64,000 nucleotides of DNA, from positions 124,001 to 188,000 of the forward strand of contig FOSY01000002.1 of NCBI GenBank assembly GCA_900114405.1, given 5' to 3'. The stretch comes from Lachnospiraceae bacterium KH1T2. GTDB lineage: Bacteria > Bacillota > Clostridia > Lachnospirales > Lachnospiraceae. Positions 1 through 64,000 of this stretch are shown piece after piece (position 1 is the first letter of the stretch; each line of letters starts with the position of its first letter). The position numbers and the translations under genes were made by a program. The notes under the pieces were generated by a model. That model did no database searches, was not told where the DNA came from, and saw only the letters and a program-made list of their open reading frames with translations.

Positions 1-1
1 C

Positions 2-712
2 CGTTCAGATTACACCAGTGTCAGAGAGGCACTAGCAAACAAAAAATTTGATGTTATCATTGATAAAATTGCTTATTGTTCAAATGATGTAAGAAATCTT
101 TTGAGTAATGCGAGTTGTAAAAAATACATCCAAATGTCTTCCTGCTCTGTTTATTCAAAAGATAAGGAGAACATACAAGAAACAGAGTTTGATCCACGTC
201 ATCATGAGTTGATTTGGATGAATAGAAATGATGACTATGCGGAAGGTAAACGTCAGGCGGAAAGAGCTGCACTGGAATATTTAGATTATGCACAGTGTGT
301 TTTTGTAAGATATCCTATTGTAATGGGAGAAAATGATTATACAGGTCGATTAAATTTCTATCTAAATCATATTTTAAATTCTGAAGCAATGAATATTGAT
401 GATCTTGATTGCAAAATGGAATTTATCCATGAAAAAGAAGCGGGTTATTTCATAGCTCATTTGGTAAATGCAACTGTCACAGGTGCTATAAATGGAAGCT
501 CTAAAGGATTGATTTCGCCTCGCGATCTTGTTGAATATATTGAAAAACAAACGAACAGAAAAGCAATATTGGATGTGTCAGGTGATGCAGCCCCATATAA
601 CGGTGCAATAGCAAATATATCCTATGATACTACAAAGGCGAGAGATACCGGGTTTGTTTTTTCAAATATCGAAGGATGGATTTATAAATTGATAAATTCA
701 ATTTGTTTATAG
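2..712 (+). CDS. NAD-dependent epimerase/dehydratase (extended SDR), 5' end outside the window
   Basis: The frame is open from base 2, so the gene starts left of the window and about 236 C-terminal residues are visible. Features of the extended short-chain dehydrogenase family are a buried strand reading DVIID, then the conserved strand around YIQMSSCSVY (catalytic Ser/Thr region), and a YxxxK active-site motif as YAEGK. A RYPIVMG segment follows, as in nucleotide-sugar epimerases. The N-terminal GxxGxxG loop is not in the window. A TTG at 101 could be mistaken for the start, but it lies inside the fold. The substrate cannot be told. A nucleotide-sugar or isoflavone-reductase-like role is possible. 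The next gene is 440 bp away and not obviously linked. Confidence 0.8.
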   Translation, partial: RSDYTSVREALANKKFDVIIDKIAYCSNDVRNLLSNASCKKYIQMSSCSVYSKDKENIQETEFDPRHHELIWMNRNDDYAEGKRQAERAALEYLDYAQCVFVRYPIVMGENDYTGRLNFYLNHILNSEAMNIDDLDCKMEFIHEKEAGYFIAHLVNATVTGAINGSSKGLISPRDLVEYIEKQTNRKAILDVSGDAAPYNGAIANISYDTTKARDTGFVFSNIEGWIYKLINSICL

Positions 713-734
713 TAGCTGACATCCACTTTCAAAA

Positions 735-924
735 ATGGAAAATGAACTAAAAGATGAAAGAAAGTTCCTGTAAGAAAATCCTGAAATGATCGAGCATGCA
801 ATTTTCATTTATTATCATGACAAATTTAAGGAAAACAAGCCGATATATCATGTATAGTAGTGATAAAAATGATGAAAGATCAGAGTTTTGGGAAAAATAT
901 CGCTTCATTATTATTCATTTATAA
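735..924 (+). pseudogene. Decayed short coding remnant
   Basis: From an ATG at 735 the frame is protein-like but hits TAA at 771. It stays open again to TAG at 855, and a second frame (ATG at 850) carries on the protein-like text to TAA at 924. Peptide pieces include ENPEMIEHAIFIYYHDKFKE and SDKNDERSEFWEKYRF, which have the composition of real protein. The in-frame stop plus the frame change suggest a dead gene. The family was not recognised. Chance open frames in AT-rich DNA are the alternative. Confidence 0.25.
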
Positions 925-983
925 AATATGTACGCTTTTTATAAAAATTCCTATCATACCATCCGATAAATTTAATGAAATTG

Positions 984-1093
984 CTAGTGTTTTGGCTGGT
1001 TCGCATTTAATCTTATGTTATAGCTCGAATGAGCCTTATGTTGGCAATTCGAGATAGAGCATTAGATTAAATAAGAACCAGACAATACACTAG
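984..1093 (+). repeat. Covarying hairpin element, copy 1 of 3
   Basis: A 110-bp imperfect palindrome with CTAGTG at the left end and CACTAG at the right. Nested helices are GGCTGGTTC with GAACCAGAC, ATTTAATCT with AGATTAAAT, ATGTT with AGCAT, and CTCGAA with TTCGAG. The apical loop TGAGCCTTATGTTGGC is shared with the copies at 13016 and 25032. Arms differ from the other copies in ways that keep pairing. It ends 59 bp before the start codon of the flavoprotein gene, in the same orientation. Confidence 0.8.
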
Positions 1094-1152
1094 TATCGTG
1101 CCCGCTGGAGATTATTTAATCATTAACTTTTTAAATTTATGGAGGAATTCAA

Positions 1153-3456
1153 ATGAGTTCAATTGGAAAAAGGATTTTGGCAGCCGGGATTGCTCTTGTC
1201 ATTTGTGGAGGACTTATAATGTACACAAGTACAACGAAACAGTCCGATTCAAGTACAGCATCAGTAGGTGATATTCCGGCTGATGCTGTTACCTGTAAAG
1301 GAAGTGCACAGGGCATGGATGGTGAAGTTAAAGTAGAAGTTATTGCAACTGCTGATAAAATTTATTCAGTAGCAGTTACTGAACAGAATGAAACTCCTGA
1401 TGTCGGAACACGCGCAGTAGATGAAATCCCTGAAAAGATAATTGAGGCGAATAGTCTTGATGTAGATGCCACATCAGGGGCAACTGTTACAAGTACTGCA
1501 ATAAAAGAAGCTGTAGGAAATGCACTTTCTTCAGCAGGTTTTGATCCTGTCTCATTTGGCGGAGCAAACGGTGAAGACTCAAAAACGGAAGCCGCTGTTG
1601 CTGTAGAAGAAAATATTCCATCTGATGCAGTTACGTCAGAAGCAACTGCAAAAGGAATGGACGGCGATGTAAAGGTAGAAGTTATTGCGACTTCAGATCA
1701 CATATATTCTGTTAAAGTTACAGAAGAAAATGAAACTCCAGGTATCGGAAGTAAAGCAGTAGAGTCGATTCCTGGAGCAATTCACGAAGCACAATGTATA
1801 GATGTTGATGCTATAGCAGGTGCAACAGTTACAAGTACAGCTATTAAGGAAGCAGTTGAAACAGCAATAACTTCTGCAGGTTTTGATGCTTCTGTCTTTA
1901 AAGCCGGAGGTGCCGCAGCCGTAGCAGCTGCAGCAAATGCAAAACCAGCTGAAAAAGCTGAGGATGCAACCTATGACGCTGATATTGTTGTTGTCGGAGC
2001 CGGAGGTGCTGGAATGTCAGCAGCGATTGTTGCTTCAGACGCTGGAAAGAAAGTTATTGTTGTTGAGAGTCAGGTTATGGCAGGCGGAAATACAAGCCGT
2101 GCCGGAGGTGGTCTCAATGCAGCAAAAACTGAAAGACAGGACAAAAACGAATTTGAAGAAGCTGCAGGTGTTGAAAAGACTCTTAATAAAGCTGAAACAG
2201 ATGAAGAAGTGAAAGATCTTAAAGTTATCCAGGATCTCGCAACGACAGTTCATAAGCAGTGGGATGATTATCAGGCTAATCCAAAAGGATACTTTGATTC
2301 ACCAGAACTCTTCCAGCTAGATACGATTATTGGCGGACATGGAAAGAACGATCCTGAACTTGTCAAGTTCATGACCGAAAACAGTCCGGAAGCGATTGAC
2401 TGGCTCGACAGCATAGGAGCACCTCTTGATTCTGTAGGAGCAGCTGGCGGTGCAGCTGTTAAACGTATTCACAGACCTGTGGATGCAGATGGTAAAGTAT
2501 CTGACGTTGGCGCATATCTAGTACCTATTCTTCTTAAGAATGTAGAAGATAGAAATATAGAAATTCTTTATGAAACAACAGCTGATAAAGTGATTATGGA
2601 TGATAACAAAGTTGCAGGTATTCATGCAACAGGCGCTACAGGAAATAACATCACCATAAATGCAAAGGCAGTAGTTCTTGCAACAGGTGGATTTGGATAT
2701 AATAATGACATGGTTTCAAAGTATCGACCTGACTTAAAGGGCTTTATGTCTACTAATGCTCCAAGTGCTATGGGGCGTGGTATAGAAATGGCTGAGAATG
2801 CTGGTGCAGACTTAGTTGATATGGATCAGATTCAGCTTCATCCTACAGTTGAGAAAAATAGTTCTTCACTCATTACTGAAGGTGTAAGAGGTGATGGTGC
2901 GATACTTGTAAATACTGATGGAGTACGTTTCTTTGATGAAGTTTCGACAAGAGACAAAGTATCCGCAGCTGAGTTCGAGCAGCCCGGTGAATTTGCTTGG
3001 CTCATTATCGATCAAAAAATGGTTGATGCCTCCAAGTCAATTCAGGGATATATAAGAAGTGGATATGCAACTGAAGGAAAAGATTACAAAGAACTAGCAG
3101 AAAAAATCGATATTAACGTAGAAAACTTTGAAGAAACAATGGAAAAGTGGAACGGCTATGTAGCAGATAAGAAAGATCCTGATTTTGACAGGACAAGCTT
3201 TGCTGAGCCTCTTGATACAGCTCCATTCTATGCTATCAAGGTTGCACCCGGAATCCATCATACTATGGGTGGAATCAAAATCAATTCAAATACAGAAGTT
3301 CTTGATAAAGATGGAAATGTTATCGCAGGCCTCTTTGCAGCAGGCGAAACTACCGGTGGTGTACATGGCGGAAACCGTCTTGGCGGAAATGCAGTAGCAG
3401 ATATTATTGTATTTGGTCGTCAGGCCGGAACAAAATCCGTGGAATATATTAAATAA
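1153..3456 (+). CDS. Secreted fumarate-reductase-like flavoprotein with two FMN-binding domains
   Basis: 767 residues; ATG after GGAGGAATTC. An N-terminal hydrophobic segment (about 8-24) points to export and anchoring. Two tandem FMN_bind domains follow (about 43-130 and 157-244), near-duplicates with the flavinylation-type motifs SGATVT (108-113) and AGATVT (222-227), where ApbE/FmnB enzymes attach FMN to the last Thr. An Ala-rich linker leads to a FAD_binding_2 domain from about 275, with GAGGAG dinucleotide loop. The fumarate reductase active-site signatures are present: IQLHPT, STRDK (catalytic Arg), APGIHHTMGG, and HGGNRLGGNA. By family knowledge this type passes electrons via bound FMN to FAD and reduces fumarate, urocanate or a related enoate outside the membrane. 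The acceptor is not certain. No cytochrome or ApbE gene is adjacent. A terminator follows, so it is likely monocistronic. Confidence 0.85.
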   Translation: MSSIGKRILAAGIALVICGGLIMYTSTTKQSDSSTASVGDIPADAVTCKGSAQGMDGEVKVEVIATADKIYSVAVTEQNETPDVGTRAVDEIPEKIIEANSLDVDATSGATVTSTAIKEAVGNALSSAGFDPVSFGGANGEDSKTEAAVAVEENIPSDAVTSEATAKGMDGDVKVEVIATSDHIYSVKVTEENETPGIGSKAVESIPGAIHEAQCIDVDAIAGATVTSTAIKEAVETAITSAGFDASVFKAGGAAAVAAAANAKPAEKAEDATYDADIVVVGAGGAGMSAAIVASDAGKKVIVVESQVMAGGNTSRAGGGLNAAKTERQDKNEFEEAAGVEKTLNKAETDEEVKDLKVIQDLATTVHKQWDDYQANPKGYFDSPELFQLDTIIGGHGKNDPELVKFMTENSPEAIDWLDSIGAPLDSVGAAGGAAVKRIHRPVDADGKVSDVGAYLVPILLKNVEDRNIEILYETTADKVIMDDNKVAGIHATGATGNNITINAKAVVLATGGFGYNNDMVSKYRPDLKGFMSTNAPSAMGRGIEMAENAGADLVDMDQIQLHPTVEKNSSSLITEGVRGDGAILVNTDGVRFFDEVSTRDKVSAAEFEQPGEFAWLIIDQKMVDASKSIQGYIRSGYATEGKDYKELAEKIDINVENFEETMEKWNGYVADKKDPDFDRTSFAEPLDTAPFYAIKVAPGIHHTMGGIKINSNTEVLDKDGNVIAGLFAAGETTGGVHGGNRLGGNAVADIIVFGRQAGTKSVEYIK

Positions 3457-3474
3457 GCTTTCATAAAGACGATT

Positions 3475-3512
3475 AAAAAGTCGGGGATCATATCAAAGAT
3501 CTCCGACTTTTT
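3475..3512 (+). terminator. Terminator of the flavoprotein gene
   Basis: The arms AAAAAGTCGG-GGATC and GATC-TCCGACTTTTT form a 14-15 bp stem around an 8-nt loop and end in a T run, just after the TAA at 3456. Confidence 0.85.
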
Positions 3513-3627
3513 ACATTATAGTATTAGGACATAAATACAAAAGATGAATTTGTATCTTCTTATGCTGTGAAAATTTCTCACATTGCAATAAAATGATATT
3601 ATAAGATAAGAAGGAGAGAATGAGATT

Positions 3628-4269
3628 ATGATGACAGATAATATTGAAGTATTCGGACAGAACAGCATAAGTATAACTGCCAGTGATAAAAAGATTTATA
3701 TTGATCCTTTTGAGATGAAAGAAGAGCCAAAGAATGCGAATTTCATATTTATTACGCATGATCATTACGACCATTTTTCGCCAGAGGATATTAAAAAAGT
3801 CGCTTGCAAAGATACGGTGATGATTGTGCCGGAGAAGATGAAGCTAAAGGCTCAGACAGTTGCAAAGTATGTACGTGAGATCGTGACAGTAGAGCAGCAA
3901 TGTCATAAGAAACTATATGACTTGGAGTTTGATACAATTCCAGCATATAACGTATTAAAGCCTTTTCATCCGAAAAATGCAGGCTGGGTGGGCTATATCT
4001 TACTGATTGATGGAAAGAGAATCTACATCGCAGGCGATACGGACTTGACTAAAGAAGCTAAAGCTGTGATATGTGATATAGCGCTTGTTCCTGTTGGCGG
4101 TACGTATACTATGGATGCAAAAAAGGCATCAGAGCTAGTAAATATTCTCCGTCCGGAAGCTGCCATACCGGTTCACTATGGAAGTGTGGTTGGAAAGCCG
4201 GCTGATGGAGAGACTTTCGCAGAGCTTGTAGAGCCATCTGTGAGAGTGGAGTTGAAAATTAAATTTTAA
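3628..4269 (+). CDS. MBL-fold metal-dependent hydrolase (UlaG/YtkL-like)
   Basis: 213 residues. Start ATG (3628) follows AAGGAG with normal spacing; a second ATG directly follows. The metallo-beta-lactamase HxHxDH metal motif is present as THDHYDHF (about 48-55). Further metal ligands are the Asp in IAGDTD and the His in IPVHYGS. The short two-layer form and the pattern of a strand, then HDHYDH, then AGDTD match the Lactamase_B_3 group that includes UPF0173 proteins. The substrate is unknown. It is separated from the PNPOx-like gene downstream by about 95 bp and could be cotranscribed with it. Confidence 0.85.
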   Translation: MMTDNIEVFGQNSISITASDKKIYIDPFEMKEEPKNANFIFITHDHYDHFSPEDIKKVACKDTVMIVPEKMKLKAQTVAKYVREIVTVEQQCHKKLYDLEFDTIPAYNVLKPFHPKNAGWVGYILLIDGKRIYIAGDTDLTKEAKAVICDIALVPVGGTYTMDAKKASELVNILRPEAAIPVHYGSVVGKPADGETFAELVEPSVRVELKIKF

Positions 4270-4364
4270 GTAAAGTTAAATGAATTGTAAAATAAAACTC
4301 AAGGGTAACTTCATCAAAATTAATTCTGCGCATGAGCGGAGAATTAGAACAGGAGAGAGCAAAG

Positions 4365-4874
4365 ATGTGGGAACTGGACTATGATAAAGCAGCTGAATAT
4401 TGGATTAAAAGAGACAAAGGATCTGCTAAATTAGAAGAAAATGAGCTGGTAAAAAAGATAAATACGTTTGTAGAAGGACACAATACATGTGCCTTAGCAA
4501 CTTCATCGGCCTACGGGGTAAGATGTACTCCAATCGAATATAACTACTCAGATGGATGTTTTTATTTCTTCTCTGAAGGTGGATTAAAATTCAAAGGACT
4601 TAAAGAAAACAAGCATGTCGGAATAGCGATATATGAACCATACAGCGGATTTGCAAATCTTAAGAGCTTGCAGATAGAGGGAATAGCAAGCATAATCGAG
4701 CCTTTCAGTGATGAATATCTGAAAATTATGGCTGTAAAGAAGATACCGGTTGAAACTATGAAAAAACTTCCGTGCCCTATGAATTTGATAAAAGTCGTAC
4801 CTAAACATTTTGATTATCTTGATTCTGATTTGAAAAAAGACGGTTATGGAAGCAGACAGCATTTGGAAAAGTGA
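4365..4874 (+). CDS. Pyridoxamine 5'-phosphate oxidase-like flavin-binding protein
   Basis: 169 residues from ATG 4365, chosen over an upstream in-frame ATG at 4332 because CAGGAGAG lies at good spacing only before 4365. The split-barrel PNPOx-like fold is suggested by a helix (ENELVKKINTFVEGHNTCALAT), the paired strands CTPIEYNY and CFYFFSEGG, then LKFKGLKENKHVGIAIY, and a late strand LQIEGIASII. The family binds FMN, F420 or heme and is mostly uncharacterised. The C-terminus (KVVPKHFDYLDSDLKKDGYG) is typical of the short general-stress/nimC-like members. No catalytic assignment is possible. Confidence 0.8.
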   Translation: MWELDYDKAAEYWIKRDKGSAKLEENELVKKINTFVEGHNTCALATSSAYGVRCTPIEYNYSDGCFYFFSEGGLKFKGLKENKHVGIAIYEPYSGFANLKSLQIEGIASIIEPFSDEYLKIMAVKKIPVETMKKLPCPMNLIKVVPKHFDYLDSDLKKDGYGSRQHLEK

Positions 4875-4898
4875 TAAGGAAGCCTACAACATGAAGAA

Positions 4899-5096
4899 GT
4901 GAATGGAGATTTTTCGATACTGATCCATCCTGAGCTTGTAGATATATCAAGACCTTTAACCATAAATACAAAAAATATTTCCAAAACAATTGATATCAAT
5001 CCATCTGCTGACTTTTTGGAAAAGTCCATGCTTGAGAATGGAGATCCAAAGCTCGCATGTGTAGAAAAGATAATGTATAGCAGTTTGGTAGAGTAA
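4899..5096 (+). pseudogene. Fragment resembling the C-terminal end of a secreted esterase/PHB-depolymerase-like protein
   Basis: An open stretch of 65 codons from GTG 4899 has no proper ribosome site, while its text (HPELVDISRPLTI, then ADFLEKSMLENGDPKLA) resembles the C-terminal strand and helix seen in dienelactone-hydrolase/PHB-depolymerase-like esterases (pattern: ...DLxKPVTVxxNG...LxxSLExxGDPxLA). The catalytic body is missing. It is probably a gene remnant. Resemblance is from memory of the family pattern and could be wrong. Confidence 0.35.
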
Positions 5097-5308
5097 AATT
5101 TGCCTAAGATAAGATTAAAACTCAGTATTTTATGACTGATTCCGAGCGAATGATCGGTGGTCATTTCGACTTAAGAGGATGATTACCATGAAATTTTAGG
5201 TAGGATTGCGTAGAATTTTATACATTTTCATTAAGAAATTACATTCAACAATGCAAAAGATGTAATTAAACTAAATACATAGGCAATACAATTTGCCGAT
5301 TGGGGGAG

Positions 5309-5346
5309 AAAGAACAAAGTGTCAGTGGTGATACTTTGTTCTTTTT
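5309..5346 (+). terminator. Terminator-type hairpin in the leader of the GH43 gene
   Basis: A perfect 12-bp stem, AAAGAACAAAGT with ACTTTGTTCTTT, closes a 12-nt loop and runs into TTTTT. It ends 37 nt before the GH43 start codon. It either ends transcription from upstream or acts as an attenuator of the GH43 gene. A small GGCAA/TTGCC hairpin lies just before it (5282-5297). Confidence 0.7.
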
Positions 5347-5383
5347 CGTTCCTATGGAAAGGGAAAATGAAAGGAGAGGTATT

Positions 5384-8300
5384 ATGTCAAAAAAATGGAA
5401 AAGACAGGCAATGGGGGTTGTTCTGTCTGCAGCAATGGCTGTTACGGCGCTGCCGGTAACTGCATTGCCGGTAATGGCGAAAGAGCCAGAGGAACTCTTA
5501 CACTTCACGTTTGATAATCTTACAAACGGATTTCAAAGCAATGGCTACAAAGCAAAAATCGTTGGGAACAAATATGACATCAATGACGATTCAAGCTATG
5601 GTAAGGTATTAAATCTAGGCGGAAAAACTTACTTGAATGTTGCTGATGAAAATGGAAAGAGTCCTTTGACTGGTCTTGATGAACTCACCGTTAACTATTA
5701 CAGTAAACCCGCTGCCGGAGGTCATAACGGATGGACTTTCTTCGCTACTCGCGATGATGAAACTCCACATTATCTTAGCAGCGAACATTATATCGGTATA
5801 ATGGACAAAGCCGATTCTGTAAAAGCTGAAAGACACCTTGTAGATAATTCATCACGCCCTGCTGCACTTGAAACTAAAACTGAAAGCGGCTGGAAAATGG
5901 TCACTGTTGTTTATGAAGCTGATAAGTCAACGTTATATATCAATGGCGAAAAAGTCAGCGAAGAAAAATCTGATGCAAAACTCACGGATATACTTCAGGA
6001 CAACAGCACCTTGAAAATTGGAAAATCAAATTGGGGTGAAGAGTATTTCGCTGGCGAATTAGATGATTACTCTATTTATGCCGGCGCTTTAAGCAAAGAA
6101 GAAATCGCTGAATTATATGAAAATAAAAGCAATGAGACAGTACTTTCAACAAATGAGAAGATACACAAGGTGGCTGACAGCCTTGAAATTCCCAATGCTG
6201 ACTGCATTAAAGGCAACATCACTCTTCCGACAGAAAATGAATATGGAGCAAAGATCACCTGGAAAAGCTCTGATCCTGATGTGATAAATGATAAAGACGA
6301 CGAGGCCGAAAATTATGGTAAAATCCCGGCTGGCGTAGTTCATCGCGGTAAAGAAGATAAAAAAGTGACACTTACAGCAACTATCTCACTTGACGGTGAA
6401 GAAGAAACTAAACAATTTGAAGTAAATGTCGTTAAAAAAGCTGATAAAAAGCAGCTTGATAAGTATCTCTTCACATTCTTCCCAAGCAATGATGATGAAA
6501 ATCTTTATTTTTCAGCCGGAAGTGATCATCTGCATTTTAAGGATCTAAATGACGGAAAGCCTGTCCTTACATCATCAATCGGTGATGAAGGCATCAGAGA
6601 TCCTTTCATATTCCGCTCAGCAGAAGGAGATCACTTCTATATAATCGCAACAGACCTTAAGGTAAATGAGACCGGCTGGGGAAATGCGCAATATAATGGA
6701 AGTCTCAAAATGCTCGTGTGGGAGTCTGATGATCTCGTCAACTGGAGTGAACCAAGATTAGTAGATGTAGGTCTTACCGATAAAGACTTTGAAAATTATG
6801 GAAAAGTTAGCTGTCTTTGGGCACCTGAAGCTATTTACGATGAAAAAACCGGCGAATATGTTGTTTTCTGGGCTTCAATGACTACAGAAGATGGAGTTTC
6901 ACATCAAATAACATACTACTCAAAAACCAGAGACTTTGTGAATTTCACAACAGCCGAAAAATACATTGACCGTGGTGATAAGCAGCATTGCATTGACACT
7001 TCTATAGTAGAAGCAAATGGAAAGTACTATAGAGTTTCAGCAGATACCAATGCAAATGGAGGCTTAAAAAGCGAGATAATCATTGAAACAAGCGATTCAG
7101 TGCTTGGCGAATGGACTCGTCTCTGCAATATGGATGACCTTTCAGGAGGAATGCAGAATTACGATAAATATTACGCAGAGGAGAAGGTTCCGTTCGTTGG
7201 CGGTAAAGTAGAAGGACCTGAGTTTTTCACCTTGAATGATGGGAAAACTTGGGGGCTCTATGTAGACAATTATGGCGGTATAGGATATATCCCGACTACA
7301 ACTACTGATATTTCAGACACAACAGGCAAATCATGGACTGCATATACTTCAGACCAGTTTGACTTCGGCTCACTTAAAAAGCGCCATGGTTCTATAATTG
7401 GTATAACTGAAGATGAGTACGAAGCTATAATGGATAAGTGGTATGTTGAGCATGATACACCTTCTTGTGATGAAGAGGAGAGCGAAACTCCTGTTCTCAG
7501 CTATGAATTTGATGAAGCATCAAATGGTACTATCGCAGATGTTTCAGGCAATCATGATGCCTCACTTAAAGGAAATGCCACGGTTACAGAAGGTTCAGAA
7601 AAGGGCAAAGTTCTAAAACTTGATGGAAACAAATCATACTTAGAGATTCCACAAGGTTTCTTCGACGGAAGAGATGTATGCACCATATCTTTTGATATGA
7701 AGCCCTCAACTGTCGATGGCAACTTCTTTAACTTCACTGTCGGACTTGATAATAGCAAATATTTCTACCTGCGTTCACGTGAAAACAGCACTTACATGGC
7801 TATTACGACTAATTCATGGCAAAATGAGCAGGGGCTCAGCGTTAATACAGATTCGGTCAAAAATACCTGGACACATTACGATGTAGTTTTTGATAAAGAT
7901 AAAATGTCTTTATACATAAATGGAATATTGAAAGGTTCAAGAAATATCAGTATTTCATTCTCTGATCTTGGAAGTGACCTGATTTCTTACCTCGGCAAAT
8001 CATTTTATGATGCAGATAGCTATGTAAATGGCAGCTATGACAATTTTAAGGTTTATAATAGAGCCTTGTCTGAAGCCGAAATTGCAAAGAACTCAAATAT
8101 CGAACTTCCGCTCTTGAAGAGTGTTACAGCTGAAGATATTACATTCATCACTCAAAAAATTGATGACGAGGCTAAAGAAGCAACACTTTACTACAGCATA
8201 AATAATACTTCAGGTGATGTTACCGATGCAAAGCTTAATTTTGAACTTTTAACAGGAGCAAAGGTAATAGACAACTCTGCAGAAAGCTTTGATCTGACAA

Positions 8301-10012
8301 AGCCATTCACGATAAAGATTGCAAATTCTGAGAAAGAAGAAACTTATACTATAAAATCGATTTCGTGCAATAACCCTGCACTTGGTGGTGAATATGCTGA
8401 CCCTGATATCGACTGTTTCGACGGTAAGTATTATATCTACCCGACAACCGACGGCTATTCCGGCTGGAGTGGATATCAGTTCAAAGTATTTTCGTCTGAT
8501 GATCTTGTAAATTGGAAAGATGAAGGGGTGATCCTTGATCTTAAGCAAGACAGCGATGCCGATACCAAGAATAAAAACGGTGTAAAAATTGCTTCTGTAC
8601 CTTGGTCAGATGGCAGTGCATGGGCTCCTACAATAGAGGAAAGAAACGGTAAGTACTATTTTTATTTCTGCGGAAATGATACTGCAACAAATGCTAAGGC
8701 AATAGGTGTTGCTTATGCTGATTCGCCAACAGGGCCATTTACTGTTAAAGATGAAGCACTTATCTCAATTAAAACATGCCAAAATGCCGGAATCAACATG
8801 GGACAGGCGATAGATCCTTCTGTATTCAAGGATGATGACGGCACATATTGGCTTTCCTTTGGAAATGGAAATGCTGCGATAGTTAAGCTTAATGATGACA
8901 TGACAAGCATTGATACTTCAACAATGAAAAATGTCAGTGGACTTAATGATTTCAGAGAATCACTCATTATAACTAAGCGAGATGGTGTATATCACTATAC
9001 ATGGTCTTGTGATGATACCGGTTCCGAGAATTATCATATAAACTATGGTACATCTGATACCCTTGGAGGCGATGTAACCTACAGAGGTACGATTCTTTCA
9101 AAAGATGCAAATAATGATATTTTAGGTACAGGACATCATTCTATACTCAACGTACCCGGAACTGACGACTGGTATATCGCATATGCAAGATTTATGACAC
9201 CACTTGGTCAGATTTCAAGCGGATATGGCTATCACAGAGAAGTTTGCATCGATAAGTTTAATTTTGATGAAAACGGCTTTATGAAAAAGGTAACACCGAC
9301 AAACATTGGAATAACAGAACCTGTATATGTAAAAGGATATGAACCACAGCCGTCTACTCCTAGCGAAAATGTAACACCTGGTGAAGACGTAACACCTAGT
9401 GAAAACGTAGCGCCTGATGAAGACGTAACACCTAGCGAAAATAAGTCGCCTAATGCAAATGTTAATCCTAGTGAGGAAATTACACCGAGTGAAAATAAGA
9501 CACCAAGTGAGGTTCCTTCACCTTCAGAAAATACTGTTTCAAATGACAATACTCCAACAGCACCTGCCGATAATATCATCACCGGTGATAATGCGGCATT
9601 AAGCTTTGGAAACAAATACACATTAAAAACCGGTTTCAAAGTTAAAAAGTTTGTTGTCAGTGATAAGAAAGTTCTCAGCGTTACAAAGAAAGGTAAAATA
9701 AAGGTAAAACATGCTGGAACAGTAACAATTACAGCAATAGGTAAAAATAACGAGGAAAAAGTATTCTCAAATATTATCGTCGAGAAGCCAACACTTAAAG
9801 CACTTACTGTAAATTCAACCGAAAGTATCGATATTTCAAAAATGCTTGATGGTATTAAGTACACTTCACCAACTGCATACAGATCATCAAATACCAATGT
9901 TGCAGAAATTGATTCAGAGGGAAAAATCACCATTAAGAGCAAAGGAAAAACTACGATCACGGTTCAATTTGGTGCAAAGAAATATAAGAAAGCGCTTAAA
10001 GTAAAAATCTAA
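5384..10012 (+). CDS. Secreted multidomain glycoside hydrolase with two GH43 domains
   Basis: 1542 residues from ATG 5384 (GAAAGGAGAGG before it; an upstream in-frame TTG at 5300 falls in the leader hairpin). Order: signal peptide (1-31, ending at VMAKE); LamG-like domain (33-249); atrophied Ig-like domain (253-352); first GH43 five-blade propeller (about 360-686) with candidate triad D406 (IRDPF), D538 (IDTS) and E610 (VEGPEFF); second LamG (700-909); spacer; second GH43 (about 996-1316) with D1006 (ADPDID), D1144 (AIDPS) and E1192 (FRESL); Pro/Ser/Thr/Glu linker of TPSEN-type repeats (1323-1389); two Ig-like repeats (1403-1542). GH43 enzymes release arabinose or xylose from arabinoxylan or arabinan; LamG domains probably bind sugar chains. 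There is no sortase signal or SLH domain. The C-terminal Ig repeats may associate with the wall. It fits with the aldouronate regulon downstream. Confidence 0.9.
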   Translation: MSKKWKRQAMGVVLSAAMAVTALPVTALPVMAKEPEELLHFTFDNLTNGFQSNGYKAKIVGNKYDINDDSSYGKVLNLGGKTYLNVADENGKSPLTGLDELTVNYYSKPAAGGHNGWTFFATRDDETPHYLSSEHYIGIMDKADSVKAERHLVDNSSRPAALETKTESGWKMVTVVYEADKSTLYINGEKVSEEKSDAKLTDILQDNSTLKIGKSNWGEEYFAGELDDYSIYAGALSKEEIAELYENKSNETVLSTNEKIHKVADSLEIPNADCIKGNITLPTENEYGAKITWKSSDPDVINDKDDEAENYGKIPAGVVHRGKEDKKVTLTATISLDGEEETKQFEVNVVKKADKKQLDKYLFTFFPSNDDENLYFSAGSDHLHFKDLNDGKPVLTSSIGDEGIRDPFIFRSAEGDHFYIIATDLKVNETGWGNAQYNGSLKMLVWESDDLVNWSEPRLVDVGLTDKDFENYGKVSCLWAPEAIYDEKTGEYVVFWASMTTEDGVSHQITYYSKTRDFVNFTTAEKYIDRGDKQHCIDTSIVEANGKYYRVSADTNANGGLKSEIIIETSDSVLGEWTRLCNMDDLSGGMQNYDKYYAEEKVPFVGGKVEGPEFFTLNDGKTWGLYVDNYGGIGYIPTTTTDISDTTGKSWTAYTSDQFDFGSLKKRHGSIIGITEDEYEAIMDKWYVEHDTPSCDEEESETPVLSYEFDEASNGTIADVSGNHDASLKGNATVTEGSEKGKVLKLDGNKSYLEIPQGFFDGRDVCTISFDMKPSTVDGNFFNFTVGLDNSKYFYLRSRENSTYMAITTNSWQNEQGLSVNTDSVKNTWTHYDVVFDKDKMSLYINGILKGSRNISISFSDLGSDLISYLGKSFYDADSYVNGSYDNFKVYNRALSEAEIAKNSNIELPLLKSVTAEDITFITQKIDDEAKEATLYYSINNTSGDVTDAKLNFELLTGAKVIDNSAESFDLTKPFTIKIANSEKEETYTIKSISCNNPALGGEYADPDIDCFDGKYYIYPTTDGYSGWSGYQFKVFSSDDLVNWKDEGVILDLKQDSDADTKNKNGVKIASVPWSDGSAWAPTIEERNGKYYFYFCGNDTATNAKAIGVAYADSPTGPFTVKDEALISIKTCQNAGINMGQAIDPSVFKDDDGTYWLSFGNGNAAIVKLNDDMTSIDTSTMKNVSGLNDFRESLIITKRDGVYHYTWSCDDTGSENYHINYGTSDTLGGDVTYRGTILSKDANNDILGTGHHSILNVPGTDDWYIAYARFMTPLGQISSGYGYHREVCIDKFNFDENGFMKKVTPTNIGITEPVYVKGYEPQPSTPSENVTPGEDVTPSENVAPDEDVTPSENKSPNANVNPSEEITPSENKTPSEVPSPSENTVSNDNTPTAPADNIITGDNAALSFGNKYTLKTGFKVKKFVVSDKKVLSVTKKGKIKVKHAGTVTITAIGKNNEEKVFSNIIVEKPTLKALTVNSTESIDISKMLDGIKYTSPTAYRSSNTNVAEIDSEGKITIKSKGKTTITVQFGAKKYKKALKVKI

Positions 10013-10078
10013 TTTTACCTTTAGTGTTTTTACCTTGAGTTTAATAATCCGGTCTTTGACAGCTTAACAGCAATTAAA

Positions 10079-10120
10079 GGCGCCAAAAGTCTTAAGAAAT
10101 CTGGCTTTTGGCGCCTTTTT
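10079..10120 (+). terminator. Terminator of the GH43 gene
   Basis: The perfect arms GGCGCCAAAAG and CTTTTGGCGCC enclose a 15-nt loop and run into TTTTT. Confidence 0.92.
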
Positions 10121-10132
10121 AATATTCTTCTT

Positions 10133-10188
10133 GCAAATCGCTTGCGATTTGCGGGTTCAGACTGTCATAGAGCAGGCGCTTTGAACCC
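10133..10188. repeat. Double palindrome after the GH43 terminator
   Basis: GCAAATCGC with GCGATTTGC (2-nt loop) is followed at once by GGGTTC with GAACCC around 24 nt. No T run follows. It has the look of a small dispersed repeat, but no second copy is in this window. The rest of 10013-10366 holds only terminators. Confidence 0.5.
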
Positions 10189-10245
10189 ATAACGCTGTAT
10201 CCGGCGATTGTTCTTATGCTTTTGGTACTGCGGAAAAATAACGGG

Positions 10246-10303
10246 AAAATAAAAAACTGCCACAATACGGGTGCACGGATTCACCGGTATCTTTAGCAGT
10301 TTT
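10246..10303 (-). terminator. Terminator of the leftward abiE-like pair
   Basis: GCAGTTTT and AAAACTGC form the outer stem, with an inner CACC/GGTG stem. On the minus strand the outer arm is followed by TTTTATTTT. Confidence 0.6.
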
Positions 10304-10366
10304 GGTGTTTTATGAGCCATACCATATCAAAGTGCGAAATGGCTGGCAATATAAATTATGAAAATA

Positions 10367-10736
10367 TCAGAATAGTTTGTCTGCGATTTCTCTCAGTGTG
10401 AGAGAAGTCTGCTCATATGTTACATCATCAGAGATCAGCGTTCTGGTAATACTATCGTAGTCGCTCTTGTAGAATTCTTTATCAAGGAACTCTGTTATGA
10501 GCGATTTTATATTTACGCCTTCTTTTACGGAAGGGCATATCGGGAGCTGTGAGCGATGGTCACGAACCTGCTGTATAAGATCCATAAAAGAATCGTCAAT
10601 TGTAATGGTCGGATAGAGCATATGGAGATCATACAAGTGTCTTGAGAAACGCGTTGTTTGATTCTGCGATGCCTGTCTGTGCGTTGGTTTCTGTTATGAC
10701 CTCGGTGAAGAGATCCTTATCGTTATGCAAGTACAT
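10367..10736 (-). pseudogene. AbiEii-type nucleotidyltransferase toxin, internally deleted and frameshifted
   Basis: Reading leftward, ATG at 10736 opens MYLHNDKDLFTEVITETN..GIAES, the usual AbiEii N-terminus, but this frame stops at about 10635. A second frame picks up as QNQTTRFSRHLYDLHMLYPT and runs to the stop at 10367, matching the family C-terminus (SRHLYDLHML). The nucleotidyltransferase core with its GGT and metal-binding motifs, about 170 residues, is missing. The start overlaps the antitoxin stop by 14 bp, as in intact AbiE operons. So this is the remnant of a type IV toxin that should be inactive. Identification rests on the two end motifs and the neighbour. Confidence 0.75.
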
Positions 10737-11346
10737 GATCTAACCTCATTTCATAGTAATACCGAAAAGTTGAATCAGGGTATCTTCTAATATACTGGTC
10801 AACATCGTCTCTTGTGATATGGTTCGCAAGAGAATATTTTTTAATCTTTTCTCTTGCTTCATCATAATCGCTGTCAAGGTAGGAGTCCAGATTTTTTAAT
10901 AATTCTAAAAGCTGGAGAACCTTAACATTTTCATCGGAGATGGGGACATTCGTCTTTCTGACGATGAAGGACTGTTTGCCGATCATCACTTCCCTTACGA
11001 TGGCAGCTATATTATTGCTGACGATTTCCTTCTTCATCGGAACCTGTAAAGACAGTCCGATGATGTTGGCAAAGGTGCTGCCGGAATAATAACCGTCCGT
11101 CCTTCCGCCACGGGAGATGTACTTATATCTGGCAACCGTTTCGGGAGTCGGACCTGCGGATGAACTAAAGCGGGTCTTTTTCGGAATATAATATATCCCT
11201 TTTTCATATCTCACGATTTTACCGGCGTCAGCAAGAGTTTTAATCTGCTGGCGAAAGTTGTCACGTCGCATTCCCTCTATGTGAATATCATCGAGGAAGA
11301 TCGGTTCCCCATCCTTGTAATGTTCTTTCAAATATTCAAAAAGCAT
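10723..11346 (-). CDS. AbiEi-like antitoxin/DUF6088 winged-helix protein
   Basis: 207 residues, ATG at 11346 with AAGGAG upstream. The N-terminal winged helix (about 1-60, FRQQIKTLADAGKIVRYEKGIYYIP) is the usual fold for AbiEi antitoxins and DUF6088 proteins, which autoregulate by binding repeats in their promoter. The rest (VARYKYISRGGRTDGYYSG, then FANIIGLSLQVP) fits the family's C-terminal effector domain. It appears full length. Because its toxin partner is deleted, it is an orphan antitoxin that may still repress its promoter or give cross-immunity. Confidence 0.75.
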   Translation of the reverse strand: MLFEYLKEHYKDGEPIFLDDIHIEGMRRDNFRQQIKTLADAGKIVRYEKGIYYIPKKTRFSSSAGPTPETVARYKYISRGGRTDGYYSGSTFANIIGLSLQVPMKKEIVSNNIAAIVREVMIGKQSFIVRKTNVPISDENVKVLQLLELLKNLDSYLDSDYDEAREKIKKYSLANHITRDDVDQYIRRYPDSTFRYYYEMRLDHVLA

Positions 11347-11403
11347 AGACTGCTCCTTATAAAATCACGATACATAATATATAATATGATACAAAGTGAA
11401 TTA

Positions 11404-11459
11404 TAAGCCATAAAAAATCGCAAGTCAACCTCTCATGACCGGTTTTTTATGGCTTTTTG
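11404..11459 (+). terminator. Strong hairpin upstream of the abiE-like genes
   Basis: AGCCATAAAAAATCG and CGGTTTTTTATGGCT pair over 14 of 15 positions and run into TTTT on the plus strand. No intact plus-strand gene lies before it; it may shield the region or be left from a lost gene. The rest of 11347-11908 has only the small frame noted at 11605 and the PAP2 gene leader. Confidence 0.5.
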
Positions 11460-11604
11460 CGGCTATTTCAGGGGGAGGTGAGGCTTATCGTAAGAAAAAA
11501 ATAAAATATTTTTCATTTTATCCGTGATGTTTTGGCATACCAAAACACAGTAAGGGAGTGTAAGGATGTTTTGAAGGTTCCTTACGAAAGGGAGGAACTT
11601 TTGA

Positions 11605-11715
11605 ATGAATGAGTCTGAAAAGCGTGAGGTGGAGGACGACTTTTGGAAATTTATGAGAGACTCCATCTGGTACTGTGCAAGGAACGTGACAAGGAGTGCC
11701 AGTGCTGCGGAATAA
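11605..11715 (+). CDS. Possible 36-residue small protein
   Basis: A short frame with a good ribosome site (GGGAGGAAC, then 7 nt, then ATG). It reads MNESEKREVEDDFWKFMRD and then IWYCARNVTRSASAAE. The charged N-terminal half looks coding, but it could equally be the intact start of a truncated gene. No family is recognised. It lies in the otherwise empty stretch between the abiE-like genes and the PAP2 gene. Confidence 0.3.
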   Translation: MNESEKREVEDDFWKFMRDSIWYCARNVTRSASAAE

Positions 11716-11908
11716 ATAGTCTGCGATCTGGCATTGCATCTAAAAATATACAGATCTGTTTGTAAAGTAGTAAATTATCTATGCCGATGCAAAAAGAAAG
11801 CATAATGGTAATTCGGATTGTATATCTGAATATCAAGGTTAAACCATTACGATTGAGATTTATTTGCAGACAATCCTTAAATGAAAGTTTTTTATGGAGG
11901 AGTTCCTT

Positions 11909-12811
11909 ATGGAATGGGAAGTCAGGATAATTGAATGGATACAGGAGAATTTCGGAGATTTTAGCCGGATTGCAGGGAAGTTTTTCGCTTTTTTAGGCGG
12001 AGAGACGGGATTGATGATAATGCTGCTTATCGTGATGTTTTGCTGGAAGAAAGAAGTGGGAATACGACTTGCGCTGGTTATTGCATCTTTGAATTCTTTT
12101 CTTCCGATGATTAAGGCTGTTACGATGAGGCTCCGGCCATATATGGAGTATCCAAACAGGGTGGAAGCGCAGGCACTGGTGGATTCAAGTGCGGATGCAC
12201 AGGATGTTGCTGCACAGGGATATTCATTCCCAAGTATGCATAGTGCGTCCATTACCGCCTTCTACGTTACGCTGGCGTATAAAGTAAAAAAAAGATGGTT
12301 TTGGATTCTTGCATTCTGCCTTTCATTTTTGGTCGGTGTTTCCCGGATGGCAGTTGGTGTGCATTATCCGACAGACGTTTTAGCCGGATGGGTATTGGGA
12401 CTTGCAGTGATAGGAATCTTTTCGCTGATGGACAGGTTTGTGGAAAAGACATGGATTCGTCATCTTATATTATTAGCGATGGCTTTGCCGGGAGCGTTTT
12501 TTGTTCGTACGCATGAATATTTTACTGCGCTTGGAACGCTGATCGGCATTATTATGGCAATTCACTTTGAAGAAAAGTATGTGGGTTATAAGGATACCCG
12601 AAATGTTTTTGCAATGATACTTCGTGTACTCTGTGCGTTTCTCATCTTCTTTGCAATGAATAAATTGCTGAAAATGCCTTTTCGTAGTGAATTCCTTGCC
12701 TGTGCTCGCTTAGATGCACTTCTTATCAGAGCGGCACGATATGCGGTCACATTATTTGTGATCATGGGAATTTATCCTAAAGTTTTCCCAATCTTTGAAA
12801 AGATAAAATGA
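11909..12811 (+). CDS. PAP2-family membrane phosphatase
   Basis: 300 residues. The start is ATG 11909 because GGAGGAG (11897-11903) sits inside the alternative start at 11894. The acid-phosphatase signature is complete: KAVTMRLRP (KxxxxxxRP), PSMHS (SGH-equivalent motif) and SRMAVGVHYPTDVLAG (SRxxxxxHxxxD). At least seven hydrophobic segments surround it. Family members dephosphorylate undecaprenyl pyrophosphate or phosphatidate on the outer face of the membrane. The long C-terminal membrane part after residue 180 is like those of Lachnospiraceae homologues. The exact substrate is open. Confidence 0.88.
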   Translation: MEWEVRIIEWIQENFGDFSRIAGKFFAFLGGETGLMIMLLIVMFCWKKEVGIRLALVIASLNSFLPMIKAVTMRLRPYMEYPNRVEAQALVDSSADAQDVAAQGYSFPSMHSASITAFYVTLAYKVKKRWFWILAFCLSFLVGVSRMAVGVHYPTDVLAGWVLGLAVIGIFSLMDRFVEKTWIRHLILLAMALPGAFFVRTHEYFTALGTLIGIIMAIHFEEKYVGYKDTRNVFAMILRVLCAFLIFFAMNKLLKMPFRSEFLACARLDALLIRAARYAVTLFVIMGIYPKVFPIFEKIK

Positions 12812-12823
12812 AAATCAACAAAT

Positions 12824-12858
12824 GGCGTTTCACTTCTTCGGAGGTGAGGCGCTTTTTC
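12824..12858 (+). terminator. Terminator of the PAP2 gene
   Basis: GCGTTTCAC with GTGAGGCGC (two G-T pairs) around a short loop, then TTTTT. A frame at 12808-13038 overlaps this hairpin and copy 2 of the hairpin element and is not accepted as a gene. Confidence 0.7.
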
Positions 12859-13015
12859 CTGTTTTTGACCATGAGCCATTGCTTCGATAGGGATTTTTTC
12901 TTTTGTCGTGTTTTTGTAGCGGGAGATAATCCTAATGATGTTATAGAAGATCGAATGTTGTCATTTAAGCCGGAGCGGACAGTATTTGACTTACAGGAAA
13001 TGCATCAGAAAATGG

Positions 13016-13126
13016 CTAGTGTTTTGGCACATTCATAATTAAACTTATGTCATAGCTTGAATGAGCCTTATGCTGGCGATTTCAAGATAGGACATTAGTT
13101 TAATTTAGAACGTGTCAATGCACTAG
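13016..13126 (+). repeat. Covarying hairpin element, copy 2 of 3
   Basis: A 111-bp imperfect palindrome with ends CTAGTG and CACTAG. Helices are GGCACATTC with GAACGTGTC, AATTAAACT with AGTTTAATT, ATGTC with GACAT, and CTTGAA with TTCAAG. The apical loop is TGAGCCTTATGCTGGC. It is about 92% identical to copy 3; the GT to CC change in one arm is matched by AC to GG in the other. It ends 67 bp before the Rpn-type pseudogene start. Confidence 0.85.
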
Positions 13127-13193
13127 ACTTTGAAACTATTCATTGTTTCAAGGAAAAAATTGTGAGATAATTATAGAGAAAAGAGAGGAATTT

Positions 13194-13479
13194 ATGGAAA
13201 CGACACAGATTAACGTCCAGTATAAAAATAGCGCATAGAGCGGAGGTTTTGGACATGTGTATTACAGAATTTAATGAAAAGTCGTTTGTTGAAGGCATTA
13301 AAGAAGAAGGTAGAGAAGAAGGACGTGCTGAAGGACGTGCCGAGGGACTTGCTGAAGGTGAAGACCGTGTCATGAAATTATTGGAATATCTTCTGGATAA
13401 CGGATTGTTAGAAGATCTGAAACGAGTAAGGGAAGATTCTGCATACAAAGAGGAATTATTTAAAAAGTTAGGATTATAA
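13194..13479 (+). pseudogene. Rpn/PD-(D/E)XK transposase-like gene with internal deletion
   Basis: ATG 13194 (after GAGAGG) reads METTQINVQYKNSA and then stop. NVQYK is the usual start of these Lachnospiraceae nuclease/transposase-like proteins. After a frame change the text goes straight to the family's tail: HRAEVLDMCITEFNEKSF, then the charged repeat EEGREEGRAEGRAEG and a final helix LLEDLKRV. The roughly 200-residue nuclease core is absent. The gene is a remnant. The tail alone could be translated from ATG 13255. Confidence 0.65.
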
Positions 13480-13552
13480 TTTTTCACGACAGAGTGGGAA
13501 CACGTTAAGATAAGGTCATAAGAAAAGGCACTATCGATAGATGAATTGGTTG

Positions 13553-13595
13553 AAATAACCGCTCAAAGTTTCTCAGGCTAGGGGCGGTTATTTTT
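13553..13595 (+). terminator. Terminator after the Rpn-type remnant
   Basis: AAATAACCGC pairs with GCGGTTATTT around a 21-nt loop, with TTTTT at the end. Confidence 0.75.
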
Positions 13596-13667
13596 GTGTC
13601 TTGGAATCATGCTTACCTAACATGTGTTCATCGGTTAACAAAAAAGAAAGATTTGTAGGGATGATAG

Positions 13668-14819
13668 ATGGCAAGATATAAGCTTGAAGATATATTTGAT
13701 TTGCAGATGGGTAAGACACCTTCAAGAAATAATTCAGAATATTGGAACACTTGCGATAACAAGTGGATTTCAATTGGAGATCTTACTCAGGCAGGAAAGT
13801 ACATTACTGATACAAAAGAATATTTATCTGATGTAGCTGTTGAAGAGAGTGGAATAAAGATTATTCCGGCTAATACAGTTGTTATGAGCTTTAAATTATC
13901 GATTGGTAAGACAGCAATTACATCAGATGATATGTATTCAAACGAGGCTATAATGGCTTTTCATGATAAACATGTAGTTGACCTTATGCCAGAATACATT
14001 TATTACATGTTCAAATACAAGGACTGGGATGAGGGGACAAATAAGGCTGTTATGGGTAAGACCTTGAATAAAGCCACTTTATCAAAGGTTGAGATTGAGG
14101 TATGCCCTCTTGAAAAACAGAAGGAAATTGTTGAATTGCTGGACAAGGTTTCAACAGTTTTGGATGGAAGAAATGAAGAATTAAAGAAGCTAGATGAACT
14201 CATCAGAGCCCGATTTGTCGAGATGTTTGGCGATCCAAGAATAAATCCATTTGGATATGATACTGAAGAAATAGGAAAAACATGCAAAGTAATTACAGGA
14301 AACACACCATCTAGAAAAGTTCCCGAGTACTACGGGGATTACATGGAATGGATAAAAACCGACAATATTGTTTCAGGAGTGTTAAATCCAACTAAAGCCG
14401 CAGAATGCTTATCAGAATCTGGTGCGGAAGAAGGTAAAATTGTGGCTGAAAATGCCATATTAATGGCTTGCATTGCAGGAAGTATTGCCAGCATTGGAAG
14501 AGTTTGTGTGACTGACAGAAGGGTTGCTTTTAATCAGCAAATCAATGCCATTGTTCCTGAAAAATATAACACTTTATTCCTATATACTTTGCTTCAGATT
14601 TCCAAAGATTATTTGGTAGAGGATATCAATATGGCATTAAAAGGAATTTTGTCTAAGTCAAAATTGGAGGAAAAGGTTTTTATAGTGCCGTCAATGGAAC
14701 TCCAAAATCAATTTGCAGACTTTGTCAAACAAGTCGACAAATCAAAAGCTGCAGTACAAAAGTCACTAACTGAAACTCAAAAACTATTTGATAGTCTTAT
14801 GCAGGAATACTTTGGATGA
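13668..14819 (+). CDS. Orphan type I restriction-modification specificity subunit (HsdS)
   Basis: 383 residues from ATG 13668. Two target-recognition domains are visible. TRD1 (about 1-165) starts YKLEDIFDLQMGKTPSR, and TRD2 (about 200-345) starts EEIGKTCKVITGNTPSR. Each is followed by a conserved helix: EKQKEIVELLDKVSTVLDGR after TRD1 and ELQNQFADFVKQVDKSKAAV after TRD2. This is the canonical HsdS layout, in which each TRD reads half of a bipartite site. No hsdM or hsdR gene lies in the flanks, so it is solitary here. It may supply alternative specificity to a system elsewhere. The lipoprotein gene downstream begins 13 bp after its stop. Confidence 0.9.
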   Translation: MARYKLEDIFDLQMGKTPSRNNSEYWNTCDNKWISIGDLTQAGKYITDTKEYLSDVAVEESGIKIIPANTVVMSFKLSIGKTAITSDDMYSNEAIMAFHDKHVVDLMPEYIYYMFKYKDWDEGTNKAVMGKTLNKATLSKVEIEVCPLEKQKEIVELLDKVSTVLDGRNEELKKLDELIRARFVEMFGDPRINPFGYDTEEIGKTCKVITGNTPSRKVPEYYGDYMEWIKTDNIVSGVLNPTKAAECLSESGAEEGKIVAENAILMACIAGSIASIGRVCVTDRRVAFNQQINAIVPEKYNTLFLYTLLQISKDYLVEDINMALKGILSKSKLEEKVFIVPSMELQNQFADFVKQVDKSKAAVQKSLTETQKLFDSLMQEYFG

Positions 14820-14832
14820 TTAAGGAGTTTAT

Positions 14833-15663
14833 ATGAAAAAAATTTCTTATTTAGCAATTATAGGTGCAGCTATTGGGTTGACCGGACTTTTGCTTTCCGG
14901 ATGTTCACCAGATCAAAAAATGGCAGTGGGACATGACTCTGTCAATGAGCAGGAAGAAACTTCAACGTATGAATCCGCTGCTGAGACAGAAACCTATGCG
15001 GACATTTCCGATGAAGCCTCTGAAAATACGGAAGAAGTAAAAGATGAAACGACTAAAGAAGAGAGCATAAAACTTAAGATTAACGATGAGATAAAGTCTG
15101 AGGATGTTTCTGCTAACGAAGATAAGTTTGAAGCTTTTTATAATGCAGTAGACAAAGGTGTGGATGATGTCACAGAAATGGCTGATATATATAAAGATTC
15201 AAGCTTAGATGGAACTGTATCCATTAAGAGAAGCTCCGATGCGGATGGGTTTATAGCATACAAATTTTTATCAAACGAAGATGAGCTTTTTTCTGTTAAA
15301 AACCAAGATGAAATTCCTGGATTAGATGCGGAATACATCCAGTTTAAGGATATAGATTCTGACGGCAATGACGAAATTCTTGTGGCTTACTATACACCGG
15401 GAACCGCGATTTATACAGTTTGTGAATTTTATGTATATAGTAAGGTTGGAAATAATTGGCAGCCAATAATGACATATGATTCAAATGATGGAAATATCAA
15501 TGAATTATTAAGCGATAATCAATATTCGGACAAAGATATCGCAGATGTATACTTGGAAAATGGCGGACTTAATGTCTCTCTGAATGAAGGAGAAAAAGTA
15601 GATGGTGTATATTATCCAAAGGGTATAAAACTTCTGATATCTACAGGAGAGGATAATAAATAA
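14833..15663 (+). CDS. Lipoprotein with a Ca-binding-like DxDxDG motif
   Basis: 276 residues with a lipoprotein signal peptide (lipobox LSGC, Cys about 24). A Glu/Ser/Thr-rich acidic linker runs to about residue 75. The C-terminal half contains FKDIDSDGNDEILVAYY, a DxDxDGxxE loop as in FG-GAP/VCBS or dockerin-like calcium sites, then paired strands (EFYVYSKVGNNWQPIMTYDS). It is expected on the outer face of the membrane. The function is not known. Placement 13 bp after hsdS suggests shared transcription only. Confidence 0.7.
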   Translation: MKKISYLAIIGAAIGLTGLLLSGCSPDQKMAVGHDSVNEQEETSTYESAAETETYADISDEASENTEEVKDETTKEESIKLKINDEIKSEDVSANEDKFEAFYNAVDKGVDDVTEMADIYKDSSLDGTVSIKRSSDADGFIAYKFLSNEDELFSVKNQDEIPGLDAEYIQFKDIDSDGNDEILVAYYTPGTAIYTVCEFYVYSKVGNNWQPIMTYDSNDGNINELLSDNQYSDKDIADVYLENGGLNVSLNEGEKVDGVYYPKGIKLLISTGEDNK

Positions 15664-15674
15664 GCGGATTTCGC

Positions 15675-15723
15675 AAAGAAGCAAAACAGGCAGCAGGAAA
15701 CTGCCTGCTTTGCTTCTTTGTTT
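15675..15723 (+). terminator. Terminator of the hsdS-lipoprotein unit
   Basis: AAAGAAGCAAA with TTTGCTTCTTT and the inner CAGGCAG with CTGCCTG give a long stem followed by a T-rich stretch. Confidence 0.85.
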
Positions 15724-15741
15724 CTCATTTTGATTTCTTTA

Positions 15742-15775
15742 TTGAACTAGTATACCAGTTATGTTAGTATACTAG
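15742..15775 (+). promoter_or_regulatory. gntR promoter with overlapping operator palindromes
   Basis: A promoter TTGAAC - 17 bp - TAGTAT is covered by the perfect inverted repeat CTAGTATAC (15747-15755) and GTATACTAG (15767-15775), 11 bp apart. Each arm carries the GTATAC core known from UxuR/ExuR-type boxes (TTGGTATACCAA in E. coli). A related palindrome stands before the permease operon at 16598. Autoregulation by the FCD-type GntR protein is inferred. Confidence 0.7.
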
Positions 15776-15801
15776 CATAGCTGTACGATAAGGGGGACAA
15801 T

Positions 15802-16500
15802 ATGAAGAAAGTAGTTAAATATCCAACTGAAACAGCGCGAGAGTATGCGCTGCGAGCAATTACGGAAAACATCGTATCATTGGACCTTGCACCCGGAACG
15901 GCAATTAGCGAAAATGAGATAGGTGGATTTTTGGGAGTGAGCAGGACTCCGGTGAGAGAGTCTATACAAGAGCTTCATAAAGCTGCGATCATAGAGATCT
16001 ATCCACAAAAGGGAAGCTTTGTTTCATTGATAAATTCCCGTTATGTTGAGGAAGCGGTATTTTTAAGAAGAGTGCTTGATGTTGCTGTCATTGAGGAAGC
16101 ATGTGACATGGCGACTGAGGAAGATATTAAGCAGATTGAAGAAAACGTGGCACTTCAGGAGTTTTATCTGCAAAATTCTGCACCAGATAAACTTATGAAT
16201 CTTGATGATGAATTTCACAAGATGATATATACCGCTGCTAAAAAAGACACGATATACAACATGAGCAAGATAATGATGATACACTTCGACAGGGTGAGAG
16301 CATTGGCGGTGCAGACTGTGAAGGATACCAAGATCATAAAGGATCATCGCATGATGATAGATGCCATCAAAGCCAAAGACAAAGAAACGGCAAAGCAGCT
16401 TGTTATCAAACATCTCGATAGATACAGAGTAGATCAGGAAGAACTCATGAAAGTACATCCGGAATACTACGATACCAAGGTCAAAAGTCTTACTCCATGA
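15802..16500 (+). CDS. GntR family (FCD) regulator of the aldouronate operon
   Basis: 232 residues; AAGGGGGAC before ATG 15802. An N-terminal winged helix (about 10-75) has the GntR pattern LAPGTAISENEIGGFLGVSR followed by TPVRESIQELHKAAI. An all-helical FCD effector domain (about 85-215) carries the metal/ligand residues of the family: Asp and His in LDDEFHKMIY, His in DHRMMIDAI and His in VIKHLDRY. FCD regulators of uronate genes (UxuR, ExuR, KdgR types) release DNA upon binding a uronate or KDG-type intermediate. Its position, the GTATAC palindromes at its own promoter and at the next operon, and the downstream genes suggest that role. The ligand is not proven. Confidence 0.88.
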   Translation: MKKVVKYPTETAREYALRAITENIVSLDLAPGTAISENEIGGFLGVSRTPVRESIQELHKAAIIEIYPQKGSFVSLINSRYVEEAVFLRRVLDVAVIEEACDMATEEDIKQIEENVALQEFYLQNSAPDKLMNLDDEFHKMIYTAAKKDTIYNMSKIMMIHFDRVRALAVQTVKDTKIIKDHRMMIDAIKAKDKETAKQLVIKHLDRYRVDQEELMKVHPEYYDTKVKSLTP

Positions 16501-16530
16501 CCCATGAAAGTAAATAATATCATAAAGGCT

Positions 16531-16572
16531 AAAAAACAACCAAAATTCAATTTTGAATTTTGGTTGTTTTTA
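16531..16572 (+). terminator. Terminator of gntR
   Basis: AAAAACAACCAAAATTCAA and its exact reverse complement are nearly back to back, ending TTTTT. Confidence 0.85.
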
Positions 16573-16597
16573 ATTATGGACAAAACGACATAAAGAT

Positions 16598-16619
16598 ACT
16601 AATATACTTGTATACTAGT
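16598..16619 (+). promoter_or_regulatory. Operator palindrome before the permease operon
   Basis: ACTAATATAC-TT-GTATACTAGT is an inverted repeat with one mismatch in ten. It shares the GTATAC core and TACTAG flank with the gntR promoter site and lies about 80 bp before the first permease start codon. It is likely the main operator of the uronate genes. Confidence 0.65.
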
Positions 16620-16699
16620 ACGGAAGAGAAAGAACGGAACAGCTTATGGGGATACGTATGTTCCACCATCATAGTATATGCCATTGGAGGAGGGTAATA

Positions 16700-17665
16700 A
16701 TGAGTGCAATAGCGAAGGAACAGGAATTAGTGTCATCAGCACCAAAGGAACGGGTTAAATGGGTTGCGTATTTGAAACGTTACTGGCAGCTTTATGTTTT
16801 GCTTTTTCTGCCAATGCTGTATCTCTTGGTTTTTAAGTATGTACCGATGAAGTACGTGCTTATAGCTTTCAAAAAATACAGTATCGTGCAAAGCATAGGT
16901 GAAATGCCATGGGCAGATAATCACGGAATGCAGTATTTTATACAAGCGTTTCAAAATAAGGATTTTGTCAATGCTTTGAGAAATACGATAGTTTTGAATC
17001 TGCTTGATCTGGTAATAGGTTTCCCTATCCCGATCATCTTTGCTTTGATTCTTAATGAGCTGGCATTTAAGAGATTCAAAAAGGTTGTACAGACTATAGC
17101 ATATATGCCGCACTTCCTTTCATGGGTTATCATCTACGGTCTTGCAATCCAGCTTTTCACACCGACAAGCGGCTTGGTAAATATGTTCATCACAAAGCTC
17201 GGCGGACAAGCCATCCCATTCTTGAATGATCCCGGGAAGTGGGTTGGAACTTACATATTCTTAGGAATATGGCAGAGCTTCGGATGGAATTCCATCATTT
17301 ATCTTGCAGCAATGGCAGGTATTTCTCCTGAGCTCTACGAAGCGGCATCAGTTGATGGAGCAGGAAGATTCAGTAAGATGTGGCATATCACACTTCCAGG
17401 TATTAGAGGAACTATCGTAGTACTTTTGGTAATGGCTCTCGGAAATATCATTGGTTCAGGCTTTGACAGACCTTTCGCATTGCAGAATAATTTGGTAATG
17501 CAGAATGCAGAAGTGATTTCAACCTTTGTTTATAAAAACGGTATCAAAGGTCTGCAGTTCTCACTTACAACAGCAGTAGGTCTTTTCCAGTCAATCGTAG
17601 GTGTAGTATTTCTTTTATTTGCAAACTGGCTTGCACGCAAGCTTGGTGAGCGTGGTATCTGGTAA
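16700..17665 (+). CDS. ABC transporter permease, LplB type (aldouronate uptake)
   Basis: 321 residues. Start ATG 16700 follows GGAGGAGGG; an upstream in-frame ATG at 16646 has no such site. There are six hydrophobic segments, beginning YVLLFLPMLYLLVFKYVPM. The BPD_transp_1 EAA loop reads EAASVDGAGRFSKMWHITLP, which docks the ATPase. The sequence fits the LplB family that works with large LipO-like binding lipoproteins. It is first in an uninterrupted set with the next permease (13 bp gap). No ATPase gene is in the operon. In Gram-positive bacteria a shared MsmX-type ATPase usually serves such systems. Confidence 0.93.
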   Translation: MSAIAKEQELVSSAPKERVKWVAYLKRYWQLYVLLFLPMLYLLVFKYVPMKYVLIAFKKYSIVQSIGEMPWADNHGMQYFIQAFQNKDFVNALRNTIVLNLLDLVIGFPIPIIFALILNELAFKRFKKVVQTIAYMPHFLSWVIIYGLAIQLFTPTSGLVNMFITKLGGQAIPFLNDPGKWVGTYIFLGIWQSFGWNSIIYLAAMAGISPELYEAASVDGAGRFSKMWHITLPGIRGTIVVLLVMALGNIIGSGFDRPFALQNNLVMQNAEVISTFVYKNGIKGLQFSLTTAVGLFQSIVGVVFLLFANWLARKLGERGIW

Positions 17666-17677
17666 GGGGGACTATAA

Positions 17678-18559
17678 ATGATAGCAAGAATGGTAAAGTC
17701 AAAATCAACATTTGTAGGAGATATGGTATTTGCAGTCGTCTGTGTGATTATCAGCTTGATGTGCCTTATCCCGATGATAAATCTGTTGGCACGTTCACTG
17801 TCAGGTACAGATTTTCTCGTAAAGCATCAGGTATATCTCTTGCCGAAAGGGCTTAACTTCGATGCCTATACCACAGTACTTGGAGATCCTAAGTACTTAA
17901 AAGCCTTCGTATGGACATTATTTTTAACACTTGTAAGCACGTTGATCTCACTTACGATGACAACACTTTGTGCATATCCGCTGATATTTACAAAGCTTAA
18001 AGGAAGATCAGTTTTTAATATTATCATTACCATAACAATGTTTTTCAGTGCAGGTACTATTCCAAACTACTTGCTCATGAAAGATCTTAACCTGCTTGAT
18101 AACCCATTGGTATTGATAATTCCAAGTTGTCTGAGTGTCTACAATATGATCATAATGAGAAGCTTTTTCTATGGCATACCCGATTCGCTCAGAGAGGCTG
18201 CAGAGATTGACGGAGCTTCATATTTCAGAATTCTGTGGAGTGTATATATACCACTTTCAAAGCCTGTTATAGCAACACTTGCACTGTTTTATGCAGTAGG
18301 CAGATGGAATGGATATTCAGATGCTCTTATGTATATGAAAAATAAGGATTTCTACCCATTACAGCTGCTTCTGTACAACATACTGAATAATATCAATTCA
18401 GTAGAAGTTGCCACACAGGAAGGTTTTTCTACACCGGGTCTTTCGGAGTCACTTAAGGCGGCTATCGTTATGTTCTCAACGATTCCGATCCTTTGTGTAT
18501 ATCCATTCTTACAGAAGTACTTTATTCATGGTGTAACTGTTGGGGCAGTTAAGGAATAA
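17678..18559 (+). CDS. ABC transporter permease, YtcP/CUT1 type (aldouronate uptake)
   Basis: 293 residues, ATG 17678 after AGGGGGAC. Six membrane segments; the EAA motif reads EAAEIDGASYFRILWSVYIP. The C-terminus (VYPFLQKYFIHGVTVGAVKE) is characteristic of the YtcP/CUT1 inner-membrane subunits. It pairs with the LplB-type protein encoded just before. The set matches the aldotetraouronate importer layout of xylan users such as Paenibacillus (established family knowledge), though the substrate here is inferred from the downstream enzymes. Confidence 0.93.
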   Translation: MIARMVKSKSTFVGDMVFAVVCVIISLMCLIPMINLLARSLSGTDFLVKHQVYLLPKGLNFDAYTTVLGDPKYLKAFVWTLFLTLVSTLISLTMTTLCAYPLIFTKLKGRSVFNIIITITMFFSAGTIPNYLLMKDLNLLDNPLVLIIPSCLSVYNMIIMRSFFYGIPDSLREAAEIDGASYFRILWSVYIPLSKPVIATLALFYAVGRWNGYSDALMYMKNKDFYPLQLLLYNILNNINSVEVATQEGFSTPGLSESLKAAIVMFSTIPILCVYPFLQKYFIHGVTVGAVKE

Positions 18560-18595
18560 AGGAGAAAACAGTATTACTTTAGGGAGGTATTGTAA

Positions 18596-20254
18596 ATGAA
18601 GAGAAGGATAGCAGCAATTATTCTGGCATGCACGACGGCATTCAGCCTCACGGCATGCGCAAGCAAGGCAGACGTTACTGCGAAAGCAGCGAATGTTGAA
18701 GAGAACGAGATCGTGGACGGCAAGTTCAAAGAGACAAAGCATATCACAGTAGAAGTGTATGACCGCGGAAATGACGGTGGTTCTGATCCTACAAACAATA
18801 TGTATACGGAGTATATCAAAAAAGGTATGCTTGAAGACCACAATGTAGATGTTGATTTTGTCGCTGTTCCAAGATGGACAGAGACAGAGGAAATAAATAA
18901 TCTTTTGGCTGCCGGCACAGCACCTGATGTATGTTTGACATATTCATATCCGACTATTCAGACTTACGCAAATATGGGCGGCGTACTTGATCTCAAACCT
19001 ATGCTTGATGAACATGGTGATGAGCTCAAGAACCTGAATGATTGGCTTGGCGATACTAATATTTATTGGGATCTGGATATGCAGACTAATAATCTATGGG
19101 CTATAGAAGGCAAAAGAGCAAATGCAAGAAGGATCATCACTTACATGAGAAAAGACTGGCTTGATAAGCTCGGACTTGAAGAGCCTACAAACAAGGATGA
19201 ATTCTACAAGTGCATCTGTGCATTCAGAGATAATGCAAAGGAACTTCTCGGAGATGATGCAGACAAAATGGTTCCTTTCTCAATTTCTTATGATGTAGGC
19301 TGGAGAGCTGCACTTCTCATAGAATCAGATATGGACCCTGATATCACGGATAAGGAATTCTATGTAAATGGCTTTGATGACAGAAAGCTCTTACAGAATG
19401 GCACAAAAGAAGCTATAAAGACTCTTAATGAGTGGTATCACGAGAATCTTCTCTGGAATGACTTTGCACTTTACTCAGCAGGTGATTCTACTGAGGATGA
19501 CATGATGAAAGCTGGATATGTAGGTGCATTCCAGCACAATTGGGACTATCCTTTCAGAAACGGTGATGATTCCATTCAGTCTAATCTCCAAAGAATGGTT
19601 GGTGAAGATGCAAAGTATGTCGCAGTTGACTGCTTCGAAAACTCAAAAGGTGACACTCTTAAATTTGTAGACTCAACAGCAGGCGACAGAAAGATCTTCT
19701 TCCCGGCAACAAACAAAGAGCCGCTTGCTTCACTTATGTATCTTGACTGGATCTCTGCACCTGAGCATATCCAGTATCTACAGATAGGTGATAAGGGCGT
19801 AACTCACAATGAACTTGATGATGGAGCTGTAGAAGTAATTGCTGCTGAAGGTGATGCTATCATGAACTCAGGCAACAATACAGACTATACTATCACATGT
19901 AATGGACTTCACCTTGATACTGAAGAAAAGACACTTCTCTCAACAGCTCACAGCTACTCACCATGTGATCCGGCTGATGTCGAGCAGGCAATCGAATATT
20001 CTGAGAAGGATATGAAGCACAGTGTAAACGTAAAGACTCCTGAGATCAAGTCAGAAACAGGTATGTCAGAGACACTTGGTGCTAAGAGAGATGTTATTTA
20101 TGATACAGCAATAGTTGCTGATCCTGCAGAATTTGATAAAGTATGGGATGATGGAATCGCAGACTATCTTTCAGCAGGCGGACAGGCTATCATTGATGAG
20201 CGTAAGAGTGCATTTGAAAGTGTATATGGCTCATCTGAAAATATAGACAAATAA
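18596..20254 (+). CDS. ABC transporter sugar-binding lipoprotein (LipO-like, aldouronate)
   Basis: 552 residues. Signal peptide with lipobox LTAC (Cys about 20), so it is tethered on the outer membrane face. The body is a large type II periplasmic-binding-protein fold; EEINNLLAAGTAPDVCLTYS is the characteristic SBP strand-helix, and FFPATNKEPLASLMYLDWIS is a later family feature. It is longer than usual MalE-type proteins, as LplA/LipO members are. It would capture aldouronates released by extracellular xylanases. It lies 36 bp after the YtcP-type permease with its own GGGAGG ribosome site. A hairpin after its stop may let its message accumulate. Confidence 0.92.
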   Translation: MKRRIAAIILACTTAFSLTACASKADVTAKAANVEENEIVDGKFKETKHITVEVYDRGNDGGSDPTNNMYTEYIKKGMLEDHNVDVDFVAVPRWTETEEINNLLAAGTAPDVCLTYSYPTIQTYANMGGVLDLKPMLDEHGDELKNLNDWLGDTNIYWDLDMQTNNLWAIEGKRANARRIITYMRKDWLDKLGLEEPTNKDEFYKCICAFRDNAKELLGDDADKMVPFSISYDVGWRAALLIESDMDPDITDKEFYVNGFDDRKLLQNGTKEAIKTLNEWYHENLLWNDFALYSAGDSTEDDMMKAGYVGAFQHNWDYPFRNGDDSIQSNLQRMVGEDAKYVAVDCFENSKGDTLKFVDSTAGDRKIFFPATNKEPLASLMYLDWISAPEHIQYLQIGDKGVTHNELDDGAVEVIAAEGDAIMNSGNNTDYTITCNGLHLDTEEKTLLSTAHSYSPCDPADVEQAIEYSEKDMKHSVNVKTPEIKSETGMSETLGAKRDVIYDTAIVADPAEFDKVWDDGIADYLSAGGQAIIDERKSAFESVYGSSENIDK

Positions 20255-20265
20255 AATTATGAATT

Positions 20266-20303
20266 TGATGCCGAAGCACTGGCAACTTTGGACTTCGGCA
20301 TCA
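20266..20303 (+). promoter_or_regulatory. Intercistronic hairpin between the binding protein gene and uxuA
   Basis: TGATGCCGAAG pairs perfectly with CTTCGGCATCA around 16 nt, 12 bp after the stop codon and without a T run. It may stabilise the upstream message, as often seen after binding-protein genes. It also shows that the frame upstream of uxuA (from 20259) is not its N-terminus. Confidence 0.6.
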
Positions 20304-20327
20304 GATCATTTAGAGGAGATTATGGGC

Positions 20328-21464
20328 ATGGAGATGACATTTAGATGGTTTGGAAGTGGATTTGATACAGTGACACTTAAGCAGATCCGTCAGATACCAG
20401 GCGTTACAGGAGTAATTACAACACTCTATGATACGACCCCGGGGGAGGTCTGGAAGAGAGAGAAGATCCACGCTCTGAAGGAAGAAGTAGAAGCGGCAGG
20501 ACTTCATATATCAGGAATAGAATCTGTAAATATTCATGACTCTATCAAGATAGGCAGCTCTGACAGAGATATTTATATTGATAATTATATAGAAACGCTT
20601 GAAAATCTTGGAAAAGAAGATATACATCTGGTGTGCTACAATTTCATGCCGGTATTTGACTGGACAAGGACAGAGCTCGCAAGAGTACGTGAAGATGGCT
20701 CTACAGTGCTTGCATATACGCAGGCTGCTATAGATGCACTTAACCCTGAGACAATTTTTGAGTCAATAAATAAAGATGCAAATGGTGCGGTTCTTCCGGG
20801 TTGGGAGCCTGAAAGAATGGCAATCATCAAAGAACTTTTTGAAAAATACAAAGACGTTGATAATGAAAAGCTTTTTGACAATCTTAAATATTTTCTTGAG
20901 CGGATCATGCCGGTGTGTGACAAGTATGATATAAATATGGCGATACATCCGGACGATCCTGCATGGTCTGTATTTGGACTTCCAAGGATAATTATAAATC
21001 TCGAAAATATTGACCGGATGATGAAGATGGTAGATAATCCACATAATGGAGTCACATTTTGTGCAGGCTCCTACGGTACAAACCGACAAAACGATCTGCC
21101 AAAGATGATACGTGCATTGAAGGGAAGGATACACTTTGCACATGTCAGAAATCTTAAATTCCATTCCGATGACAATTTTGAAGAAGCAGCGCATCTTTCC
21201 AGTGATGGTGATTTTGATATGTACGAGATCATGAAAGCGCTTTATGATATAGACTTTACAGGACCTATCAGACCTGACCATGGACGAATGATCTGGGATG
21301 AAGTCGCAATGCCGGGATACGGGCTCTATGACAGAGCATTGGGAGCGACATATCTCAACGGACTTTGGGAAGCGATAGATAAGTCAAGCCGGGCAGCAAA
21401 GAGAAATGATGATGTTGATATATCTCTTAAAGTGGCTGTTAAAAATGGTGTAAAAAATCTGTGA
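20328..21464 (+). CDS. uxuA: Mannonate dehydratase
   Basis: 378 residues. ATG 20328 is chosen because MEMTFRWFG lines up with the usual UxuA start (MNMTFRWYG) and GAGGAG lies 9 nt before it; ATG 20322 is possible. Converts D-mannonate to 2-keto-3-deoxy-D-gluconate in the cytoplasm. Family blocks are VICYNFMPVFDWTRT-like (LVCYNFMPVFDWTRT here), MAIHPDDPAW, and VRPDHGR-like (IRPDHGRMIWDE), which carry the metal-binding Cys/His/Asp residues of the xylose-isomerase-like barrel. It is full length. It acts after fructuronate reductase, whose gene follows by 54 bp. Confidence 0.95.
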   Translation: MEMTFRWFGSGFDTVTLKQIRQIPGVTGVITTLYDTTPGEVWKREKIHALKEEVEAAGLHISGIESVNIHDSIKIGSSDRDIYIDNYIETLENLGKEDIHLVCYNFMPVFDWTRTELARVREDGSTVLAYTQAAIDALNPETIFESINKDANGAVLPGWEPERMAIIKELFEKYKDVDNEKLFDNLKYFLERIMPVCDKYDINMAIHPDDPAWSVFGLPRIIINLENIDRMMKMVDNPHNGVTFCAGSYGTNRQNDLPKMIRALKGRIHFAHVRNLKFHSDDNFEEAAHLSSDGDFDMYEIMKALYDIDFTGPIRPDHGRMIWDEVAMPGYGLYDRALGATYLNGLWEAIDKSSRAAKRNDDVDISLKVAVKNGVKNL

Positions 21465-21518
21465 GACATAGAAAGAGAGCATATAGGCAGAAATAAGACA
21501 TAAGATGAGGAGCGGTAT

Positions 21519-23033
21519 ATGGTACTTACAAACGATGGAATAAAAGACGGAAAAGAATGGGAGAGCAAGGGTTATAAGATGCCTTCCTTTGACAGAGAAA
21601 AGGTAACGCAAAAGACCAGACAGAATCCTAAGTGGATACACTTCGGAGCCGGAAATATCTTTAGAGCATTTCAGGCAAATATCTGTCAGAAGCTCCTGAA
21701 TGAAGGGTTAGATGATACGGGTCTTATCGTAGCAGAGGGTTACGACTATGAGATAATCGAAAAGTATAATAGAGCGCATGATGATCTGAGTGTGCTGGTC
21801 ACACTTAAATCAGATGGAACAGTTGAGAAAACGGTTGTGGCATCTATCGTAGAATCATGTATCCTTGATAGTGAAAATGAAGCTGAAATGGCAAGGCTTA
21901 AAGAGATATTCAGAGCTCCAAGTCTGCAGATGGTCAGCTTTACCATCACAGAGAAGGGATATAAGACAAAAAGCTACATGAGCAAAGTGACTGCACTTTT
22001 GCTTGAAAGATACAAAGCCGGCAGACTTCCACTCGCTTTTGTAAGCATGGATAACTGCTCACACAACGGCGATAAGTTAAAAGAAGCTGTAGTTGGAATT
22101 GCTGCAGATTTTATCAAAGAAGGCAAGTGTGATAGTGGATTTCTCGACTATATCAAAGATCCAAAGTGTGTTTCTTTCCCACTTAGTATGATCGACAAGA
22201 TCACTCCTCGTCCTGACAAAGCGATAGAGGATATGCTCATGAAAGACGGACTTGAAGATTTCGAGCCGATAGTGACTGAAAAGAATACTTTTGTTGCACC
22301 ATTTGTAAACGCAGAAGAGACAGAATATCTGGTTATCGAAGATAAGTTCCCAAATGGTCGTATGCCTCTTGAAAAAGCAGGCGTGATCTTCACAGACAGA
22401 GAGACTGTAGACAAGACTGAGAAGATGAAAGTATGCACCTGTCTTAATCCGCTTCATACTGCTCTTGCTATTTTTGGATGCCTTTTCGGATATAAAACAA
22501 TTCACGATGAAATGAATGATAAAGAACTTGCAAGGCTCGTAACTATGCTTGGGGAGAAAGAAGGGATGAAGGTCGTTGTTGACCCTAAGGTTATTTCTCC
22601 GCAGGAGTTTTTGAGTGCTGTTCTGAAAAAGCGTCTCCCTAATCCATTTATGCCGGATACTCCACAGCGAATAGCATGTGATACTTCTCAGAAATTGCCG
22701 ATCAGGTTTGGAGAAACCATAAAAGCATACAGGAAACGCTCAGATCTGGATACAAGAGAACTTACTCTGATACCGCTCGTACTGGCAGGGTATCTTAAAT
22801 ATCTGACAGGCGTGGATGATGAAGGCAATAAATTTGAGCAAAGCCCTGATCCGCTTCTTGGTGAACTTAAGGAACTTGAACCGGAGGAAGTGCTTAAAAG
22901 ACAGGATGTATTTGGTGTAAACCTGTACGAAGATACTTTGGCAGATAAAATCTTGAAAATATACGAGAAGATGCAGGGTAAGGGCAGCGTCAGAAAGGAA
23001 CTTGAATATTATGTGGACACAATGCTGGCTTGA
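21519..23033 (+). CDS. uxuB: Fructuronate reductase / mannitol dehydrogenase family oxidoreductase
   Basis: 504 residues, ATG 21519 with GAGGAGCGG upstream. The N-terminal Rossmann fold begins PKWIHFGAGNIFRAFQ, with a GxGxxxR dinucleotide loop. The C-terminal mannitol-dehydrogenase domain includes CTCLNPLHTALAIFGCLFG, the family's substrate-binding NxxHT segment. It reduces D-fructuronate to D-mannonate with NADH. Assignment to fructuronate rather than tagaturonate rests on the uxuA/uxaC neighbours. It overlaps the start of aguA by 23 bp, implying translational coupling. Confidence 0.88.
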   Translation: MVLTNDGIKDGKEWESKGYKMPSFDREKVTQKTRQNPKWIHFGAGNIFRAFQANICQKLLNEGLDDTGLIVAEGYDYEIIEKYNRAHDDLSVLVTLKSDGTVEKTVVASIVESCILDSENEAEMARLKEIFRAPSLQMVSFTITEKGYKTKSYMSKVTALLLERYKAGRLPLAFVSMDNCSHNGDKLKEAVVGIAADFIKEGKCDSGFLDYIKDPKCVSFPLSMIDKITPRPDKAIEDMLMKDGLEDFEPIVTEKNTFVAPFVNAEETEYLVIEDKFPNGRMPLEKAGVIFTDRETVDKTEKMKVCTCLNPLHTALAIFGCLFGYKTIHDEMNDKELARLVTMLGEKEGMKVVVDPKVISPQEFLSAVLKKRLPNPFMPDTPQRIACDTSQKLPIRFGETIKAYRKRSDLDTRELTLIPLVLAGYLKYLTGVDDEGNKFEQSPDPLLGELKELEPEEVLKRQDVFGVNLYEDTLADKILKIYEKMQGKGSVRKELEYYVDTMLA

Positions 23034-24999
23034 CTATAGTGCTTGTAAGGCAAAAGTGACAGCTTATAAAAAATATTTTCAGAAGATAGTTATCGTTGAC
23101 TTTGAAGAAGATGAAATAAAGGCAGCAGTCAATGAGCTGCAGATTGCCGCAGATAAGTGGTTTAATATAGAACTTCCGGTGGAGTTTGAAGGTGAGGAAG
23201 GCATAATACTTGAAAGAGTAGATGATACAGACCTTGGCAGAGAAGGCTATGTACTTAGCTCGGATGCAAGTGCTCTAAAAGTCGAAGCATCAGACAGAAG
23301 AGGTCTTATCTATGGCGTTTTCAGACTTTTGTCAAAGCTAAGGCTTCATGCTCTTGAACAGGGCAGGGCATATACCGAAGTGCCTGAAAACCCTATCAGA
23401 ATGCTGGATCATTGGGATAATATGGATGGCTCTATAGAAAGAGGCTACTCAGGCAATTCGTTTTTCTTTGAAGACAATAAGGTCATCATCAACGAGAGAA
23501 CTGTGGACTATGCCAGATTTCTGGCATCTATCGGAATCAACGCTGTCGCTATCAACAACGTAAACGTCAAGGATGCAGCATGCGACCTGATAAATGATAA
23601 ATACAGTGATGAGGTAAAGCGTCTGTCAGAGCTCTTTTATGACTATGGTGTTGATATGTATGTCTGCATCAATTATGCCGCTCCTTTGGAGAGTGATGTA
23701 AAAAGTGCAGACCCGCTCAACGAAGAAGTCAGACAATGGTGGAAGGATAAGACGGCAGATATATACAGTCGTATACCGAAGCTTGGCGGATTTTTAGTAA
23801 AAGCTGACTCTGAGGGAAGACCCGGTCCTATGACCTATGGCAGAACTCAGGCAGATGGAGCAAACATGCTTGCAGAGGCGATCAAGCCTCATGGCGGCAA
23901 GATAATATGGCGCTGCTTCGTCTACAACTGTCAGCAGGACTGGCGTGACCTCACCGTAGATCGCGCAAAGGCAGGATATGATTATTTCAGCAAGCTTGAT
24001 GGAGAATTTGCAGCAAATGTCATACTCCAGATCAAGAACGGTCCGATGGACTTCCAGGTAAGAGAGCCTGTATCTCCGCTTTTCGGTGCTTTGACTAAGA
24101 CAAATCAGATGCTTGAAGTGCAGATAGCGCAGGAGTACACAGGTCATCAGATAGATGTGTGTTATCTGATACCCTGGTTCAAGCAGATACTTGAATTCAA
24201 GACCTATCTTGCCGGAGCAGAGCACTCGACAGTAGCGGATATCATCAGCGGTAAAGCAATAAGCAGCATACGAGGCGGAATGACAGCTGTCACAAATACC
24301 GGTAATGATGAAAACTGGACAGGAAATGACTTGGCGGCTGCAAATCTTTACGGCTTTGGAAGACTTGCGTGGGATATGTCACTTTCTGCCGAGGAGATCG
24401 TAGAGGAGTGGATCGAGCTGACTTTGCCGGAGCTTGAAAAAGAAGACTCTGACAAGATAGAAGATATACTTATGAAATCATGGAGAGTATATGAGGAGTA
24501 TACTGTACCGCTTGGAATTGGCTGGATGGTATCTCCGCATGAGCACTATGGCCCAAGCGTAGACGGCTATGAGTATGACAGGTGGGGAACTTATCACAGA
24601 GCGGACTGGCAGGGACTTGGGGTAGAAAGAGGTCCGGAAGGTACAGGCTTCAGTGAACAGTACCAGTCACCAAACAGGGAGATGTACAGCAAAGTAGAAA
24701 CTACTCCTGAGGAGCTTCTGCTTTTCTTCCACAAAATGCCTTATAAGTATAGGCTGAGTACCGGAAAAACGATTATTCAGCATATATATGATACGCATTT
24801 TGAAGGTTACGCAGAGGTACAAAGAATGCGTGACTGCTGGAAGACACTTGAGGGAAAAGTTCCGCTCAGAATGTTCAAAAATGTAGCGGAGAGATTTGAA
24901 AGGCAGGTATATATTGCCAGAGAGTGGTGTGATGTCATAAACAGCTATTTTTACAGAAAATGCGGAATTGCTGACGAGAAGGGCAGAAAAATCTATTAA
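23011..24999 (+). CDS. aguA: Alpha-glucuronidase, GH67
   Basis: 662 residues from ATG 23011 (AAAGGA upstream), which gives the family N-terminus CWLDYSAC. No signal peptide, so it works in the cytoplasm on imported oligosaccharides. It removes (4-O-methyl)glucuronic acid from the non-reducing end xylose of aldouronates. The catalytic residues align by spacing with the Geobacillus enzyme: E268 (KADSEGRPGP; general acid), D347 (GPMDFQ) and E375 (QEYTG) as base pair, the same 79 and 28 residue intervals. The blocks HWDNMDGSIERGY, INNVNV, and the C-terminal INSYFYRKCGI are all intact. The hairpin element at 25032 separates it from eda. Confidence 0.97.
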   Translation: MWTQCWLDYSACKAKVTAYKKYFQKIVIVDFEEDEIKAAVNELQIAADKWFNIELPVEFEGEEGIILERVDDTDLGREGYVLSSDASALKVEASDRRGLIYGVFRLLSKLRLHALEQGRAYTEVPENPIRMLDHWDNMDGSIERGYSGNSFFFEDNKVIINERTVDYARFLASIGINAVAINNVNVKDAACDLINDKYSDEVKRLSELFYDYGVDMYVCINYAAPLESDVKSADPLNEEVRQWWKDKTADIYSRIPKLGGFLVKADSEGRPGPMTYGRTQADGANMLAEAIKPHGGKIIWRCFVYNCQQDWRDLTVDRAKAGYDYFSKLDGEFAANVILQIKNGPMDFQVREPVSPLFGALTKTNQMLEVQIAQEYTGHQIDVCYLIPWFKQILEFKTYLAGAEHSTVADIISGKAISSIRGGMTAVTNTGNDENWTGNDLAAANLYGFGRLAWDMSLSAEEIVEEWIELTLPELEKEDSDKIEDILMKSWRVYEEYTVPLGIGWMVSPHEHYGPSVDGYEYDRWGTYHRADWQGLGVERGPEGTGFSEQYQSPNREMYSKVETTPEELLLFFHKMPYKYRLSTGKTIIQHIYDTHFEGYAEVQRMRDCWKTLEGKVPLRMFKNVAERFERQVYIAREWCDVINSYFYRKCGIADEKGRKIY

Positions 25000-25031
25000 A
25001 TAAAATGCTGACATAGTCGAGGTTATAAAAA

Positions 25032-25139
25032 CAGTGTTTTGGCACATTCATAATTAAACTATCCCATAGCTTGAATGAGCCTTATGTTGGCGATTTCAAG
25101 ATAGGGGATTAGTTTAATTTAGAACGTGTCAATACACTA
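25032..25139 (+). repeat. Covarying hairpin element, copy 3 of 3, inside the uronate operon
   Basis: A 108-bp imperfect palindrome. The helices are GGCACATTC with GAACGTGTC, AATTAAACT with AGTTTAATT, ATCCC with GGGAT, and CTTGAA with TTCAAG; the apical loop is TGAGCCTTATGTTGGC. Against copy 2 it lacks the outermost CT and differs mainly in the ATCCC/GGGAT helix, where both changes are compensated. It fills the aguA-eda gap and ends 18 bp before the eda start codon. Confidence 0.85.
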
Positions 25140-25157
25140 ATTATCGGGGAGAATATC

Positions 25158-25817
25158 ATGGATAAAGTATTGGAGAGATTAAGTGATTTTGGAGTAGTAC
25201 CTGTAGTGGTCTTGAATAGATCAGAAAATGCAGCCGCACTTGCAGATGCGCTGTGCGAGGCTGGACTTGCCTGTGCAGAAGTCACTTTTAGGACTGAGGC
25301 AGCCGGAGAATCCATCAGAGCTATGAAAGCGGCTCATCCGAAGATGTTGATCGGCGCAGGGACAGTACTCACTACAGCACAGGTGGATATGGCTATCAGC
25401 TGCGGTGCTGAGTTTATCGTAGCGCCGGGCTTTGATCCTGAAGTAGTAGACTACTGCTTAGAGAAGAAGATCACGGTCGTACCGGGATGTGTGACACCGT
25501 CAGAAGTAGCTCAGGGCGTAAACAGAGGACTTGAAGTCCTGAAATTCTTCCCGGCTGAGCAGGCTGGCGGGCTGCCAATGATAAAAGCTATGGCAGCACC
25601 TTATACTAATGTGAAGTTCATGCCTACAGGCGGTATCAATGAAAATAATCTTGCAGACTATCTGGAATGCAGTAAGATCGTATGCTGCGGCGGCAGTTGG
25701 TTTGTGAAGTCAGACTTAATAGAAAATGGCAGCTTTGATAAGATTAAAGAGAAAGCAAGAAAAGCTGTAAATATTGTCAGATCAGTAAGACTTGAAAAAG
25801 CCGGAAAAGTCGGCTGA
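25158..25817 (+). CDS. eda: KDPG/KHG aldolase
   Basis: 219 residues, ATG 25158 after GGGGAGAA. Splits 2-keto-3-deoxy-6-phosphogluconate to pyruvate and glyceraldehyde 3-phosphate. The class I aldolase residues are present: E41 in AEVTFRTE (proton transfer) and Schiff-base K129 in LKFFPAEQ. The phosphate site MPTGGI, the GAGTV strand and GCVTPSEV are family marks. Length is typical. It is followed 12 bp later by the kinase making its substrate. Confidence 0.95.
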   Translation: MDKVLERLSDFGVVPVVVLNRSENAAALADALCEAGLACAEVTFRTEAAGESIRAMKAAHPKMLIGAGTVLTTAQVDMAISCGAEFIVAPGFDPEVVDYCLEKKITVVPGCVTPSEVAQGVNRGLEVLKFFPAEQAGGLPMIKAMAAPYTNVKFMPTGGINENNLADYLECSKIVCCGGSWFVKSDLIENGSFDKIKEKARKAVNIVRSVRLEKAGKVG

Positions 25818-25829
25818 GGAGATGGGGAA

Positions 25830-26861
25830 ATGAAGAGAATCGTTACATTGGGAGAAATAATGCTTCGCCTTTCTACACCAAACAATGAAAGACTTATTCA
25901 GGCAGATGAATTTGACGTCTGCTATGGAGGCGGAGAGGCAAATGTCGCTGTATCATTGGCAAATTATGGATATGATGCCGAGTTCGTAACAGCACTTCCG
26001 AAGCATCAGATGGGAGACTGCGCTATAGCGGCACTCAGAAAATATGGAGTTTCTACAAAGCACATTGCAAGATGTGGTGACAGGATAGGTATCTACTACC
26101 TCGAAACAGGCTCTGCAATGCGCCCGAGCAATGTCATCTATGACAGAGCAGGAAGCTCAATCGCCACTGTAGGTGCAGATGCTTTTGATTTTGACGAAAT
26201 ATTCGCAGATGCGGATTTCTTCCATTTCACGGGGATAACACCAGCTATAAGTGACAGTGCCGCAGAACTTACTAAAGCTGCATTGATAGCTGCAAAGAAA
26301 CATGGTGTAACTGTATCGGTAGACCTGAATTTCCGCAAAAAGCTCTGGTCATCAGAGAAGGCAAAGAAAGTAATGACTGACCTCATGCAGTATGTAGATA
26401 TATGCATCGGAAATGAGGAGGATGCAGAGAAAGTGCTTGGTTTCAAAGCTTCAGACAGCGATGTGACTAAGGGTGAGCTTAATCTGAAAGGCTACGAGGA
26501 AATTTTTAATGCAATGGCTGACAGATTTGGCTTTAAGTATATCGTAAGTTCACTCAGGCAATCAGTTTCTGCTTCCAATAATGGATGGAGCGCATGTATA
26601 ATGGATGGAAAGACACGCAAATTTTACCATTCACGTGCCTATACTATTACGCCGATCGTCGACCGCGTAGGCGGTGGTGATTCATTTGCGGCAGGTGTCA
26701 TCTGCGGTATGCTTGACGGCAAGTCAATGGAAGAAGCATTGGAGTTTGCTGTAGCGGCATCTGCTCTCAAGCATACTATACCGGGAGACTTCAATCATGT
26801 AAGCCGCGAAGAGGTCGAAACCCTTGTAGGCGGTGACGGAAGCGGCAGAGTGCAGAGGTAA
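25830..26861 (+). CDS. kdgK: 2-keto-3-deoxygluconate kinase (PfkB family)
   Basis: 343 residues, ATG 25830 with GAGGAGATGGGG upstream. PfkB ribokinase-like fold: N-terminal GGGEANVAVSLANYG signature and C-terminal DRVGGGDSFAAGV with the anion-hole glycines and catalytic Asp. It phosphorylates KDG with ATP to KDPG. The substrate comes from placement between eda and uxaC. It is the expected length and lies 6 bp before uxaC. Confidence 0.92.
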   Translation: MKRIVTLGEIMLRLSTPNNERLIQADEFDVCYGGGEANVAVSLANYGYDAEFVTALPKHQMGDCAIAALRKYGVSTKHIARCGDRIGIYYLETGSAMRPSNVIYDRAGSSIATVGADAFDFDEIFADADFFHFTGITPAISDSAAELTKAALIAAKKHGVTVSVDLNFRKKLWSSEKAKKVMTDLMQYVDICIGNEEDAEKVLGFKASDSDVTKGELNLKGYEEIFNAMADRFGFKYIVSSLRQSVSASNNGWSACIMDGKTRKFYHSRAYTITPIVDRVGGGDSFAAGVICGMLDGKSMEEALEFAVAASALKHTIPGDFNHVSREEVETLVGGDGSGRVQR

Positions 26862-26867
26862 GATGAT

Positions 26868-28274
26868 ATGAAGAGCTTTTTAAGCGAAGACTTTATGCTT
26901 CAAAGTGAAACTGCAGCAGAGCTGTACAGGAACTTTGCTGATGTAAAAAAAGTGCCAATAGTGGACTATCATTGCCATATTCCGGTAGCAGAGATACGTG
27001 AGGACAAGCATTTCAAAAATATCACCGAGCTGTGGCTTGGAGCGGATCACTACAAGTGGCGTCAGATGCGGGTAAACGGGATAAGTGAAAAGTACATCAC
27101 AGGAGATGGTGATGACTATGATAAGTTCTGTGCCTTTGCTGAGATCATGCCAAGACTTTTAGGAAATCCGCTGTATCATTGGTCACATCTTGAATTAAAG
27201 AGATATTTTGATATTGACGAACCGCTGAGCCTTGACACTGCAGATGATATATGGAAGAAATGTAATGCAAAGATTGCAGAACCGCAGTTCAGTGCAAGAG
27301 GTCTGATAGAGAAATCAAATGTTTCTGTTATATGCACTACGGATGATCCTTGTGATACTTTGAGTGACCATAAAGCACTTTCAGAGGATGGATCATTTAA
27401 GTGCAGGGTACTTCCGGCATTCAGACCTGACAGCGCTCTCGAAATATGGAAAGATACGTGGACTGACTATATTAAAAGACTTGAAAAGTGCAGCGGCATT
27501 GCCGTGAAAGGCATTGATGATCTTCTCAAAGCGCTGGAATGCAGGATCGACCATTTTGCCAAACATGGCTGCCGTGTCAGCGATCACGGGATTTATGATG
27601 TGAGATATAAGTTTTGCGATAGAAACAAGGCTGATGAGATAGTTAACAAAAGGCTTAATGGGGAAAAGCCTACATCAGATGAAATATATCTATTTTTATC
27701 ATATATGCTTATTAAACTCGCAAAATCTTACAAGGCACATGATTTTGTGATGCAGCTTCATTATGGTGTCGTCAGGGACAATAATAAAAAGGCTTTGAAA
27801 GCACTTGGTATAAATACCGGCTTCGATGCCATGCACAATGATACAAGCGCCGCAGGTCTGCTTGAAATGCTCAATGCTATGGAGAGTGAAGATGCGCTTC
27901 CAAAGACCATCATATATTCGCTCAATCCGGCAGATAATGCTGTGATCGACTGTGCTATCGGATGCTTTGCTGAGGAAGGAATCAGGGGAAAAGTTCAGCA
28001 TGGCAGTGCATGGTGGTTTAATGATCACTTTGACGGCATGGAGGCACAGCTTAGAAGTTATGCGGCTCTTTCTACTCTTGGTAATCATATAGGAATGTTG
28101 ACGGATTCACGCTCATTTTTATCATATACAAGGCATGAATATTTCAGACGGATTCTTTGTAATTTCATCGGTGAGTATGTCGAGACAGGGATGTACCCTT
28201 ATGATGAAAATGCGTTGGGGAAGCTTATCAAAGATATCTGCCTGGATAATACACTTAGATACTTTGAATTTTAA
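26868..28274 (+). CDS. uxaC: Glucuronate isomerase
   Basis: 468 residues from ATG 26868. Converts D-glucuronate to D-fructuronate, the entry step for the sugar released by AguA. The amidohydrolase-like fold is marked by IVDYHCHIP, with the metal-site HxH, and by CTTDDPCDTLSDH. Late blocks are GKVQHGSAWWFNDHFDG and LTDSRSFLSYTRHEYFRR, both conserved in UxaC. Last gene of the operon, closed by a repeat and a terminator. Confidence 0.96.
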   Translation: MKSFLSEDFMLQSETAAELYRNFADVKKVPIVDYHCHIPVAEIREDKHFKNITELWLGADHYKWRQMRVNGISEKYITGDGDDYDKFCAFAEIMPRLLGNPLYHWSHLELKRYFDIDEPLSLDTADDIWKKCNAKIAEPQFSARGLIEKSNVSVICTTDDPCDTLSDHKALSEDGSFKCRVLPAFRPDSALEIWKDTWTDYIKRLEKCSGIAVKGIDDLLKALECRIDHFAKHGCRVSDHGIYDVRYKFCDRNKADEIVNKRLNGEKPTSDEIYLFLSYMLIKLAKSYKAHDFVMQLHYGVVRDNNKKALKALGINTGFDAMHNDTSAAGLLEMLNAMESEDALPKTIIYSLNPADNAVIDCAIGCFAEEGIRGKVQHGSAWWFNDHFDGMEAQLRSYAALSTLGNHIGMLTDSRSFLSYTRHEYFRRILCNFIGEYVETGMYPYDENALGKLIKDICLDNTLRYFEF

Positions 28275-28277
28275 ACA

Positions 28278-28427
28278 TATAGATTTTTGCAGCAAAGCTT
28301 CAAAAATCCCGCAAACAAGCCATTTAAATGCAGCTGCGCTGCGGGCTTGTTTGCCGCTTGTTTTTTGCTTTCAGACGGAACCCGCAGTAAATGCGTGTTC
28401 CTGTAATTTACGTACAAGAATTCATAC
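28278..28427 (+). repeat. 150-bp multi-hairpin repeat, copy A
   Basis: It starts 3 bp after the uxaC stop codon. The same 150 bp recur at 48584 with only two substitutions. Hairpin 1 is GATTTTTG around a short AGC-rich loop with CAAAAATC. Hairpin 2 is GCAAACAAGCC with GGGCTTGTTTGC, enclosing ATTTAAAT and GCAGC/GCTGC. A third part ends CGTACAAGAATTCATAC. It does not encode a protein. Confidence 0.9.
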
Positions 28428-28436
28428 AAATTAACC

Positions 28437-28473
28437 GGCGTCTGCTGCATATGCAGTAGACGCCACTTTTTTC
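28437..28473. terminator. Bidirectional terminator between uxaC and fumC
   Basis: GGCGTCTGCTGCAT and ATGCAGTAGACGCC form a nearly perfect stem without a real loop, with TTTTTT on the plus side. Confidence 0.8.
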
Positions 28474-28477
28474 ATCT

Positions 28478-29881
28478 TTATTCTTTAGCCATTTCTTCCG
28501 GATGGAATATTTCATCAAAACGCTCTGCTGTAAGAAAGCCAAGGCTTACACAGGCTTCTTTTAATGAGATATTTTCTTCGCATGCCTTATGAGCGCATTT
28601 TGCAGCATTTTCATAGCCGATATATGGATTAAGCGCAGTCCCAAGCATCAGTGATCTGTGGAGATTTTCGTGCATTTTCTCTTTATTTGGTCTTATGCCC
28701 GCAACGCAATTGTCTGTAAACGAGATAATTGACTCTGAGAGTAGTCTTGCTGACTGTATGAAATTATAGGCTATCACAGGAAGGAATACATTTAATTGGA
28801 AATTTCCCTGTGACGCTGCTATCCCGACTGCGGCATCATTACCCATTACCTGTACTGCGACCATTGTGACCTGTTCACACTGTGTCGGGTTAACTTTACC
28901 AGGCATTATTGAGCTTCCCGGCTCATTCTCAGGAATACGTATCTCACCGAGCCCGCAGCGAGGACCAGAAGCCAGCCAGCGTACATCGTTAGCTATTTTC
29001 ATCATATCAGCGGCTAAAGCTTTAAGTGCACCGTGGGCAAAAACAATTTCATCACGCGAGCTCAGAGCATGAAATTTGTTTGATGCAGTGATAAAATCAA
29101 TCCCGGTAAGTTTAGCAATCTTTTCAGCAGTTTTTTTATCAAAACCTTCCGGAGCATTAAGACCTGTCCCAACGGCAGTTCCGCCTAACGCTAACTCTTT
29201 AAGAGGGTCAAGCGATAATTTTAACATTTCTATATCCCGTTCAAGGGAGCTTCTCCATCCGCTTATCTCCTGAGAAAATGAAATAGGCACTGCATCCTGC
29301 AGATGTGTCCTTCCGCTTTTGACAATTCCTTTGTTTTCCTTTTCAAGTTTCTTAAAAGTATCAACTAGCTTACTTACAGCGGGCAAAAGTCTTTTTTTGA
29401 TCATAAGCGCAGCCGCTATATGAAGTGCTGTCGGAAACGTATCATTAGAAGACTGGCTCATATTCACATCATCATTAGGATGCAGAAGTTTTTTGCCTGC
29501 GATGGCATTTCCTCGTCCTGCGATCACTTCATTGACGTTCATATTTGACTGAGTTCCTGAACCTGTCTGCCAAACCACTAATGGGAAGTTGTCCCACAAT
29601 TTGCCATCATATATCTCATCGCAAACTTTTGAGATCGTGCTGCATTTCTCTGCAGTCATTTTTTCAGGCACAATTTCGCTATTTGCTTCAGCCGCTGCCT
29701 TTTTCAAAATAGAAAACGCTGAAATAATCTCCTGCGGCATAGTTTCATATCCAACACCTATAAGGAAATTTTCATGACTTCGCTGTGTCTGAGCACCCCA
29801 GTATTTATCAGCCGGAACCTTCATTTCTCCCATAGAGTCATGCTCGATCCTATATTCAACTGCTGAATTTTCTTTTTCCAT
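28478..29881 (-). CDS. fumC: Class II fumarate hydratase
   Basis: 467 residues, ATG 29881 with AAAGGGG upstream. Interconverts fumarate and malate. The fumarase/aspartase superfamily signature [11 protein letters not shown] is present and intact, as are [23 protein letters not shown] and [13 protein letters not shown]. The oxygen-stable, iron-free class II form is unusual for strict anaerobes that often use class I, but it is not rare. It is monocistronic. It may supply fumarate for a reductase such as that at 1153, but the two loci are not linked. Confidence 0.96.
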
Positions 29882-30133
29882 AAGATTTTCCCCTTTAACA
29901 CTTTTTTAATATCATGGTTATCAGTCAAATTTTTGAGATATGACACGTTGTAAATGTGATAATTACGCCAAACCTCAACCTCCTTAGATTATATCAGAAA
30001 TGTTAACTCAGTATAAATATTTTGTGCACATTCCCTAAAACTTCTTGCAAATGGCTTGATTTTATGTCAAAATTTACTTATACGGTTAAAGCTAAAGAGC
30101 CAAACAACTATGGCTTTGGGCTGTAAATAAGAC

Positions 30134-30188
30134 AAGGAGGAAACATTTATTATATAGGCTTTAGACAAAATCTATAGATCAAATGTTT
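30134..30188 (+). promoter_or_regulatory. Leader hairpin with a stranded Shine-Dalgarno before the receiver gene
   Basis: AAGGAGG (30134-30140) is followed by no usable start codon. Instead the arm AAACATTTATTATATAG pairs with CTATAGATCAAATGTTT (14 of 17). The receiver gene starts 31 nt after the hairpin without any near ribosome site. The hairpin may bring the distant site near the start or control access. The rest of 29882-30218 holds only the leaders of the two divergent genes. Confidence 0.4.
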
Positions 30189-30218
30189 GTTTTCAGCTTA
30201 TTTAAATGATTGAATTAA

Positions 30219-30584
30219 ATGACAAAAAATGTGCTTGTTGTTGATGATTCAAATTTCATGAGAACCATAATTACTGATATCCTAAATGCAAATGGATATC
30301 ACTTGGCTGGTCTTGCCAAAGATGGACAGGATGTTCTGCGCATGTATCGTGAGCTTAAACCAGATCTCGTTATAATGGATCTTACAATGCAGAATGTTGG
30401 CGGCATCGATGGCTTAAAAATGCTCAAAGCAGAATTTCCGGAAGCTAAGGTGGTTGTATGCTCTGCACTTGAACAGAGAGAATACTTCGTGAAAGCCATA
30501 GAATGCGGAGCTGACGACTTCATTACAAAGCCTATAACACCTGACAAGATCTTAACTGCTGTCGAAAACAGCATAGGAATCTAA
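30219..30584 (+). CDS. Stand-alone CheY-like response regulator receiver
   Basis: 121 residues, a single receiver domain. The acidic pocket is D9-D10, phospho-acceptor D54 (VIMDLTM), switch S82 (VVCSAL) and K104 (TKPITP). The closest general pattern is the CheY/TrxR-type 'chemotaxis protein' form seen in Firmicutes (MDLTMQNVGGIDGLKML). There is no output domain. The partner kinase is not in the window, so a role in motility or signalling is an inference. No Shine-Dalgarno is close to ATG 30219. Confidence 0.88.
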   Translation: MTKNVLVVDDSNFMRTIITDILNANGYHLAGLAKDGQDVLRMYRELKPDLVIMDLTMQNVGGIDGLKMLKAEFPEAKVVVCSALEQREYFVKAIECGADDFITKPITPDKILTAVENSIGI

Positions 30585-30642
30585 TAACTAATATTTATAA
30601 CGCATAAACAATGGAGCAAAATAATATAGACGAGTTTGATTA

Positions 30643-30679
30643 ATGCCTCATCATTTAATTTAATGGTGAGGCATTTTTT
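30643..30679 (+). terminator. Terminator of the receiver gene
   Basis: AATGCCTCA pairs with TGAGGCATT, followed by TTTTT. Confidence 0.88.
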
Positions 30680-30690
30680 GTATGCGTAAA

Positions 30691-30715
30691 GTTTACATAA
30701 ATATATTATGTAAAT
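30691..30715. repeat. 25-bp palindrome, left of the recombinase gene (candidate recombination site 1)
   Basis: GTTTACATAA-ATATA-TTATGTAAAT has 10-bp arms (one end mismatch) and a 5-bp centre. It recurs as GTTTACATAA-TTATA-TTATGTAAAC at 31697, 1006 bp away, on the other side of the recombinase gene. Inverted arms around a short centre are the usual form of tyrosine recombinase core sites. Confidence 0.65.
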
Positions 30716-30768
30716 CAACCATTTGAAGATGCTATCAACATGAATTGTCCTGATTTTGGTGATTCTTA

Positions 30769-30800
30769 AAATCTAACACAATGTAAATTATGTTAGATTT
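30769..30800. repeat. Perfect 10-bp inverted repeat before the recombinase gene
   Basis: AAATCTAACA and TGTTAGATTT stand 12 bp apart, about 165 bp before the recombinase start. There is no T run. It may be a binding site or a weak hairpin. The rest of 30680-30965 includes a likely -10 TATAAT near 30866 and no gene. Confidence 0.45.
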
Positions 30801-30965
30801 ATGATTTACTGCAAAAGCCCGAAAATACGGGATTTTTCATTCACAAAGGCATTTTTTTAGTATATAATATAACATATTGAGAAAATTGTTTATTTTATCT
30901 AAGGGTATAATATCCGGCTTAGATAAAAAATCTGAGATTTGAGATTATGGAAGGCAGCATAAGTA

Positions 30966-31514
30966 ATGAATAAGGTTGAACCAATAAGAAACATAGTGCA
31001 ATTAAATCAGATGAAGGAAAATCTTAAGAAGATGAATGAAAAGTACTACATTCTTTTTGAGATTGGCGTTAATTCCGGGCTTCGTGTCTCCGACTTACGA
31101 AAGCTTCAAGTGAAAGATGTAAAATATGGCGACTACATATATATAACAGAGCAGAAAACCGGTAAGAATAAGCGTTTTTTGCTTAATGCACATGTACGTC
31201 AGGAAGTTATGGAATACATTACAAGAAACAAACTTAACGATGATGATTACATAGTACAAAGCCAAAAGGGCATAAATCAGCCGCTTTCAAGGGTGCAGGT
31301 CTATCATGTTTTGAATCTTGCAGCAGAAGGTTTCGGCATAAGGATCGGTACTCATACAATGCGTAAAACCTTTGGTTACTGGCACTATCAGAGGTATCAG
31401 GATGTTGCTATGCTGCAGATGATCTTTAACCACAGTTCACCATCCGTAACCCTTCGTTACATCGGAATCAGTGACGATATGATCGATGCTACACTTAGAG
31501 AATTTTACATTTAA
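30966..31514 (+). CDS. Minimal tyrosine recombinase (FimB-like catalytic domain)
   Basis: 182 residues, ATG 30966 with GGAAGG upstream. Catalytic set: R40 (SGLRVSDL), K64/K67 (EQKTGK), H130 and R133 (HTMRKTFG), H156 (FNHSS) and Y165 (RYIG). The N-terminal core-binding (SAM-like) domain is nearly absent, as in FimB/FimE phase-variation recombinases and some small integron or transposon recombinases. Palindromes of recombinase-site form lie at 30691 and 31697. Possible roles are DNA inversion, cassette mobility or local resolution. There are no phage or conjugation genes nearby. Confidence 0.88.
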   Translation: MNKVEPIRNIVQLNQMKENLKKMNEKYYILFEIGVNSGLRVSDLRKLQVKDVKYGDYIYITEQKTGKNKRFLLNAHVRQEVMEYITRNKLNDDDYIVQSQKGINQPLSRVQVYHVLNLAAEGFGIRIGTHTMRKTFGYWHYQRYQDVAMLQMIFNHSSPSVTLRYIGISDDMIDATLREFYI

Positions 31515-31518
31515 GAAA

Positions 31519-31597
31519 AATGCTCTGTATTGCAAAATTTTTATTGAATAATGATCAATCTTGCATTTACGAAAAAAATAATGCAATACAGAGCATT
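31519..31597 (-). terminator. Long hairpin, probable terminator of the zinc-ribbon gene
   Basis: AATGCTCTGTATTGCA and its exact reverse complement (16 bp) stand 47 bp apart. On the minus strand the left arm runs into TTTTTC. It also lies 5 bp after the recombinase stop. The long spacer is unusual for a plain terminator. Confidence 0.5.
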
Positions 31598-31696
31598 CTC
31601 AAAATGAAGCATCAATTGATATTACCATGATGAGAGTTTCTGTTCTATTTATATATCAAAAGTATCAATAATAGATTTATTGTAGTATAAATATAT

Positions 31697-31721
31697 GTTT
31701 ACATAATTATATTATGTAAAC
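31697..31721. repeat. 25-bp palindrome covering the stop codon of the zinc-ribbon gene (candidate recombination site 2)
   Basis: GTTTACATAA-TTATA-TTATGTAAAC, perfect 10-bp arms. The minus-strand stop codon (31712-31714) and the last two codons of the neighbouring gene lie in it, reminiscent of integration sites at gene ends. The partner is at 30691. Confidence 0.65.
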
Positions 31722-32041
31722 TGCACATCTTTTTGTATACTTTTTGGTGCTTTATTTAGGTGGCAGGTCTCACATCTAGTATTACCTGTTTTTCCGCAAG
31801 CGATGCATGTCCATCCTGACGATGTGTTTCCTGAAAGATGTACGTACTGTTCCAAAGAATAGAATTCATTAGCGGTATGAGTGCTTTTTGGCTGCACATT
31901 ATTCATCTTTTTTGCTCTAGCATTTATCAGCTTGTCTGCAAAAGCATCTATATTCTCTTTTCGGAAATCAGCAGATGCTTTATATTCAGTTTTGACCGCA
32001 GCTTCCTCAATACCAAGGAAGTCCGATAAATTTTCCAGCAT
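31712..32041 (-). CDS. Small protein with C-terminal zinc ribbon
   Basis: 109 residues. The start is ATG 32041, as AAGGGG stands 9 nt before it; upstream ATGs overlap the ribosome site. The N-terminal half is helical (LSDFLGIEEAAVKTEYKAS). The C-terminal part WTCIACGKTGNTRCETC is a CxxC-x7-CxxC zinc ribbon. The function is unknown. Its 3' end coincides with a palindrome (31697), so its tail may have been set by recombination. Confidence 0.7.
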   Translation of the reverse strand: MLENLSDFLGIEEAAVKTEYKASADFRKENIDAFADKLINARAKKMNNVQPKSTHTANEFYSLEQYVHLSGNTSSGWTCIACGKTGNTRCETCHLNKAPKSIQKDVQFT

Positions 32042-32248
32042 ATGCATCATCCCCTTAAATAACAAAATCACAGAAACTATAAATTTTACTTGTAAAAAAA
32101 GTTAATGATAGTTATCTTAATATGTATATCGGATGATTTTTAATACTGTATACAATGTAGTATGATATTTGATAAATTCTTAACGTTTTTTCTAATTAAT
32201 TGAATTTTGAATCATTTTTTTTATAAAACATTAAAAACAGGAGGATAA

Positions 32249-32860
32249 ATGAATAATAATTTTTTAGATAAGTTCAAAAATCATAAAATGGAATTTATCC
32301 CTTTTAATCAGCAAAGAAAGGCGGCTATACTAATTCCTGTCATTCCTGATAAAAAAAGTGATGAACTGTGCCTGCTTTTTGAGGTACGAAACAGCAGCAT
32401 TGCTCAGGGCAGTGAAATATGTTTCCCCGGCGGAATGATCGAAGAAGGCGAAAGCGGAGAAACCGCTGCCATACGTGAAACTTCCGAAGAATTATGCTTA
32501 TCTAAAGATCAGATAACAGTCACTTCTCCAATGTTTGAACTTTCCGGTCCAAGGGGAATTTCTGTAAATTCTTACCTCGGAACTATAGAAAATTATAAAA
32601 ACACCTGGTCAACTGATGAAGTTGATCATGTTTTCACCTTACCAATATCATGGTTTATAGAAAACGAACCAATTATTTCTTCTGCAAAGCTCAAAACTAT
32701 CCCTGACACCGACTTTCCATACGAATTTATTCCAAATGGAAAAGATTATACTTTTTGGGACATTCACAAAAAATTCTATTTCTATCAGACACCTGAAGGT
32801 ATTATCTGGGGGCTCACAGCTCAGATTATCTACGCCTTTATCAAACATGTCTGTGATTAA
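32249..32860 (+). CDS. Nudix hydrolase, CoA pyrophosphatase-like
   Basis: 203 residues; AGGAGG before ATG 32249. The Nudix box is complete: GGMIEEGE, then seven residues, then RETSEEL, which binds the divalent metal. Just before it, RNSSIAQGSEICFPGG resembles the CoA-pyrophosphatase (UPF0035) signature, in which such enzymes cleave CoA to 3',5'-ADP and phosphopantetheine. The substrate is likely but not proven. It is monocistronic, 108 bp before the signalling gene. Confidence 0.87.
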   Translation: MNNNFLDKFKNHKMEFIPFNQQRKAAILIPVIPDKKSDELCLLFEVRNSSIAQGSEICFPGGMIEEGESGETAAIRETSEELCLSKDQITVTSPMFELSGPRGISVNSYLGTIENYKNTWSTDEVDHVFTLPISWFIENEPIISSAKLKTIPDTDFPYEFIPNGKDYTFWDIHKKFYFYQTPEGIIWGLTAQIIYAFIKHVCD

Positions 32861-32968
32861 ATACGTTAGAGCATATTTAATTTATCATTTTCTTTACCGA
32901 TATACATATGAATAAGTATATATCGTAAACGACATTAGTATTTGCCTAATGATAACGGGGAAATCTCT

Positions 32969-35900
32969 ATGAATATAAACAAATTACGAAAAGATCAGAA
33001 AAACTTGATCATAGAAGGAATTGACTCCTTCACCACAGGATTTCTTGTTTATAAAAATGATGATACCCAAAGAATCCTATATAGTAATAAGGCTGCTTGG
33101 GAGATTTTTGAGTGCGAAAATGAGTTTGAGTTTGTTGCCCATGTCGGAGGGACACTAAAGGGTATAATCCTCTCTATAGAAGCTGATGCAGTGCAGGCAA
33201 GCATGAATTCACAGCTTACTAAGGGAAGTCAAAGCTACTATGTCAAGTATAGAATACGTACGCAGAACGGCAATATAAAGTATGTGGAATGTTACGGTCA
33301 TATTTATGAAAATTCTGAATATGGCAGTCTGATCGCAATGCAGATTATTGCTAAGGTCAAGGAGTATGACCCATTAACAAGTCTGCCTGAGAAAAAGTAT
33401 TTCTTAGATAAGATAAATTCAGGCAATAACAAAACATATAATTCATGTAAAAAGCCGGCATTTCTTTCATTTAATCTAAATGGCTTCAAAATGTTTAATA
33501 CCCGTTACAGCCTAAAGATCGGTGATGAATTACTTATCCAATTTGCTGATATATTAATGCAGCAGTTTGAAAGAGACAATTGCTCACGCTTTGGTGACGA
33601 TCATTTCTTTGCAATATGTGAAGCTGATAAGGCCGCCGAGAAATCGAACAACCTGTTCGAAAGTATTAAAAAAATTAAAAATGGCATATCATGTCGCGCC
33701 GGTGTATTCATACAAGATTTAGAAAAACCTGTCTACTCAGGTATCGCATGTGAATATGCCAAGACCGCTGCCGACCATATTACACAGACTTTGACTTCAC
33801 AGCTGACTTTTTTTGATGAAAATATGAAAAAAAAGCTCAGCATTAAAAATTACATCCTCTCTACATTAGATGATGCCCTAAAAAATGGATATATAAAACC
33901 ATATTATCAGGCTCAGATGTACACTGCAGATGAATCTCTTCACGGTTTCGAAGCACTGGCACGTTGGCAGGACCCGGACAAGGGACTTATACTCCCCGGC
34001 GACTTTATCCCTGTACTTGAGGAATATGGTCTCATAAGCAAGGTAGATATCTATATCATCGAACAGGCTGCTATGGATATCACATGTCTCATAGAAAAAG
34101 GAATAAAAGTATTGCCCGTTTCATTTAATCTTTCTTTTGCGGATTTCGCTGAGGAAGGGCTTTATGATAAGGTTGTCAATATCATAAATAAGTATGAGCT
34201 TTCGAGAAGTCTTTTCAGGTTTGAACTTACCGAATCAACGCTGATCTTAGCCTATGACAAAATGATGGAAGAGATGCAGCGCTTCAGAGACGGCGGTTTT
34301 GAAATAATGATCGATCATTTTGGTGGAAAAAACTCTACACTTACCACATTACTCGACTTTGAATTCGACGAAATAAAGATAGATATGTCATTCATGCGCA
34401 AGTTCAATGAAAAGACAAAAACAATCATACGCCCGATAATCATACTCGCAAAAAGCCTTGGTATTCATACATTGGCAGAAGGAGTAGAAACTCAGGATCA
34501 GATAGACTTCTTGAAATCTACCGGATGCGAGATAATTCAAGGCTACTATTACTCAGCACCGGAACCTTTTGATGAAGCCGTAAAAGTACTTACCAATTCT
34601 ACCGAGGCCAGCTCTCTGATAATCGGTGAAGAACCCGTAATATTGCCTGAAGAAAACGCGTATGAAATAACTCAGGATGCAACTGAGCTAAAGAGGATCA
34701 CCAGCGGACTAGGTTCAGCATTTTCCAGCGCACATATCGTAGAGGTTCAAACAGGAAGTTATCGTGAAGTATTTGCTAATTATCTGGTGCATTCCTTCAT
34801 CGGAGGAAGCAAAAGCCTTGATTCCAAGCAGTTTGCAGACGCAATATGCGCGCTCTGTAGTACAGAGTATGTAAACGAAATACTTAAATTTACTGAACTA
34901 AAAACTTTGTCAGACAGACTTAAAAACAAGTCCATTATTACATGTGACTTTATAGAATCAATAAACCATACGCTGATGCGCTGCTCATATGTTGTGATAA
35001 ACCGGATCGAAGACGGTTCACCTTCAAGGCTTCTTTTCCTTACCAGAGTACTTTCTGATACCGAACGCAGCGAAGGAGAATTCAAGAAGATCATTTCGTC
35101 TTATGCTAATGTGTGCTTTTTGATGATCCAGGTAGAGCTTATTGAATTTAATTATAGAGTTGCCTTTATACATGAAGAACTCAAGAATTTATTAACTTCT
35201 TCTGCTCAGTTAGATAACTTTTCTAAAAATACTTTTATAGAAAGCTTTGTTTCTGAAGCATTTAAGGAAAAGCTGTTTCTTTTCCTTGACGCTCAAAGCT
35301 TTGCAGAACGTCTATGGAATAAAGACTACATATGCATGAATTACTTAAATAATGATGAAAGAGAACGTCGTGTTGTAATAGCCCCACTTCAGACCGATGC
35401 TCATGGTAATGTACTAAAAGTTGTGATAGTATTTGAAAAAATCGATAACAGTCACAATCTTGAAGCTGAGAAAAATTACAATTCCGAGCATGACGAACTT
35501 ACCGGTTTGCTAAACAGAAATGCATATAAAAAATATACTGAGGAATTAAAACTTTCTGTCAGTCCGATATCCTATGTGCTTATGGATATCAATAATTTTG
35601 CCAAGGTAAACAGCAAGCATGGTCAAAAGATGGGAGACCACGTACTCAGGAGACTTGCTTCGCTTTTGCGTGAAGAATTTACGTTTTCAGACTACATCTT
35701 TAGGCTTGGCGGAGATGAGTTTGGCATCATTATAACTGAATTTAATATCAGCGAACTGGAAAAACTGACACAAAGAATAGAACGTATAAATAAAGCATTG
35801 ATGGAACCGGAATTCGATTTTCCAAGTGTTTCGATAAGTGCAGGCATAGCTATTTCTATGAATGGCTTTAAGAATGAACTTTTCCGTAAAGCAGATGTAG

Positions 35901-35977
35901 CACTCTATCAAGCTAAAAACTCATATTCTGAAAAATGTTACAACATATTTGAATCATCTTTTACCAAGGACGATTAA
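32969..35977 (+). CDS. Multidomain c-di-GMP protein: PAS-GGDEF(degenerate)-EAL-GGDEF
   Basis: 1002 residues, ATG 32969 with GGGGAAA upstream. No membrane segments are evident, so it is likely cytoplasmic. Order: PAS-like sensor (about 11-130); degenerate GGDEF (134-288; FGDDHF in place of GGDEF); EAL domain (298-545) with GFEALARW, FELTES, IKIDMSF and AEGVET, but IDHFGG where active enzymes have IDDFG; a long unassigned middle region (550-835); C-terminal intact GGDEF (841-995) with RLGGDEFGII near 913. No RxxD inhibitory site precedes it. The C-terminal domain probably makes c-di-GMP, while the EAL domain may be weak or only sense. Output and input signals are unknown. Confidence 0.88.
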   Translation: MNINKLRKDQKNLIIEGIDSFTTGFLVYKNDDTQRILYSNKAAWEIFECENEFEFVAHVGGTLKGIILSIEADAVQASMNSQLTKGSQSYYVKYRIRTQNGNIKYVECYGHIYENSEYGSLIAMQIIAKVKEYDPLTSLPEKKYFLDKINSGNNKTYNSCKKPAFLSFNLNGFKMFNTRYSLKIGDELLIQFADILMQQFERDNCSRFGDDHFFAICEADKAAEKSNNLFESIKKIKNGISCRAGVFIQDLEKPVYSGIACEYAKTAADHITQTLTSQLTFFDENMKKKLSIKNYILSTLDDALKNGYIKPYYQAQMYTADESLHGFEALARWQDPDKGLILPGDFIPVLEEYGLISKVDIYIIEQAAMDITCLIEKGIKVLPVSFNLSFADFAEEGLYDKVVNIINKYELSRSLFRFELTESTLILAYDKMMEEMQRFRDGGFEIMIDHFGGKNSTLTTLLDFEFDEIKIDMSFMRKFNEKTKTIIRPIIILAKSLGIHTLAEGVETQDQIDFLKSTGCEIIQGYYYSAPEPFDEAVKVLTNSTEASSLIIGEEPVILPEENAYEITQDATELKRITSGLGSAFSSAHIVEVQTGSYREVFANYLVHSFIGGSKSLDSKQFADAICALCSTEYVNEILKFTELKTLSDRLKNKSIITCDFIESINHTLMRCSYVVINRIEDGSPSRLLFLTRVLSDTERSEGEFKKIISSYANVCFLMIQVELIEFNYRVAFIHEELKNLLTSSAQLDNFSKNTFIESFVSEAFKEKLFLFLDAQSFAERLWNKDYICMNYLNNDERERRVVIAPLQTDAHGNVLKVVIVFEKIDNSHNLEAEKNYNSEHDELTGLLNRNAYKKYTEELKLSVSPISYVLMDINNFAKVNSKHGQKMGDHVLRRLASLLREEFTFSDYIFRLGGDEFGIIITEFNISELEKLTQRIERINKALMEPEFDFPSVSISAGIAISMNGFKNELFRKADVALYQAKNSYSEKCYNIFESSFTKDD

Positions 35978-36046
35978 TTGGACGAGATAAAAATTGTATG
36001 ATAAGATGAAAAACGATAAAATTTATACATTTAGGAGTATTATCTT

Positions 36047-36499
36047 ATGAAGATCGTTGAAATTAAAGCAAAAATGATCCTCCTTGGAAGAGAAGGTAAC
36101 GATAGCAGCATTACTCTTTTTGAGAAATCAGTACTTGGTGAAATCGCTGAACCACTTGTTAAAAAGGTTGTGGATCTCTTTGCTGACAAAAAGTATAAAG
36201 ACGCAGCAAAGCTTTCAAAGGATTTCCTTGATGGTGATGAACTCAAAGAGGAAATAGAAGGTTTCCTCGAAGTAAATGAACTCTCAGGTATCGATCATTT
36301 CGGAACTGAATGCAATTATCATCCGGATTTCGACTACAATCAGCTTTCATGCTATATCGAAGAAGATGGTTCAGGATTCCATATTGACTATGATCTGACA
36401 ACCGATGGTGAATTAAATGACCTTACACTTCAGATGGACATCGTATTTACCAAAAAGAATACAGCAGAGATACAGAAGATCGAATGTAATATAATCTAA
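36047..36499 (+). CDS. Uncharacterised 150-residue protein
   Basis: TTAGGAG precedes ATG 36047. Starts MKIVEIKAKMILLGREGN, followed by a helical acidic region (AEPLVKKVVDLFADKKYKDAAKLSKDFLDG) and a beta-rich second half (FDYNQLSCYIEEDGSGFHIDYDLTTDGELNDLTLQM cut into paired strands). No signal peptide, membrane segment or known motif. Its compact, balanced composition suggests a soluble cytoplasmic protein. Not recognised as any named family. Convergent with the membrane protein gene at 36513. Confidence 0.7.
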   Translation: MKIVEIKAKMILLGREGNDSSITLFEKSVLGEIAEPLVKKVVDLFADKKYKDAAKLSKDFLDGDELKEEIEGFLEVNELSGIDHFGTECNYHPDFDYNQLSCYIEEDGSGFHIDYDLTTDGELNDLTLQMDIVFTKKNTAEIQKIECNII

Positions 36500-36501
36500 A
36501 A

Positions 36502-36535
36502 AAACGCAGGGCTCAGAATGGGTCCTGCGTTTCAT
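36502..36535. terminator. Shared terminator of two convergent genes
   Basis: AAACGCAGG with CCTGCGTTT. It overlaps the last codons of the leftward gene at 36513. Confidence 0.7.
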
Positions 36536-37553
36536 CATTTTCAGACAATTCATTTTTCAGTTCATCCACATATCTTATCGCATTTGACAGGCTTACATCA
36601 TAGCCATCTTCACGCATTAATTCTATAGCTTTTGAAGTATCACCGCGACGTACTAAAGCAATAACTCTACGGTTAACGACTTCCGGAAGATCCGGCGGAT
36701 ATTCATCGTCGAATTTATCGTCTTTTTCTTTAATTTCAGAATTTCGACTGCGTCTGTAAACTCTGGTTGGAAGCATCTGCTGATCTGCCTGTTTTAATAG
36801 GAAATACAATATCATAAGTGTAAACACAAATACTATAGTGCAGAATACCGAAGCTAGTGGTCTTATCGTAAGAGGCATACCTACCGGCTCTATGATCGTT
36901 GCGATATCTATGCCAAGCAGTCCATAATATGTTGCATAGCTGATATGATAGCCTTTGGCAAGACTTTCAAACATATTGCGTGAAACATAGAAGAAACCGT
37001 CAATTCCCTGCACATATACCTGATATGTTTTAGGGTATGACTTTGTGCGCATAGATGCTTCAGTAACGATCGTCTGTGTTATCTCAGGATGACCTATATG
37101 TATAACAAGATTCAAAAACACAAGAAACATTCCCGCTGCTATAAAAGTAAAGAAAAAATATGGGATAAGACGACTTGGCGAAGCTTTCTGCATCTGCTTT
37201 TTATATATCATGGATATTGGTGAAAATATAAGTAGCGTAAGAAAAGCCCATACAATGAATGCAAGCGGTTTGAAATTGTAGTGATAACTCAAAAGTACCT
37301 TAAATGCTGTAATGGTCGTTATCGCAAGTCCTATAATTGGTATCGCTTCCTCCCGACATTCGTACTTTATGAGCTTCTTTATCGGTCTGTTCAAAAATAT
37401 TAAGTATAGAAATATCAGAAAATACCATATCAAAAAGTAAAAGTGAAGCATAGGATTTCTAATATCTATAGATAATTCCAACAGCATCGATAAAAGCGGA
37501 AGTACATTAAGCAATATAAAAAGCTTTTTCTGTGCCACAAAGAGTTTTTTCAT
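36513..37553 (-). CDS. Polytopic membrane protein of unknown function
   Basis: 346 residues, ATG 37553 on the minus strand. Six hydrophobic segments: near residues 12-30, 33-52, 75-95, 100-122, 128-152 and 230-255. An extracellular-type loop (about 155-230) contains the strand-rich SYPKTYQVYVQGIDGFFYVS. The C-terminal tail (about 260-346) is charged and cytoplasmic, ending with a helical segment (VALVRRGDTSKAIELMREDGY), perhaps a small interaction domain. It was not recognised. Convergent with 36047 and unlinked to other genes. Confidence 0.75.
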   Translation of the reverse strand: MKKLFVAQKKLFILLNVLPLLSMLLELSIDIRNPMLHFYFLIWYFLIFLYLIFLNRPIKKLIKYECREEAIPIIGLAITTITAFKVLLSYHYNFKPLAFIVWAFLTLLIFSPISMIYKKQMQKASPSRLIPYFFFTFIAAGMFLVFLNLVIHIGHPEITQTIVTEASMRTKSYPKTYQVYVQGIDGFFYVSRNMFESLAKGYHISYATYYGLLGIDIATIIEPVGMPLTIRPLASVFCTIVFVFTLMILYFLLKQADQQMLPTRVYRRSRNSEIKEKDDKFDDEYPPDLPEVVNRRVIALVRRGDTSKAIELMREDGYDVSLSNAIRYVDELKNELSENDETQDPF

Positions 37554-37903
37554 AGTTTTCCCCCTCGGTATGTAAGTGTGTCAAAACACAAACCAATCCG
37601 TTCCCCCTTTTGACTTTTTTGGGCGCAAAAGCAAAGTTACTTTTGTTTTTTACTATAATTATAACTCTTTATTTCATGTTTTTTTGCAATAATACATTAT
37701 ACATGAATCAAAAAGAGCTTTTTTCAAAATAAGATACAGTGTATTCAAAAATGTTGTATTTGTTACAAAGATATTACATACAAAATTCTTAAAAAACTAT
37801 AATCTCTGAAGCAAATTGACCGATATATAAGGTGTAAGAAATATTTCTATCGCGCGAAAAACTTAAATACAAGGATGTAAAAAAACGAAGGAGCGTGGCT
37901 TTT
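37554..37903. other. 350-bp gene-free stretch between divergent genes
   Basis: Contains a short hairpin CAAAAG/CTTTTG with a T run (37633-37654), AT-rich promoter-like DNA (ACTATAATTATAAC near 37652) and the leader of the HPr-like gene with AAGGAG. No coding frame is supported. Confidence 0.5.
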
Positions 37904-38143
37904 ATGACAGAAGAGCTTATAGTGATCGGCGATAATTACGACGTGAAAGAACTTGTTAATCTATCTGACAAATGTGATTTTGCAGTTGATCTTATTTTCG
38001 GAAATGTTGATGTCAGTGCAAAATCACTGCTGAGGGTACTAGGCATTGACAGAACGCATCCCTGGCTTATTTCTTACGAAGGCTACAACGACCCTTTGAA
38101 AAAATTCGTTAATGAACATGCTTTTGTAAATTACATGAACTGA
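37904..38143 (+). CDS. HPr-like fold protein without the phospho-histidine
   Basis: 79 residues. The start is ATG 37904, with AAGGAG 10 nt upstream. The segment VDVSAKSLLRVLGI matches the HPr pattern VDAKSILGLLSL, and the strand order fits the ptsH fold. The His15 region (GLHARP) is replaced by NYDVKEL, so it cannot be phosphorylated like HPr. Lachnospiraceae carry several such small HPr relatives of unknown function. A regulatory or structural role is possible. Monocistronic with its own terminator. Confidence 0.65.
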   Translation: MTEELIVIGDNYDVKELVNLSDKCDFAVDLIFGNVDVSAKSLLRVLGIDRTHPWLISYEGYNDPLKKFVNEHAFVNYMN

Positions 38144-38218
38144 ATATAAAAGAATGTCTAAGATATAATAGAATATTTGAAAAGCCGTCGGACGATTGAA
38201 TTAAAGGCGGCAAAGTGA

Positions 38219-38265
38219 AAAAGGAGCGTTGATTTTCCATTGAGCGAAGGTTGGCGCTTCTTTTA
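38219..38265 (+). terminator. Terminator of the HPr-like gene
   Basis: AAAAGGAGCG pairs with CGCTTCTTTT (one G-T pair) around a long loop. Confidence 0.55.
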
Positions 38266-38411
38266 ATATGTATTATCGTATAATTTTTTTAAATACAATC
38301 CTCAGACTATTGCATTATTAAGTATTTATCTCTAAAATATGAATAATGTTTACAATATATTAAATTGGACGACAAATATATTTTGCCGCTCATTTTAATG
38401 TCAACGGCAGA

Positions 38412-38463
38412 TGCGCACAAATTTGGCAATGAAAATGCTGCTTTGCAGCCCAATTTGGGCGCA
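38412..38463 (+). repeat. Nested hairpin before the 38522 gene, similar in design to the 150-bp repeat
   Basis: Outer arms TGCGCACAAATTTGG and CCCAATTTGGGCGCA pair with two mismatches. Inside are AAATGCTGC-TTT-GCAGC, matching in design the AAATGCAGC-TGC-GCTGC centre of the repeat at 28278. The remaining part of 38266-38521 is AT-rich and holds no gene. Confidence 0.5.
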
Positions 38464-38521
38464 GTAAGTGATGCAGCATGGCACAAACCATGCAAAATAG
38501 TTTTAGTTAGAGAGTAGTTAG

Positions 38522-39577
38522 ATGAAGAATAAAATTGCAGTTTTAGGTGTTGTTGGGGTTCTTGCAGCTGGTATTATATTAGGTATATCAGGAAAATTAA
38601 AAGACGAGATCAAGGTCTTTGCAAATATCACTCAGGAAAGTACTGAGAGCCTGGCATCAGAAATAGCTGAGTCCACTGTGGCTTCCGAAGCTTCTGATGA
38701 AGATATGGCAATAGTTATCCCTGAAGGAACAGCCAAATATGGTACCATTAAAGTCGTCAATCATGGTCAAAGTCCTATTTCACTTAGCAACAATGGAGAG
38801 GACTTGAGCGTTGAGTCCGAAGTCGAAATGGATTACAGCGACGCCATTGCTTTTGATGAATTAAATGAAAGCATTGACTTTTCAGTGTCAGGAAACGGCT
38901 TTTTTTACGGCATCAAGGGCGACTCTGTCGAGTCTGTTTTAGTAGAGCCGCAGACCGGCCTTACAATTTCAGGAAATGATTTTTCATATGAACTTGCTGT
39001 TAAACCTACGTCTGACGACAGTAGTATAAGTTTCTCAGGAAAAGGTTCTGATGCTATAACTGTCACACGCGAAGCCTCTGATGTTTTGCTAAGTTCAAAG
39101 CTTACGCTTGGTGACATTACAGTAAATGCAGGCTCTGAAAGCTATAATTATCAGATAAATGCAACCCGCTGCATGATAAAAAAAGACGGAAAAGTCACTC
39201 TGGAGGACGGAACGGAAGTTCCTACTGCAGTAGACAACATCGCCGGTATCAGCAAAGAAACGCTCGCTGAAAATGTTTTTCACACTATTGAGCCGGCTTT
39301 GTTTGTAAAAGGCGGAAGCTCTGCAGTCTCTAAGGCTGCGTCATACATTAATGACTATGTATATGACGATGAAAAAGACGCGTCTTTACTTACTGATGAT
39401 ACTGAAATACGTGAATACTATGAATATTATGGTGAGAGCGGACAGCTTTCTTTTACTATAACGATCCTCGGCAGCGGCAATCATGCGCGTATAGCAACCT
39501 CCGATGGAGAAGTTCATGATTACCTGTATGTACCGCAGGAAGGAGCTCATTGTTACCCTGTATTCCAGCTTGGATAA
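38522..39577 (+). CDS. Membrane-anchored exported protein of unknown function
   Basis: 351 residues from ATG 38522, with only a weak ribosome site. An N-terminal hydrophobic segment (about 4-24) with two lysines before it is a signal anchor. The outside part is rich in Ser, Asp and Glu, starts with an acidic Ser/Ala stretch (30-60), and is mostly beta-strand-like (SISLSNNGEDLSVESEVEM and similar). The last third contains a mixed region VKGGSSAVSKAASYINDYVYD and a final strand pair. No known domain was recognised. It lies 12 bp before the AlkD-like gene. Confidence 0.65.
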   Translation: MKNKIAVLGVVGVLAAGIILGISGKLKDEIKVFANITQESTESLASEIAESTVASEASDEDMAIVIPEGTAKYGTIKVVNHGQSPISLSNNGEDLSVESEVEMDYSDAIAFDELNESIDFSVSGNGFFYGIKGDSVESVLVEPQTGLTISGNDFSYELAVKPTSDDSSISFSGKGSDAITVTREASDVLLSSKLTLGDITVNAGSESYNYQINATRCMIKKDGKVTLEDGTEVPTAVDNIAGISKETLAENVFHTIEPALFVKGGSSAVSKAASYINDYVYDDEKDASLLTDDTEIREYYEYYGESGQLSFTITILGSGNHARIATSDGEVHDYLYVPQEGAHCYPVFQLG

Positions 39578-39589
39578 AGGAGACATCTT

Positions 39590-40273
39590 TTGAATATTAC
39601 AGACAGACTTTTTGAGTTAAAAGATGACAGCTATAAAGAATTTCATCAAAGCCTTATCCCAAACATTGATCCGGAGTCGATCATCGGCATAAGGATACCG
39701 GTACTAAGAAAATTTGCTAAAGATGTAAATAAAAATGAGGAATCAGACCTTTTTATCAGGTCGATTCCTCATAAATTTTACGATGAAAATGTTCTTCATG
39801 GCATCTTAATTTCCGAAATTAAAGATTTCGACAAATGCATCTATGAAGTTAATAGATTTCTTCCCTTTGTTGATAACTGGGCTGTGTGTGACATAATCTC
39901 GCCTAAATGCTTCAAAAAGCACAAGGATGAGCTGCTTCAAAAGATTTTCGACTGGACATCTGACAGCAGCAAATTATATACCTGCAGATTTGGTATACGA
40001 ATGCTGATGAATTTTTTCCTCGACGATGACTTCAAGCAAGAATACTTGGAAATCCCGTCACATATCATATCAGATGAATATTATCTGAAAATGATGGTAG
40101 CGTGGTTCTTTGCAACAGCTCTCGCAAAGCAGTGGGATAGTACGGTTCCTTATATCGAGAGAAAGTCTCTTGATATCTGGACTCATAACAAAACGATTCA
40201 AAAAGCCCGTGAAAGCTATAGAATCACTACCGAACAAAAGGAATATCTAAACAGCTTAAAAATTAAGCCATGA
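39590..40273 (+). CDS. AlkD-like DNA alkylation repair protein
   Basis: 227 residues; TTG start at 39590 with AAAGGAGA upstream. HEAT-like helical repeats of the AlkD/AlkC family: GIRIPVLRKFAKDV near the start, NWAVCDIISPKCF in the middle (active-site Trp/Asp area), FGIRMLMNFF, and MVAWFFATALAKQW. AlkD enzymes excise positively charged N3/N7-alkyl purines without base flipping. Its 3' end overlaps the convergent alcohol dehydrogenase gene by 11 bp. Confidence 0.85.
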   Translation: MNITDRLFELKDDSYKEFHQSLIPNIDPESIIGIRIPVLRKFAKDVNKNEESDLFIRSIPHKFYDENVLHGILISEIKDFDKCIYEVNRFLPFVDNWAVCDIISPKCFKKHKDELLQKIFDWTSDSSKLYTCRFGIRMLMNFFLDDDFKQEYLEIPSHIISDEYYLKMMVAWFFATALAKQWDSTVPYIERKSLDIWTHNKTIQKARESYRITTEQKEYLNSLKIKP

Positions 40274-41411
40274 GCATGCGGAACATTTCGATAACCTGCT
40301 CCTTAGTAGCTTCTCTTGGATTTCCCGGATAGCAGGCATCATTAAGAGCGTCAGTAGCAAGTACATCAAGATCTTCTTCCTTGATCTTATCAAGCTTTGT
40401 AGGGATACCTACATCCTCTGAAAGCTTTTTAACTGCTGCAATGGCAGCATCGCGGTACTCTGACTGGCTCATGCTGTCGACACCTTCGACACCCATTGCT
40501 CTTGCTACTTCACGAAGTCTTTCGCCTGTGTATTCGCGGTTAAATTCCATTGAAATTGGAAGGAACATAGCACATGCAACTCCATGCGGTGTATCATAAT
40601 GTGCTGAAAGAGTATGTGCCATTGCGTGATCGATTCCAAGTCCTACATTAGAAAATCCCATTCCGGCGATGTACTGGCCAAGAGCCATGCCTTCTCTGCC
40701 TTCTTTAGTGTTTTCTACAGCACCACGAAGATTCTTAGAGATAAGACGGATAGCTTCAAGATGGAACATATCTGTCATTTCCCATGCAGCTTTAGTTGTA
40801 TAACCTTCAATAGCATGTGTAAGGGCATCCATACCTGTTGCTGCTGTAAGTCCCTTAGGCATTGAAGACATCATTTCAGGATCTACAACTGCCACGATAG
40901 GCATATCGTGTGTGTCAACGCATACAAATTTTCTTGCCTTCTCAACATCTGTTATAACATAGTTGATAGTAACCTCTGCTGCTGTACCTGCTGTAGTAGG
41001 AACTGCGATAATAGGAACACAAGGGTTCTTTGTCGGAGCAACTCCTTCAAGCGAACGAACATCCTCAAATTCCGGATTTGTGATGATGATACCGATTGCC
41101 TTAGAAGTATCCATAGATGAACCGCCGCCGATTGCTACGATACAGTCTGCACCTGACTTCTTAAAGGCTTCGACACCATTCTTAACGTTTTCAATAGTTG
41201 GATTTGGCTTGATATCAGAGTAGATCTCATAAGGGATCTTAGCGTCATCGAGAAGCTTAGTAACCTTTCCTGTTACACCAAACTTTATAAGATCAGGATC
41301 AGATGCTACAAAAGCCTTCTTAAATCCATTTCCATTGATCTCATTAACAATTTCATTTATGGCTCCAGCGCCATGATAAGATGTTCCATTTAAAGAAATT
41401 CTATTTGCCAT
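40263..41411 (-). CDS. Iron-containing alcohol dehydrogenase (lactaldehyde/propanediol type)
   Basis: 382 residues, ATG 41411. Group III Fe-ADH: GGGSSMDTSKAIG (NAD-binding), then the metal ligands Asp (TGMDALTHAIEGY), His (GLGIDHAMAHTLSA) and His (TPHGVACA). Closest in pattern to FucO/1,3-propanediol-dehydrogenase-type enzymes that interconvert short aldehydes and alcohols with NAD(H). The divergent TetR gene at 41519 and the palindrome between them suggest control by an aldehyde or ketone. The true substrate is open. Confidence 0.9.
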   Translation of the reverse strand: MANRISLNGTSYHGAGAINEIVNEINGNGFKKAFVASDPDLIKFGVTGKVTKLLDDAKIPYEIYSDIKPNPTIENVKNGVEAFKKSGADCIVAIGGGSSMDTSKAIGIIITNPEFEDVRSLEGVAPTKNPCVPIIAVPTTAGTAAEVTINYVITDVEKARKFVCVDTHDMPIVAVVDPEMMSSMPKGLTAATGMDALTHAIEGYTTKAAWEMTDMFHLEAIRLISKNLRGAVENTKEGREGMALGQYIAGMGFSNVGLGIDHAMAHTLSAHYDTPHGVACAMFLPISMEFNREYTGERLREVARAMGVEGVDSMSQSEYRDAAIAAVKKLSEDVGIPTKLDKIKEEDLDVLATDALNDACYPGNPREATKEQVIEMFRMLMA

Positions 41412-41471
41412 TTTCTGTACCTCTTTTAGATTTTATATAACAAGTTTAGCACTAAAAATCGTACAAAATAA

Positions 41472-41495
41472 GTTACAGATTATTAAAAATGTAAC
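41472..41495. promoter_or_regulatory. Inverted repeat between the ADH and TetR genes
   Basis: GTTACA-N12-TGTAAC lies in the 107-bp divergent promoter region, a likely operator of the TetR-family protein. Confidence 0.5.
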
Positions 41496-41518
41496 ATCAA
41501 ATATGATATTATTTAATC

Positions 41519-42070
41519 ATGAATATAAAATATAAACTTGCCGAAGCAATGAAAAAATGTATGAAGAATTCTTCTGTCGAAAATATAACCGTTAAGCAGA
41601 TCGTTACTGAATGCGGTGTATCAAGACAAAGCTTCTACAGAAACTTTATCGATAAATACGATCTCGTTAATTGGTATTTTGACCGGCTTTTAGAGCAATC
41701 TTTTAAGGAAATGGGTAAAGGCGAGACCATACGTGACGCACTTATAAAAAAATTCGTCTATATAAGACAAGAATCTCTTTTTTTCTCAGCAGGATTTAAG
41801 AGCGATGAGCAGAATAACTTAAAGGAGCATGATTTTATAATGATCTATGAATTTTACTGCTCGATAATACGTGAAAAAAGCGGCAGCATACCCGACCACC
41901 ATACCAGAAAGCTTTTGGAAATGTACTGTAATTCCTCTATTTACATGACTGTTCAATGGCTTTTAAAAGGTATGCCCGAAACAGAAGAAGACCTGGCAGA
42001 TCTGATGATCGATGCCATGCCTCCTAAGCTTGCCGAGCTTTTTTCGTCGATAGGTTTGATATCTGTTTAA
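41519..42070 (+). CDS. TetR family regulator (DhaS-like)
   Basis: 183 residues. N-terminal HTH VKQIVTECGVSRQSFYRNFIDKYDLVNW is the TetR signature (shown in part: SRQSFYRNF). The start at 41519 keeps the first helix; no ribosome site is visible and TATGAT lies 15 bp before, so translation may be leaderless. The C-terminal part resembles the dihydroxyacetone-kinase regulator type (TetR_C_8). Probably controls the divergent alcohol dehydrogenase. It overlaps the Xer-type gene on the other strand by 4 bp. Confidence 0.85.
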   Translation: MNIKYKLAEAMKKCMKNSSVENITVKQIVTECGVSRQSFYRNFIDKYDLVNWYFDRLLEQSFKEMGKGETIRDALIKKFVYIRQESLFFSAGFKSDEQNNLKEHDFIMIYEFYCSIIREKSGSIPDHHTRKLLEMYCNSSIYMTVQWLLKGMPETEEDLADLMIDAMPPKLAELFSSIGLISV

Positions 42071-43122
42071 TACTGATCTGACAGATTACGAACTGACTCT
42101 TTTTCTTCCTCTGTACTGGCTACATAGTGTGTCGTTGATGTAATGGAGGAGTGACCAAGAAGCTTCTGCACACGTTCTATATCGCCGCCTGTTGCTTTTA
42201 GCATAGTCTCCGCATATGTACTTCTAAGCTTATGCGGAGTGATTCGCTTTGCCTCTGACGGAACCGAAGCAGTTATATACTTCTTAACCATCAGCTCGAC
42301 TGACCGCACGCCTATACGCTTACCTGACCTATTAAGGAAGACAGCTTTTTCATCTTCAAGCGGCATATATTTATCACGACATTCCAGATATGTCTTTAAA
42401 TAAGCTTCTGCAGCGTCACTAAAGTAAACAACATCAAAATTTCCGCCTTTTCTATAGATATTGATGCTGTGACGGTTAAAGTTGATGTCATCAATATCCA
42501 TTCCGACTAATTCTGAAACACGGATTCCGGTTGCTAAAAAGATCTGTATGATCGCCATGTCGCGCTCTTGATTTTTAGAATGGTACTTTGCCTGACGTTT
42601 ACTCAGACCATCACCAGACTCAACAGTATTTATAAATTGATTCTTTTCTTCTTTATCAAGATAAATTACCTCTTTCTTTGGAAGACGTGCTCTCGTGATA
42701 AGGTCTATAGGGTTAGAAGAAAGCATCTTTCGAACATAAAAGTATTTCCAGAAAGTGTTAAGGCATACCATGTAATGCTGAATGGTCGTCGGACTGCATT
42801 CTACATAATGAATATTCCCATTGGCATCTTTCTTTGGGTAATTTCGTAAATAGTGCAAAAATTCAACTATATCTTTATCATTCAGCTTGTCAAGGTCATC
42901 AAGAGTGATCGATGTAAGTTCTTTTGACGAAAAGTATGAATTTGAATTATGCAGGAAGTCAAAAAAGGTCTTTAACTGACTTGCATATGAGAAGATCGAC
43001 ATAGCAGAAAGACGTATCTCACGCTCAATAAAATAATCATATACAAACCCCGGAAGAGTTTTTATTATCTCATTTGCTTTGTCTCTAACTTTCCGGTTTT
43101 TTTCTTTTTTGTAATCAGACAT
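42067..43122 (-). CDS. Tyrosine recombinase, XerS/XerD-like
   Basis: 351 residues, ATG 43122. An N-terminal core-binding domain (about 25-140) with IFSYASQLKTFFDFLH, then the catalytic domain with Arg in TGIRVSELVG, Lys in YRKGG, HKLRSTYAE (H-x-x-R), LGHSS and Tyr in TTHYVAS. The long N-terminal region and pattern resemble the XerS recombinases that resolve chromosome dimers alone in streptococci. A dif-like site was not identified beside it. It could serve as the chromosome's Xer enzyme or as an element integrase; there is no sign of an element here. Confidence 0.87.
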   Translation of the reverse strand: MSDYKKEKNRKVRDKANEIIKTLPGFVYDYFIEREIRLSAMSIFSYASQLKTFFDFLHNSNSYFSSKELTSITLDDLDKLNDKDIVEFLHYLRNYPKKDANGNIHYVECSPTTIQHYMVCLNTFWKYFYVRKMLSSNPIDLITRARLPKKEVIYLDKEEKNQFINTVESGDGLSKRQAKYHSKNQERDMAIIQIFLATGIRVSELVGMDIDDINFNRHSINIYRKGGNFDVVYFSDAAEAYLKTYLECRDKYMPLEDEKAVFLNRSGKRIGVRSVELMVKKYITASVPSEAKRITPHKLRSTYAETMLKATGGDIERVQKLLGHSSITSTTHYVASTEEEKESVRNLSDQY

Positions 43123-43290
43123 ATGATAACTCCATAAATTTATAGATTTTTAATTATTATAGCTAATTTTTTTATGCTTTTCTATGCCAAGTGTGAAAGT
43201 TACGAAACGAAACCACTTCTATTGCACGTATATATTTCCATTAGTATAATCAGTCTATCAGAGCCGGCACTGATTTATAGGAGCAGAAAA

Positions 43291-43782
43291 ATGAACAGGA
43301 TCGATGAGAAGATACTTGAACTTATGAAAGGCAATGCAAGAATAAGTATGCAGGCACTTGGAAAAGCCATCGGAATTTCAAGAGTCGCTGCAAGAAAGCA
43401 TGTAAAAAAACTTGAAAGAGATGGAATAATCCGAGGGTATAATACATGCATCTATCGCGATGAAGAGATAACAATGTTTATCGACATCGTTACAATGCCC
43501 GATAAATATGATGATGTATTGAAAAAACTATCCTACATGTCAGCATATATACGTCAGATCTTTCGAACAACAAAGCCTTATCATATTCATATTGTAGCGG
43601 TATCTGATTGCGTATCCAGTCTCAAGTATTTGACAAGGATGATCCAGAAAGAGTGTGGCAGCGATATTGCTGAAATTCATTGCCATGCTGTGAAAGAGGT
43701 CATTAAAGATGTCTATGGAAAGGTTGATAAATATGGACAAAAGTCAGTGTCTGACGGCAGCGGATCTAATGGAACAGATTGA
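43291..43782 (+). CDS. Lrp/AsnC family transcriptional regulator
   Basis: 163 residues; start ATG 43291 (GGAGCAGAAAA upstream) keeps the canonical N-terminus MNRIDEKILELMKGNARIS. The winged helix contains LGKAIGISRVAARKHVKKLE. The ligand domain (about 60-150) is shorter and less typical than Lrp. The last 50 bp overlap the start of the alpha-CTD gene in another frame, so the two are probably translated together. The target amino acid or operon is unknown. Confidence 0.82.
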   Translation: MNRIDEKILELMKGNARISMQALGKAIGISRVAARKHVKKLERDGIIRGYNTCIYRDEEITMFIDIVTMPDKYDDVLKKLSYMSAYIRQIFRTTKPYHIHIVAVSDCVSSLKYLTRMIQKECGSDIAEIHCHAVKEVIKDVYGKVDKYGQKSVSDGSGSNGTD

Positions 43783-44098
43783 AGGAGTAAATCTCCACAA
43801 TAAAAAGGGAAGTAAACTTAAATTTAGACTGTATCTTACACAAACAATGAGCGATACTCCCATTGAGGCTCTTGATTTAAGCGTACGATCAAGTAATTGT
43901 CTCAAAAGAGCCGGAATAGAATATATTGGAGATATCGCAGAAGCTATTGCGAGTGGAGTAGATTTAGCAAGCATAAGGAACTGTGGATTCAAAAGCAGAC
44001 GTGAGATTATGGAAAAACTGATGATTTTTCAATATTATTCACTTCCGGAAAATAAAAAAGAACCGTATCTTAGAGAAGTGGTGCAACTAAATACGTAA
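43733..44098 (+). CDS. Orphan RNA polymerase alpha C-terminal domain protein
   Basis: 121 residues from ATG 43733 (GGAAAGG 8 nt before). Residues about 48-105 match the alpha-CTD: PIEALDLSVRSSNCLKRAGI, then YIGDIAEAI and FKSRREIMEKL, the two helix-hairpin-helix units that contact UP-element DNA and activators. The assembly domain of RpoA is absent, and the N-terminal 45 residues are unlike it. It could compete with or replace alpha-CTD contacts at some promoters. Overlap with the Lrp-type gene implies a joint role. Function is inferred from the fold only. Confidence 0.8.
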   Translation: MDKSQCLTAADLMEQIEGVNLHNKKGSKLKFRLYLTQTMSDTPIEALDLSVRSSNCLKRAGIEYIGDIAEAIASGVDLASIRNCGFKSRREIMEKLMIFQYYSLPENKKEPYLREVVQLNT

Positions 44099-44124
44099 AA
44101 AAGAATCCGACTTTGTCGGATTCT
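44097..44124 (-). terminator. Terminator of the SGNH gene
   Basis: GAATCCGAC-TTT-GTCGGATTC; on the minus strand it runs into TTTTTT. It overlaps the stop codon of the alpha-CTD gene. Confidence 0.85.
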
Positions 44125-44129
44125 CCGCA

Positions 44130-44768
44130 TTATATCGTGTGATTTAATTCGTTATCCTGAATCAATGATTGATATATTTCATTTATACGAATATAGGTTG
44201 CTGCTGTATAGTGCAATCCATCGATTGTACTAAAGCCTTCCGCCATTAAAACAGAGTTTGTGTCTATAAACGGTAATCCTAATGTTCTTAATGATGAGTT
44301 AAAAGAAGCAATTGTAGAATTGCTTATAAACTCATGATTCTCTACAGGATTGATCGAGGTTAGAACGATATTATATTTTGCTGACAATTCTTTGTACTTA
44401 AGAAGATAGCTGTTTATATTACTGAGATCATTAACGCCAAGCCCCATAATAAGTACCCATCTTTTATAAGGGTTTGTAGCAATGATTGCATCTGCCTGAG
44501 GCATTGCAGTATTTACGAGCCAGTCATAGCCCATACCATTTTGCGCTATCACATACTCATCATATATGCTGCTCATTTTACATATGTCATTCATCCCAAC
44601 AAAACGGCTATCACCTATAAATATGTATCCATAGTCTATGCTTGGTGTAACAACCGGAAGATATGCTGTCGCCGCCTGCGTATTCTGTGTGATTCCCATG
44701 CTCATAAGAATCGATAAAACCGAAAAAATTGCAACTACTGCCTTGAGTCTAAATTTCCTTAAATTCAA
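44130..44768 (-). CDS. Secreted SGNH/GDSL-type hydrolase-like protein
   Basis: 212 residues from TTG 44768 (AAGGAG 10 nt before). Signal peptide to about residue 32 (NTQAAT). Block I is FIGDSRFVG (nucleophile Ser), block III is MGLGVNDL with the oxyanion Asn, and block V is DGLHYTA (Asp and His). Such secreted members deacylate sugars or wall polymers, or act with O-acetyltransferases. The oxyanion Gly of block II is replaced by NGMGYDW. Likely an esterase on cell-surface or plant polysaccharide. Monocistronic. Confidence 0.82.
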   Translation of the reverse strand: MNLRKFRLKAVVAIFSVLSILMSMGITQNTQAATAYLPVVTPSIDYGYIFIGDSRFVGMNDICKMSSIYDEYVIAQNGMGYDWLVNTAMPQADAIIATNPYKRWVLIMGLGVNDLSNINSYLLKYKELSAKYNIVLTSINPVENHEFISNSTIASFNSSLRTLGLPFIDTNSVLMAEGFSTIDGLHYTAATYIRINEIYQSLIQDNELNHTI

Positions 44769-44996
44769 TGTATACTTCTCCTTAAAAAATATTCTCCTAA
44801 ATTATAGTCAATAGTAGCGGACATTTCTAATTGACTACAAGCTTATATTATCATGTTTTTAGGAAAATACAAATTATATATTACTTTATTTTTTAATAAC
44901 GAAGGAGTTTTGCTATTGAAGAATTATGTAATTTGAACACAAATAAAGAGAGTTAAGAAAATCATATGATCTGCCGATATAACAAATAGTGATGGA

Positions 44997-45046
44997 AGCG
45001 TATTTTTCAATGGGGTGAATTTCGTTGAAAAATGCGCTTTTTCTTT
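44997..45046 (+). terminator. Leader terminator-like hairpin before the 45197 gene
   Basis: AGCGTATTTTTCAA with TTGAAAAATGCGCT and a T run. AAGGAG at about 44901 followed by a six-codon TTG frame (LKNYVI) lies upstream, so this could be a small leader unit. The remaining part of 44769-45196 shows no gene. Confidence 0.6.
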
Positions 45047-45196
45047 TGAGTATAAGTATCATATTACTTATATATACGGAAAAGACGTATAAATATTTGC
45101 TTGAGCCTAAATTTTTTGTCAGAGCATGGATGTAAACAGAATATAAATGACGCGGTACAGTCGAGGCCGACAGATTGGCTGCGGAAAGGAACTAGG

Positions 45197-46060
45197 ATGG
45201 GAGTGATAGACGTAAATGCTTATAGTAGTGCCAATACGTATTGTAACGGTAATACCCCAAAAACCATGGGTTTATCGGAAGCAATCAAGAAGTTTGAAGA
45301 AGCCTATAAATTATCAGCCCAGGAACTAAAAGAAGAAAAAGATTGGCGTGATATGTCCGCTGAGGAATGGGATAAGATGCTTGAGGATGTTGATAATTAT
45401 ATCGACGCTTTTAAGGAACACCTGCGCGAAATGAAGGAAATGCAAGATGAAGCAGCACAGAAAGCAGCAATGGAAGCTAAGCCTGAGATGAGAGCACTCG
45501 CTGCATCATCTGCTGCTTTAGCTGCTGCGAGCGGATTTGATACTGGGACATCTTCGGGAACTGAGGAATTTTGTGAAGTTTTTGCAGCGGGTGGTGTTGA
45601 CCACGAAAAGAATTGGACAAAAAATCTTAAGACAGACGATCAGACAGTTCTTATGACTGCAAAAGAAGCACAAAAGATGGAGAGCTTTGTCTTGACAAAG
45701 TATCAAGAAATTCAGCTGTTTGGAAGTACATCTGTGGGAGTGTCTTCTTCTGGTCCAATTACCGAGTGTACATCAGTTGAAGAAGATGATGAACGTGAAA
45801 AAGTTTGGACAATTACCTGTATTGGAGCAGACAAAATTAGCAGTAAAAAATACCAAAATGGTAAAGTCCTTTCAAGTTGGGCACTTAAATACGAGTCACC
45901 CGAAGAGTCGAAACGTGTTAATGACTTTATTGAAGGCTTCAAAAACGATGAAAATCTCAGATTTACCGGAATGAAGGACTTTTGGACGAATTTTATAAGC
46001 AAAAACATATCCAAGAATGATCTTACATTTACAGGTTATGCTTGGGAGTGGATAAGATAA
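45197..46060 (+). CDS. Uncharacterised 287-residue protein
   Basis: The start ATG 45197 has GAAAGGAAC before it; the longer frame from TTG 45101 has none. It reads MGVIDVNAYSSANTYCNGN, then an acidic helical middle (LKEEKDWRDMSAEEWDKMLE, then coiled-coil-like EHLREMKEMQDEAAQKAAME). The C-terminal half is mixed (VWTITCIGADKISSKKY, FTGYAWEWIR). No signal peptide or membrane segment. Similar small helical proteins are common in Lachnospiraceae without a known role. Not recognised. Confidence 0.65.
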   Translation: MGVIDVNAYSSANTYCNGNTPKTMGLSEAIKKFEEAYKLSAQELKEEKDWRDMSAEEWDKMLEDVDNYIDAFKEHLREMKEMQDEAAQKAAMEAKPEMRALAASSAALAAASGFDTGTSSGTEEFCEVFAAGGVDHEKNWTKNLKTDDQTVLMTAKEAQKMESFVLTKYQEIQLFGSTSVGVSSSGPITECTSVEEDDEREKVWTITCIGADKISSKKYQNGKVLSSWALKYESPEESKRVNDFIEGFKNDENLRFTGMKDFWTNFISKNISKNDLTFTGYAWEWIR

Positions 46061-46248
46061 AATAGGTACGAGAGAGACTCTTGTTTCAAATCCGCATAGA
46101 CAGAGCTTAATAGTGCTGTATAAGGAATTAAAGAAAAAAATCTCGGATTTGCTTAACTTTATATGAAAAAATGTCGAGATATTTATAAAGTATATTGTAT
46201 TATAAATATCTCAATTATCATGTATTCATAGGGCGGGGGAATAAAAAA

Positions 46249-47358
46249 ATGGCATGGCAGGAAGAATTAAAGAATTCTATCACAACCGTTGAGCAACTCT
46301 GTGAAAAAGTGAAACTGACCACTGAAGAGCGCGAAAAATATGGAAAAATCATATCGCAATATCCGATGTTTATCACTCCATACTATTTCTCATTGATCGA
46401 CCCTGACGATCCAAACGATCCAATCGCGCGAATGTGTATTCCTTCTGAAAGTGAGCTTTTACAAGAAGGCAGCTTTGATACAAGTGGAGAAGCTTCCAAT
46501 ACAATGCAGAAGGGTGTACAGCACAAGTACCGCCAGACAGCTCTGATTCTTTCCACAAATGTCTGTGCCATGTATTGCAGGCACTGCTTTCGCAAACGCC
46601 TTGTCGGTCTATCGAATGCAGAACTTAATGAGCAGGTTGATGAAGCTACTGCCTACGTACGCAATCACCCCGAAATCACGAATGTACTTATATCCGGCGG
46701 AGATTCACTCATGAATCCAAATGAGATAATAGCCCGTTATCTTGAAGAATTTTGCAAGGTTTCAAATTTAGATTTTATTAGATTCGGTTCTCGTGTTCCT
46801 GTAACTTTTCCGCAGAGAATCTATGAAGACGATGGGCTGCTTTCTCTTTTCAGCAAATATGCACGCATTAAGCCAATTTACCTTGTAACTCAGTTCAATC
46901 ATCCACGTGAGCTCACTCCAGAGGCTATTAAAGCTGTACAAATGCTTCAAGCACGTGGAATTCAAGTGAGGAATCAAACTGTGCTGCTTCGCGGCATAAA
47001 TGATGATCCTGCTGTACTTGGAGAACTATTAAGAGGCTTAACACGTATAGAAGTAGTTCCCTATTATATATTTCAATGTCGTCCTGTCAAAGGTGTAAAG
47101 GGTCATTTCCAGATTCCATTACAGGAAGGTGTCAGAATCGTAGACGCTGCCAAAGCTTTACAAAACGGGCTTGGAAAAGGTGTGCGTTTTGTTATGAGCC
47201 ATCCTCTCGGGAAAATTGAGATTATAGGTGAAGCAGACGATGGAAGGATGATCTTTAAGTTCCATCAAAACAAATATCCGGAAGATGCTTCAAGAATCTT
47301 TTTCGCAGATATAGACACCGGATCAACATGGCTGGATGAGAAGCTTAATGCTATTTGA
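46249..47358 (+). CDS. Radical SAM protein of the lysine 2,3-aminomutase (KamA/EpmB) family
   Basis: 369 residues; ATG 46249 after GGCGGGGGAA. The cluster motif CAMYCRHCFRKRLVG (CxxxCxxC) binds [4Fe-4S]-SAM; VLISGGDSLMNPN and FGSRVPVTFPQRI carry the PLP-barrel and SAM contacts. It is shorter than KamA (about 416) and close to EpmB length, lacking the C-terminal zinc region. It interconverts alpha- and beta-lysine, either for the osmolyte N-acetyl-beta-lysine or for EF-P modification, or a related glutamate mutase reaction. No ablB or epmA gene lies beside it. A hairpin AAATCTCG/CGAGAT lies upstream (46138-46184). Confidence 0.85.
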   Translation: MAWQEELKNSITTVEQLCEKVKLTTEEREKYGKIISQYPMFITPYYFSLIDPDDPNDPIARMCIPSESELLQEGSFDTSGEASNTMQKGVQHKYRQTALILSTNVCAMYCRHCFRKRLVGLSNAELNEQVDEATAYVRNHPEITNVLISGGDSLMNPNEIIARYLEEFCKVSNLDFIRFGSRVPVTFPQRIYEDDGLLSLFSKYARIKPIYLVTQFNHPRELTPEAIKAVQMLQARGIQVRNQTVLLRGINDDPAVLGELLRGLTRIEVVPYYIFQCRPVKGVKGHFQIPLQEGVRIVDAAKALQNGLGKGVRFVMSHPLGKIEIIGEADDGRMIFKFHQNKYPEDASRIFFADIDTGSTWLDEKLNAI

Positions 47359-47440
47359 CAGTTACTAAATAACTTATCAGGCAGCAGCGGGAATAAGTCA
47401 AAGTTCTATAATATACACAAGCTTTCCAAACATTTTTAAC

Positions 47441-47489
47441 TCAGTCTAAGAAATCCCCTACCTCTAATCGTTAGTTCAGGTGGGGGATG
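47441..47489 (-). repeat. IS200/IS605-like terminal palindrome, copy 1
   Basis: ATCCCCCACCT and AGGTAGGGGAT, with GATTAGAGG in the right arm, followed by TTTCTTAGACTGA on the minus strand. The same block recurs inverted at 50956. Such hairpins are typical of the right ends of IS200/IS605 elements. The next 150 bp (47490-47640) hold no intact gene; the minus strand there is protein-like for a few tens of codons, perhaps a TnpB tail. Confidence 0.5.
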
Positions 47490-47653
47490 ACAAATTATAA
47501 TAAATCAGCAGAAAAGCTTTGGCTGAGTTAAAACACTCTGCAAGAATTCGCATTGATTCGGATAGGAAATATATCTGCAAAGCACACCCGAATCAAGCGA
47601 GTATGACATTTATCTAAATCATTTAAGAGCTATAGTTGATAGAAATACTCATT

Positions 47654-47715
47654 TACATGTATTGACATGTAGGTTCTGGCTAAACAATAATATATATGTT
47701 AGCTATAACTAACAT
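47654..47715 (+). promoter_or_regulatory. Promoter with two palindromes before the methyltransferase gene
   Basis: TTGACA (47662) - 18 bp - AATAAT. TACATGT-ATTG-ACATGTA overlaps the -35 box and ATGTTAG-CTATAA-CTAACAT (47696-47715) lies just after the -10 box. Both are perfect and could be operators. Confidence 0.5.
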
Positions 47716-47781
47716 TTGGCCAGTAATTTTTATGCTCTTTGTGTAAAAAACTTAGATAATGTAGGAAAGAAGGTGTTTTTG

Positions 47782-48561
47782 ATGGAACTGACTTTTGGAG
47801 ATGTACAGGAAACAGCACTTATACCGCTTGCTATAAAAGCAAGTGAAACGTCACGTGCTAATGCGAGAATAGTTGATCCTATGGCAAAGCAGATCATTGA
47901 AGTGCTTGGTGTAGATGTTAGTAAATATGATCCTTTTTTATCTCATGAAGGAGTTGTTGCAAGGACTATAATGTATAGAAAAGAGTTGCAAAATCTTATC
48001 GATAAATACCCTGATGCACTTTGCATTAACCTTGGATGTGGTTTTGATGATAAGTTTTCTCAGGTGGATAACGGACAGATCACATGGTTTGATGTAGACC
48101 TTCCAGATCAGATAGAAAAGAGACGTAAGGTATATTCTGACAGAGCCAGATGTACTATGCTTGCTGGAAGTGCCCTCGATAGTGACTGGACAACTCAGCT
48201 GCCTAAGCATGACATGAACATAATTGTCATGGAAGGAGTTCTTGAATATTTTACGAAAGATCAGGTAAAAAAGTGCATCAATATGCTCTGTGATAATTTT
48301 GAACATGGATATCTTCTTGCAGAGCTTCATTCACCATTTCTTGAAAAGAATGGAAGACATCATGATGCCGTTAAATACACGAATGCAAGTTTCGGCTGGG
48401 GAACAAAATCAGGCCGTGAATATCTTGAACTTGAGCCGCGAATGAGCCTCATTTCTGAGACAAGTTATAACGAGGAGATGAAGAAATATTCTATACGAGG
48501 AAAACTATTCGCTATACTCGGCAAGAACCTAAATAATCGACTTGCTGTATTCCAATGGTAA
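47782..48561 (+). CDS. Class I SAM methyltransferase of the LCMT/PPM1-TcmP family
   Basis: 259 residues; ATG 47782 after AAGGTG, chosen because it gives the family N-terminus. Features: ETALIPLAIKASETSRANA with the conserved helix, INLGCGFDDKFSQV as the SAM-binding Gly-rich loop with Asp, TWFDVDLPDQIEKR as the acidic strand, and MEGVLEYF as motif of the post-SAM strand. Bacterial members methylate carboxyl or hydroxyl groups of small metabolites. The substrate is unknown. Two perfect palindromes in its promoter suggest tight control. Confidence 0.85.
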   Translation: MELTFGDVQETALIPLAIKASETSRANARIVDPMAKQIIEVLGVDVSKYDPFLSHEGVVARTIMYRKELQNLIDKYPDALCINLGCGFDDKFSQVDNGQITWFDVDLPDQIEKRRKVYSDRARCTMLAGSALDSDWTTQLPKHDMNIIVMEGVLEYFTKDQVKKCINMLCDNFEHGYLLAELHSPFLEKNGRHHDAVKYTNASFGWGTKSGREYLELEPRMSLISETSYNEEMKKYSIRGKLFAILGKNLNNRLAVFQW

Positions 48562-48583
48562 ATGCATAGGATTTGTAAGAATT

Positions 48584-48733
48584 TATAGATTTTTGCAGCA
48601 AAGCTTCAAAAATCCCGCAAACAAGCCATTTAAATGCAGCTGCGCTGCGGGCTTGTTTGCTGCTTGTTTTTTGCTTTCAAACGGAACCCGCAGTAAATGC
48701 GTGTTCCTGTAATTTACGTACAAGAATTCATAC
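48584..48733 (+). repeat. 150-bp multi-hairpin repeat, copy B
   Basis: Same length and orientation as 28278-28427, with substitutions only in TTTGC(C/T)GC and TTTCA(G/A)ACG. It begins 22 bp after the methyltransferase stop codon. Confidence 0.9.
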
Positions 48734-48808
48734 TTAGCACCAATATTCGGTTGGTCGTGCAAGATCAACCGAATAAAAACTGCATTAATATGATTATGCG
48801 AGGATATA

Positions 48809-49342
48809 ATGATGAAAATTTCAGGATTAAAAGCATTCATTATATATTTTTTCATTGCAGTTTTAGCACTTATAGTTATTCCAAGGATTCTTCATAAAAA
48901 TTGTGCCGTAGCAGGATGTAAAAGAAATCCAGTCGTTAGCAGCAATTATTGCAGCGAACATGAATGCATTTACGATGGCTGTCATAATTTAAGAATTTCA
49001 GGAAACAAATACTGTCAGATACATTTCGATAAGATTTGGGCAGAAATACATTCCAACCCAAATTCTGTAAATTCAATATCAAGCTATAAGAAAAAAAATT
49101 ATCCAAGCCGAAGCAGTTCCAGCAGCACTAAGTCATATAAAAGCAAAGTATATCCAAAATCAAAAACTTTTGATTCATATGACGTTAATGATTACGACGA
49201 TCCATATAGCTTTGCCGAAGACAAATATGAAGAATTTTATGATTATGAAGATGATTACGAGGATGAGGACGAAGCTTATGATGCAGCTGTAGATTATTGG
49301 AACGATAATTATGATGATGACGACGATGATGAAGATTATTAA
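48809..49342 (+). CDS. Membrane-anchored protein with Cys/His repeats and acidic tail
   Basis: 177 residues, ATG 48809 with CGAGGA upstream. One N-terminal membrane segment (about 8-29). Then two repeats of the form C-x4-C-x8/9-YC-x2-H (CAVAGCKRNPVVSSNYCSEH and CIYDGCHNLRISGNKYCQIH), likely zinc-binding. A Ser/Lys/Tyr linker (75-110) leads to a very acidic Asp/Glu/Tyr tail (about 115-177). The layout is seen in Lachnospiraceae proteins of unknown role. Orientation of the tail, inside or outside, is uncertain. Confidence 0.7.
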   Translation: MMKISGLKAFIIYFFIAVLALIVIPRILHKNCAVAGCKRNPVVSSNYCSEHECIYDGCHNLRISGNKYCQIHFDKIWAEIHSNPNSVNSISSYKKKNYPSRSSSSSTKSYKSKVYPKSKTFDSYDVNDYDDPYSFAEDKYEEFYDYEDDYEDEDEAYDAAVDYWNDNYDDDDDDEDY

Positions 49343-49663
49343 ATATAAAATAACTGATTTTTATATGTTATTTTAAAATAACTTTATTTTGCGAAAAATC
49401 GACTAAAAATCGTTAGATATTCCTTTTTTTAAAAAATCCATCTCTTTATTTCGTATAATTTATATTATGCGAACATATTCATCACTCTTCTAATTACACA
49501 CAATTTGAGGCTTTTGTTTAGTATACTAGAATTTACGAAAATTTTGAAAAAATGCCAAAAAAGTCCAAATGGATACATTATGCATTTAATTAACTTATCT
49601 ATCGTGCGTACATGAAATATCATAATTAAAATCCTTTAACAAATATTTTGCAGAATGAAATTC
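49343..49663. other. AT-rich gene-free stretch
   Basis: About 320 bp without a supported gene. It contains an AAAATAACT/AGTTATTTT-type repeat just after 49342 and a TAGTATACTAG palindrome at 49519, identical in core to the gntR operator arms. That single match could be chance. Confidence 0.5.
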
Positions 49664-49710
49664 GAAAAAAGTTCGGAATTTAATTTATTTCTAAATTCCA
49701 AACTTTTTTC
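49664..49710 (-). terminator. Terminator of the YneA-like gene
   Basis: GAAAAAAGTT-GGAATTTA pairs with TAAATTCC-AACTTTTTTC. T runs stand on both strands; it lies 12 bp after the leftward gene's stop. Confidence 0.8.
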
Positions 49711-49721
49711 TTTTCTAATAA

Positions 49722-50066
49722 TTAATTGTCTTTTTCAGAATCCACATAATAAGGAACAATTATATAATCACCTATATGCACATTACAATCATAATCTAAG
49801 CAATTCATTTGACGAACTTCATTCTTGTATTCTTTTATATTCTCATACTCAATACTTATATATCTTTTGGCAATATCATCCAGATTCTCTCCGGGCATAA
49901 CCAGAACACTGGTAAAATACTTTACTCTTTGATTTTTTACAGAAGCATTTGCCATTGTATGAAATGAATGTATAGATAAAACTAAAATTAAGACTATAAA
50001 TGTTACTATACAATAATTTAACATGTGTAAATCATTTCGTTGTACTCTCCCAATACCCTTATTCAT
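49722..50066 (-). CDS. YneA-like LysM-type cell division suppressor
   Basis: 114 residues; ATG 50066 with GGAGG upstream (the longer frame to 50156 runs through the promoter region). One membrane segment (about 14-36, LNYCIVTFIVLILVLSIHSF), then an outside LysM-like domain: VLVMPGENLDDIAKRYI and HIGDYIIVPYY. Size, topology and position divergent from lexA match YneA, which blocks septation during the SOS response in Firmicutes. Identification depends on context because LysM is common. Confidence 0.75.
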   Translation of the reverse strand: MNKGIGRVQRNDLHMLNYCIVTFIVLILVLSIHSFHTMANASVKNQRVKYFTSVLVMPGENLDDIAKRYISIEYENIKEYKNEVRQMNCLDYDCNVHIGDYIIVPYYVDSEKDN

Positions 50067-50095
50067 AGTGCCTCCATCATCCAAAAATACGTTCT

Positions 50096-50231
50096 GAATA
50101 TTTGTTCTGAATCTATGTTCGATTGAAATTATAGCGAACATTTTTTCGAAAGTCAATATTTTTTTCGAACAAATTTTTGTGAACGAATATTCTGAATATA
50201 TGTTTGCACGTCTGGATTTTTATGATATAAT
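50096..50231. promoter_or_regulatory. SOS control region between yneA-like gene and lexA
   Basis: LexA-type boxes (consensus CGAACATATGTTCG): GAATATTTGTTC (50096), GAATCTATGTTC (50109), CGAACATTTTTTCG (50135), GAACGAATATTC (50181), GAATATATGTTT (50194). A promoter for lexA, TTGCAC (50204) - 16 bp - TATAAT (50226), overlaps the last one. Multiple degenerate boxes suggest graded repression. Confidence 0.75.
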
Positions 50232-50290
50232 ATACAAAACATATATTGGACTCAATATCGTATTGATATTTCAATAATTTGGAGGTAACT

Positions 50291-50920
50291 ATGGCACAAA
50301 GACCATTGAGCGCAAAACAGAAAGAAATTCTTGAATATATTAAGCAGACTGTCCTTGCTAAAGGTTTTCCGCCTTCTGTTAGGGAAATTTGTGAGGCTGT
50401 TCATCTTAAATCGACCTCTTCCGTCCACTCACATCTTGAAACTCTCGAAAAAACCGGTTATATCCGAAGAGATCAGACTAAACCAAGAGCTATCGAAATC
50501 CTTGATGCTGGTTTTGAGATTGTTAGAAAAGAAATGACAAGCATACCTGTAATTGGTACTGTTGCGGCAGGTCAGCCACTTCTTGCTTCACAGAATATCG
50601 AGGGATATTTTCCTCTTCCCACAGACATGATTCCTACAAACGCAGGAACTTCAGAACTCTTTGTACTTCATGTTCATGGAAATAGTATGGTTAATGCCGG
50701 TATCATGGATGGAGATCAGATTTTTGTAGAATCATGCGATACAGCTGAAAATGGCGAAACAGTTGTTGCTCTGATCGACGATAGTGCAACAGTTAAAACT
50801 TTTTATAAAGAAAATGGACATATCAGACTTCAGCCACAGAACGATGAAATGGACCCGATCATTGTTAATGATTGCCAGATTCTCGGTAAGGTATTTGGCG
50901 TTTTTAGACTTTATAGATAA
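50291..50920 (+). CDS. lexA: LexA repressor
   Basis: 209 residues; ATG 50291 after GGAGGTAACT. An N-terminal winged helix (VREICEAVHLKSTSSVHSHL) binds SOS boxes. The C-terminal S24-type peptidase has the self-cleavage site A93-G94 (GTVAAGQP), nucleophile S132 (HGNSMVNAG) and K169 (ATVKTFY). RecA-stimulated autoproteolysis lifts repression of SOS genes, including the divergent yneA-like gene. All key residues are intact and length is normal. Confidence 0.97.
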   Translation: MAQRPLSAKQKEILEYIKQTVLAKGFPPSVREICEAVHLKSTSSVHSHLETLEKTGYIRRDQTKPRAIEILDAGFEIVRKEMTSIPVIGTVAAGQPLLASQNIEGYFPLPTDMIPTNAGTSELFVLHVHGNSMVNAGIMDGDQIFVESCDTAENGETVVALIDDSATVKTFYKENGHIRLQPQNDEMDPIIVNDCQILGKVFGVFRLYR

Positions 50921-50955
50921 TCAAAGTGTTCTTTAAGATATCTGTCAGGAGTTTT

Positions 50956-51003
50956 AATCCCCCGCCTACGTTAAGGATTAGAGGTGGGGGATTTCTCCGA
51001 CTG
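50956..51003 (+). repeat. IS200/IS605-like palindrome, copy 2
   Basis: AATCCCCCGCCTA and GAGGTGGGGGATT, followed by TCTCCGACTGA. It aligns throughout with the minus strand of 47441-47489. It lies between the convergent lexA and kinase-like genes and may act as a terminator. Confidence 0.55.
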
Positions 51004-51005
51004 AT

Positions 51006-51602
51006 TTAAATAAGTGGACGAATCATGTCAGCAAGTTCTTTTATTGTTTGTTCAATTCCGATCTTGCCGGTATTTACTATCATATCATAATCATGATAAT
51101 CACCTATATTATGCTTAGTATAAGTTTTGTAGTATATTCCTCTGAGCTTATCAATTTCTTCTACGAATTTTTTGAGATCAGTTTTTCCGTTCTCATGAAG
51201 CTCTTCGGCTCTCTTTAACTTATGCTCCATGTCTGCATAGAGGAAAATATCAAAAGTTTTCACTCCGGCCTCTCTCAAAATCACATTTGAGCAACGACCA
51301 ACAATTATGCAGGTCTCACCAACATGACCCATAAGAACTTCCTTCTGAGCCTTAAATATCTCATCATGTGAGCTATTATATGCAGCAGCATTATTTAAAA
51401 TGGCATCAAGAAATTTACCTGTATTAGAAAGCTGTTCACCTTCTTCAAGAATTTCTTCTTCTGTGTATCCGCTCTTCTTTACAGTCTCTCTAACAAAATC
51501 CCTGTCATAGTAGGGAATACCCAGCTCTTTCGAAAGTCCTGCAGCAACTGTACGGCCTCCGGCTCCGTATTCTCTTCCGATAGTGATTATAAGATTTGAC
51601 AT
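51006..51602 (-). CDS. Cytidylate kinase-like family protein
   Basis: 198 residues, ATG 51602. The N-terminus IITIGREYGAGGRTVAAGLS has the P-loop of the cytidylate-kinase-like family (Cytidylate_kin2), followed by PYYDRDFVRE. A central CIIVGRCSNVIL strand and KRAEELHENGK (lid-like basic region) also fit. Proteins of this family are widespread in Lachnospiraceae and are not the true Cmk; the phosphate acceptor is unknown. Monocistronic. Confidence 0.85.
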   Translation of the reverse strand: MSNLIITIGREYGAGGRTVAAGLSKELGIPYYDRDFVRETVKKSGYTEEEILEEGEQLSNTGKFLDAILNNAAAYNSSHDEIFKAQKEVLMGHVGETCIIVGRCSNVILREAGVKTFDIFLYADMEHKLKRAEELHENGKTDLKKFVEEIDKLRGIYYKTYTKHNIGDYHDYDMIVNTGKIGIEQTIKELADMIRPLI

Positions 51603-51732
51603 GATACTTTGCTCCTCTTCATTGTACTAAATAATATGATTACTTAATATTAATTAAGTAAAATCTAAAATTTTTATATAAAATATGATAAAATTATTAT
51701 ACTACATATAATACCATTATAGGAGGAAAATT

Positions 51733-52701
51733 GTGATAAAAAAAATTAAAGATGCATTTTCGCTTATAACTGTAAGTGTACTTATCTTTGCTCTTACAGG
51801 CTGTGGAGTGCAGTCAAATCGCTTCATGTTTGGTACTGGAGGTACAGCAGGTACTTATTACGCTTACGGCGGAATTCTTGCACAATACATGAATACCAAT
51901 ACTGATAACAAAGTTACCGCTGTTTCAACAGGTGGTTCAAAGGTAAATATCCAGTCCATTCAGGACGGAGATTTCCAGCTTGGATTCACACAGTCAGATG
52001 TAATGGCATATGCATGGGAAGGTACTCAGTCCTTTGCAAAGGATGGTCCAACTCATGATTTCCGCGTTCTCGGCGGACTTTATGCAGAAACTGTTCAGCT
52101 CTTTACTATGGATGACGACATTAAATCTGTTGAAGATCTTAAGGGTAAGAGTATTTCAATCGGCGAAGCCGGTTCCGGAGTATACTTTAACGCAGTAGAC
52201 GTTTTAAGTGCTGCCGGCATTACACTTAACGATATTAAACCACAGTATCAGAGCTTTGAAGACAGTAAAGAGTCACTCAAAGACGGAAAGATAGATGCAG
52301 CATTCATCGTTGCAGGAGCACCTACTACAGCTATCACTGAATTAGCTACAACGAATGGCGTTCATCTTATAAATATCGACGGTGAACTCAGAGATAAGAT
52401 CATTTCAAGCTGTCCATACTATACTGCATATGAAATTCCAGCAGATACATATCCGGGACAGCCTGAACCAATCGATACAATCACAGTAAAAGCTACTTTG
52501 ATTGTTTCCGCAAATCTTGATGAGCAAACTGTTTACGATATTACTGCTGCTATTTTTGAACACAAAGACGAAATTGCAATTGAAAATGCTAAAGGTTCTG
52601 AATTAGATCTTACAAACGCTACTGAAGGTATGGCTGCTCCATTTCATAAAGGTGCAGCGAAGTATTATGCAGAACATGGTATCACTGTAGATACTGAATA
52701 A
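51733..52701 (+). CDS. TAXI family TRAP transporter solute-binding lipoprotein
   Basis: 322 residues from GTG 51733 after AGGAGG. Lipobox LTGC (Cys about 23). The TAXI family start of the mature protein is clear: MFGTGGTAGTYYAYGG, followed by VSTGGSKVNIQSIQDG and the core ISIGEAGSGVYFNA. TAXI proteins deliver substrates such as glutamate or other carboxylates to fused TRAP permeases using an ion gradient. The permease gene follows by 36 bp. The substrate is not known. Confidence 0.93.
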   Translation: MIKKIKDAFSLITVSVLIFALTGCGVQSNRFMFGTGGTAGTYYAYGGILAQYMNTNTDNKVTAVSTGGSKVNIQSIQDGDFQLGFTQSDVMAYAWEGTQSFAKDGPTHDFRVLGGLYAETVQLFTMDDDIKSVEDLKGKSISIGEAGSGVYFNAVDVLSAAGITLNDIKPQYQSFEDSKESLKDGKIDAAFIVAGAPTTAITELATTNGVHLINIDGELRDKIISSCPYYTAYEIPADTYPGQPEPIDTITVKATLIVSANLDEQTVYDITAAIFEHKDEIAIENAKGSELDLTNATEGMAAPFHKGAAKYYAEHGITVDTE

Positions 52702-52737
52702 TCTGTAAACCCAATAAAATAAATTATGGAGGACACT

Positions 52738-54684
52738 TTGAGTAACGAAAAGGATATTAATATTTCTGCTAATGCCGATGCTGCGGCTGACGTAGAAAGC
52801 ATAATGAAAAAATATGACAGAGAGAGTAACACACGTGTTTGGACCGGTACACCGGCCTTAGTCGTGAAATCAATTACAGTGCTCTTCTCTCTATGGTGTA
52901 TCTATGTAACACTTTTTGCAACTTTTTTGGAAGAGATCAGACTTACTTCATTCCTCGCTCTTATCATAATGATGGGATTCCTTATCTACCCTGCCAAAAA
53001 GGGTGAGCTCAAGGAAAACTACATGCCCTGGTATGATATTATCGGAATGATCCTTGGTTCTGGTGCATTTCTCTACTTTACATTTAATGCTGAGTCAATA
53101 ATTCAGCAGGGAACACGTTTCAAAAGTTGGCAGATTGTCATCGGAATCATTGGCGTTTTAGCACTTATCGAAATCACAAGAAGATGTGTAGGCATCCCAA
53201 TTCTTTGTGTAGCAGGATTTTTCCTTATATATGCACTGTTTTTTGGACTTACAAACCCATCATTCTTTGGAAGAGTTAAATATCTCATCCGTAATCTTTT
53301 CTATACGAAAGAAGGTATTTTCTCAACACCTGTTAATGTCTGCTCAAAATATATTGTAGTTTTCATTATATTTGGTGCGTTCCTTGAAAGAACTGGAATT
53401 TCAAATTTCTTTATTTCACTTGCAAACTGCCTCGCTGGTAAATATGCCGGAGGTCCGGCAAAGGTTTCTGTCATTTCATCAGCCCTTTGCGGTATGGTTT
53501 CCGGTTCATCCGTTGGTAATACTGTAACTACTGGTTCAGTAACAATCCCAATGATGAAAAAAACTGGTTATAAACCAGAGTTTGCTGGTGCAATAGAAGC
53601 TGCAGCTTCAACCGGCGGTCAGATAATGCCTCCTATCATGGGTGCCGCAGCCTTTCTCATGGCTGACTTTGTAGGTATTCCTTATTCAGGCATTATTTCA
53701 AGAGCCATTCTCCCGGCAGTACTATACTTTGCTGGCATTTTTATTTCAGTTCATCTTGAAGCAAAGAAACTTGGTTTAAAAGGCATTCCAAAGGAAAATT
53801 TACCTAAATTTTCTAATCTTATAAAAAAGATTTATCTACTCCTTCCGCTTGTAATGCTCGTTATTTGGGTTTCAGGCAACTACATGACAATGCAGAAGGC
53901 TGCCAGCCTTGCAATCGTTCTTTCTGTTGTGGTCAGCCTCTTCGATAAGGACAACCGTATCTCTCCTAAAAAGATCTTCGAAGCTCTTGAAGCAGGCGGA
54001 CGAGGTGCGATCACAGTTGCAGCAGCTTGTGGTGTTGCTGGAATAATTTCTGGATCTATCACAATGACAGGTCTCGCAAATGAACTTATCAACGGTATCA
54101 TTAATATTGCAAATGGCAGGCTTATCGTAGCACTTTTCCTTACAATGATATGCTGTATAGTACTGGGTATGGGTGTTCCGACAACAGCTAACTATTGTAT
54201 CATGGCAGCAACTTGCGCACCTATTTTGGTTCGTATGGGTGTTCCAACTATTGCAGCACATTTCTTTGTATTTTACTTTGGTATTGTTGCTGATATCACG
54301 CCACCTGTTGCCCTTGCAGCATACGCAGGCTCAGCTATTGCAAAGTCAAATCCTATGAAAACCGCATTTAATGCAACTAAGCTTGCTATCGCTGTATTTA
54401 TTGTGCCATATGTATTCTGCTTTAGCCCTGCTATGCTTTTGATCGATACAACACCTTTGAAAGTTGTTCAGATTGCGATCACATCGCTTATAGGCATTTT
54501 CGGAATTTCTGCAGCACTTGAAGGTTATCTCATGACGACAATAGGTCTCATATTTAGAGTATTTTTACTTGTCGGTGGTATCCTGCTTATAGATCCAAGT
54601 CATTTATCAGACCTTATTGGCCTCATATTGATCGTAATAACGATAGTATGGCAATTCATAGTCAGCAAACACAACAAAGCTTAA
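52738..54684 (+). CDS. TRAP transporter permease, fused 4TM/12TM subunits
   Basis: 648 residues. A TTG at 52738 is favoured because GGAGG lies just before it; ATG 52726 precedes that site and has none. The N-terminal part (to about 200) is the small DctQ-like subunit fused to the large DctM-like subunit (about 16 hydrophobic segments in all). DctM signatures are GMVSGSSVGNTVTTGSVTIP, then EAAASTGGQIMPPIMGAAAF, and GMGVPTTANYCIMAAT. This fused form always pairs with TAXI binding proteins. Ends the operon. Confidence 0.93.
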   Translation: MSNEKDINISANADAAADVESIMKKYDRESNTRVWTGTPALVVKSITVLFSLWCIYVTLFATFLEEIRLTSFLALIIMMGFLIYPAKKGELKENYMPWYDIIGMILGSGAFLYFTFNAESIIQQGTRFKSWQIVIGIIGVLALIEITRRCVGIPILCVAGFFLIYALFFGLTNPSFFGRVKYLIRNLFYTKEGIFSTPVNVCSKYIVVFIIFGAFLERTGISNFFISLANCLAGKYAGGPAKVSVISSALCGMVSGSSVGNTVTTGSVTIPMMKKTGYKPEFAGAIEAAASTGGQIMPPIMGAAAFLMADFVGIPYSGIISRAILPAVLYFAGIFISVHLEAKKLGLKGIPKENLPKFSNLIKKIYLLLPLVMLVIWVSGNYMTMQKAASLAIVLSVVVSLFDKDNRISPKKIFEALEAGGRGAITVAAACGVAGIISGSITMTGLANELINGIINIANGRLIVALFLTMICCIVLGMGVPTTANYCIMAATCAPILVRMGVPTIAAHFFVFYFGIVADITPPVALAAYAGSAIAKSNPMKTAFNATKLAIAVFIVPYVFCFSPAMLLIDTTPLKVVQIAITSLIGIFGISAALEGYLMTTIGLIFRVFLLVGGILLIDPSHLSDLIGLILIVITIVWQFIVSKHNKA

Positions 54685-54713
54685 ATCGCCTGCTAGGGCG
54701 CTTATATAGCAAA

Positions 54714-54750
54714 AAAATTACCATCGAATAATTTCGATGGTAATTTTTTC
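54714..54750 (+). terminator. Terminator of the TAXI-TRAP operon
   Basis: AAATTACCATCGAA with TTCGATGGTAATTTTTTC. Confidence 0.9.
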
Positions 54751-54800
54751 TTTAATGTTTTGTCTCGCCAGTATTGCTGTTTTTAATTAGCTGAACTTAT

Positions 54801-54845
54801 ACTAACGATGTAAATTCTTTGCTGATGAGAGTTTACATCGTTAGT
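54801..54845. repeat. Perfect 14-bp inverted repeat between TRAP and rsfS genes
   Basis: ACTAACGATGTAAA and TTTACATCGTTAGT, 17 bp apart, no T run on either strand. It is not explained by either flanking terminator. Confidence 0.6.
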
Positions 54846-54971
54846 GTTTAGTCCAGGTTATTAAAAACAGTTATACTAAGTTTATGCTGACATATCTCGC
54901 ATACAAATCCTTGCAAATCTCACATATCATTTAACTCAATCAGAGATTGTCCCCACAATCGAGAAAAATAT

Positions 54972-55313
54972 TTAGATTTCAACTTTGTCTGCATCTTTCC
55001 AGATTCTTTCAATGTCATAGAATGAACGATTATCTCTATCAAAAATATGAATAATAAAATCGCCATAATCTAAAAGAATCCAGTTTGCAGCTTCGTAACC
55101 TTCTGTACTTTTCTTTTCAAGTCCTTCTCTGCCAAGAGCTTCCTCAACATTGTCAGCCATTGCTTGAACCTGTGAAGGGTTATTGCCTGTCGCAATTATA
55201 AAATAGTCAGAAATAACGGTTACTTTTCTAATGTCGAGAACAGAAACATCCTCGCCTTTCTTATCTTCAAGCGCGTCTACAGCAACTTTAAGTAATTCTT
55301 CTGTTGTTTTCAT
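54972..55313 (-). CDS. rsfS: Ribosome silencing factor RsfS
   Basis: 113 residues, ATG 55313. The family core is visible: ISDYFIIATGNNPSQVQAMADN and then DYGDFIIHIFDRDNRSFYDIERIW. RsfS binds L14 and blocks subunit joining in starvation. Full length. Last gene of the leftward block, 16 bp after yqeK. Confidence 0.96.
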   Translation of the reverse strand: MKTTEELLKVAVDALEDKKGEDVSVLDIRKVTVISDYFIIATGNNPSQVQAMADNVEEALGREGLEKKSTEGYEAANWILLDYGDFIIHIFDRDNRSFYDIERIWKDADKVEI

Positions 55314-55328
55314 ATGGAAATTAACCTC

Positions 55329-55919
55329 TTATTTCGAAGAAACATCTTCGGATAAACTGCAATAATAGTTGTAGGTCTTTTCAGTCATAGGATCAACAGG
55401 CTGCTTTTTTGTAGCCAGATAATCCAGCGTATCTCCAAGTATCTTAGTAACAGCAGTCTGTAGATCTATAAATGCCATCTGGCGTATTTCATGCAGATTA
55501 GGCGCGAGATTTCTTCCCGGCTCTATATAATCTGCAGTGAAAATAATCATCTCCAGCATTGTCATACCTGGACGACCTGTTGTATGATACTTTACTGCAC
55601 TAAGAACTTCTGCATCCTTAACACCATAAAGCTTTTCTCCAAGTACAGCGCCAAGTTTTGAATGTATCAATGATGGCGCGGCTATTTCGACATCTGATAA
55701 TTTGATCTTATACTTTTTACAAAGAGCAAATTTTTCATCATTAGGAATATTTTTTGCACAATCATGCAGTATTCCAGCAAGAAATGCTCTATCTACATCC
55801 ATACCGTAACGCATAGCCAATGAAGCAGCTGTATAAGCCACCCCAAGCGTATGCTGATAACGGTCTTTATCCAAAACCTTTTTAACTTTTTTCTTGATAA
55901 TCCGAGTTTCTTCCGTCAA
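55329..55919 (-). CDS. yqeK: YqeK-type HD-domain Ap4A hydrolase
   Basis: 196 residues, TTG start at 55919 with AGGAGG upstream. HD metal-binding motifs: His in RYQHTLGVAYTA, HD in GILHDCAKN, His in LIHSKLGAVLG, and Asp in FTADYIEPGR. YqeK cleaves diadenosine tetraphosphate symmetrically to two ADP. It lies between nadD and rsfS as in most Firmicutes. Confidence 0.94.
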   Translation of the reverse strand: MTEETRIIKKKVKKVLDKDRYQHTLGVAYTAASLAMRYGMDVDRAFLAGILHDCAKNIPNDEKFALCKKYKIKLSDVEIAAPSLIHSKLGAVLGEKLYGVKDAEVLSAVKYHTTGRPGMTMLEMIIFTADYIEPGRNLAPNLHEIRQMAFIDLQTAVTKILGDTLDYLATKKQPVDPMTEKTYNYYCSLSEDVSSK

Positions 55920-55942
55920 TCTATTGTGCCTCCTGAAAAGCT

Positions 55943-56545
55943 CTATAGATAAAGTTTATTTTTAACAATATATTCAATAACCTGATCCGGAAGATAGTAG
56001 CGAACGGATTTCCCTTCGCTTATATTCTTTCGGATCATGGTGGATGAAACATCTATCTCCGTTGTATGAAGCAGATTAATTCTGGCACCGAATTTTATTT
56101 CATAATCCTTGATACAGCTCTTCAAACTCTCGATAGAAGATTCGTTTCTGACGGCAGCAAGTATATGACATCCAGCAAAAATTCTTTGCGGATCATGCCA
56201 TGTGTCCATCTGAAAAAGAGTATCTGCACCAGTTATGAAATAAATTTGATCATCAGGATACAGCTTATCGAGCTCTGTAATAGTATCTGCAGTATACGTT
56301 TTACCTGGTCTCTTCATTTCGAGATCAGAAGCTTCAAATCTATGATTTGAAGCTACAGCAGCTTTAACCATTGCAAATCTATCTTTTGCAGGCAAAATTC
56401 CACGTTTTTCCTTAAAATATGAAATTCCACTTGGCATGATAAGAACCTTATCAAGCTCAAACTGATCCGCTGACTGCTCAGCAAGTATCAAATGTCCTAA
56501 ATGTATGGGATCAAAAGTCCCGCCTAAAACACCGATCCGTGCCAT
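55943..56545 (-). CDS. nadD: Nicotinate-nucleotide adenylyltransferase
   Basis: 200 residues, ATG 56545. The nucleotidyltransferase motif GGTFDPIHLGHL (HxGH) and the C-terminal VSSTMIRKNISEG (ISSTxxR) are intact. Makes deamido-NAD from nicotinate mononucleotide and ATP. Spaced 11 bp from yhbY. Confidence 0.96.
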   Translation of the reverse strand: MARIGVLGGTFDPIHLGHLILAEQSADQFELDKVLIMPSGISYFKEKRGILPAKDRFAMVKAAVASNHRFEASDLEMKRPGKTYTADTITELDKLYPDDQIYFITGADTLFQMDTWHDPQRIFAGCHILAAVRNESSIESLKSCIKDYEIKFGARINLLHTTEIDVSSTMIRKNISEGKSVRYYLPDQVIEYIVKNKLYL

Positions 56546-56556
56546 TGATTTTCTCC

Positions 56557-56853
56557 TTATTTCTTAGGAAGCTCAATTTTCGGCTTTTTAGCCGGTCTGT
56601 AAAGTGTGATCTTCTTTCCTACCACCTGAACCAAAATAGAACGGGTACGTTCTGCTACTGCTTCACCTATTGAATGAGCATCATCATCACAGTTCTTCAG
56701 CACACTGAGTTTGATCAATTCTCTTGCTGCAAGAGCTTCGTCTACAGCTGCTGTAAGCTCCGGGGTAAGGCTGGATTTACCAACCTGAAAGATCGGATCT
56801 ATGGTCATTGCAAGCCCTCTAAGATAAGCCCGCTGTTTGCTCGTAATTGTCAT
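56557..56853 (-). CDS. yhbY: YhbY family CRM-domain RNA-binding protein
   Basis: 98 residues, ATG 56853. The CRM fold with the GxxG loop (QVGKSSL in the loop) and LKNCDDDAHSIGEAVAERT, then VVGKKITLYRPAKKPK with the basic tail. YhbY proteins bind pre-50S particles. Sits between obgE and nadD, the usual place. Confidence 0.93.
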   Translation of the reverse strand: MTITSKQRAYLRGLAMTIDPIFQVGKSSLTPELTAAVDEALAARELIKLSVLKNCDDDAHSIGEAVAERTRSILVQVVGKKITLYRPAKKPKIELPKK

Positions 56854-56890
56854 TATTATCCTTTCACGATGATGTAAAATTTAATATACA

Positions 56891-58195
<1,305 letters not shown>

Positions 58196-58240
58196 TCATT
58201 TTGTAATGCTGTGCAGTTCAACACTATAACGCGTTACAAT

Positions 58241-58272
58241 AAGAAAGGGTTTTAGACAAACGTCTAAAACCC
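58241..58272 (-). terminator. Terminator or attenuator after rpmA
   Basis: GGGTTTTAGAC with GTCTAAAACCC, 4-nt loop, then TTTCTT on the minus strand. Separates the ribosomal genes from obgE. Confidence 0.8.
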
Positions 58273-58300
58273 AATAATTCAAGTACTTGTACAGTTCTGA

Positions 58301-58588
58301 TTATTCAGCCTCAACTGCATATACACTTGCCTGTGTGTTGTATCTACCAACTCTTTCGAATCTAACAACACCGTCGATCTTAGCGTAAAGTGTATCATCT
58401 CCGCCTCTACCAACGTTTTTACCAGGGTGAATATGGGTACCACGCTGTCTGTAAAGGATGTTACCAGCCTTAACAAACTGTCCGTCTGCTCTCTTAGCAC
58501 CTAATCTCTTTGACTCAGAATCACGGCCGTTCTTTGTAGAACCTACTCCCTTTTTATGAGCGAAGAACTGAAGGTTTAAATTTAACAT
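58301..58588 (-). CDS. rpmA: 50S ribosomal protein L27 with Prp-cleaved N-terminal extension
   Basis: 95 residues. The N-terminus [17 protein letters not shown] carries the Firmicutes extension; cleavage between the second Phe and Ala by Prp exposes the functional N-terminus near the peptidyl transferase centre. [19 protein letters not shown] is the L27 signature. Made in order rplU-prp-rpmA. Confidence 0.98.
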
Positions 58589-58604
58589 GCCCTTTTCCTC
58601 CTTG

Positions 58605-58928
58605 TTAAAATTCCAATTTTACGTATTTACTCTCGTAATTTTTTTCTACGGTTTGTAAACCCAAAACCATAGAATTTAAAAGTAACTCGGCTTTTTCCGA
58701 AGGATCGTTGCTGAACTTAAAATCAATAAGACCACTTTCTTCATCAGTTTTCACTGTGAAGTGTTCTTCCGGAAGAAATTTCTCAATGCTGTTAATTGTA
58801 TTGATCACGAGCATAGATACAGCTGCGCAGACAATGTCTTCACCAGCATATGCATAACCTGCATGACCAAAACACTTAAAACCTTGAATCTTACCTTCGT
58901 TACTCTTGTAGACTTTTACACGAATCAT
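58605..58928 (-). CDS. prp: Ribosomal-processing cysteine protease Prp
   Basis: 107 residues, ATG 58928. Catalytic His in FGHAGYA and Cys in [10 protein letters not shown], the conserved pair of the DUF464/YsxB family. It removes the L27 N-terminal extension. Lies between rplU and rpmA, 11 and 16 bp from each. Confidence 0.94.
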
Positions 58929-58939
58929 ACAAATGTAGC

Positions 58940-59245
58940 TTATGCGTTGATCTTTTCAATCTGTACTTTTGTGTATGCTTGTCTATGACCATTCTTCTTG
59001 TGATAGCCAGTCTTTCTCTTGTAGTGGTATACGATAACCTTTTTGCCACGTGTCTGCTCAAGAACCTTTCCTGAAACAGTTGCGTTAGCAACATCGTTAC
59101 CTACTGCAAGCTTATCACCACCGATTGCAAGAACCTGGTCAAATGTTACAGTACTATCCTTCTCAGCGTCGAGCTTCTCAACGAAGATTACATCGCCCTC
59201 AGATACTTTGTACTGTTTTCCACCTGTTGCAATAATTGCGTACAT
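58940..59245 (-). CDS. rplU: 50S ribosomal protein L21
   Basis: 101 residues, ATG 59245 with AGGAGG. Begins [18 protein letters not shown] and ends [17 protein letters not shown], with the L21 signature [17 protein letters not shown] in between. Full length. Preceded by a structured leader. Confidence 0.98.
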
Positions 59246-59328
59246 AGGATACCTCCTGAAATTTTACTCGCTGCCTTTGGTGAAGCCACTATGACTTGCT
59301 TAAACCACGGCATGCGGCATACTCATAT
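59246..59328 (-). ncRNA. Probable L21 leader (autoregulatory 5' UTR)
   Basis: The 80-nt leader contains GCCGCATGCCGTGG, then CATAGTGG and CCAAAGGCAGC, which can fold into the paired stem typical of Firmicutes L21 leaders. L21 binding its own leader is known for this RNA family; the match here is by position and rough folding only. Confidence 0.5.
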
Positions 59329-59357
59329 AATTTATCACGAACGAACGTTTATGTCAA
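59329..59357 (-). promoter_or_regulatory. rplU promoter
   Basis: TTGACA (59357-59352) - 17 bp - TAAATT (59334-59329) on the minus strand. The -35 box directly touches the rng stop codon. Confidence 0.65.
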
Positions 59358-60521
59358 TCAATATTTTTGTTTTTTTATCTGTTCAGCTAAAGATCTGCGA
59401 ACTTTTTTTCTAGTTATCTCTGCCAGACCAAGTTTTGTTACATCAACAAAGTCACTTATCACATAATCTCCTGCAAGTGCCTTCTTTAATTCAGAGATAA
59501 CCTTTGACTTGTCTTTTGGATCAGTCATATTTATTAGATCAATCAAGATCATTCCCGAAATATTTCTTAGACGAAGCTGTCTTGCAGTCTCCCAAACGGC
59601 CTCAATATTTGTCTCCATTATCAGGTTTTCTCTTGAACACTTCTTAGTATTCTTGCCCGAATTAACATCTACTACCGTTAGAGCTTCTGTTGGTTCAATT
59701 ATCAGATATCCGCCGGATTTCATCCATGCTTTTTTCTGCAAAGATTCCTGAATAACAGTATCTACAGAATAAAGCTTATTAAGCGGAAGCAGCTCATCTT
59801 TATAAAAAGCAATGCAGTCAGCCAATTCAGAATTGCCAAAAAATTTTCCAAGTTCTTCATAAACATCAGGAAGATCAGTAACTATTCTCTCTATTTCGCA
59901 TCTATCATCACGTATACGCGCTATATAATCACGCACCGGTCTATACATACATGAATGTACAGTTCTACTCTTCCATGTTGAGAGCACTCTCAGCATTTCA
60001 GAGGACAATCCCTCTAATTCAGCCTGGATTTTCCTATCATCAGCTTCCTCAGCATTGGTTCTGACAACTACTCCTACTTTTTGCGCTTTAAGTTCTTGGT
60101 CAAACTCATTCTCTATAATACCTGTTAATTCTTTTTTTCTTTCTTCAGAGTGTATTTTCCTTGAAAATCCGATACCAGGCTTACCTAGTGTCAGTGCAAG
60201 GTATTTTCCTGAAATTGAAATCTGTTCTGTAAGCCGCAGATCTTTTGTCTTTATAGCATCGTTAGAAATCTGAACAAGTACATCAGACTCCGCATGAACC
60301 TGCGAATTTTTATTCAGCGGCAAATAACCGATCTTACCATTTCCTATATCGACAAAAGCAGCTCGCAGGTTAACTGCGAGCTCCTTAACATGTCCGATAT
60401 AAATACTTCCGATCTGAGTTTCCGTTTCATCACTGAAGAAAAATTCATTCAATTTATCATCTTCAAATACAGACATCAACAATTGTTCTGAATATCTTGA
60501 AATCACAAATTTAGTCTTCAA
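59358..60521 (-). CDS. rng: Ribonuclease E/G family protein, short form
   Basis: 387 residues, ATG 60521, overlapping the preceding gene by 4 bp. An S1-like region (about 36-110; GSIYIGHVKELAVNLRAAFVDIG) is followed by the RNase E/G core with the Mg-binding aspartates in LTVVDVNSGK and MILIDLINMTD. It ends soon after KSKVISELKKAL..KKVRRSL and lacks the zinc-link CxxC and later part of E. coli RNase G (489 residues). The short form is common in Clostridia. Processes rRNA or mRNA 5' ends. Confidence 0.88.
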   Translation of the reverse strand: MKTKFVISRYSEQLLMSVFEDDKLNEFFFSDETETQIGSIYIGHVKELAVNLRAAFVDIGNGKIGYLPLNKNSQVHAESDVLVQISNDAIKTKDLRLTEQISISGKYLALTLGKPGIGFSRKIHSEERKKELTGIIENEFDQELKAQKVGVVVRTNAEEADDRKIQAELEGLSSEMLRVLSTWKSRTVHSCMYRPVRDYIARIRDDRCEIERIVTDLPDVYEELGKFFGNSELADCIAFYKDELLPLNKLYSVDTVIQESLQKKAWMKSGGYLIIEPTEALTVVDVNSGKNTKKCSRENLIMETNIEAVWETARQLRLRNISGMILIDLINMTDPKDKSKVISELKKALAGDYVISDFVDVTKLGLAEITRKKVRRSLAEQIKKQKY

Positions 60522-61219
60522 AAATGTTCTCCTGCTTCAGATAATGGTTTCCCATCAATGTCAAAAAGGTCATATCGTGTTATCAGGATATCTGTTGCCT
60601 CAGGTGCTTCTGCACCATTGCGCTTATAGATTCCTTCTAAAACAAGCCCAGGCTTAATATTTGTTCCGCTTCCGGCACAAAGCTTCATGTCTATCGAGTT
60701 ATCAGCTCTGTAATTAATTTCATAAACAAATTCTTTGAGATTAACTTCTCGTGTTGATTTCTTTGTCTTTTTCTCAATCAGCACTTCATCTGCAGAATTA
60801 AAGTCATCAATTGCTTTTTTAATATCAAATGATGGAGTTCTGCCCTCTCTGAATCTTACATTATATGAAGCCTGTGCAACACTTGCCATTGCATTTTCTG
60901 ACTTCTCTGGTAGCCTTACAACATCTATAACCTTGATTCCTTCTGCCTGAGCTGAATTCATCATATCGATAACTTTCTGTGAGCTTTCGGCTGTATGCAC
61001 CTCAATGTCCATGTACTCGCCTTCGCTCTCAAGACCAACACCCAACGGCTGAGCAAATGACATTATCTGATGCGGTGAAAATCCCTCAGAATAAGCAATA
61101 TCCAATCCACATCTTCTTATCACCTTCTGAAAATATCTCATTACATCAAGGTGACCAATGTACTTCATAAAACCATGTTTTGAAAATTTAACTCTTAATT
61201 TAATATTATCGCTGCTCAA
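60518..61219 (-). CDS. DUF2344/TIGR03936 family radical-SAM-linked protein
   Basis: 233 residues from TTG 61219, chosen because GGAGGAGGTG lies just upstream; the frame continues further up only within the previous gene. Begins LSSDNIKLRVKFSKHG, then FMKYIGHLDVMRYFQKVIRR and YSEGFSPHQIMSFAQPLGVG, the family blocks. Always next to the TIGR03960 radical SAM gene, which it overlaps by 14 bp. In some genomes the two are fused. Function unknown; a tRNA or ribosome role is often supposed. Confidence 0.9.
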   Translation of the reverse strand: MSSDNIKLRVKFSKHGFMKYIGHLDVMRYFQKVIRRCGLDIAYSEGFSPHQIMSFAQPLGVGLESEGEYMDIEVHTAESSQKVIDMMNSAQAEGIKVIDVVRLPEKSENAMASVAQASYNVRFREGRTPSFDIKKAIDDFNSADEVLIEKKTKKSTREVNLKEFVYEINYRADNSIDMKLCAGSGTNIKPGLVLEGIYKRNGAEAPEATDILITRYDLFDIDGKPLSEAGEHF

Positions 61220-63074
61220 AGCAAACACCTCCTCCAAAGGATGCTGCTCCGCAACCGGAGCATTTCTGACGGCAGTTCGGCGTAACTCTGCCAGCCATTG
61301 CTTCAAGCCATTCTCTCTTAAGGAAATTCTTAGTAACTCCTATGTCAATGAAATCCCAAGGGAATACTTCATCAAGCGAACGTTCTCTCGTTGTATAGAA
61401 AGAAATGTCTATTCCACATTCTTCAATAGCGGATTTCCATTTATCCACATCAAAGCTCTCTGACCATGAATCATACATACAACCCTTCTCATAAGCCTTA
61501 CGTAAAAGCTTTGAAAGTTTCCTGTCTCCACGCGCGAAAAGTCCCTCAAGCTCACTAAGATAATTTTCATGATACTGGAACTTCAACGATTTTTTATTTA
61601 TCTGCTTTGTAAATTCATCACTTAACAGATGTGCTTTTCGAAGAAATTCTTCAGCCGTATTCATTGGTGCCCATTCAAATGGAGTAAATGGCTTAGGTAT
61701 GAAAAATGAAGCAGACGAAGTAACCATAACTCTGATTCCTTTTCTGTCTTCCTTTGGTACAGTTTCAAAGTAATTTGCCGCAACTGCGTTTGCAAGCTCT
61801 GCAATCGCCTTTACGTCTTCATCTGTTTCTGTTGGAAGTCCAAGCATAAAATAAAGCTTAACTTTATTCCATCCACCCTTAAACGCTTCTGCAGAGCCAC
61901 GCATGATATCGTCAAAAGTTATACCTTTATTGATAACATCACGGAGTCTCTGAGAACCGGCCTCAGATGCAAATGTAAGAGAACCTTTTTTAACATCCTG
62001 CACTTTTGCCATGATATCAAGTGCAAAAGAGTCGATTCTAAGCGACGGAAGTGATATATTTACATACTTATCACTGTAATTATCAATAAGCCAGTTTACT
62101 AACTCACCAAGCCCTGAAAAATCTGATGTTGAGAGCGAACTGAGAGTAATTTCATCCTGTCCTGTTGAGTCAAGAATTGCTTTTGCCTTCTTTTTAAGGA
62201 AATCAAGACTTCTCTCTCTCACAGGCCTGTAAATCTGGCCAGCCTGGCAAAATCTACAACCTCTGATGCAGCCTCTCATTACTTCGAGCACAGCTCTATC
62301 CTGTGTTACACGGATATATGGAACTATAGGCGCATCAGGATATTCAACGCTGTCCATATCCATCACGATCTGCTTTTTGACAGTCCTGGGCGCTTCTGGA
62401 ATAACAGGGTCGAAACTCTTTACTGTTCCATCCTCGTTATATGATGTTTCATAAAACTGTGGTACATATATTCCCGGAATCTGACATGCCTTGACCAGAA
62501 AATCTTTTCTCGTACCGCCCTCAGCCTTAACTTTTTTATAAAGATCAAAAAGCGGATCATAAGAAATTTCGCCTTCACCGATATAGAACATATCAAAGAA
62601 TTCCGCGATAGGCTCCGGATTATACGAACACGGACCTCCGCCTATAACAATCGGATCATTCTCTGCACGTTCTGCCGCATTCAACGGTATTCCCGAAAGA
62701 TCAAGTACCTGCAATATGTTTGTGTAGCACATTTCATACTGCAAAGTGATTCCAAGAAAATCAAAATTCCTAACCGGGTCTTGTGATTCCAGCGCAAAAA
62801 GAGGGATATTCTTATCCCTCATGATTTTGTCGAGATCAGTCCATGGTGAGTAAACTCTCTCGCACCAGATATCATTGCGCTTATTAAACATATCATAGAG
62901 AATCTGAATGCCTAAGTGAGACATTCCAATCTCGTAAACATCCGGAAAGCACATTGCAAACCTGATGTCAACTTTCTCCTTATCCTTATAAACTGCATTA
63001 ATCTCATTGCCGATATAACGTTCCGGCTTTTCGATTGAAAGTAATAGCTCATCACTAAGCGCTTGTTTTTTCAT
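61206..63074 (-). CDS. TIGR03960 family B12-binding-domain radical SAM protein
   Basis: 622 residues, ATG 63074. An N-terminal cobalamin-binding-like region (about 40-200; FAMCFPDVYEIGMSHLG) leads to the radical SAM core with CIRGCRFCQAGQIYRPVRER (CxxxCxxC). Later parts are SLPSLRIDSF, FASEAGSQRLRDVINKG, and KLYFMLGLPTETDED. The C-terminus is Cys-rich (CRQKCSGCGA), possibly a second cluster or zinc site. The reaction is not established. Conserved partner of the DUF2344 gene and RNase E/G. Confidence 0.92.
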   Translation of the reverse strand: MKKQALSDELLLSIEKPERYIGNEINAVYKDKEKVDIRFAMCFPDVYEIGMSHLGIQILYDMFNKRNDIWCERVYSPWTDLDKIMRDKNIPLFALESQDPVRNFDFLGITLQYEMCYTNILQVLDLSGIPLNAAERAENDPIVIGGGPCSYNPEPIAEFFDMFYIGEGEISYDPLFDLYKKVKAEGGTRKDFLVKACQIPGIYVPQFYETSYNEDGTVKSFDPVIPEAPRTVKKQIVMDMDSVEYPDAPIVPYIRVTQDRAVLEVMRGCIRGCRFCQAGQIYRPVRERSLDFLKKKAKAILDSTGQDEITLSSLSTSDFSGLGELVNWLIDNYSDKYVNISLPSLRIDSFALDIMAKVQDVKKGSLTFASEAGSQRLRDVINKGITFDDIMRGSAEAFKGGWNKVKLYFMLGLPTETDEDVKAIAELANAVAANYFETVPKEDRKGIRVMVTSSASFFIPKPFTPFEWAPMNTAEEFLRKAHLLSDEFTKQINKKSLKFQYHENYLSELEGLFARGDRKLSKLLRKAYEKGCMYDSWSESFDVDKWKSAIEECGIDISFYTTRERSLDEVFPWDFIDIGVTKNFLKREWLEAMAGRVTPNCRQKCSGCGAASFGGGVCFEQR

Positions 63075-63104
63075 TAACTCTTATTTCTCTATCTTTCATA
63101 AATT

Positions 63105-64000
63105 TTATCTGTGACTTAGCTCTTTAGAAACGTCTTCCAAAGATAATCCTTTTTCTGCCATCAGTAGCATTACCTGATAAGCCAGGTCAGAAATGGAATA
63201 TCTGAGTTCTTCCGGATCAGGATTTTTAGACTCGATTATAACCTCAGTACATTCTTCTCCAAACTTCTTAAGTATTTTATCAAGACCTCTGTCAAAGATG
63301 TAATTTGTATATGAATCATCCGCATGATTTTCCTTGCGTTCAAGAATACGCTTATATACTTCCTGAAGTACCCTCATCGGATTTGTTTCATCAGGTCTTT
63401 TCTTCATCATGTCATTGAAAAAACATGATCTAGAACCAGTATGACATGCTGCGCCCACCTGATATACACGTGCAAGTATCGTATCTAAATCGCAGTCGGC
63501 GGTAAGACTCTTAACAAATTGATAATGACCGGAAGTATCACCTTTTACCCACAGTTCATCTCTGCTTCGACTCCAATATGTCATGATTCCGGTTTCTACA
63601 GTCTTCTGATAAGCTTCTTCATTCATATAAGCCATCATAAGCACATCATCAGTCTTATAATCCTGAACAATAACTGGAAGCATACCATCTGAATTAAGCT
63701 TAAAGTCTTCCCATCTGTATTTGCTGTCAAACGTGTTTACAGCAATTCCAAGACTCTTGCACTGTCTCTTAAAGCTCATAAATTCCTTATATAATTTATT
63801 AAAATCACCGCCTGCAACTCCAGTGATTTCAAACTTTCTGAGATCAGCTGCTGCATCATGGAAAGTTTTTCTATTATACAGCGGAACAAGTCCCATTACA
63901 ATAGGATGAATATTATGAGTGCAGTTCAAAAGCACCCATTCGGCGCACTTTTCAAGCTCATCTTCATTTTTTATAAGTATAGAGCTTGAATAGTTCTTGA
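63105..64000 (-). CDS. hisIE: Bifunctional HisIE with N-terminal extension, start outside the window
   Basis: The frame is open to the right edge, so about 298 C-terminal residues are visible and the start lies beyond base 64000. The HisI part is about 130 residues: [19 protein letters not shown], then [17 protein letters not shown] and [11 protein letters not shown] (zinc/metal Cys and His). The HisE part (last 95) has the NTP-pyrophosphohydrolase helix [13 protein letters not shown] and [12 protein letters not shown]. Together they do steps 2 and 3 of histidine synthesis. At least 105 residues precede HisI (for example [20 protein letters not shown] and [15 protein letters not shown]), far more than in usual HisIE. 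Confidence 0.9.

Follow-up and report, generated by a model that had tools for sequence, protein, structure and literature searches.

The three hairpin sequences in the window, the stretch of 64,000 nucleotides of the Lachnospiraceae bacterium KH1T2 genome analysed here, are very probably non-autonomous MITEs of an IS630-family (Tc1/mariner superfamily) insertion sequence (IS). Dispersal in many copies, well-defined ends, often running from TA to TA within CTAG, the occurrence of dimers at eight sites, a patchy presence among related genomes and a resemblance of the ends to those of IS630 elements make this the best reading of the hairpins. An earlier note on the same DNA had described them as a new structured RNA rather than a MITE; that proposal gives way to the many copies without significant covariation, the TA termini in CTAG and the IS-related ends that were found, outcomes that the note had itself named as speaking against it. 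The hairpins, each listed as a very probable MITE copy, and those of their terminal inverted repeats that are flanked by TA occupy the following positions in the window.

984..1093, plus strand: hairpin MITE (very probable), copy 1, of a diverged subfamily (CTGG/CCAG; ATTTAATCT/AGATTAAAT); flanks CTA..TAG; sister copies at L078, L101 and L102
13016..13126, plus strand: hairpin MITE (very probable), copy 2, of the main subfamily; flanks CTA..TAG
25032..25139, plus strand: hairpin MITE (very probable), copy 3, of the main subfamily; left end ACA, without the T of TA, and right end TAA; missing from the orthologous intergenic region of the related genome G005
985..1011, plus strand: left terminal inverted repeat of copy 1, 20/27 identical to the left end of the IS630 element L189
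1066..1092, minus strand: right terminal inverted repeat of copy 1, 20/27 against the same L189 end
13017..13043, plus strand: left terminal inverted repeat of copy 2, 21/27 against the same L189 end
13099..13125, minus strand: right terminal inverted repeat of copy 2, 22/27 against the same L189 end
25113..25139, minus strand: right terminal inverted repeat of copy 3, 23/27 against the same L189 end, the top match of the window

The basic description given in the earlier note holds: all three copies lie at these coordinates on the plus strand, with an ATG 59, 67 and 18 bp downstream, and each folds into one hairpin (-51.1, -48.2 and -46.4 kcal/mol; z scores of -10.1, -8.7 and -8.5) whose stability was reached by none of 200 shuffled sequences. 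The ATG behind copy 2 starts a frame of just 14 codons. The hairpins are 108–111 bp long and contain no transposase gene, and the arms of copies 1 and 2 measure 46–47 nt and are 80–83% complementary. Self-complementarity extends over the ends and most of the interior, so that RNA transcribed across the element would fold into one long hairpin. The helix differences quoted in support of an RNA are present in the sequence, but the outer helix of copy 1, CTGG/CCAG, does not pair in full in L078, L101 and L102, the sister copies, where the right arm reads CAAG, and the third-helix variant of copy 3 also occurs at L054 and therefore represents one inherited change, not an independent event. Behind the short broken frame that follows copy 2, at window positions 13281–13400, sits a Glu/Gly-rich repeat tail, which we take to be typical of Rpn/PD-(D/E)XK transposase-like genes.

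The 3.87-Mb draft genome (62 contigs) contains the element at 48 same-strand places according to BLASTN (51 rows, three of which are the palindrome on the other strand) and at about 62 distinct places, with strands merged, according to a covariance model at E ≤ 0.1, for which scoring covered 150 of 2043 first-look candidates and of which the weakest may be chance matches. Several contigs break off within the element. Head-to-tail dimers with an identical junction are present at eight sites, and three of them (L038, L039 and L040) are bounded by CTA and TAG as if they were single units. Two copies, L061 and L089:1996, are chimeric, with the left arm from one subfamily and the right arm from another. 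Orphan ends, considered as possible remnants of autonomous copies, proved to be truncated or decayed hairpins, end-only matches of ~20–40 bp or, at L083, sequence without any match. Copies of the element adjoin other repeats, including a second CTAG-ended hairpin repeat. The latter, an imperfect palindrome of ~112–120 bp (CTAGTATTGCTG...CAGTTATACTAG), lies at ~54769–54880 in the window and at L055, L078, L063, L047 and L032, and adjoins the main element in several loci.

Many full copies read CTA-GTGT...ACAC-TAG, that is, from TA to TA within CTAG. The ends were tallied in 46 of the 48 full copies, two being too short. These 46, which include 16 dimer units as well as copies whose ends have decayed, have TA on both sides in 18 cases. 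Left ends flanked by TA read CTA in 21 cases and TTA in three, and the corresponding right ends read TAG (21), TAA (8) or TAT (1). A 4-bp duplication of CTAG was set aside because the flanks of L051 (TTA..TAG) and L052 (CTA..TAA) are better explained by a 2-bp duplication of TA at YTAR. A repeat that is itself multicopy in this genome (CTTCAGTAACGGGTTTTGCCATTAGAGATTGCC...) has the hairpin inserted in L033 and L035 and is free of it in L082 and L038; as the empty sites read CCAG, against CTAG-element-CTAG when filled, this comparison does not cleanly demonstrate the TA duplication. Palindromic target sites, apparent on visual inspection of a few flanks (L039, L042 and L058), are missing from most and were abandoned as a rule. 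IS630 reportedly prefers CTAG, to judge from the title of the 1991 paper by Tenzen and Ohtsubo. As described in the parts of the study drawn on here, ISY100 inserts at TA, which was duplicated in 34 of 39 products, while three of the 39 had TA at one side and just A at the other (PMC2170065). The ACA ends and the dimer junctions of the hairpin element resemble these TA/A products as that partial account presents them (PMC2170065).

A transposase-bearing relative, L189, was found in Butyrivibrio sp. INlla16. It is an IS of ~1.28 kb, with the inverted partner of its end at about 1283 bp and two overlapping frames, and it matches the domains PF13358 DDE_3 (3.4e-25) and PF13565 HTH_32 (9.3e-12). 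A search of 397 genomes of the family with the L189 DDE frame gave matches at E ≤ 1e-20 in 14 genomes. Five further IS (L263, L264, L265, L267 and L275), recognised through protein similarity to that frame (75–79% identity), are complete elements of 1278–1283 bp whose ends are related and whose flanks read C-TA..TA-G; the DDE frame of L267 contains one stop. All six carry eight consecutive A at coding position 526–540, within the frame overlap, which suggests frameshifting, possibly programmed, or transcriptional slippage. When the left end of L189 (its first 27 bp) was compared with all TA sites of the window on both strands, the top five matches were the TA-flanked hairpin ends, with 20–23 of 27 positions identical, and the next site reached 17; the sixth hairpin end, on the left of copy 3, is the one without TA. 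Against the compared TA-flanked window ends, the other five IS score 15–20 of 27, L189 being the closest of the six.

This draft assembly gave no match to the IS630 DDE_3 domain and none to the L189 protein, and an IS bearing exactly the TAGTGTTTTGRCAC end of this genome was not found. Co-occurrence of hairpins and IS630 elements is weak: among the eight MITE-positive genomes of the genus, G044 alone has an IS630 relative, in pieces, and in the family samples G069 alone appears in both lists (end motif and IS630), its motif being without a hairpin partner. The source of the transposase lies outside this assembly and may have been lost, left unassembled, or supplied via horizontal transfer. On the model of the biochemistry of IS630 and ISY100, an IS630 transposase acting in trans would bind both inverted ends, excise the element by double-strand cuts and reinsert it at TA, preferably within CTAG, with duplication of the TA.

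The element joins a known class of IS630-related MITEs, such as RUP. In the sections of the reports used here, RUP of pneumococcus is a 107-bp, high-copy, intergenic repeat with TA termini, ends that are paired in the fold and IS630-like ends (PMC2229807, PMC3049150). By those partial descriptions, and at the level of general features, the hairpin element matches the RUP/IS630-Spn1 pair in size, copy number, intergenic position, TA termini, fold and IS630-like ends. It differs from RUP in its Lachnospiraceae host, in that its autonomous relative was detected in other species, the host genome yielding none, and in the existence of a 158–166-bp form with a maintained fold over several genera. 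ERIC/IRU and Correia/NEMIS are likewise presented, in the portion of the survey consulted, as TA-ended long stem-loop MITEs of roughly 105–155 bp with reported effects on mRNA (PMC2229807). The hairpin element is like them in its TA-ended stem-loop form, as far as these excerpted descriptions go, and differs in that an IS630 relative exists; the same portion names an IS partner, among these repeats, for RUP alone (PMC2229807). The Lachnospiraceae IS, for its part, shares with IS630/ISY100, as the latter are characterised in the parts of the study cited, a DDE_3 transposase, insertion at TA and a preference for CTAG (PMC2170065). Unlike that system, the window elements are devoid of a transposase and the two frames of the Lachnospiraceae IS overlap, with the A8 run inside the shared stretch. 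None of the literature matches listed, mostly without subscription papers and without ISfinder, reports this element in Lachnospiraceae. By analogy with ERIC and NEMIS (PMC2229807) and with the pneumococcal repeats (PMC3049150), as treated in the parts of these papers referred to above, it is possible that RNA derived from the element affects neighbouring genes.

Within the genus, 8 of 48 genomes (including that of KH1T2) match the element at E ≤ 1e-5 in a search whose filters miss weak matches. The covariance model of the 111-bp copies also revealed hairpins of ~160 bp with like ends in G001, G012, G013, G020 and G044. A sister end motif, CTAGTGTRCTGACACRTTC, is one or two bases off the TAGTGTTTTGRCAC or TAGTGTATTGACAC of the KH1T2 genome, and has 105 matching stretches in 84,980 species genomes. 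In 95 of these stretches, the record title names Lachnospiraceae or a genus (eight in all) that NCBI assigns to the family. An inverted partner is present within 300 bp in 63 of the 105 stretches, most often at a spacing of 158–166 bp (43 stretches); the other spacings are 37–71 bp (14), 91 bp (3), 116 bp (1), 153 bp (1) and 222 bp (1). The 42 stretches without a partner in that range comprise the IS L189, eight that lie less than 170 bp from the end of a stretch, and a remainder that is truncated, decayed or due to chance. The position after the right end, which the search pattern did not include, is occupied by G in 57 of 62 relatives. Viral contigs yielded four single ends, none with an inverted partner within 300 bp, which we treat as chance, and no match to the apical motif. 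Near-perfect palindromes of 37–49 bp at L115, L118, L227 and L074 consist of scarcely more than the two ends and are possibly the smallest mobile form. At L089 (G027:C72), two copies of the hairpin, separated by 1.3 kb, lie near two putative TnpB-like ORFs.

Covariation was assessed with an R-scape-like script of our own, not R-scape, in which the null is obtained by placing the observed substitutions per column on a FastTree tree. The 111-bp set consisted of 46 distinct copies, 44 from the KH1T2 genome and one each from G018 and G027, drawn from 52 sequences (50 full own-genome copies above 40 bits plus those of G018 and G027; the overlapping loci L069, L086 and L088 were excluded). No column pair in this set reached E < 0.05, and none of the 33 hairpin pairs passed Bonferroni correction, with 10 of the 33 at nominal p < 0.05. 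The 160-bp set comprised 36 non-redundant members of 55 elements of 150–170 bp, after removal of near-identical elements and duplicate records (e.g. G193/JAFUZE). Here, five column pairs reached E < 0.05 over the full matrix, three of them hairpin pairs and two neighbouring non-pairing cross-terms; 13 of the 61 hairpin pairs passed Bonferroni correction and 32 were nominally significant, against 0–2 and 3–12, respectively, in shifted registers. Because the hairpin was derived from the tested sequences themselves, half-versus-half controls were added alongside the shifted registers. The structure derived from one half was paired in 83% and 92% of the cells of the other half, and 3 of 63 and 8 of 55 pairs passed Bonferroni correction in the two half tests (0–1 and 1–2 in shifted registers).

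The fold thus appears to be maintained, within a mobile element; across the wider family the pairing may plausibly be under selection, which is not evident from the copies of this genome alone. The contention that pairing is kept up accordingly has support in the 160-bp relatives, and fails for the 111-bp copies on which it was based. Covariation cannot tell an RNA hairpin from a DNA hairpin. The fold might be kept because folded transcripts would be less harmful to neighbouring genes, or because folded DNA or RNA would aid propagation of the element.

As far as the fold is concerned, and in a manner compatible with the identification of the hairpins as MITEs, the compensatory changes could have been made by arm-to-arm correction (template switching or gene conversion) and not by selection, which we regard as possible though rather unlikely. 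The chimeric copies L061 and L089:1996 indicate that arms are exchangeable as blocks, the matched differences inside this genome amount to few events, and five of the 16 listed loop positions of the 160-bp form are mostly complementary, as one position of the 111-bp form is about half paired. Such correction should, however, remove the mismatches of the internal loops, most of which persist in both families: 6 of 8 loop positions in the 111-bp form and 10 of 16 in the 160-bp form are mostly unpaired, with A.A in 39/45, T.T in 37/45 and T.T in 44/46 copies of the former and pairing in less than one-third of cells at the 10 positions of the latter.

A more doubtful extension of the MITE interpretation is that the folded transcript, beyond the DNA ends, is under selection across Lachnospiraceae, so that the 111-bp and the 158–166-bp forms would constitute a mobile family of structured RNA genes. 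If this were the case, the hairpins might, for example, have a silencing or insulating effect on the regions around them or act as modulators of the IS630 transposase, and the retention of the stems, the mostly constant loop mismatches and the near-constant length over several genera would be accounted for.

It is very improbable that the element is a cis-regulatory or trans-acting structured RNA in its own right, such as a 5' UTR hairpin controlling the downstream gene. Strong hairpins do lie 18–67 bp ahead of the window ATGs, covariation is detected within the 160-bp family, and none of 64 hits called for context falls inside an ORF of at least 90 aa according to a crude ORF caller. The arrangement that the earlier note had considered invariable, a plus-strand element upstream of a plus-strand gene, is true of the three window copies; genome-wide, by crude ORF calls, a downstream ORF could be scored for 52 copies and 25 of these have the sense orientation, so there is no orientation rule toward the downstream gene. 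The left neighbour is antisense in 38 of 56 cases (p 0.01), a count in which dimers enter twice and to which we give no weight. The element further occurs in about 62 copies in varied contexts and in 8 of 48 genus genomes, and the 111-bp copies yield no significant hairpin pair. Comparison with Rfam at gathering score produced no known RNA family for the element: nothing matched in the window, and in five loci, of which four carry the 160-bp form and one the 111-bp form, the matches were limited to two tRNAs. In G005, the genes that flank copy 3 are conserved (71–72% identity), with no element-like match in the stretch that separates them. This orthologous interval (L134) is an unrelated sequence of nearly equal length (149 versus 154 bp) that likewise folds strongly (-48.0 kcal/mol, a value without a shuffle control), in favour of a structured RNA at the site; given the strong fold and similar length, a different hairpin may occupy it. 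The 149-bp interval is possibly another repeat or a terminator.

An element of the IS200/IS605 or REP/RAYT type, recognised as a single-strand hairpin and moved by an HUH Y1 transposase, is the least likely of these readings: the hairpins are long and imperfect with mostly constant mismatches and the genome has four Y1_Tnp matches, but the ends resemble those of IS630 elements carrying DDE transposases, many copies have TA and CTAG at both sides, and the four Y1 loci show no profile match to the element (E ≤ 10). An IS1182/IS1272 partner, considered with regard to insertion near palindromes, was rejected, as the own-genome IS1182-like loci (L108–L111; four, all under the family cut-off and three at contig ends) have ends unlike the hairpin.

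The identification of the hairpins as probable IS630 MITEs illustrates that a handful of copies of a mobile repeat can, through compensatory changes, give the impression of a new RNA. It gives a name to a mobile element that reaches high copy number in one genome and recurs across a major family of gut bacteria, and ties this element to a type of transposase. The element family also provides a data set for testing why bacterial MITEs remain folded.
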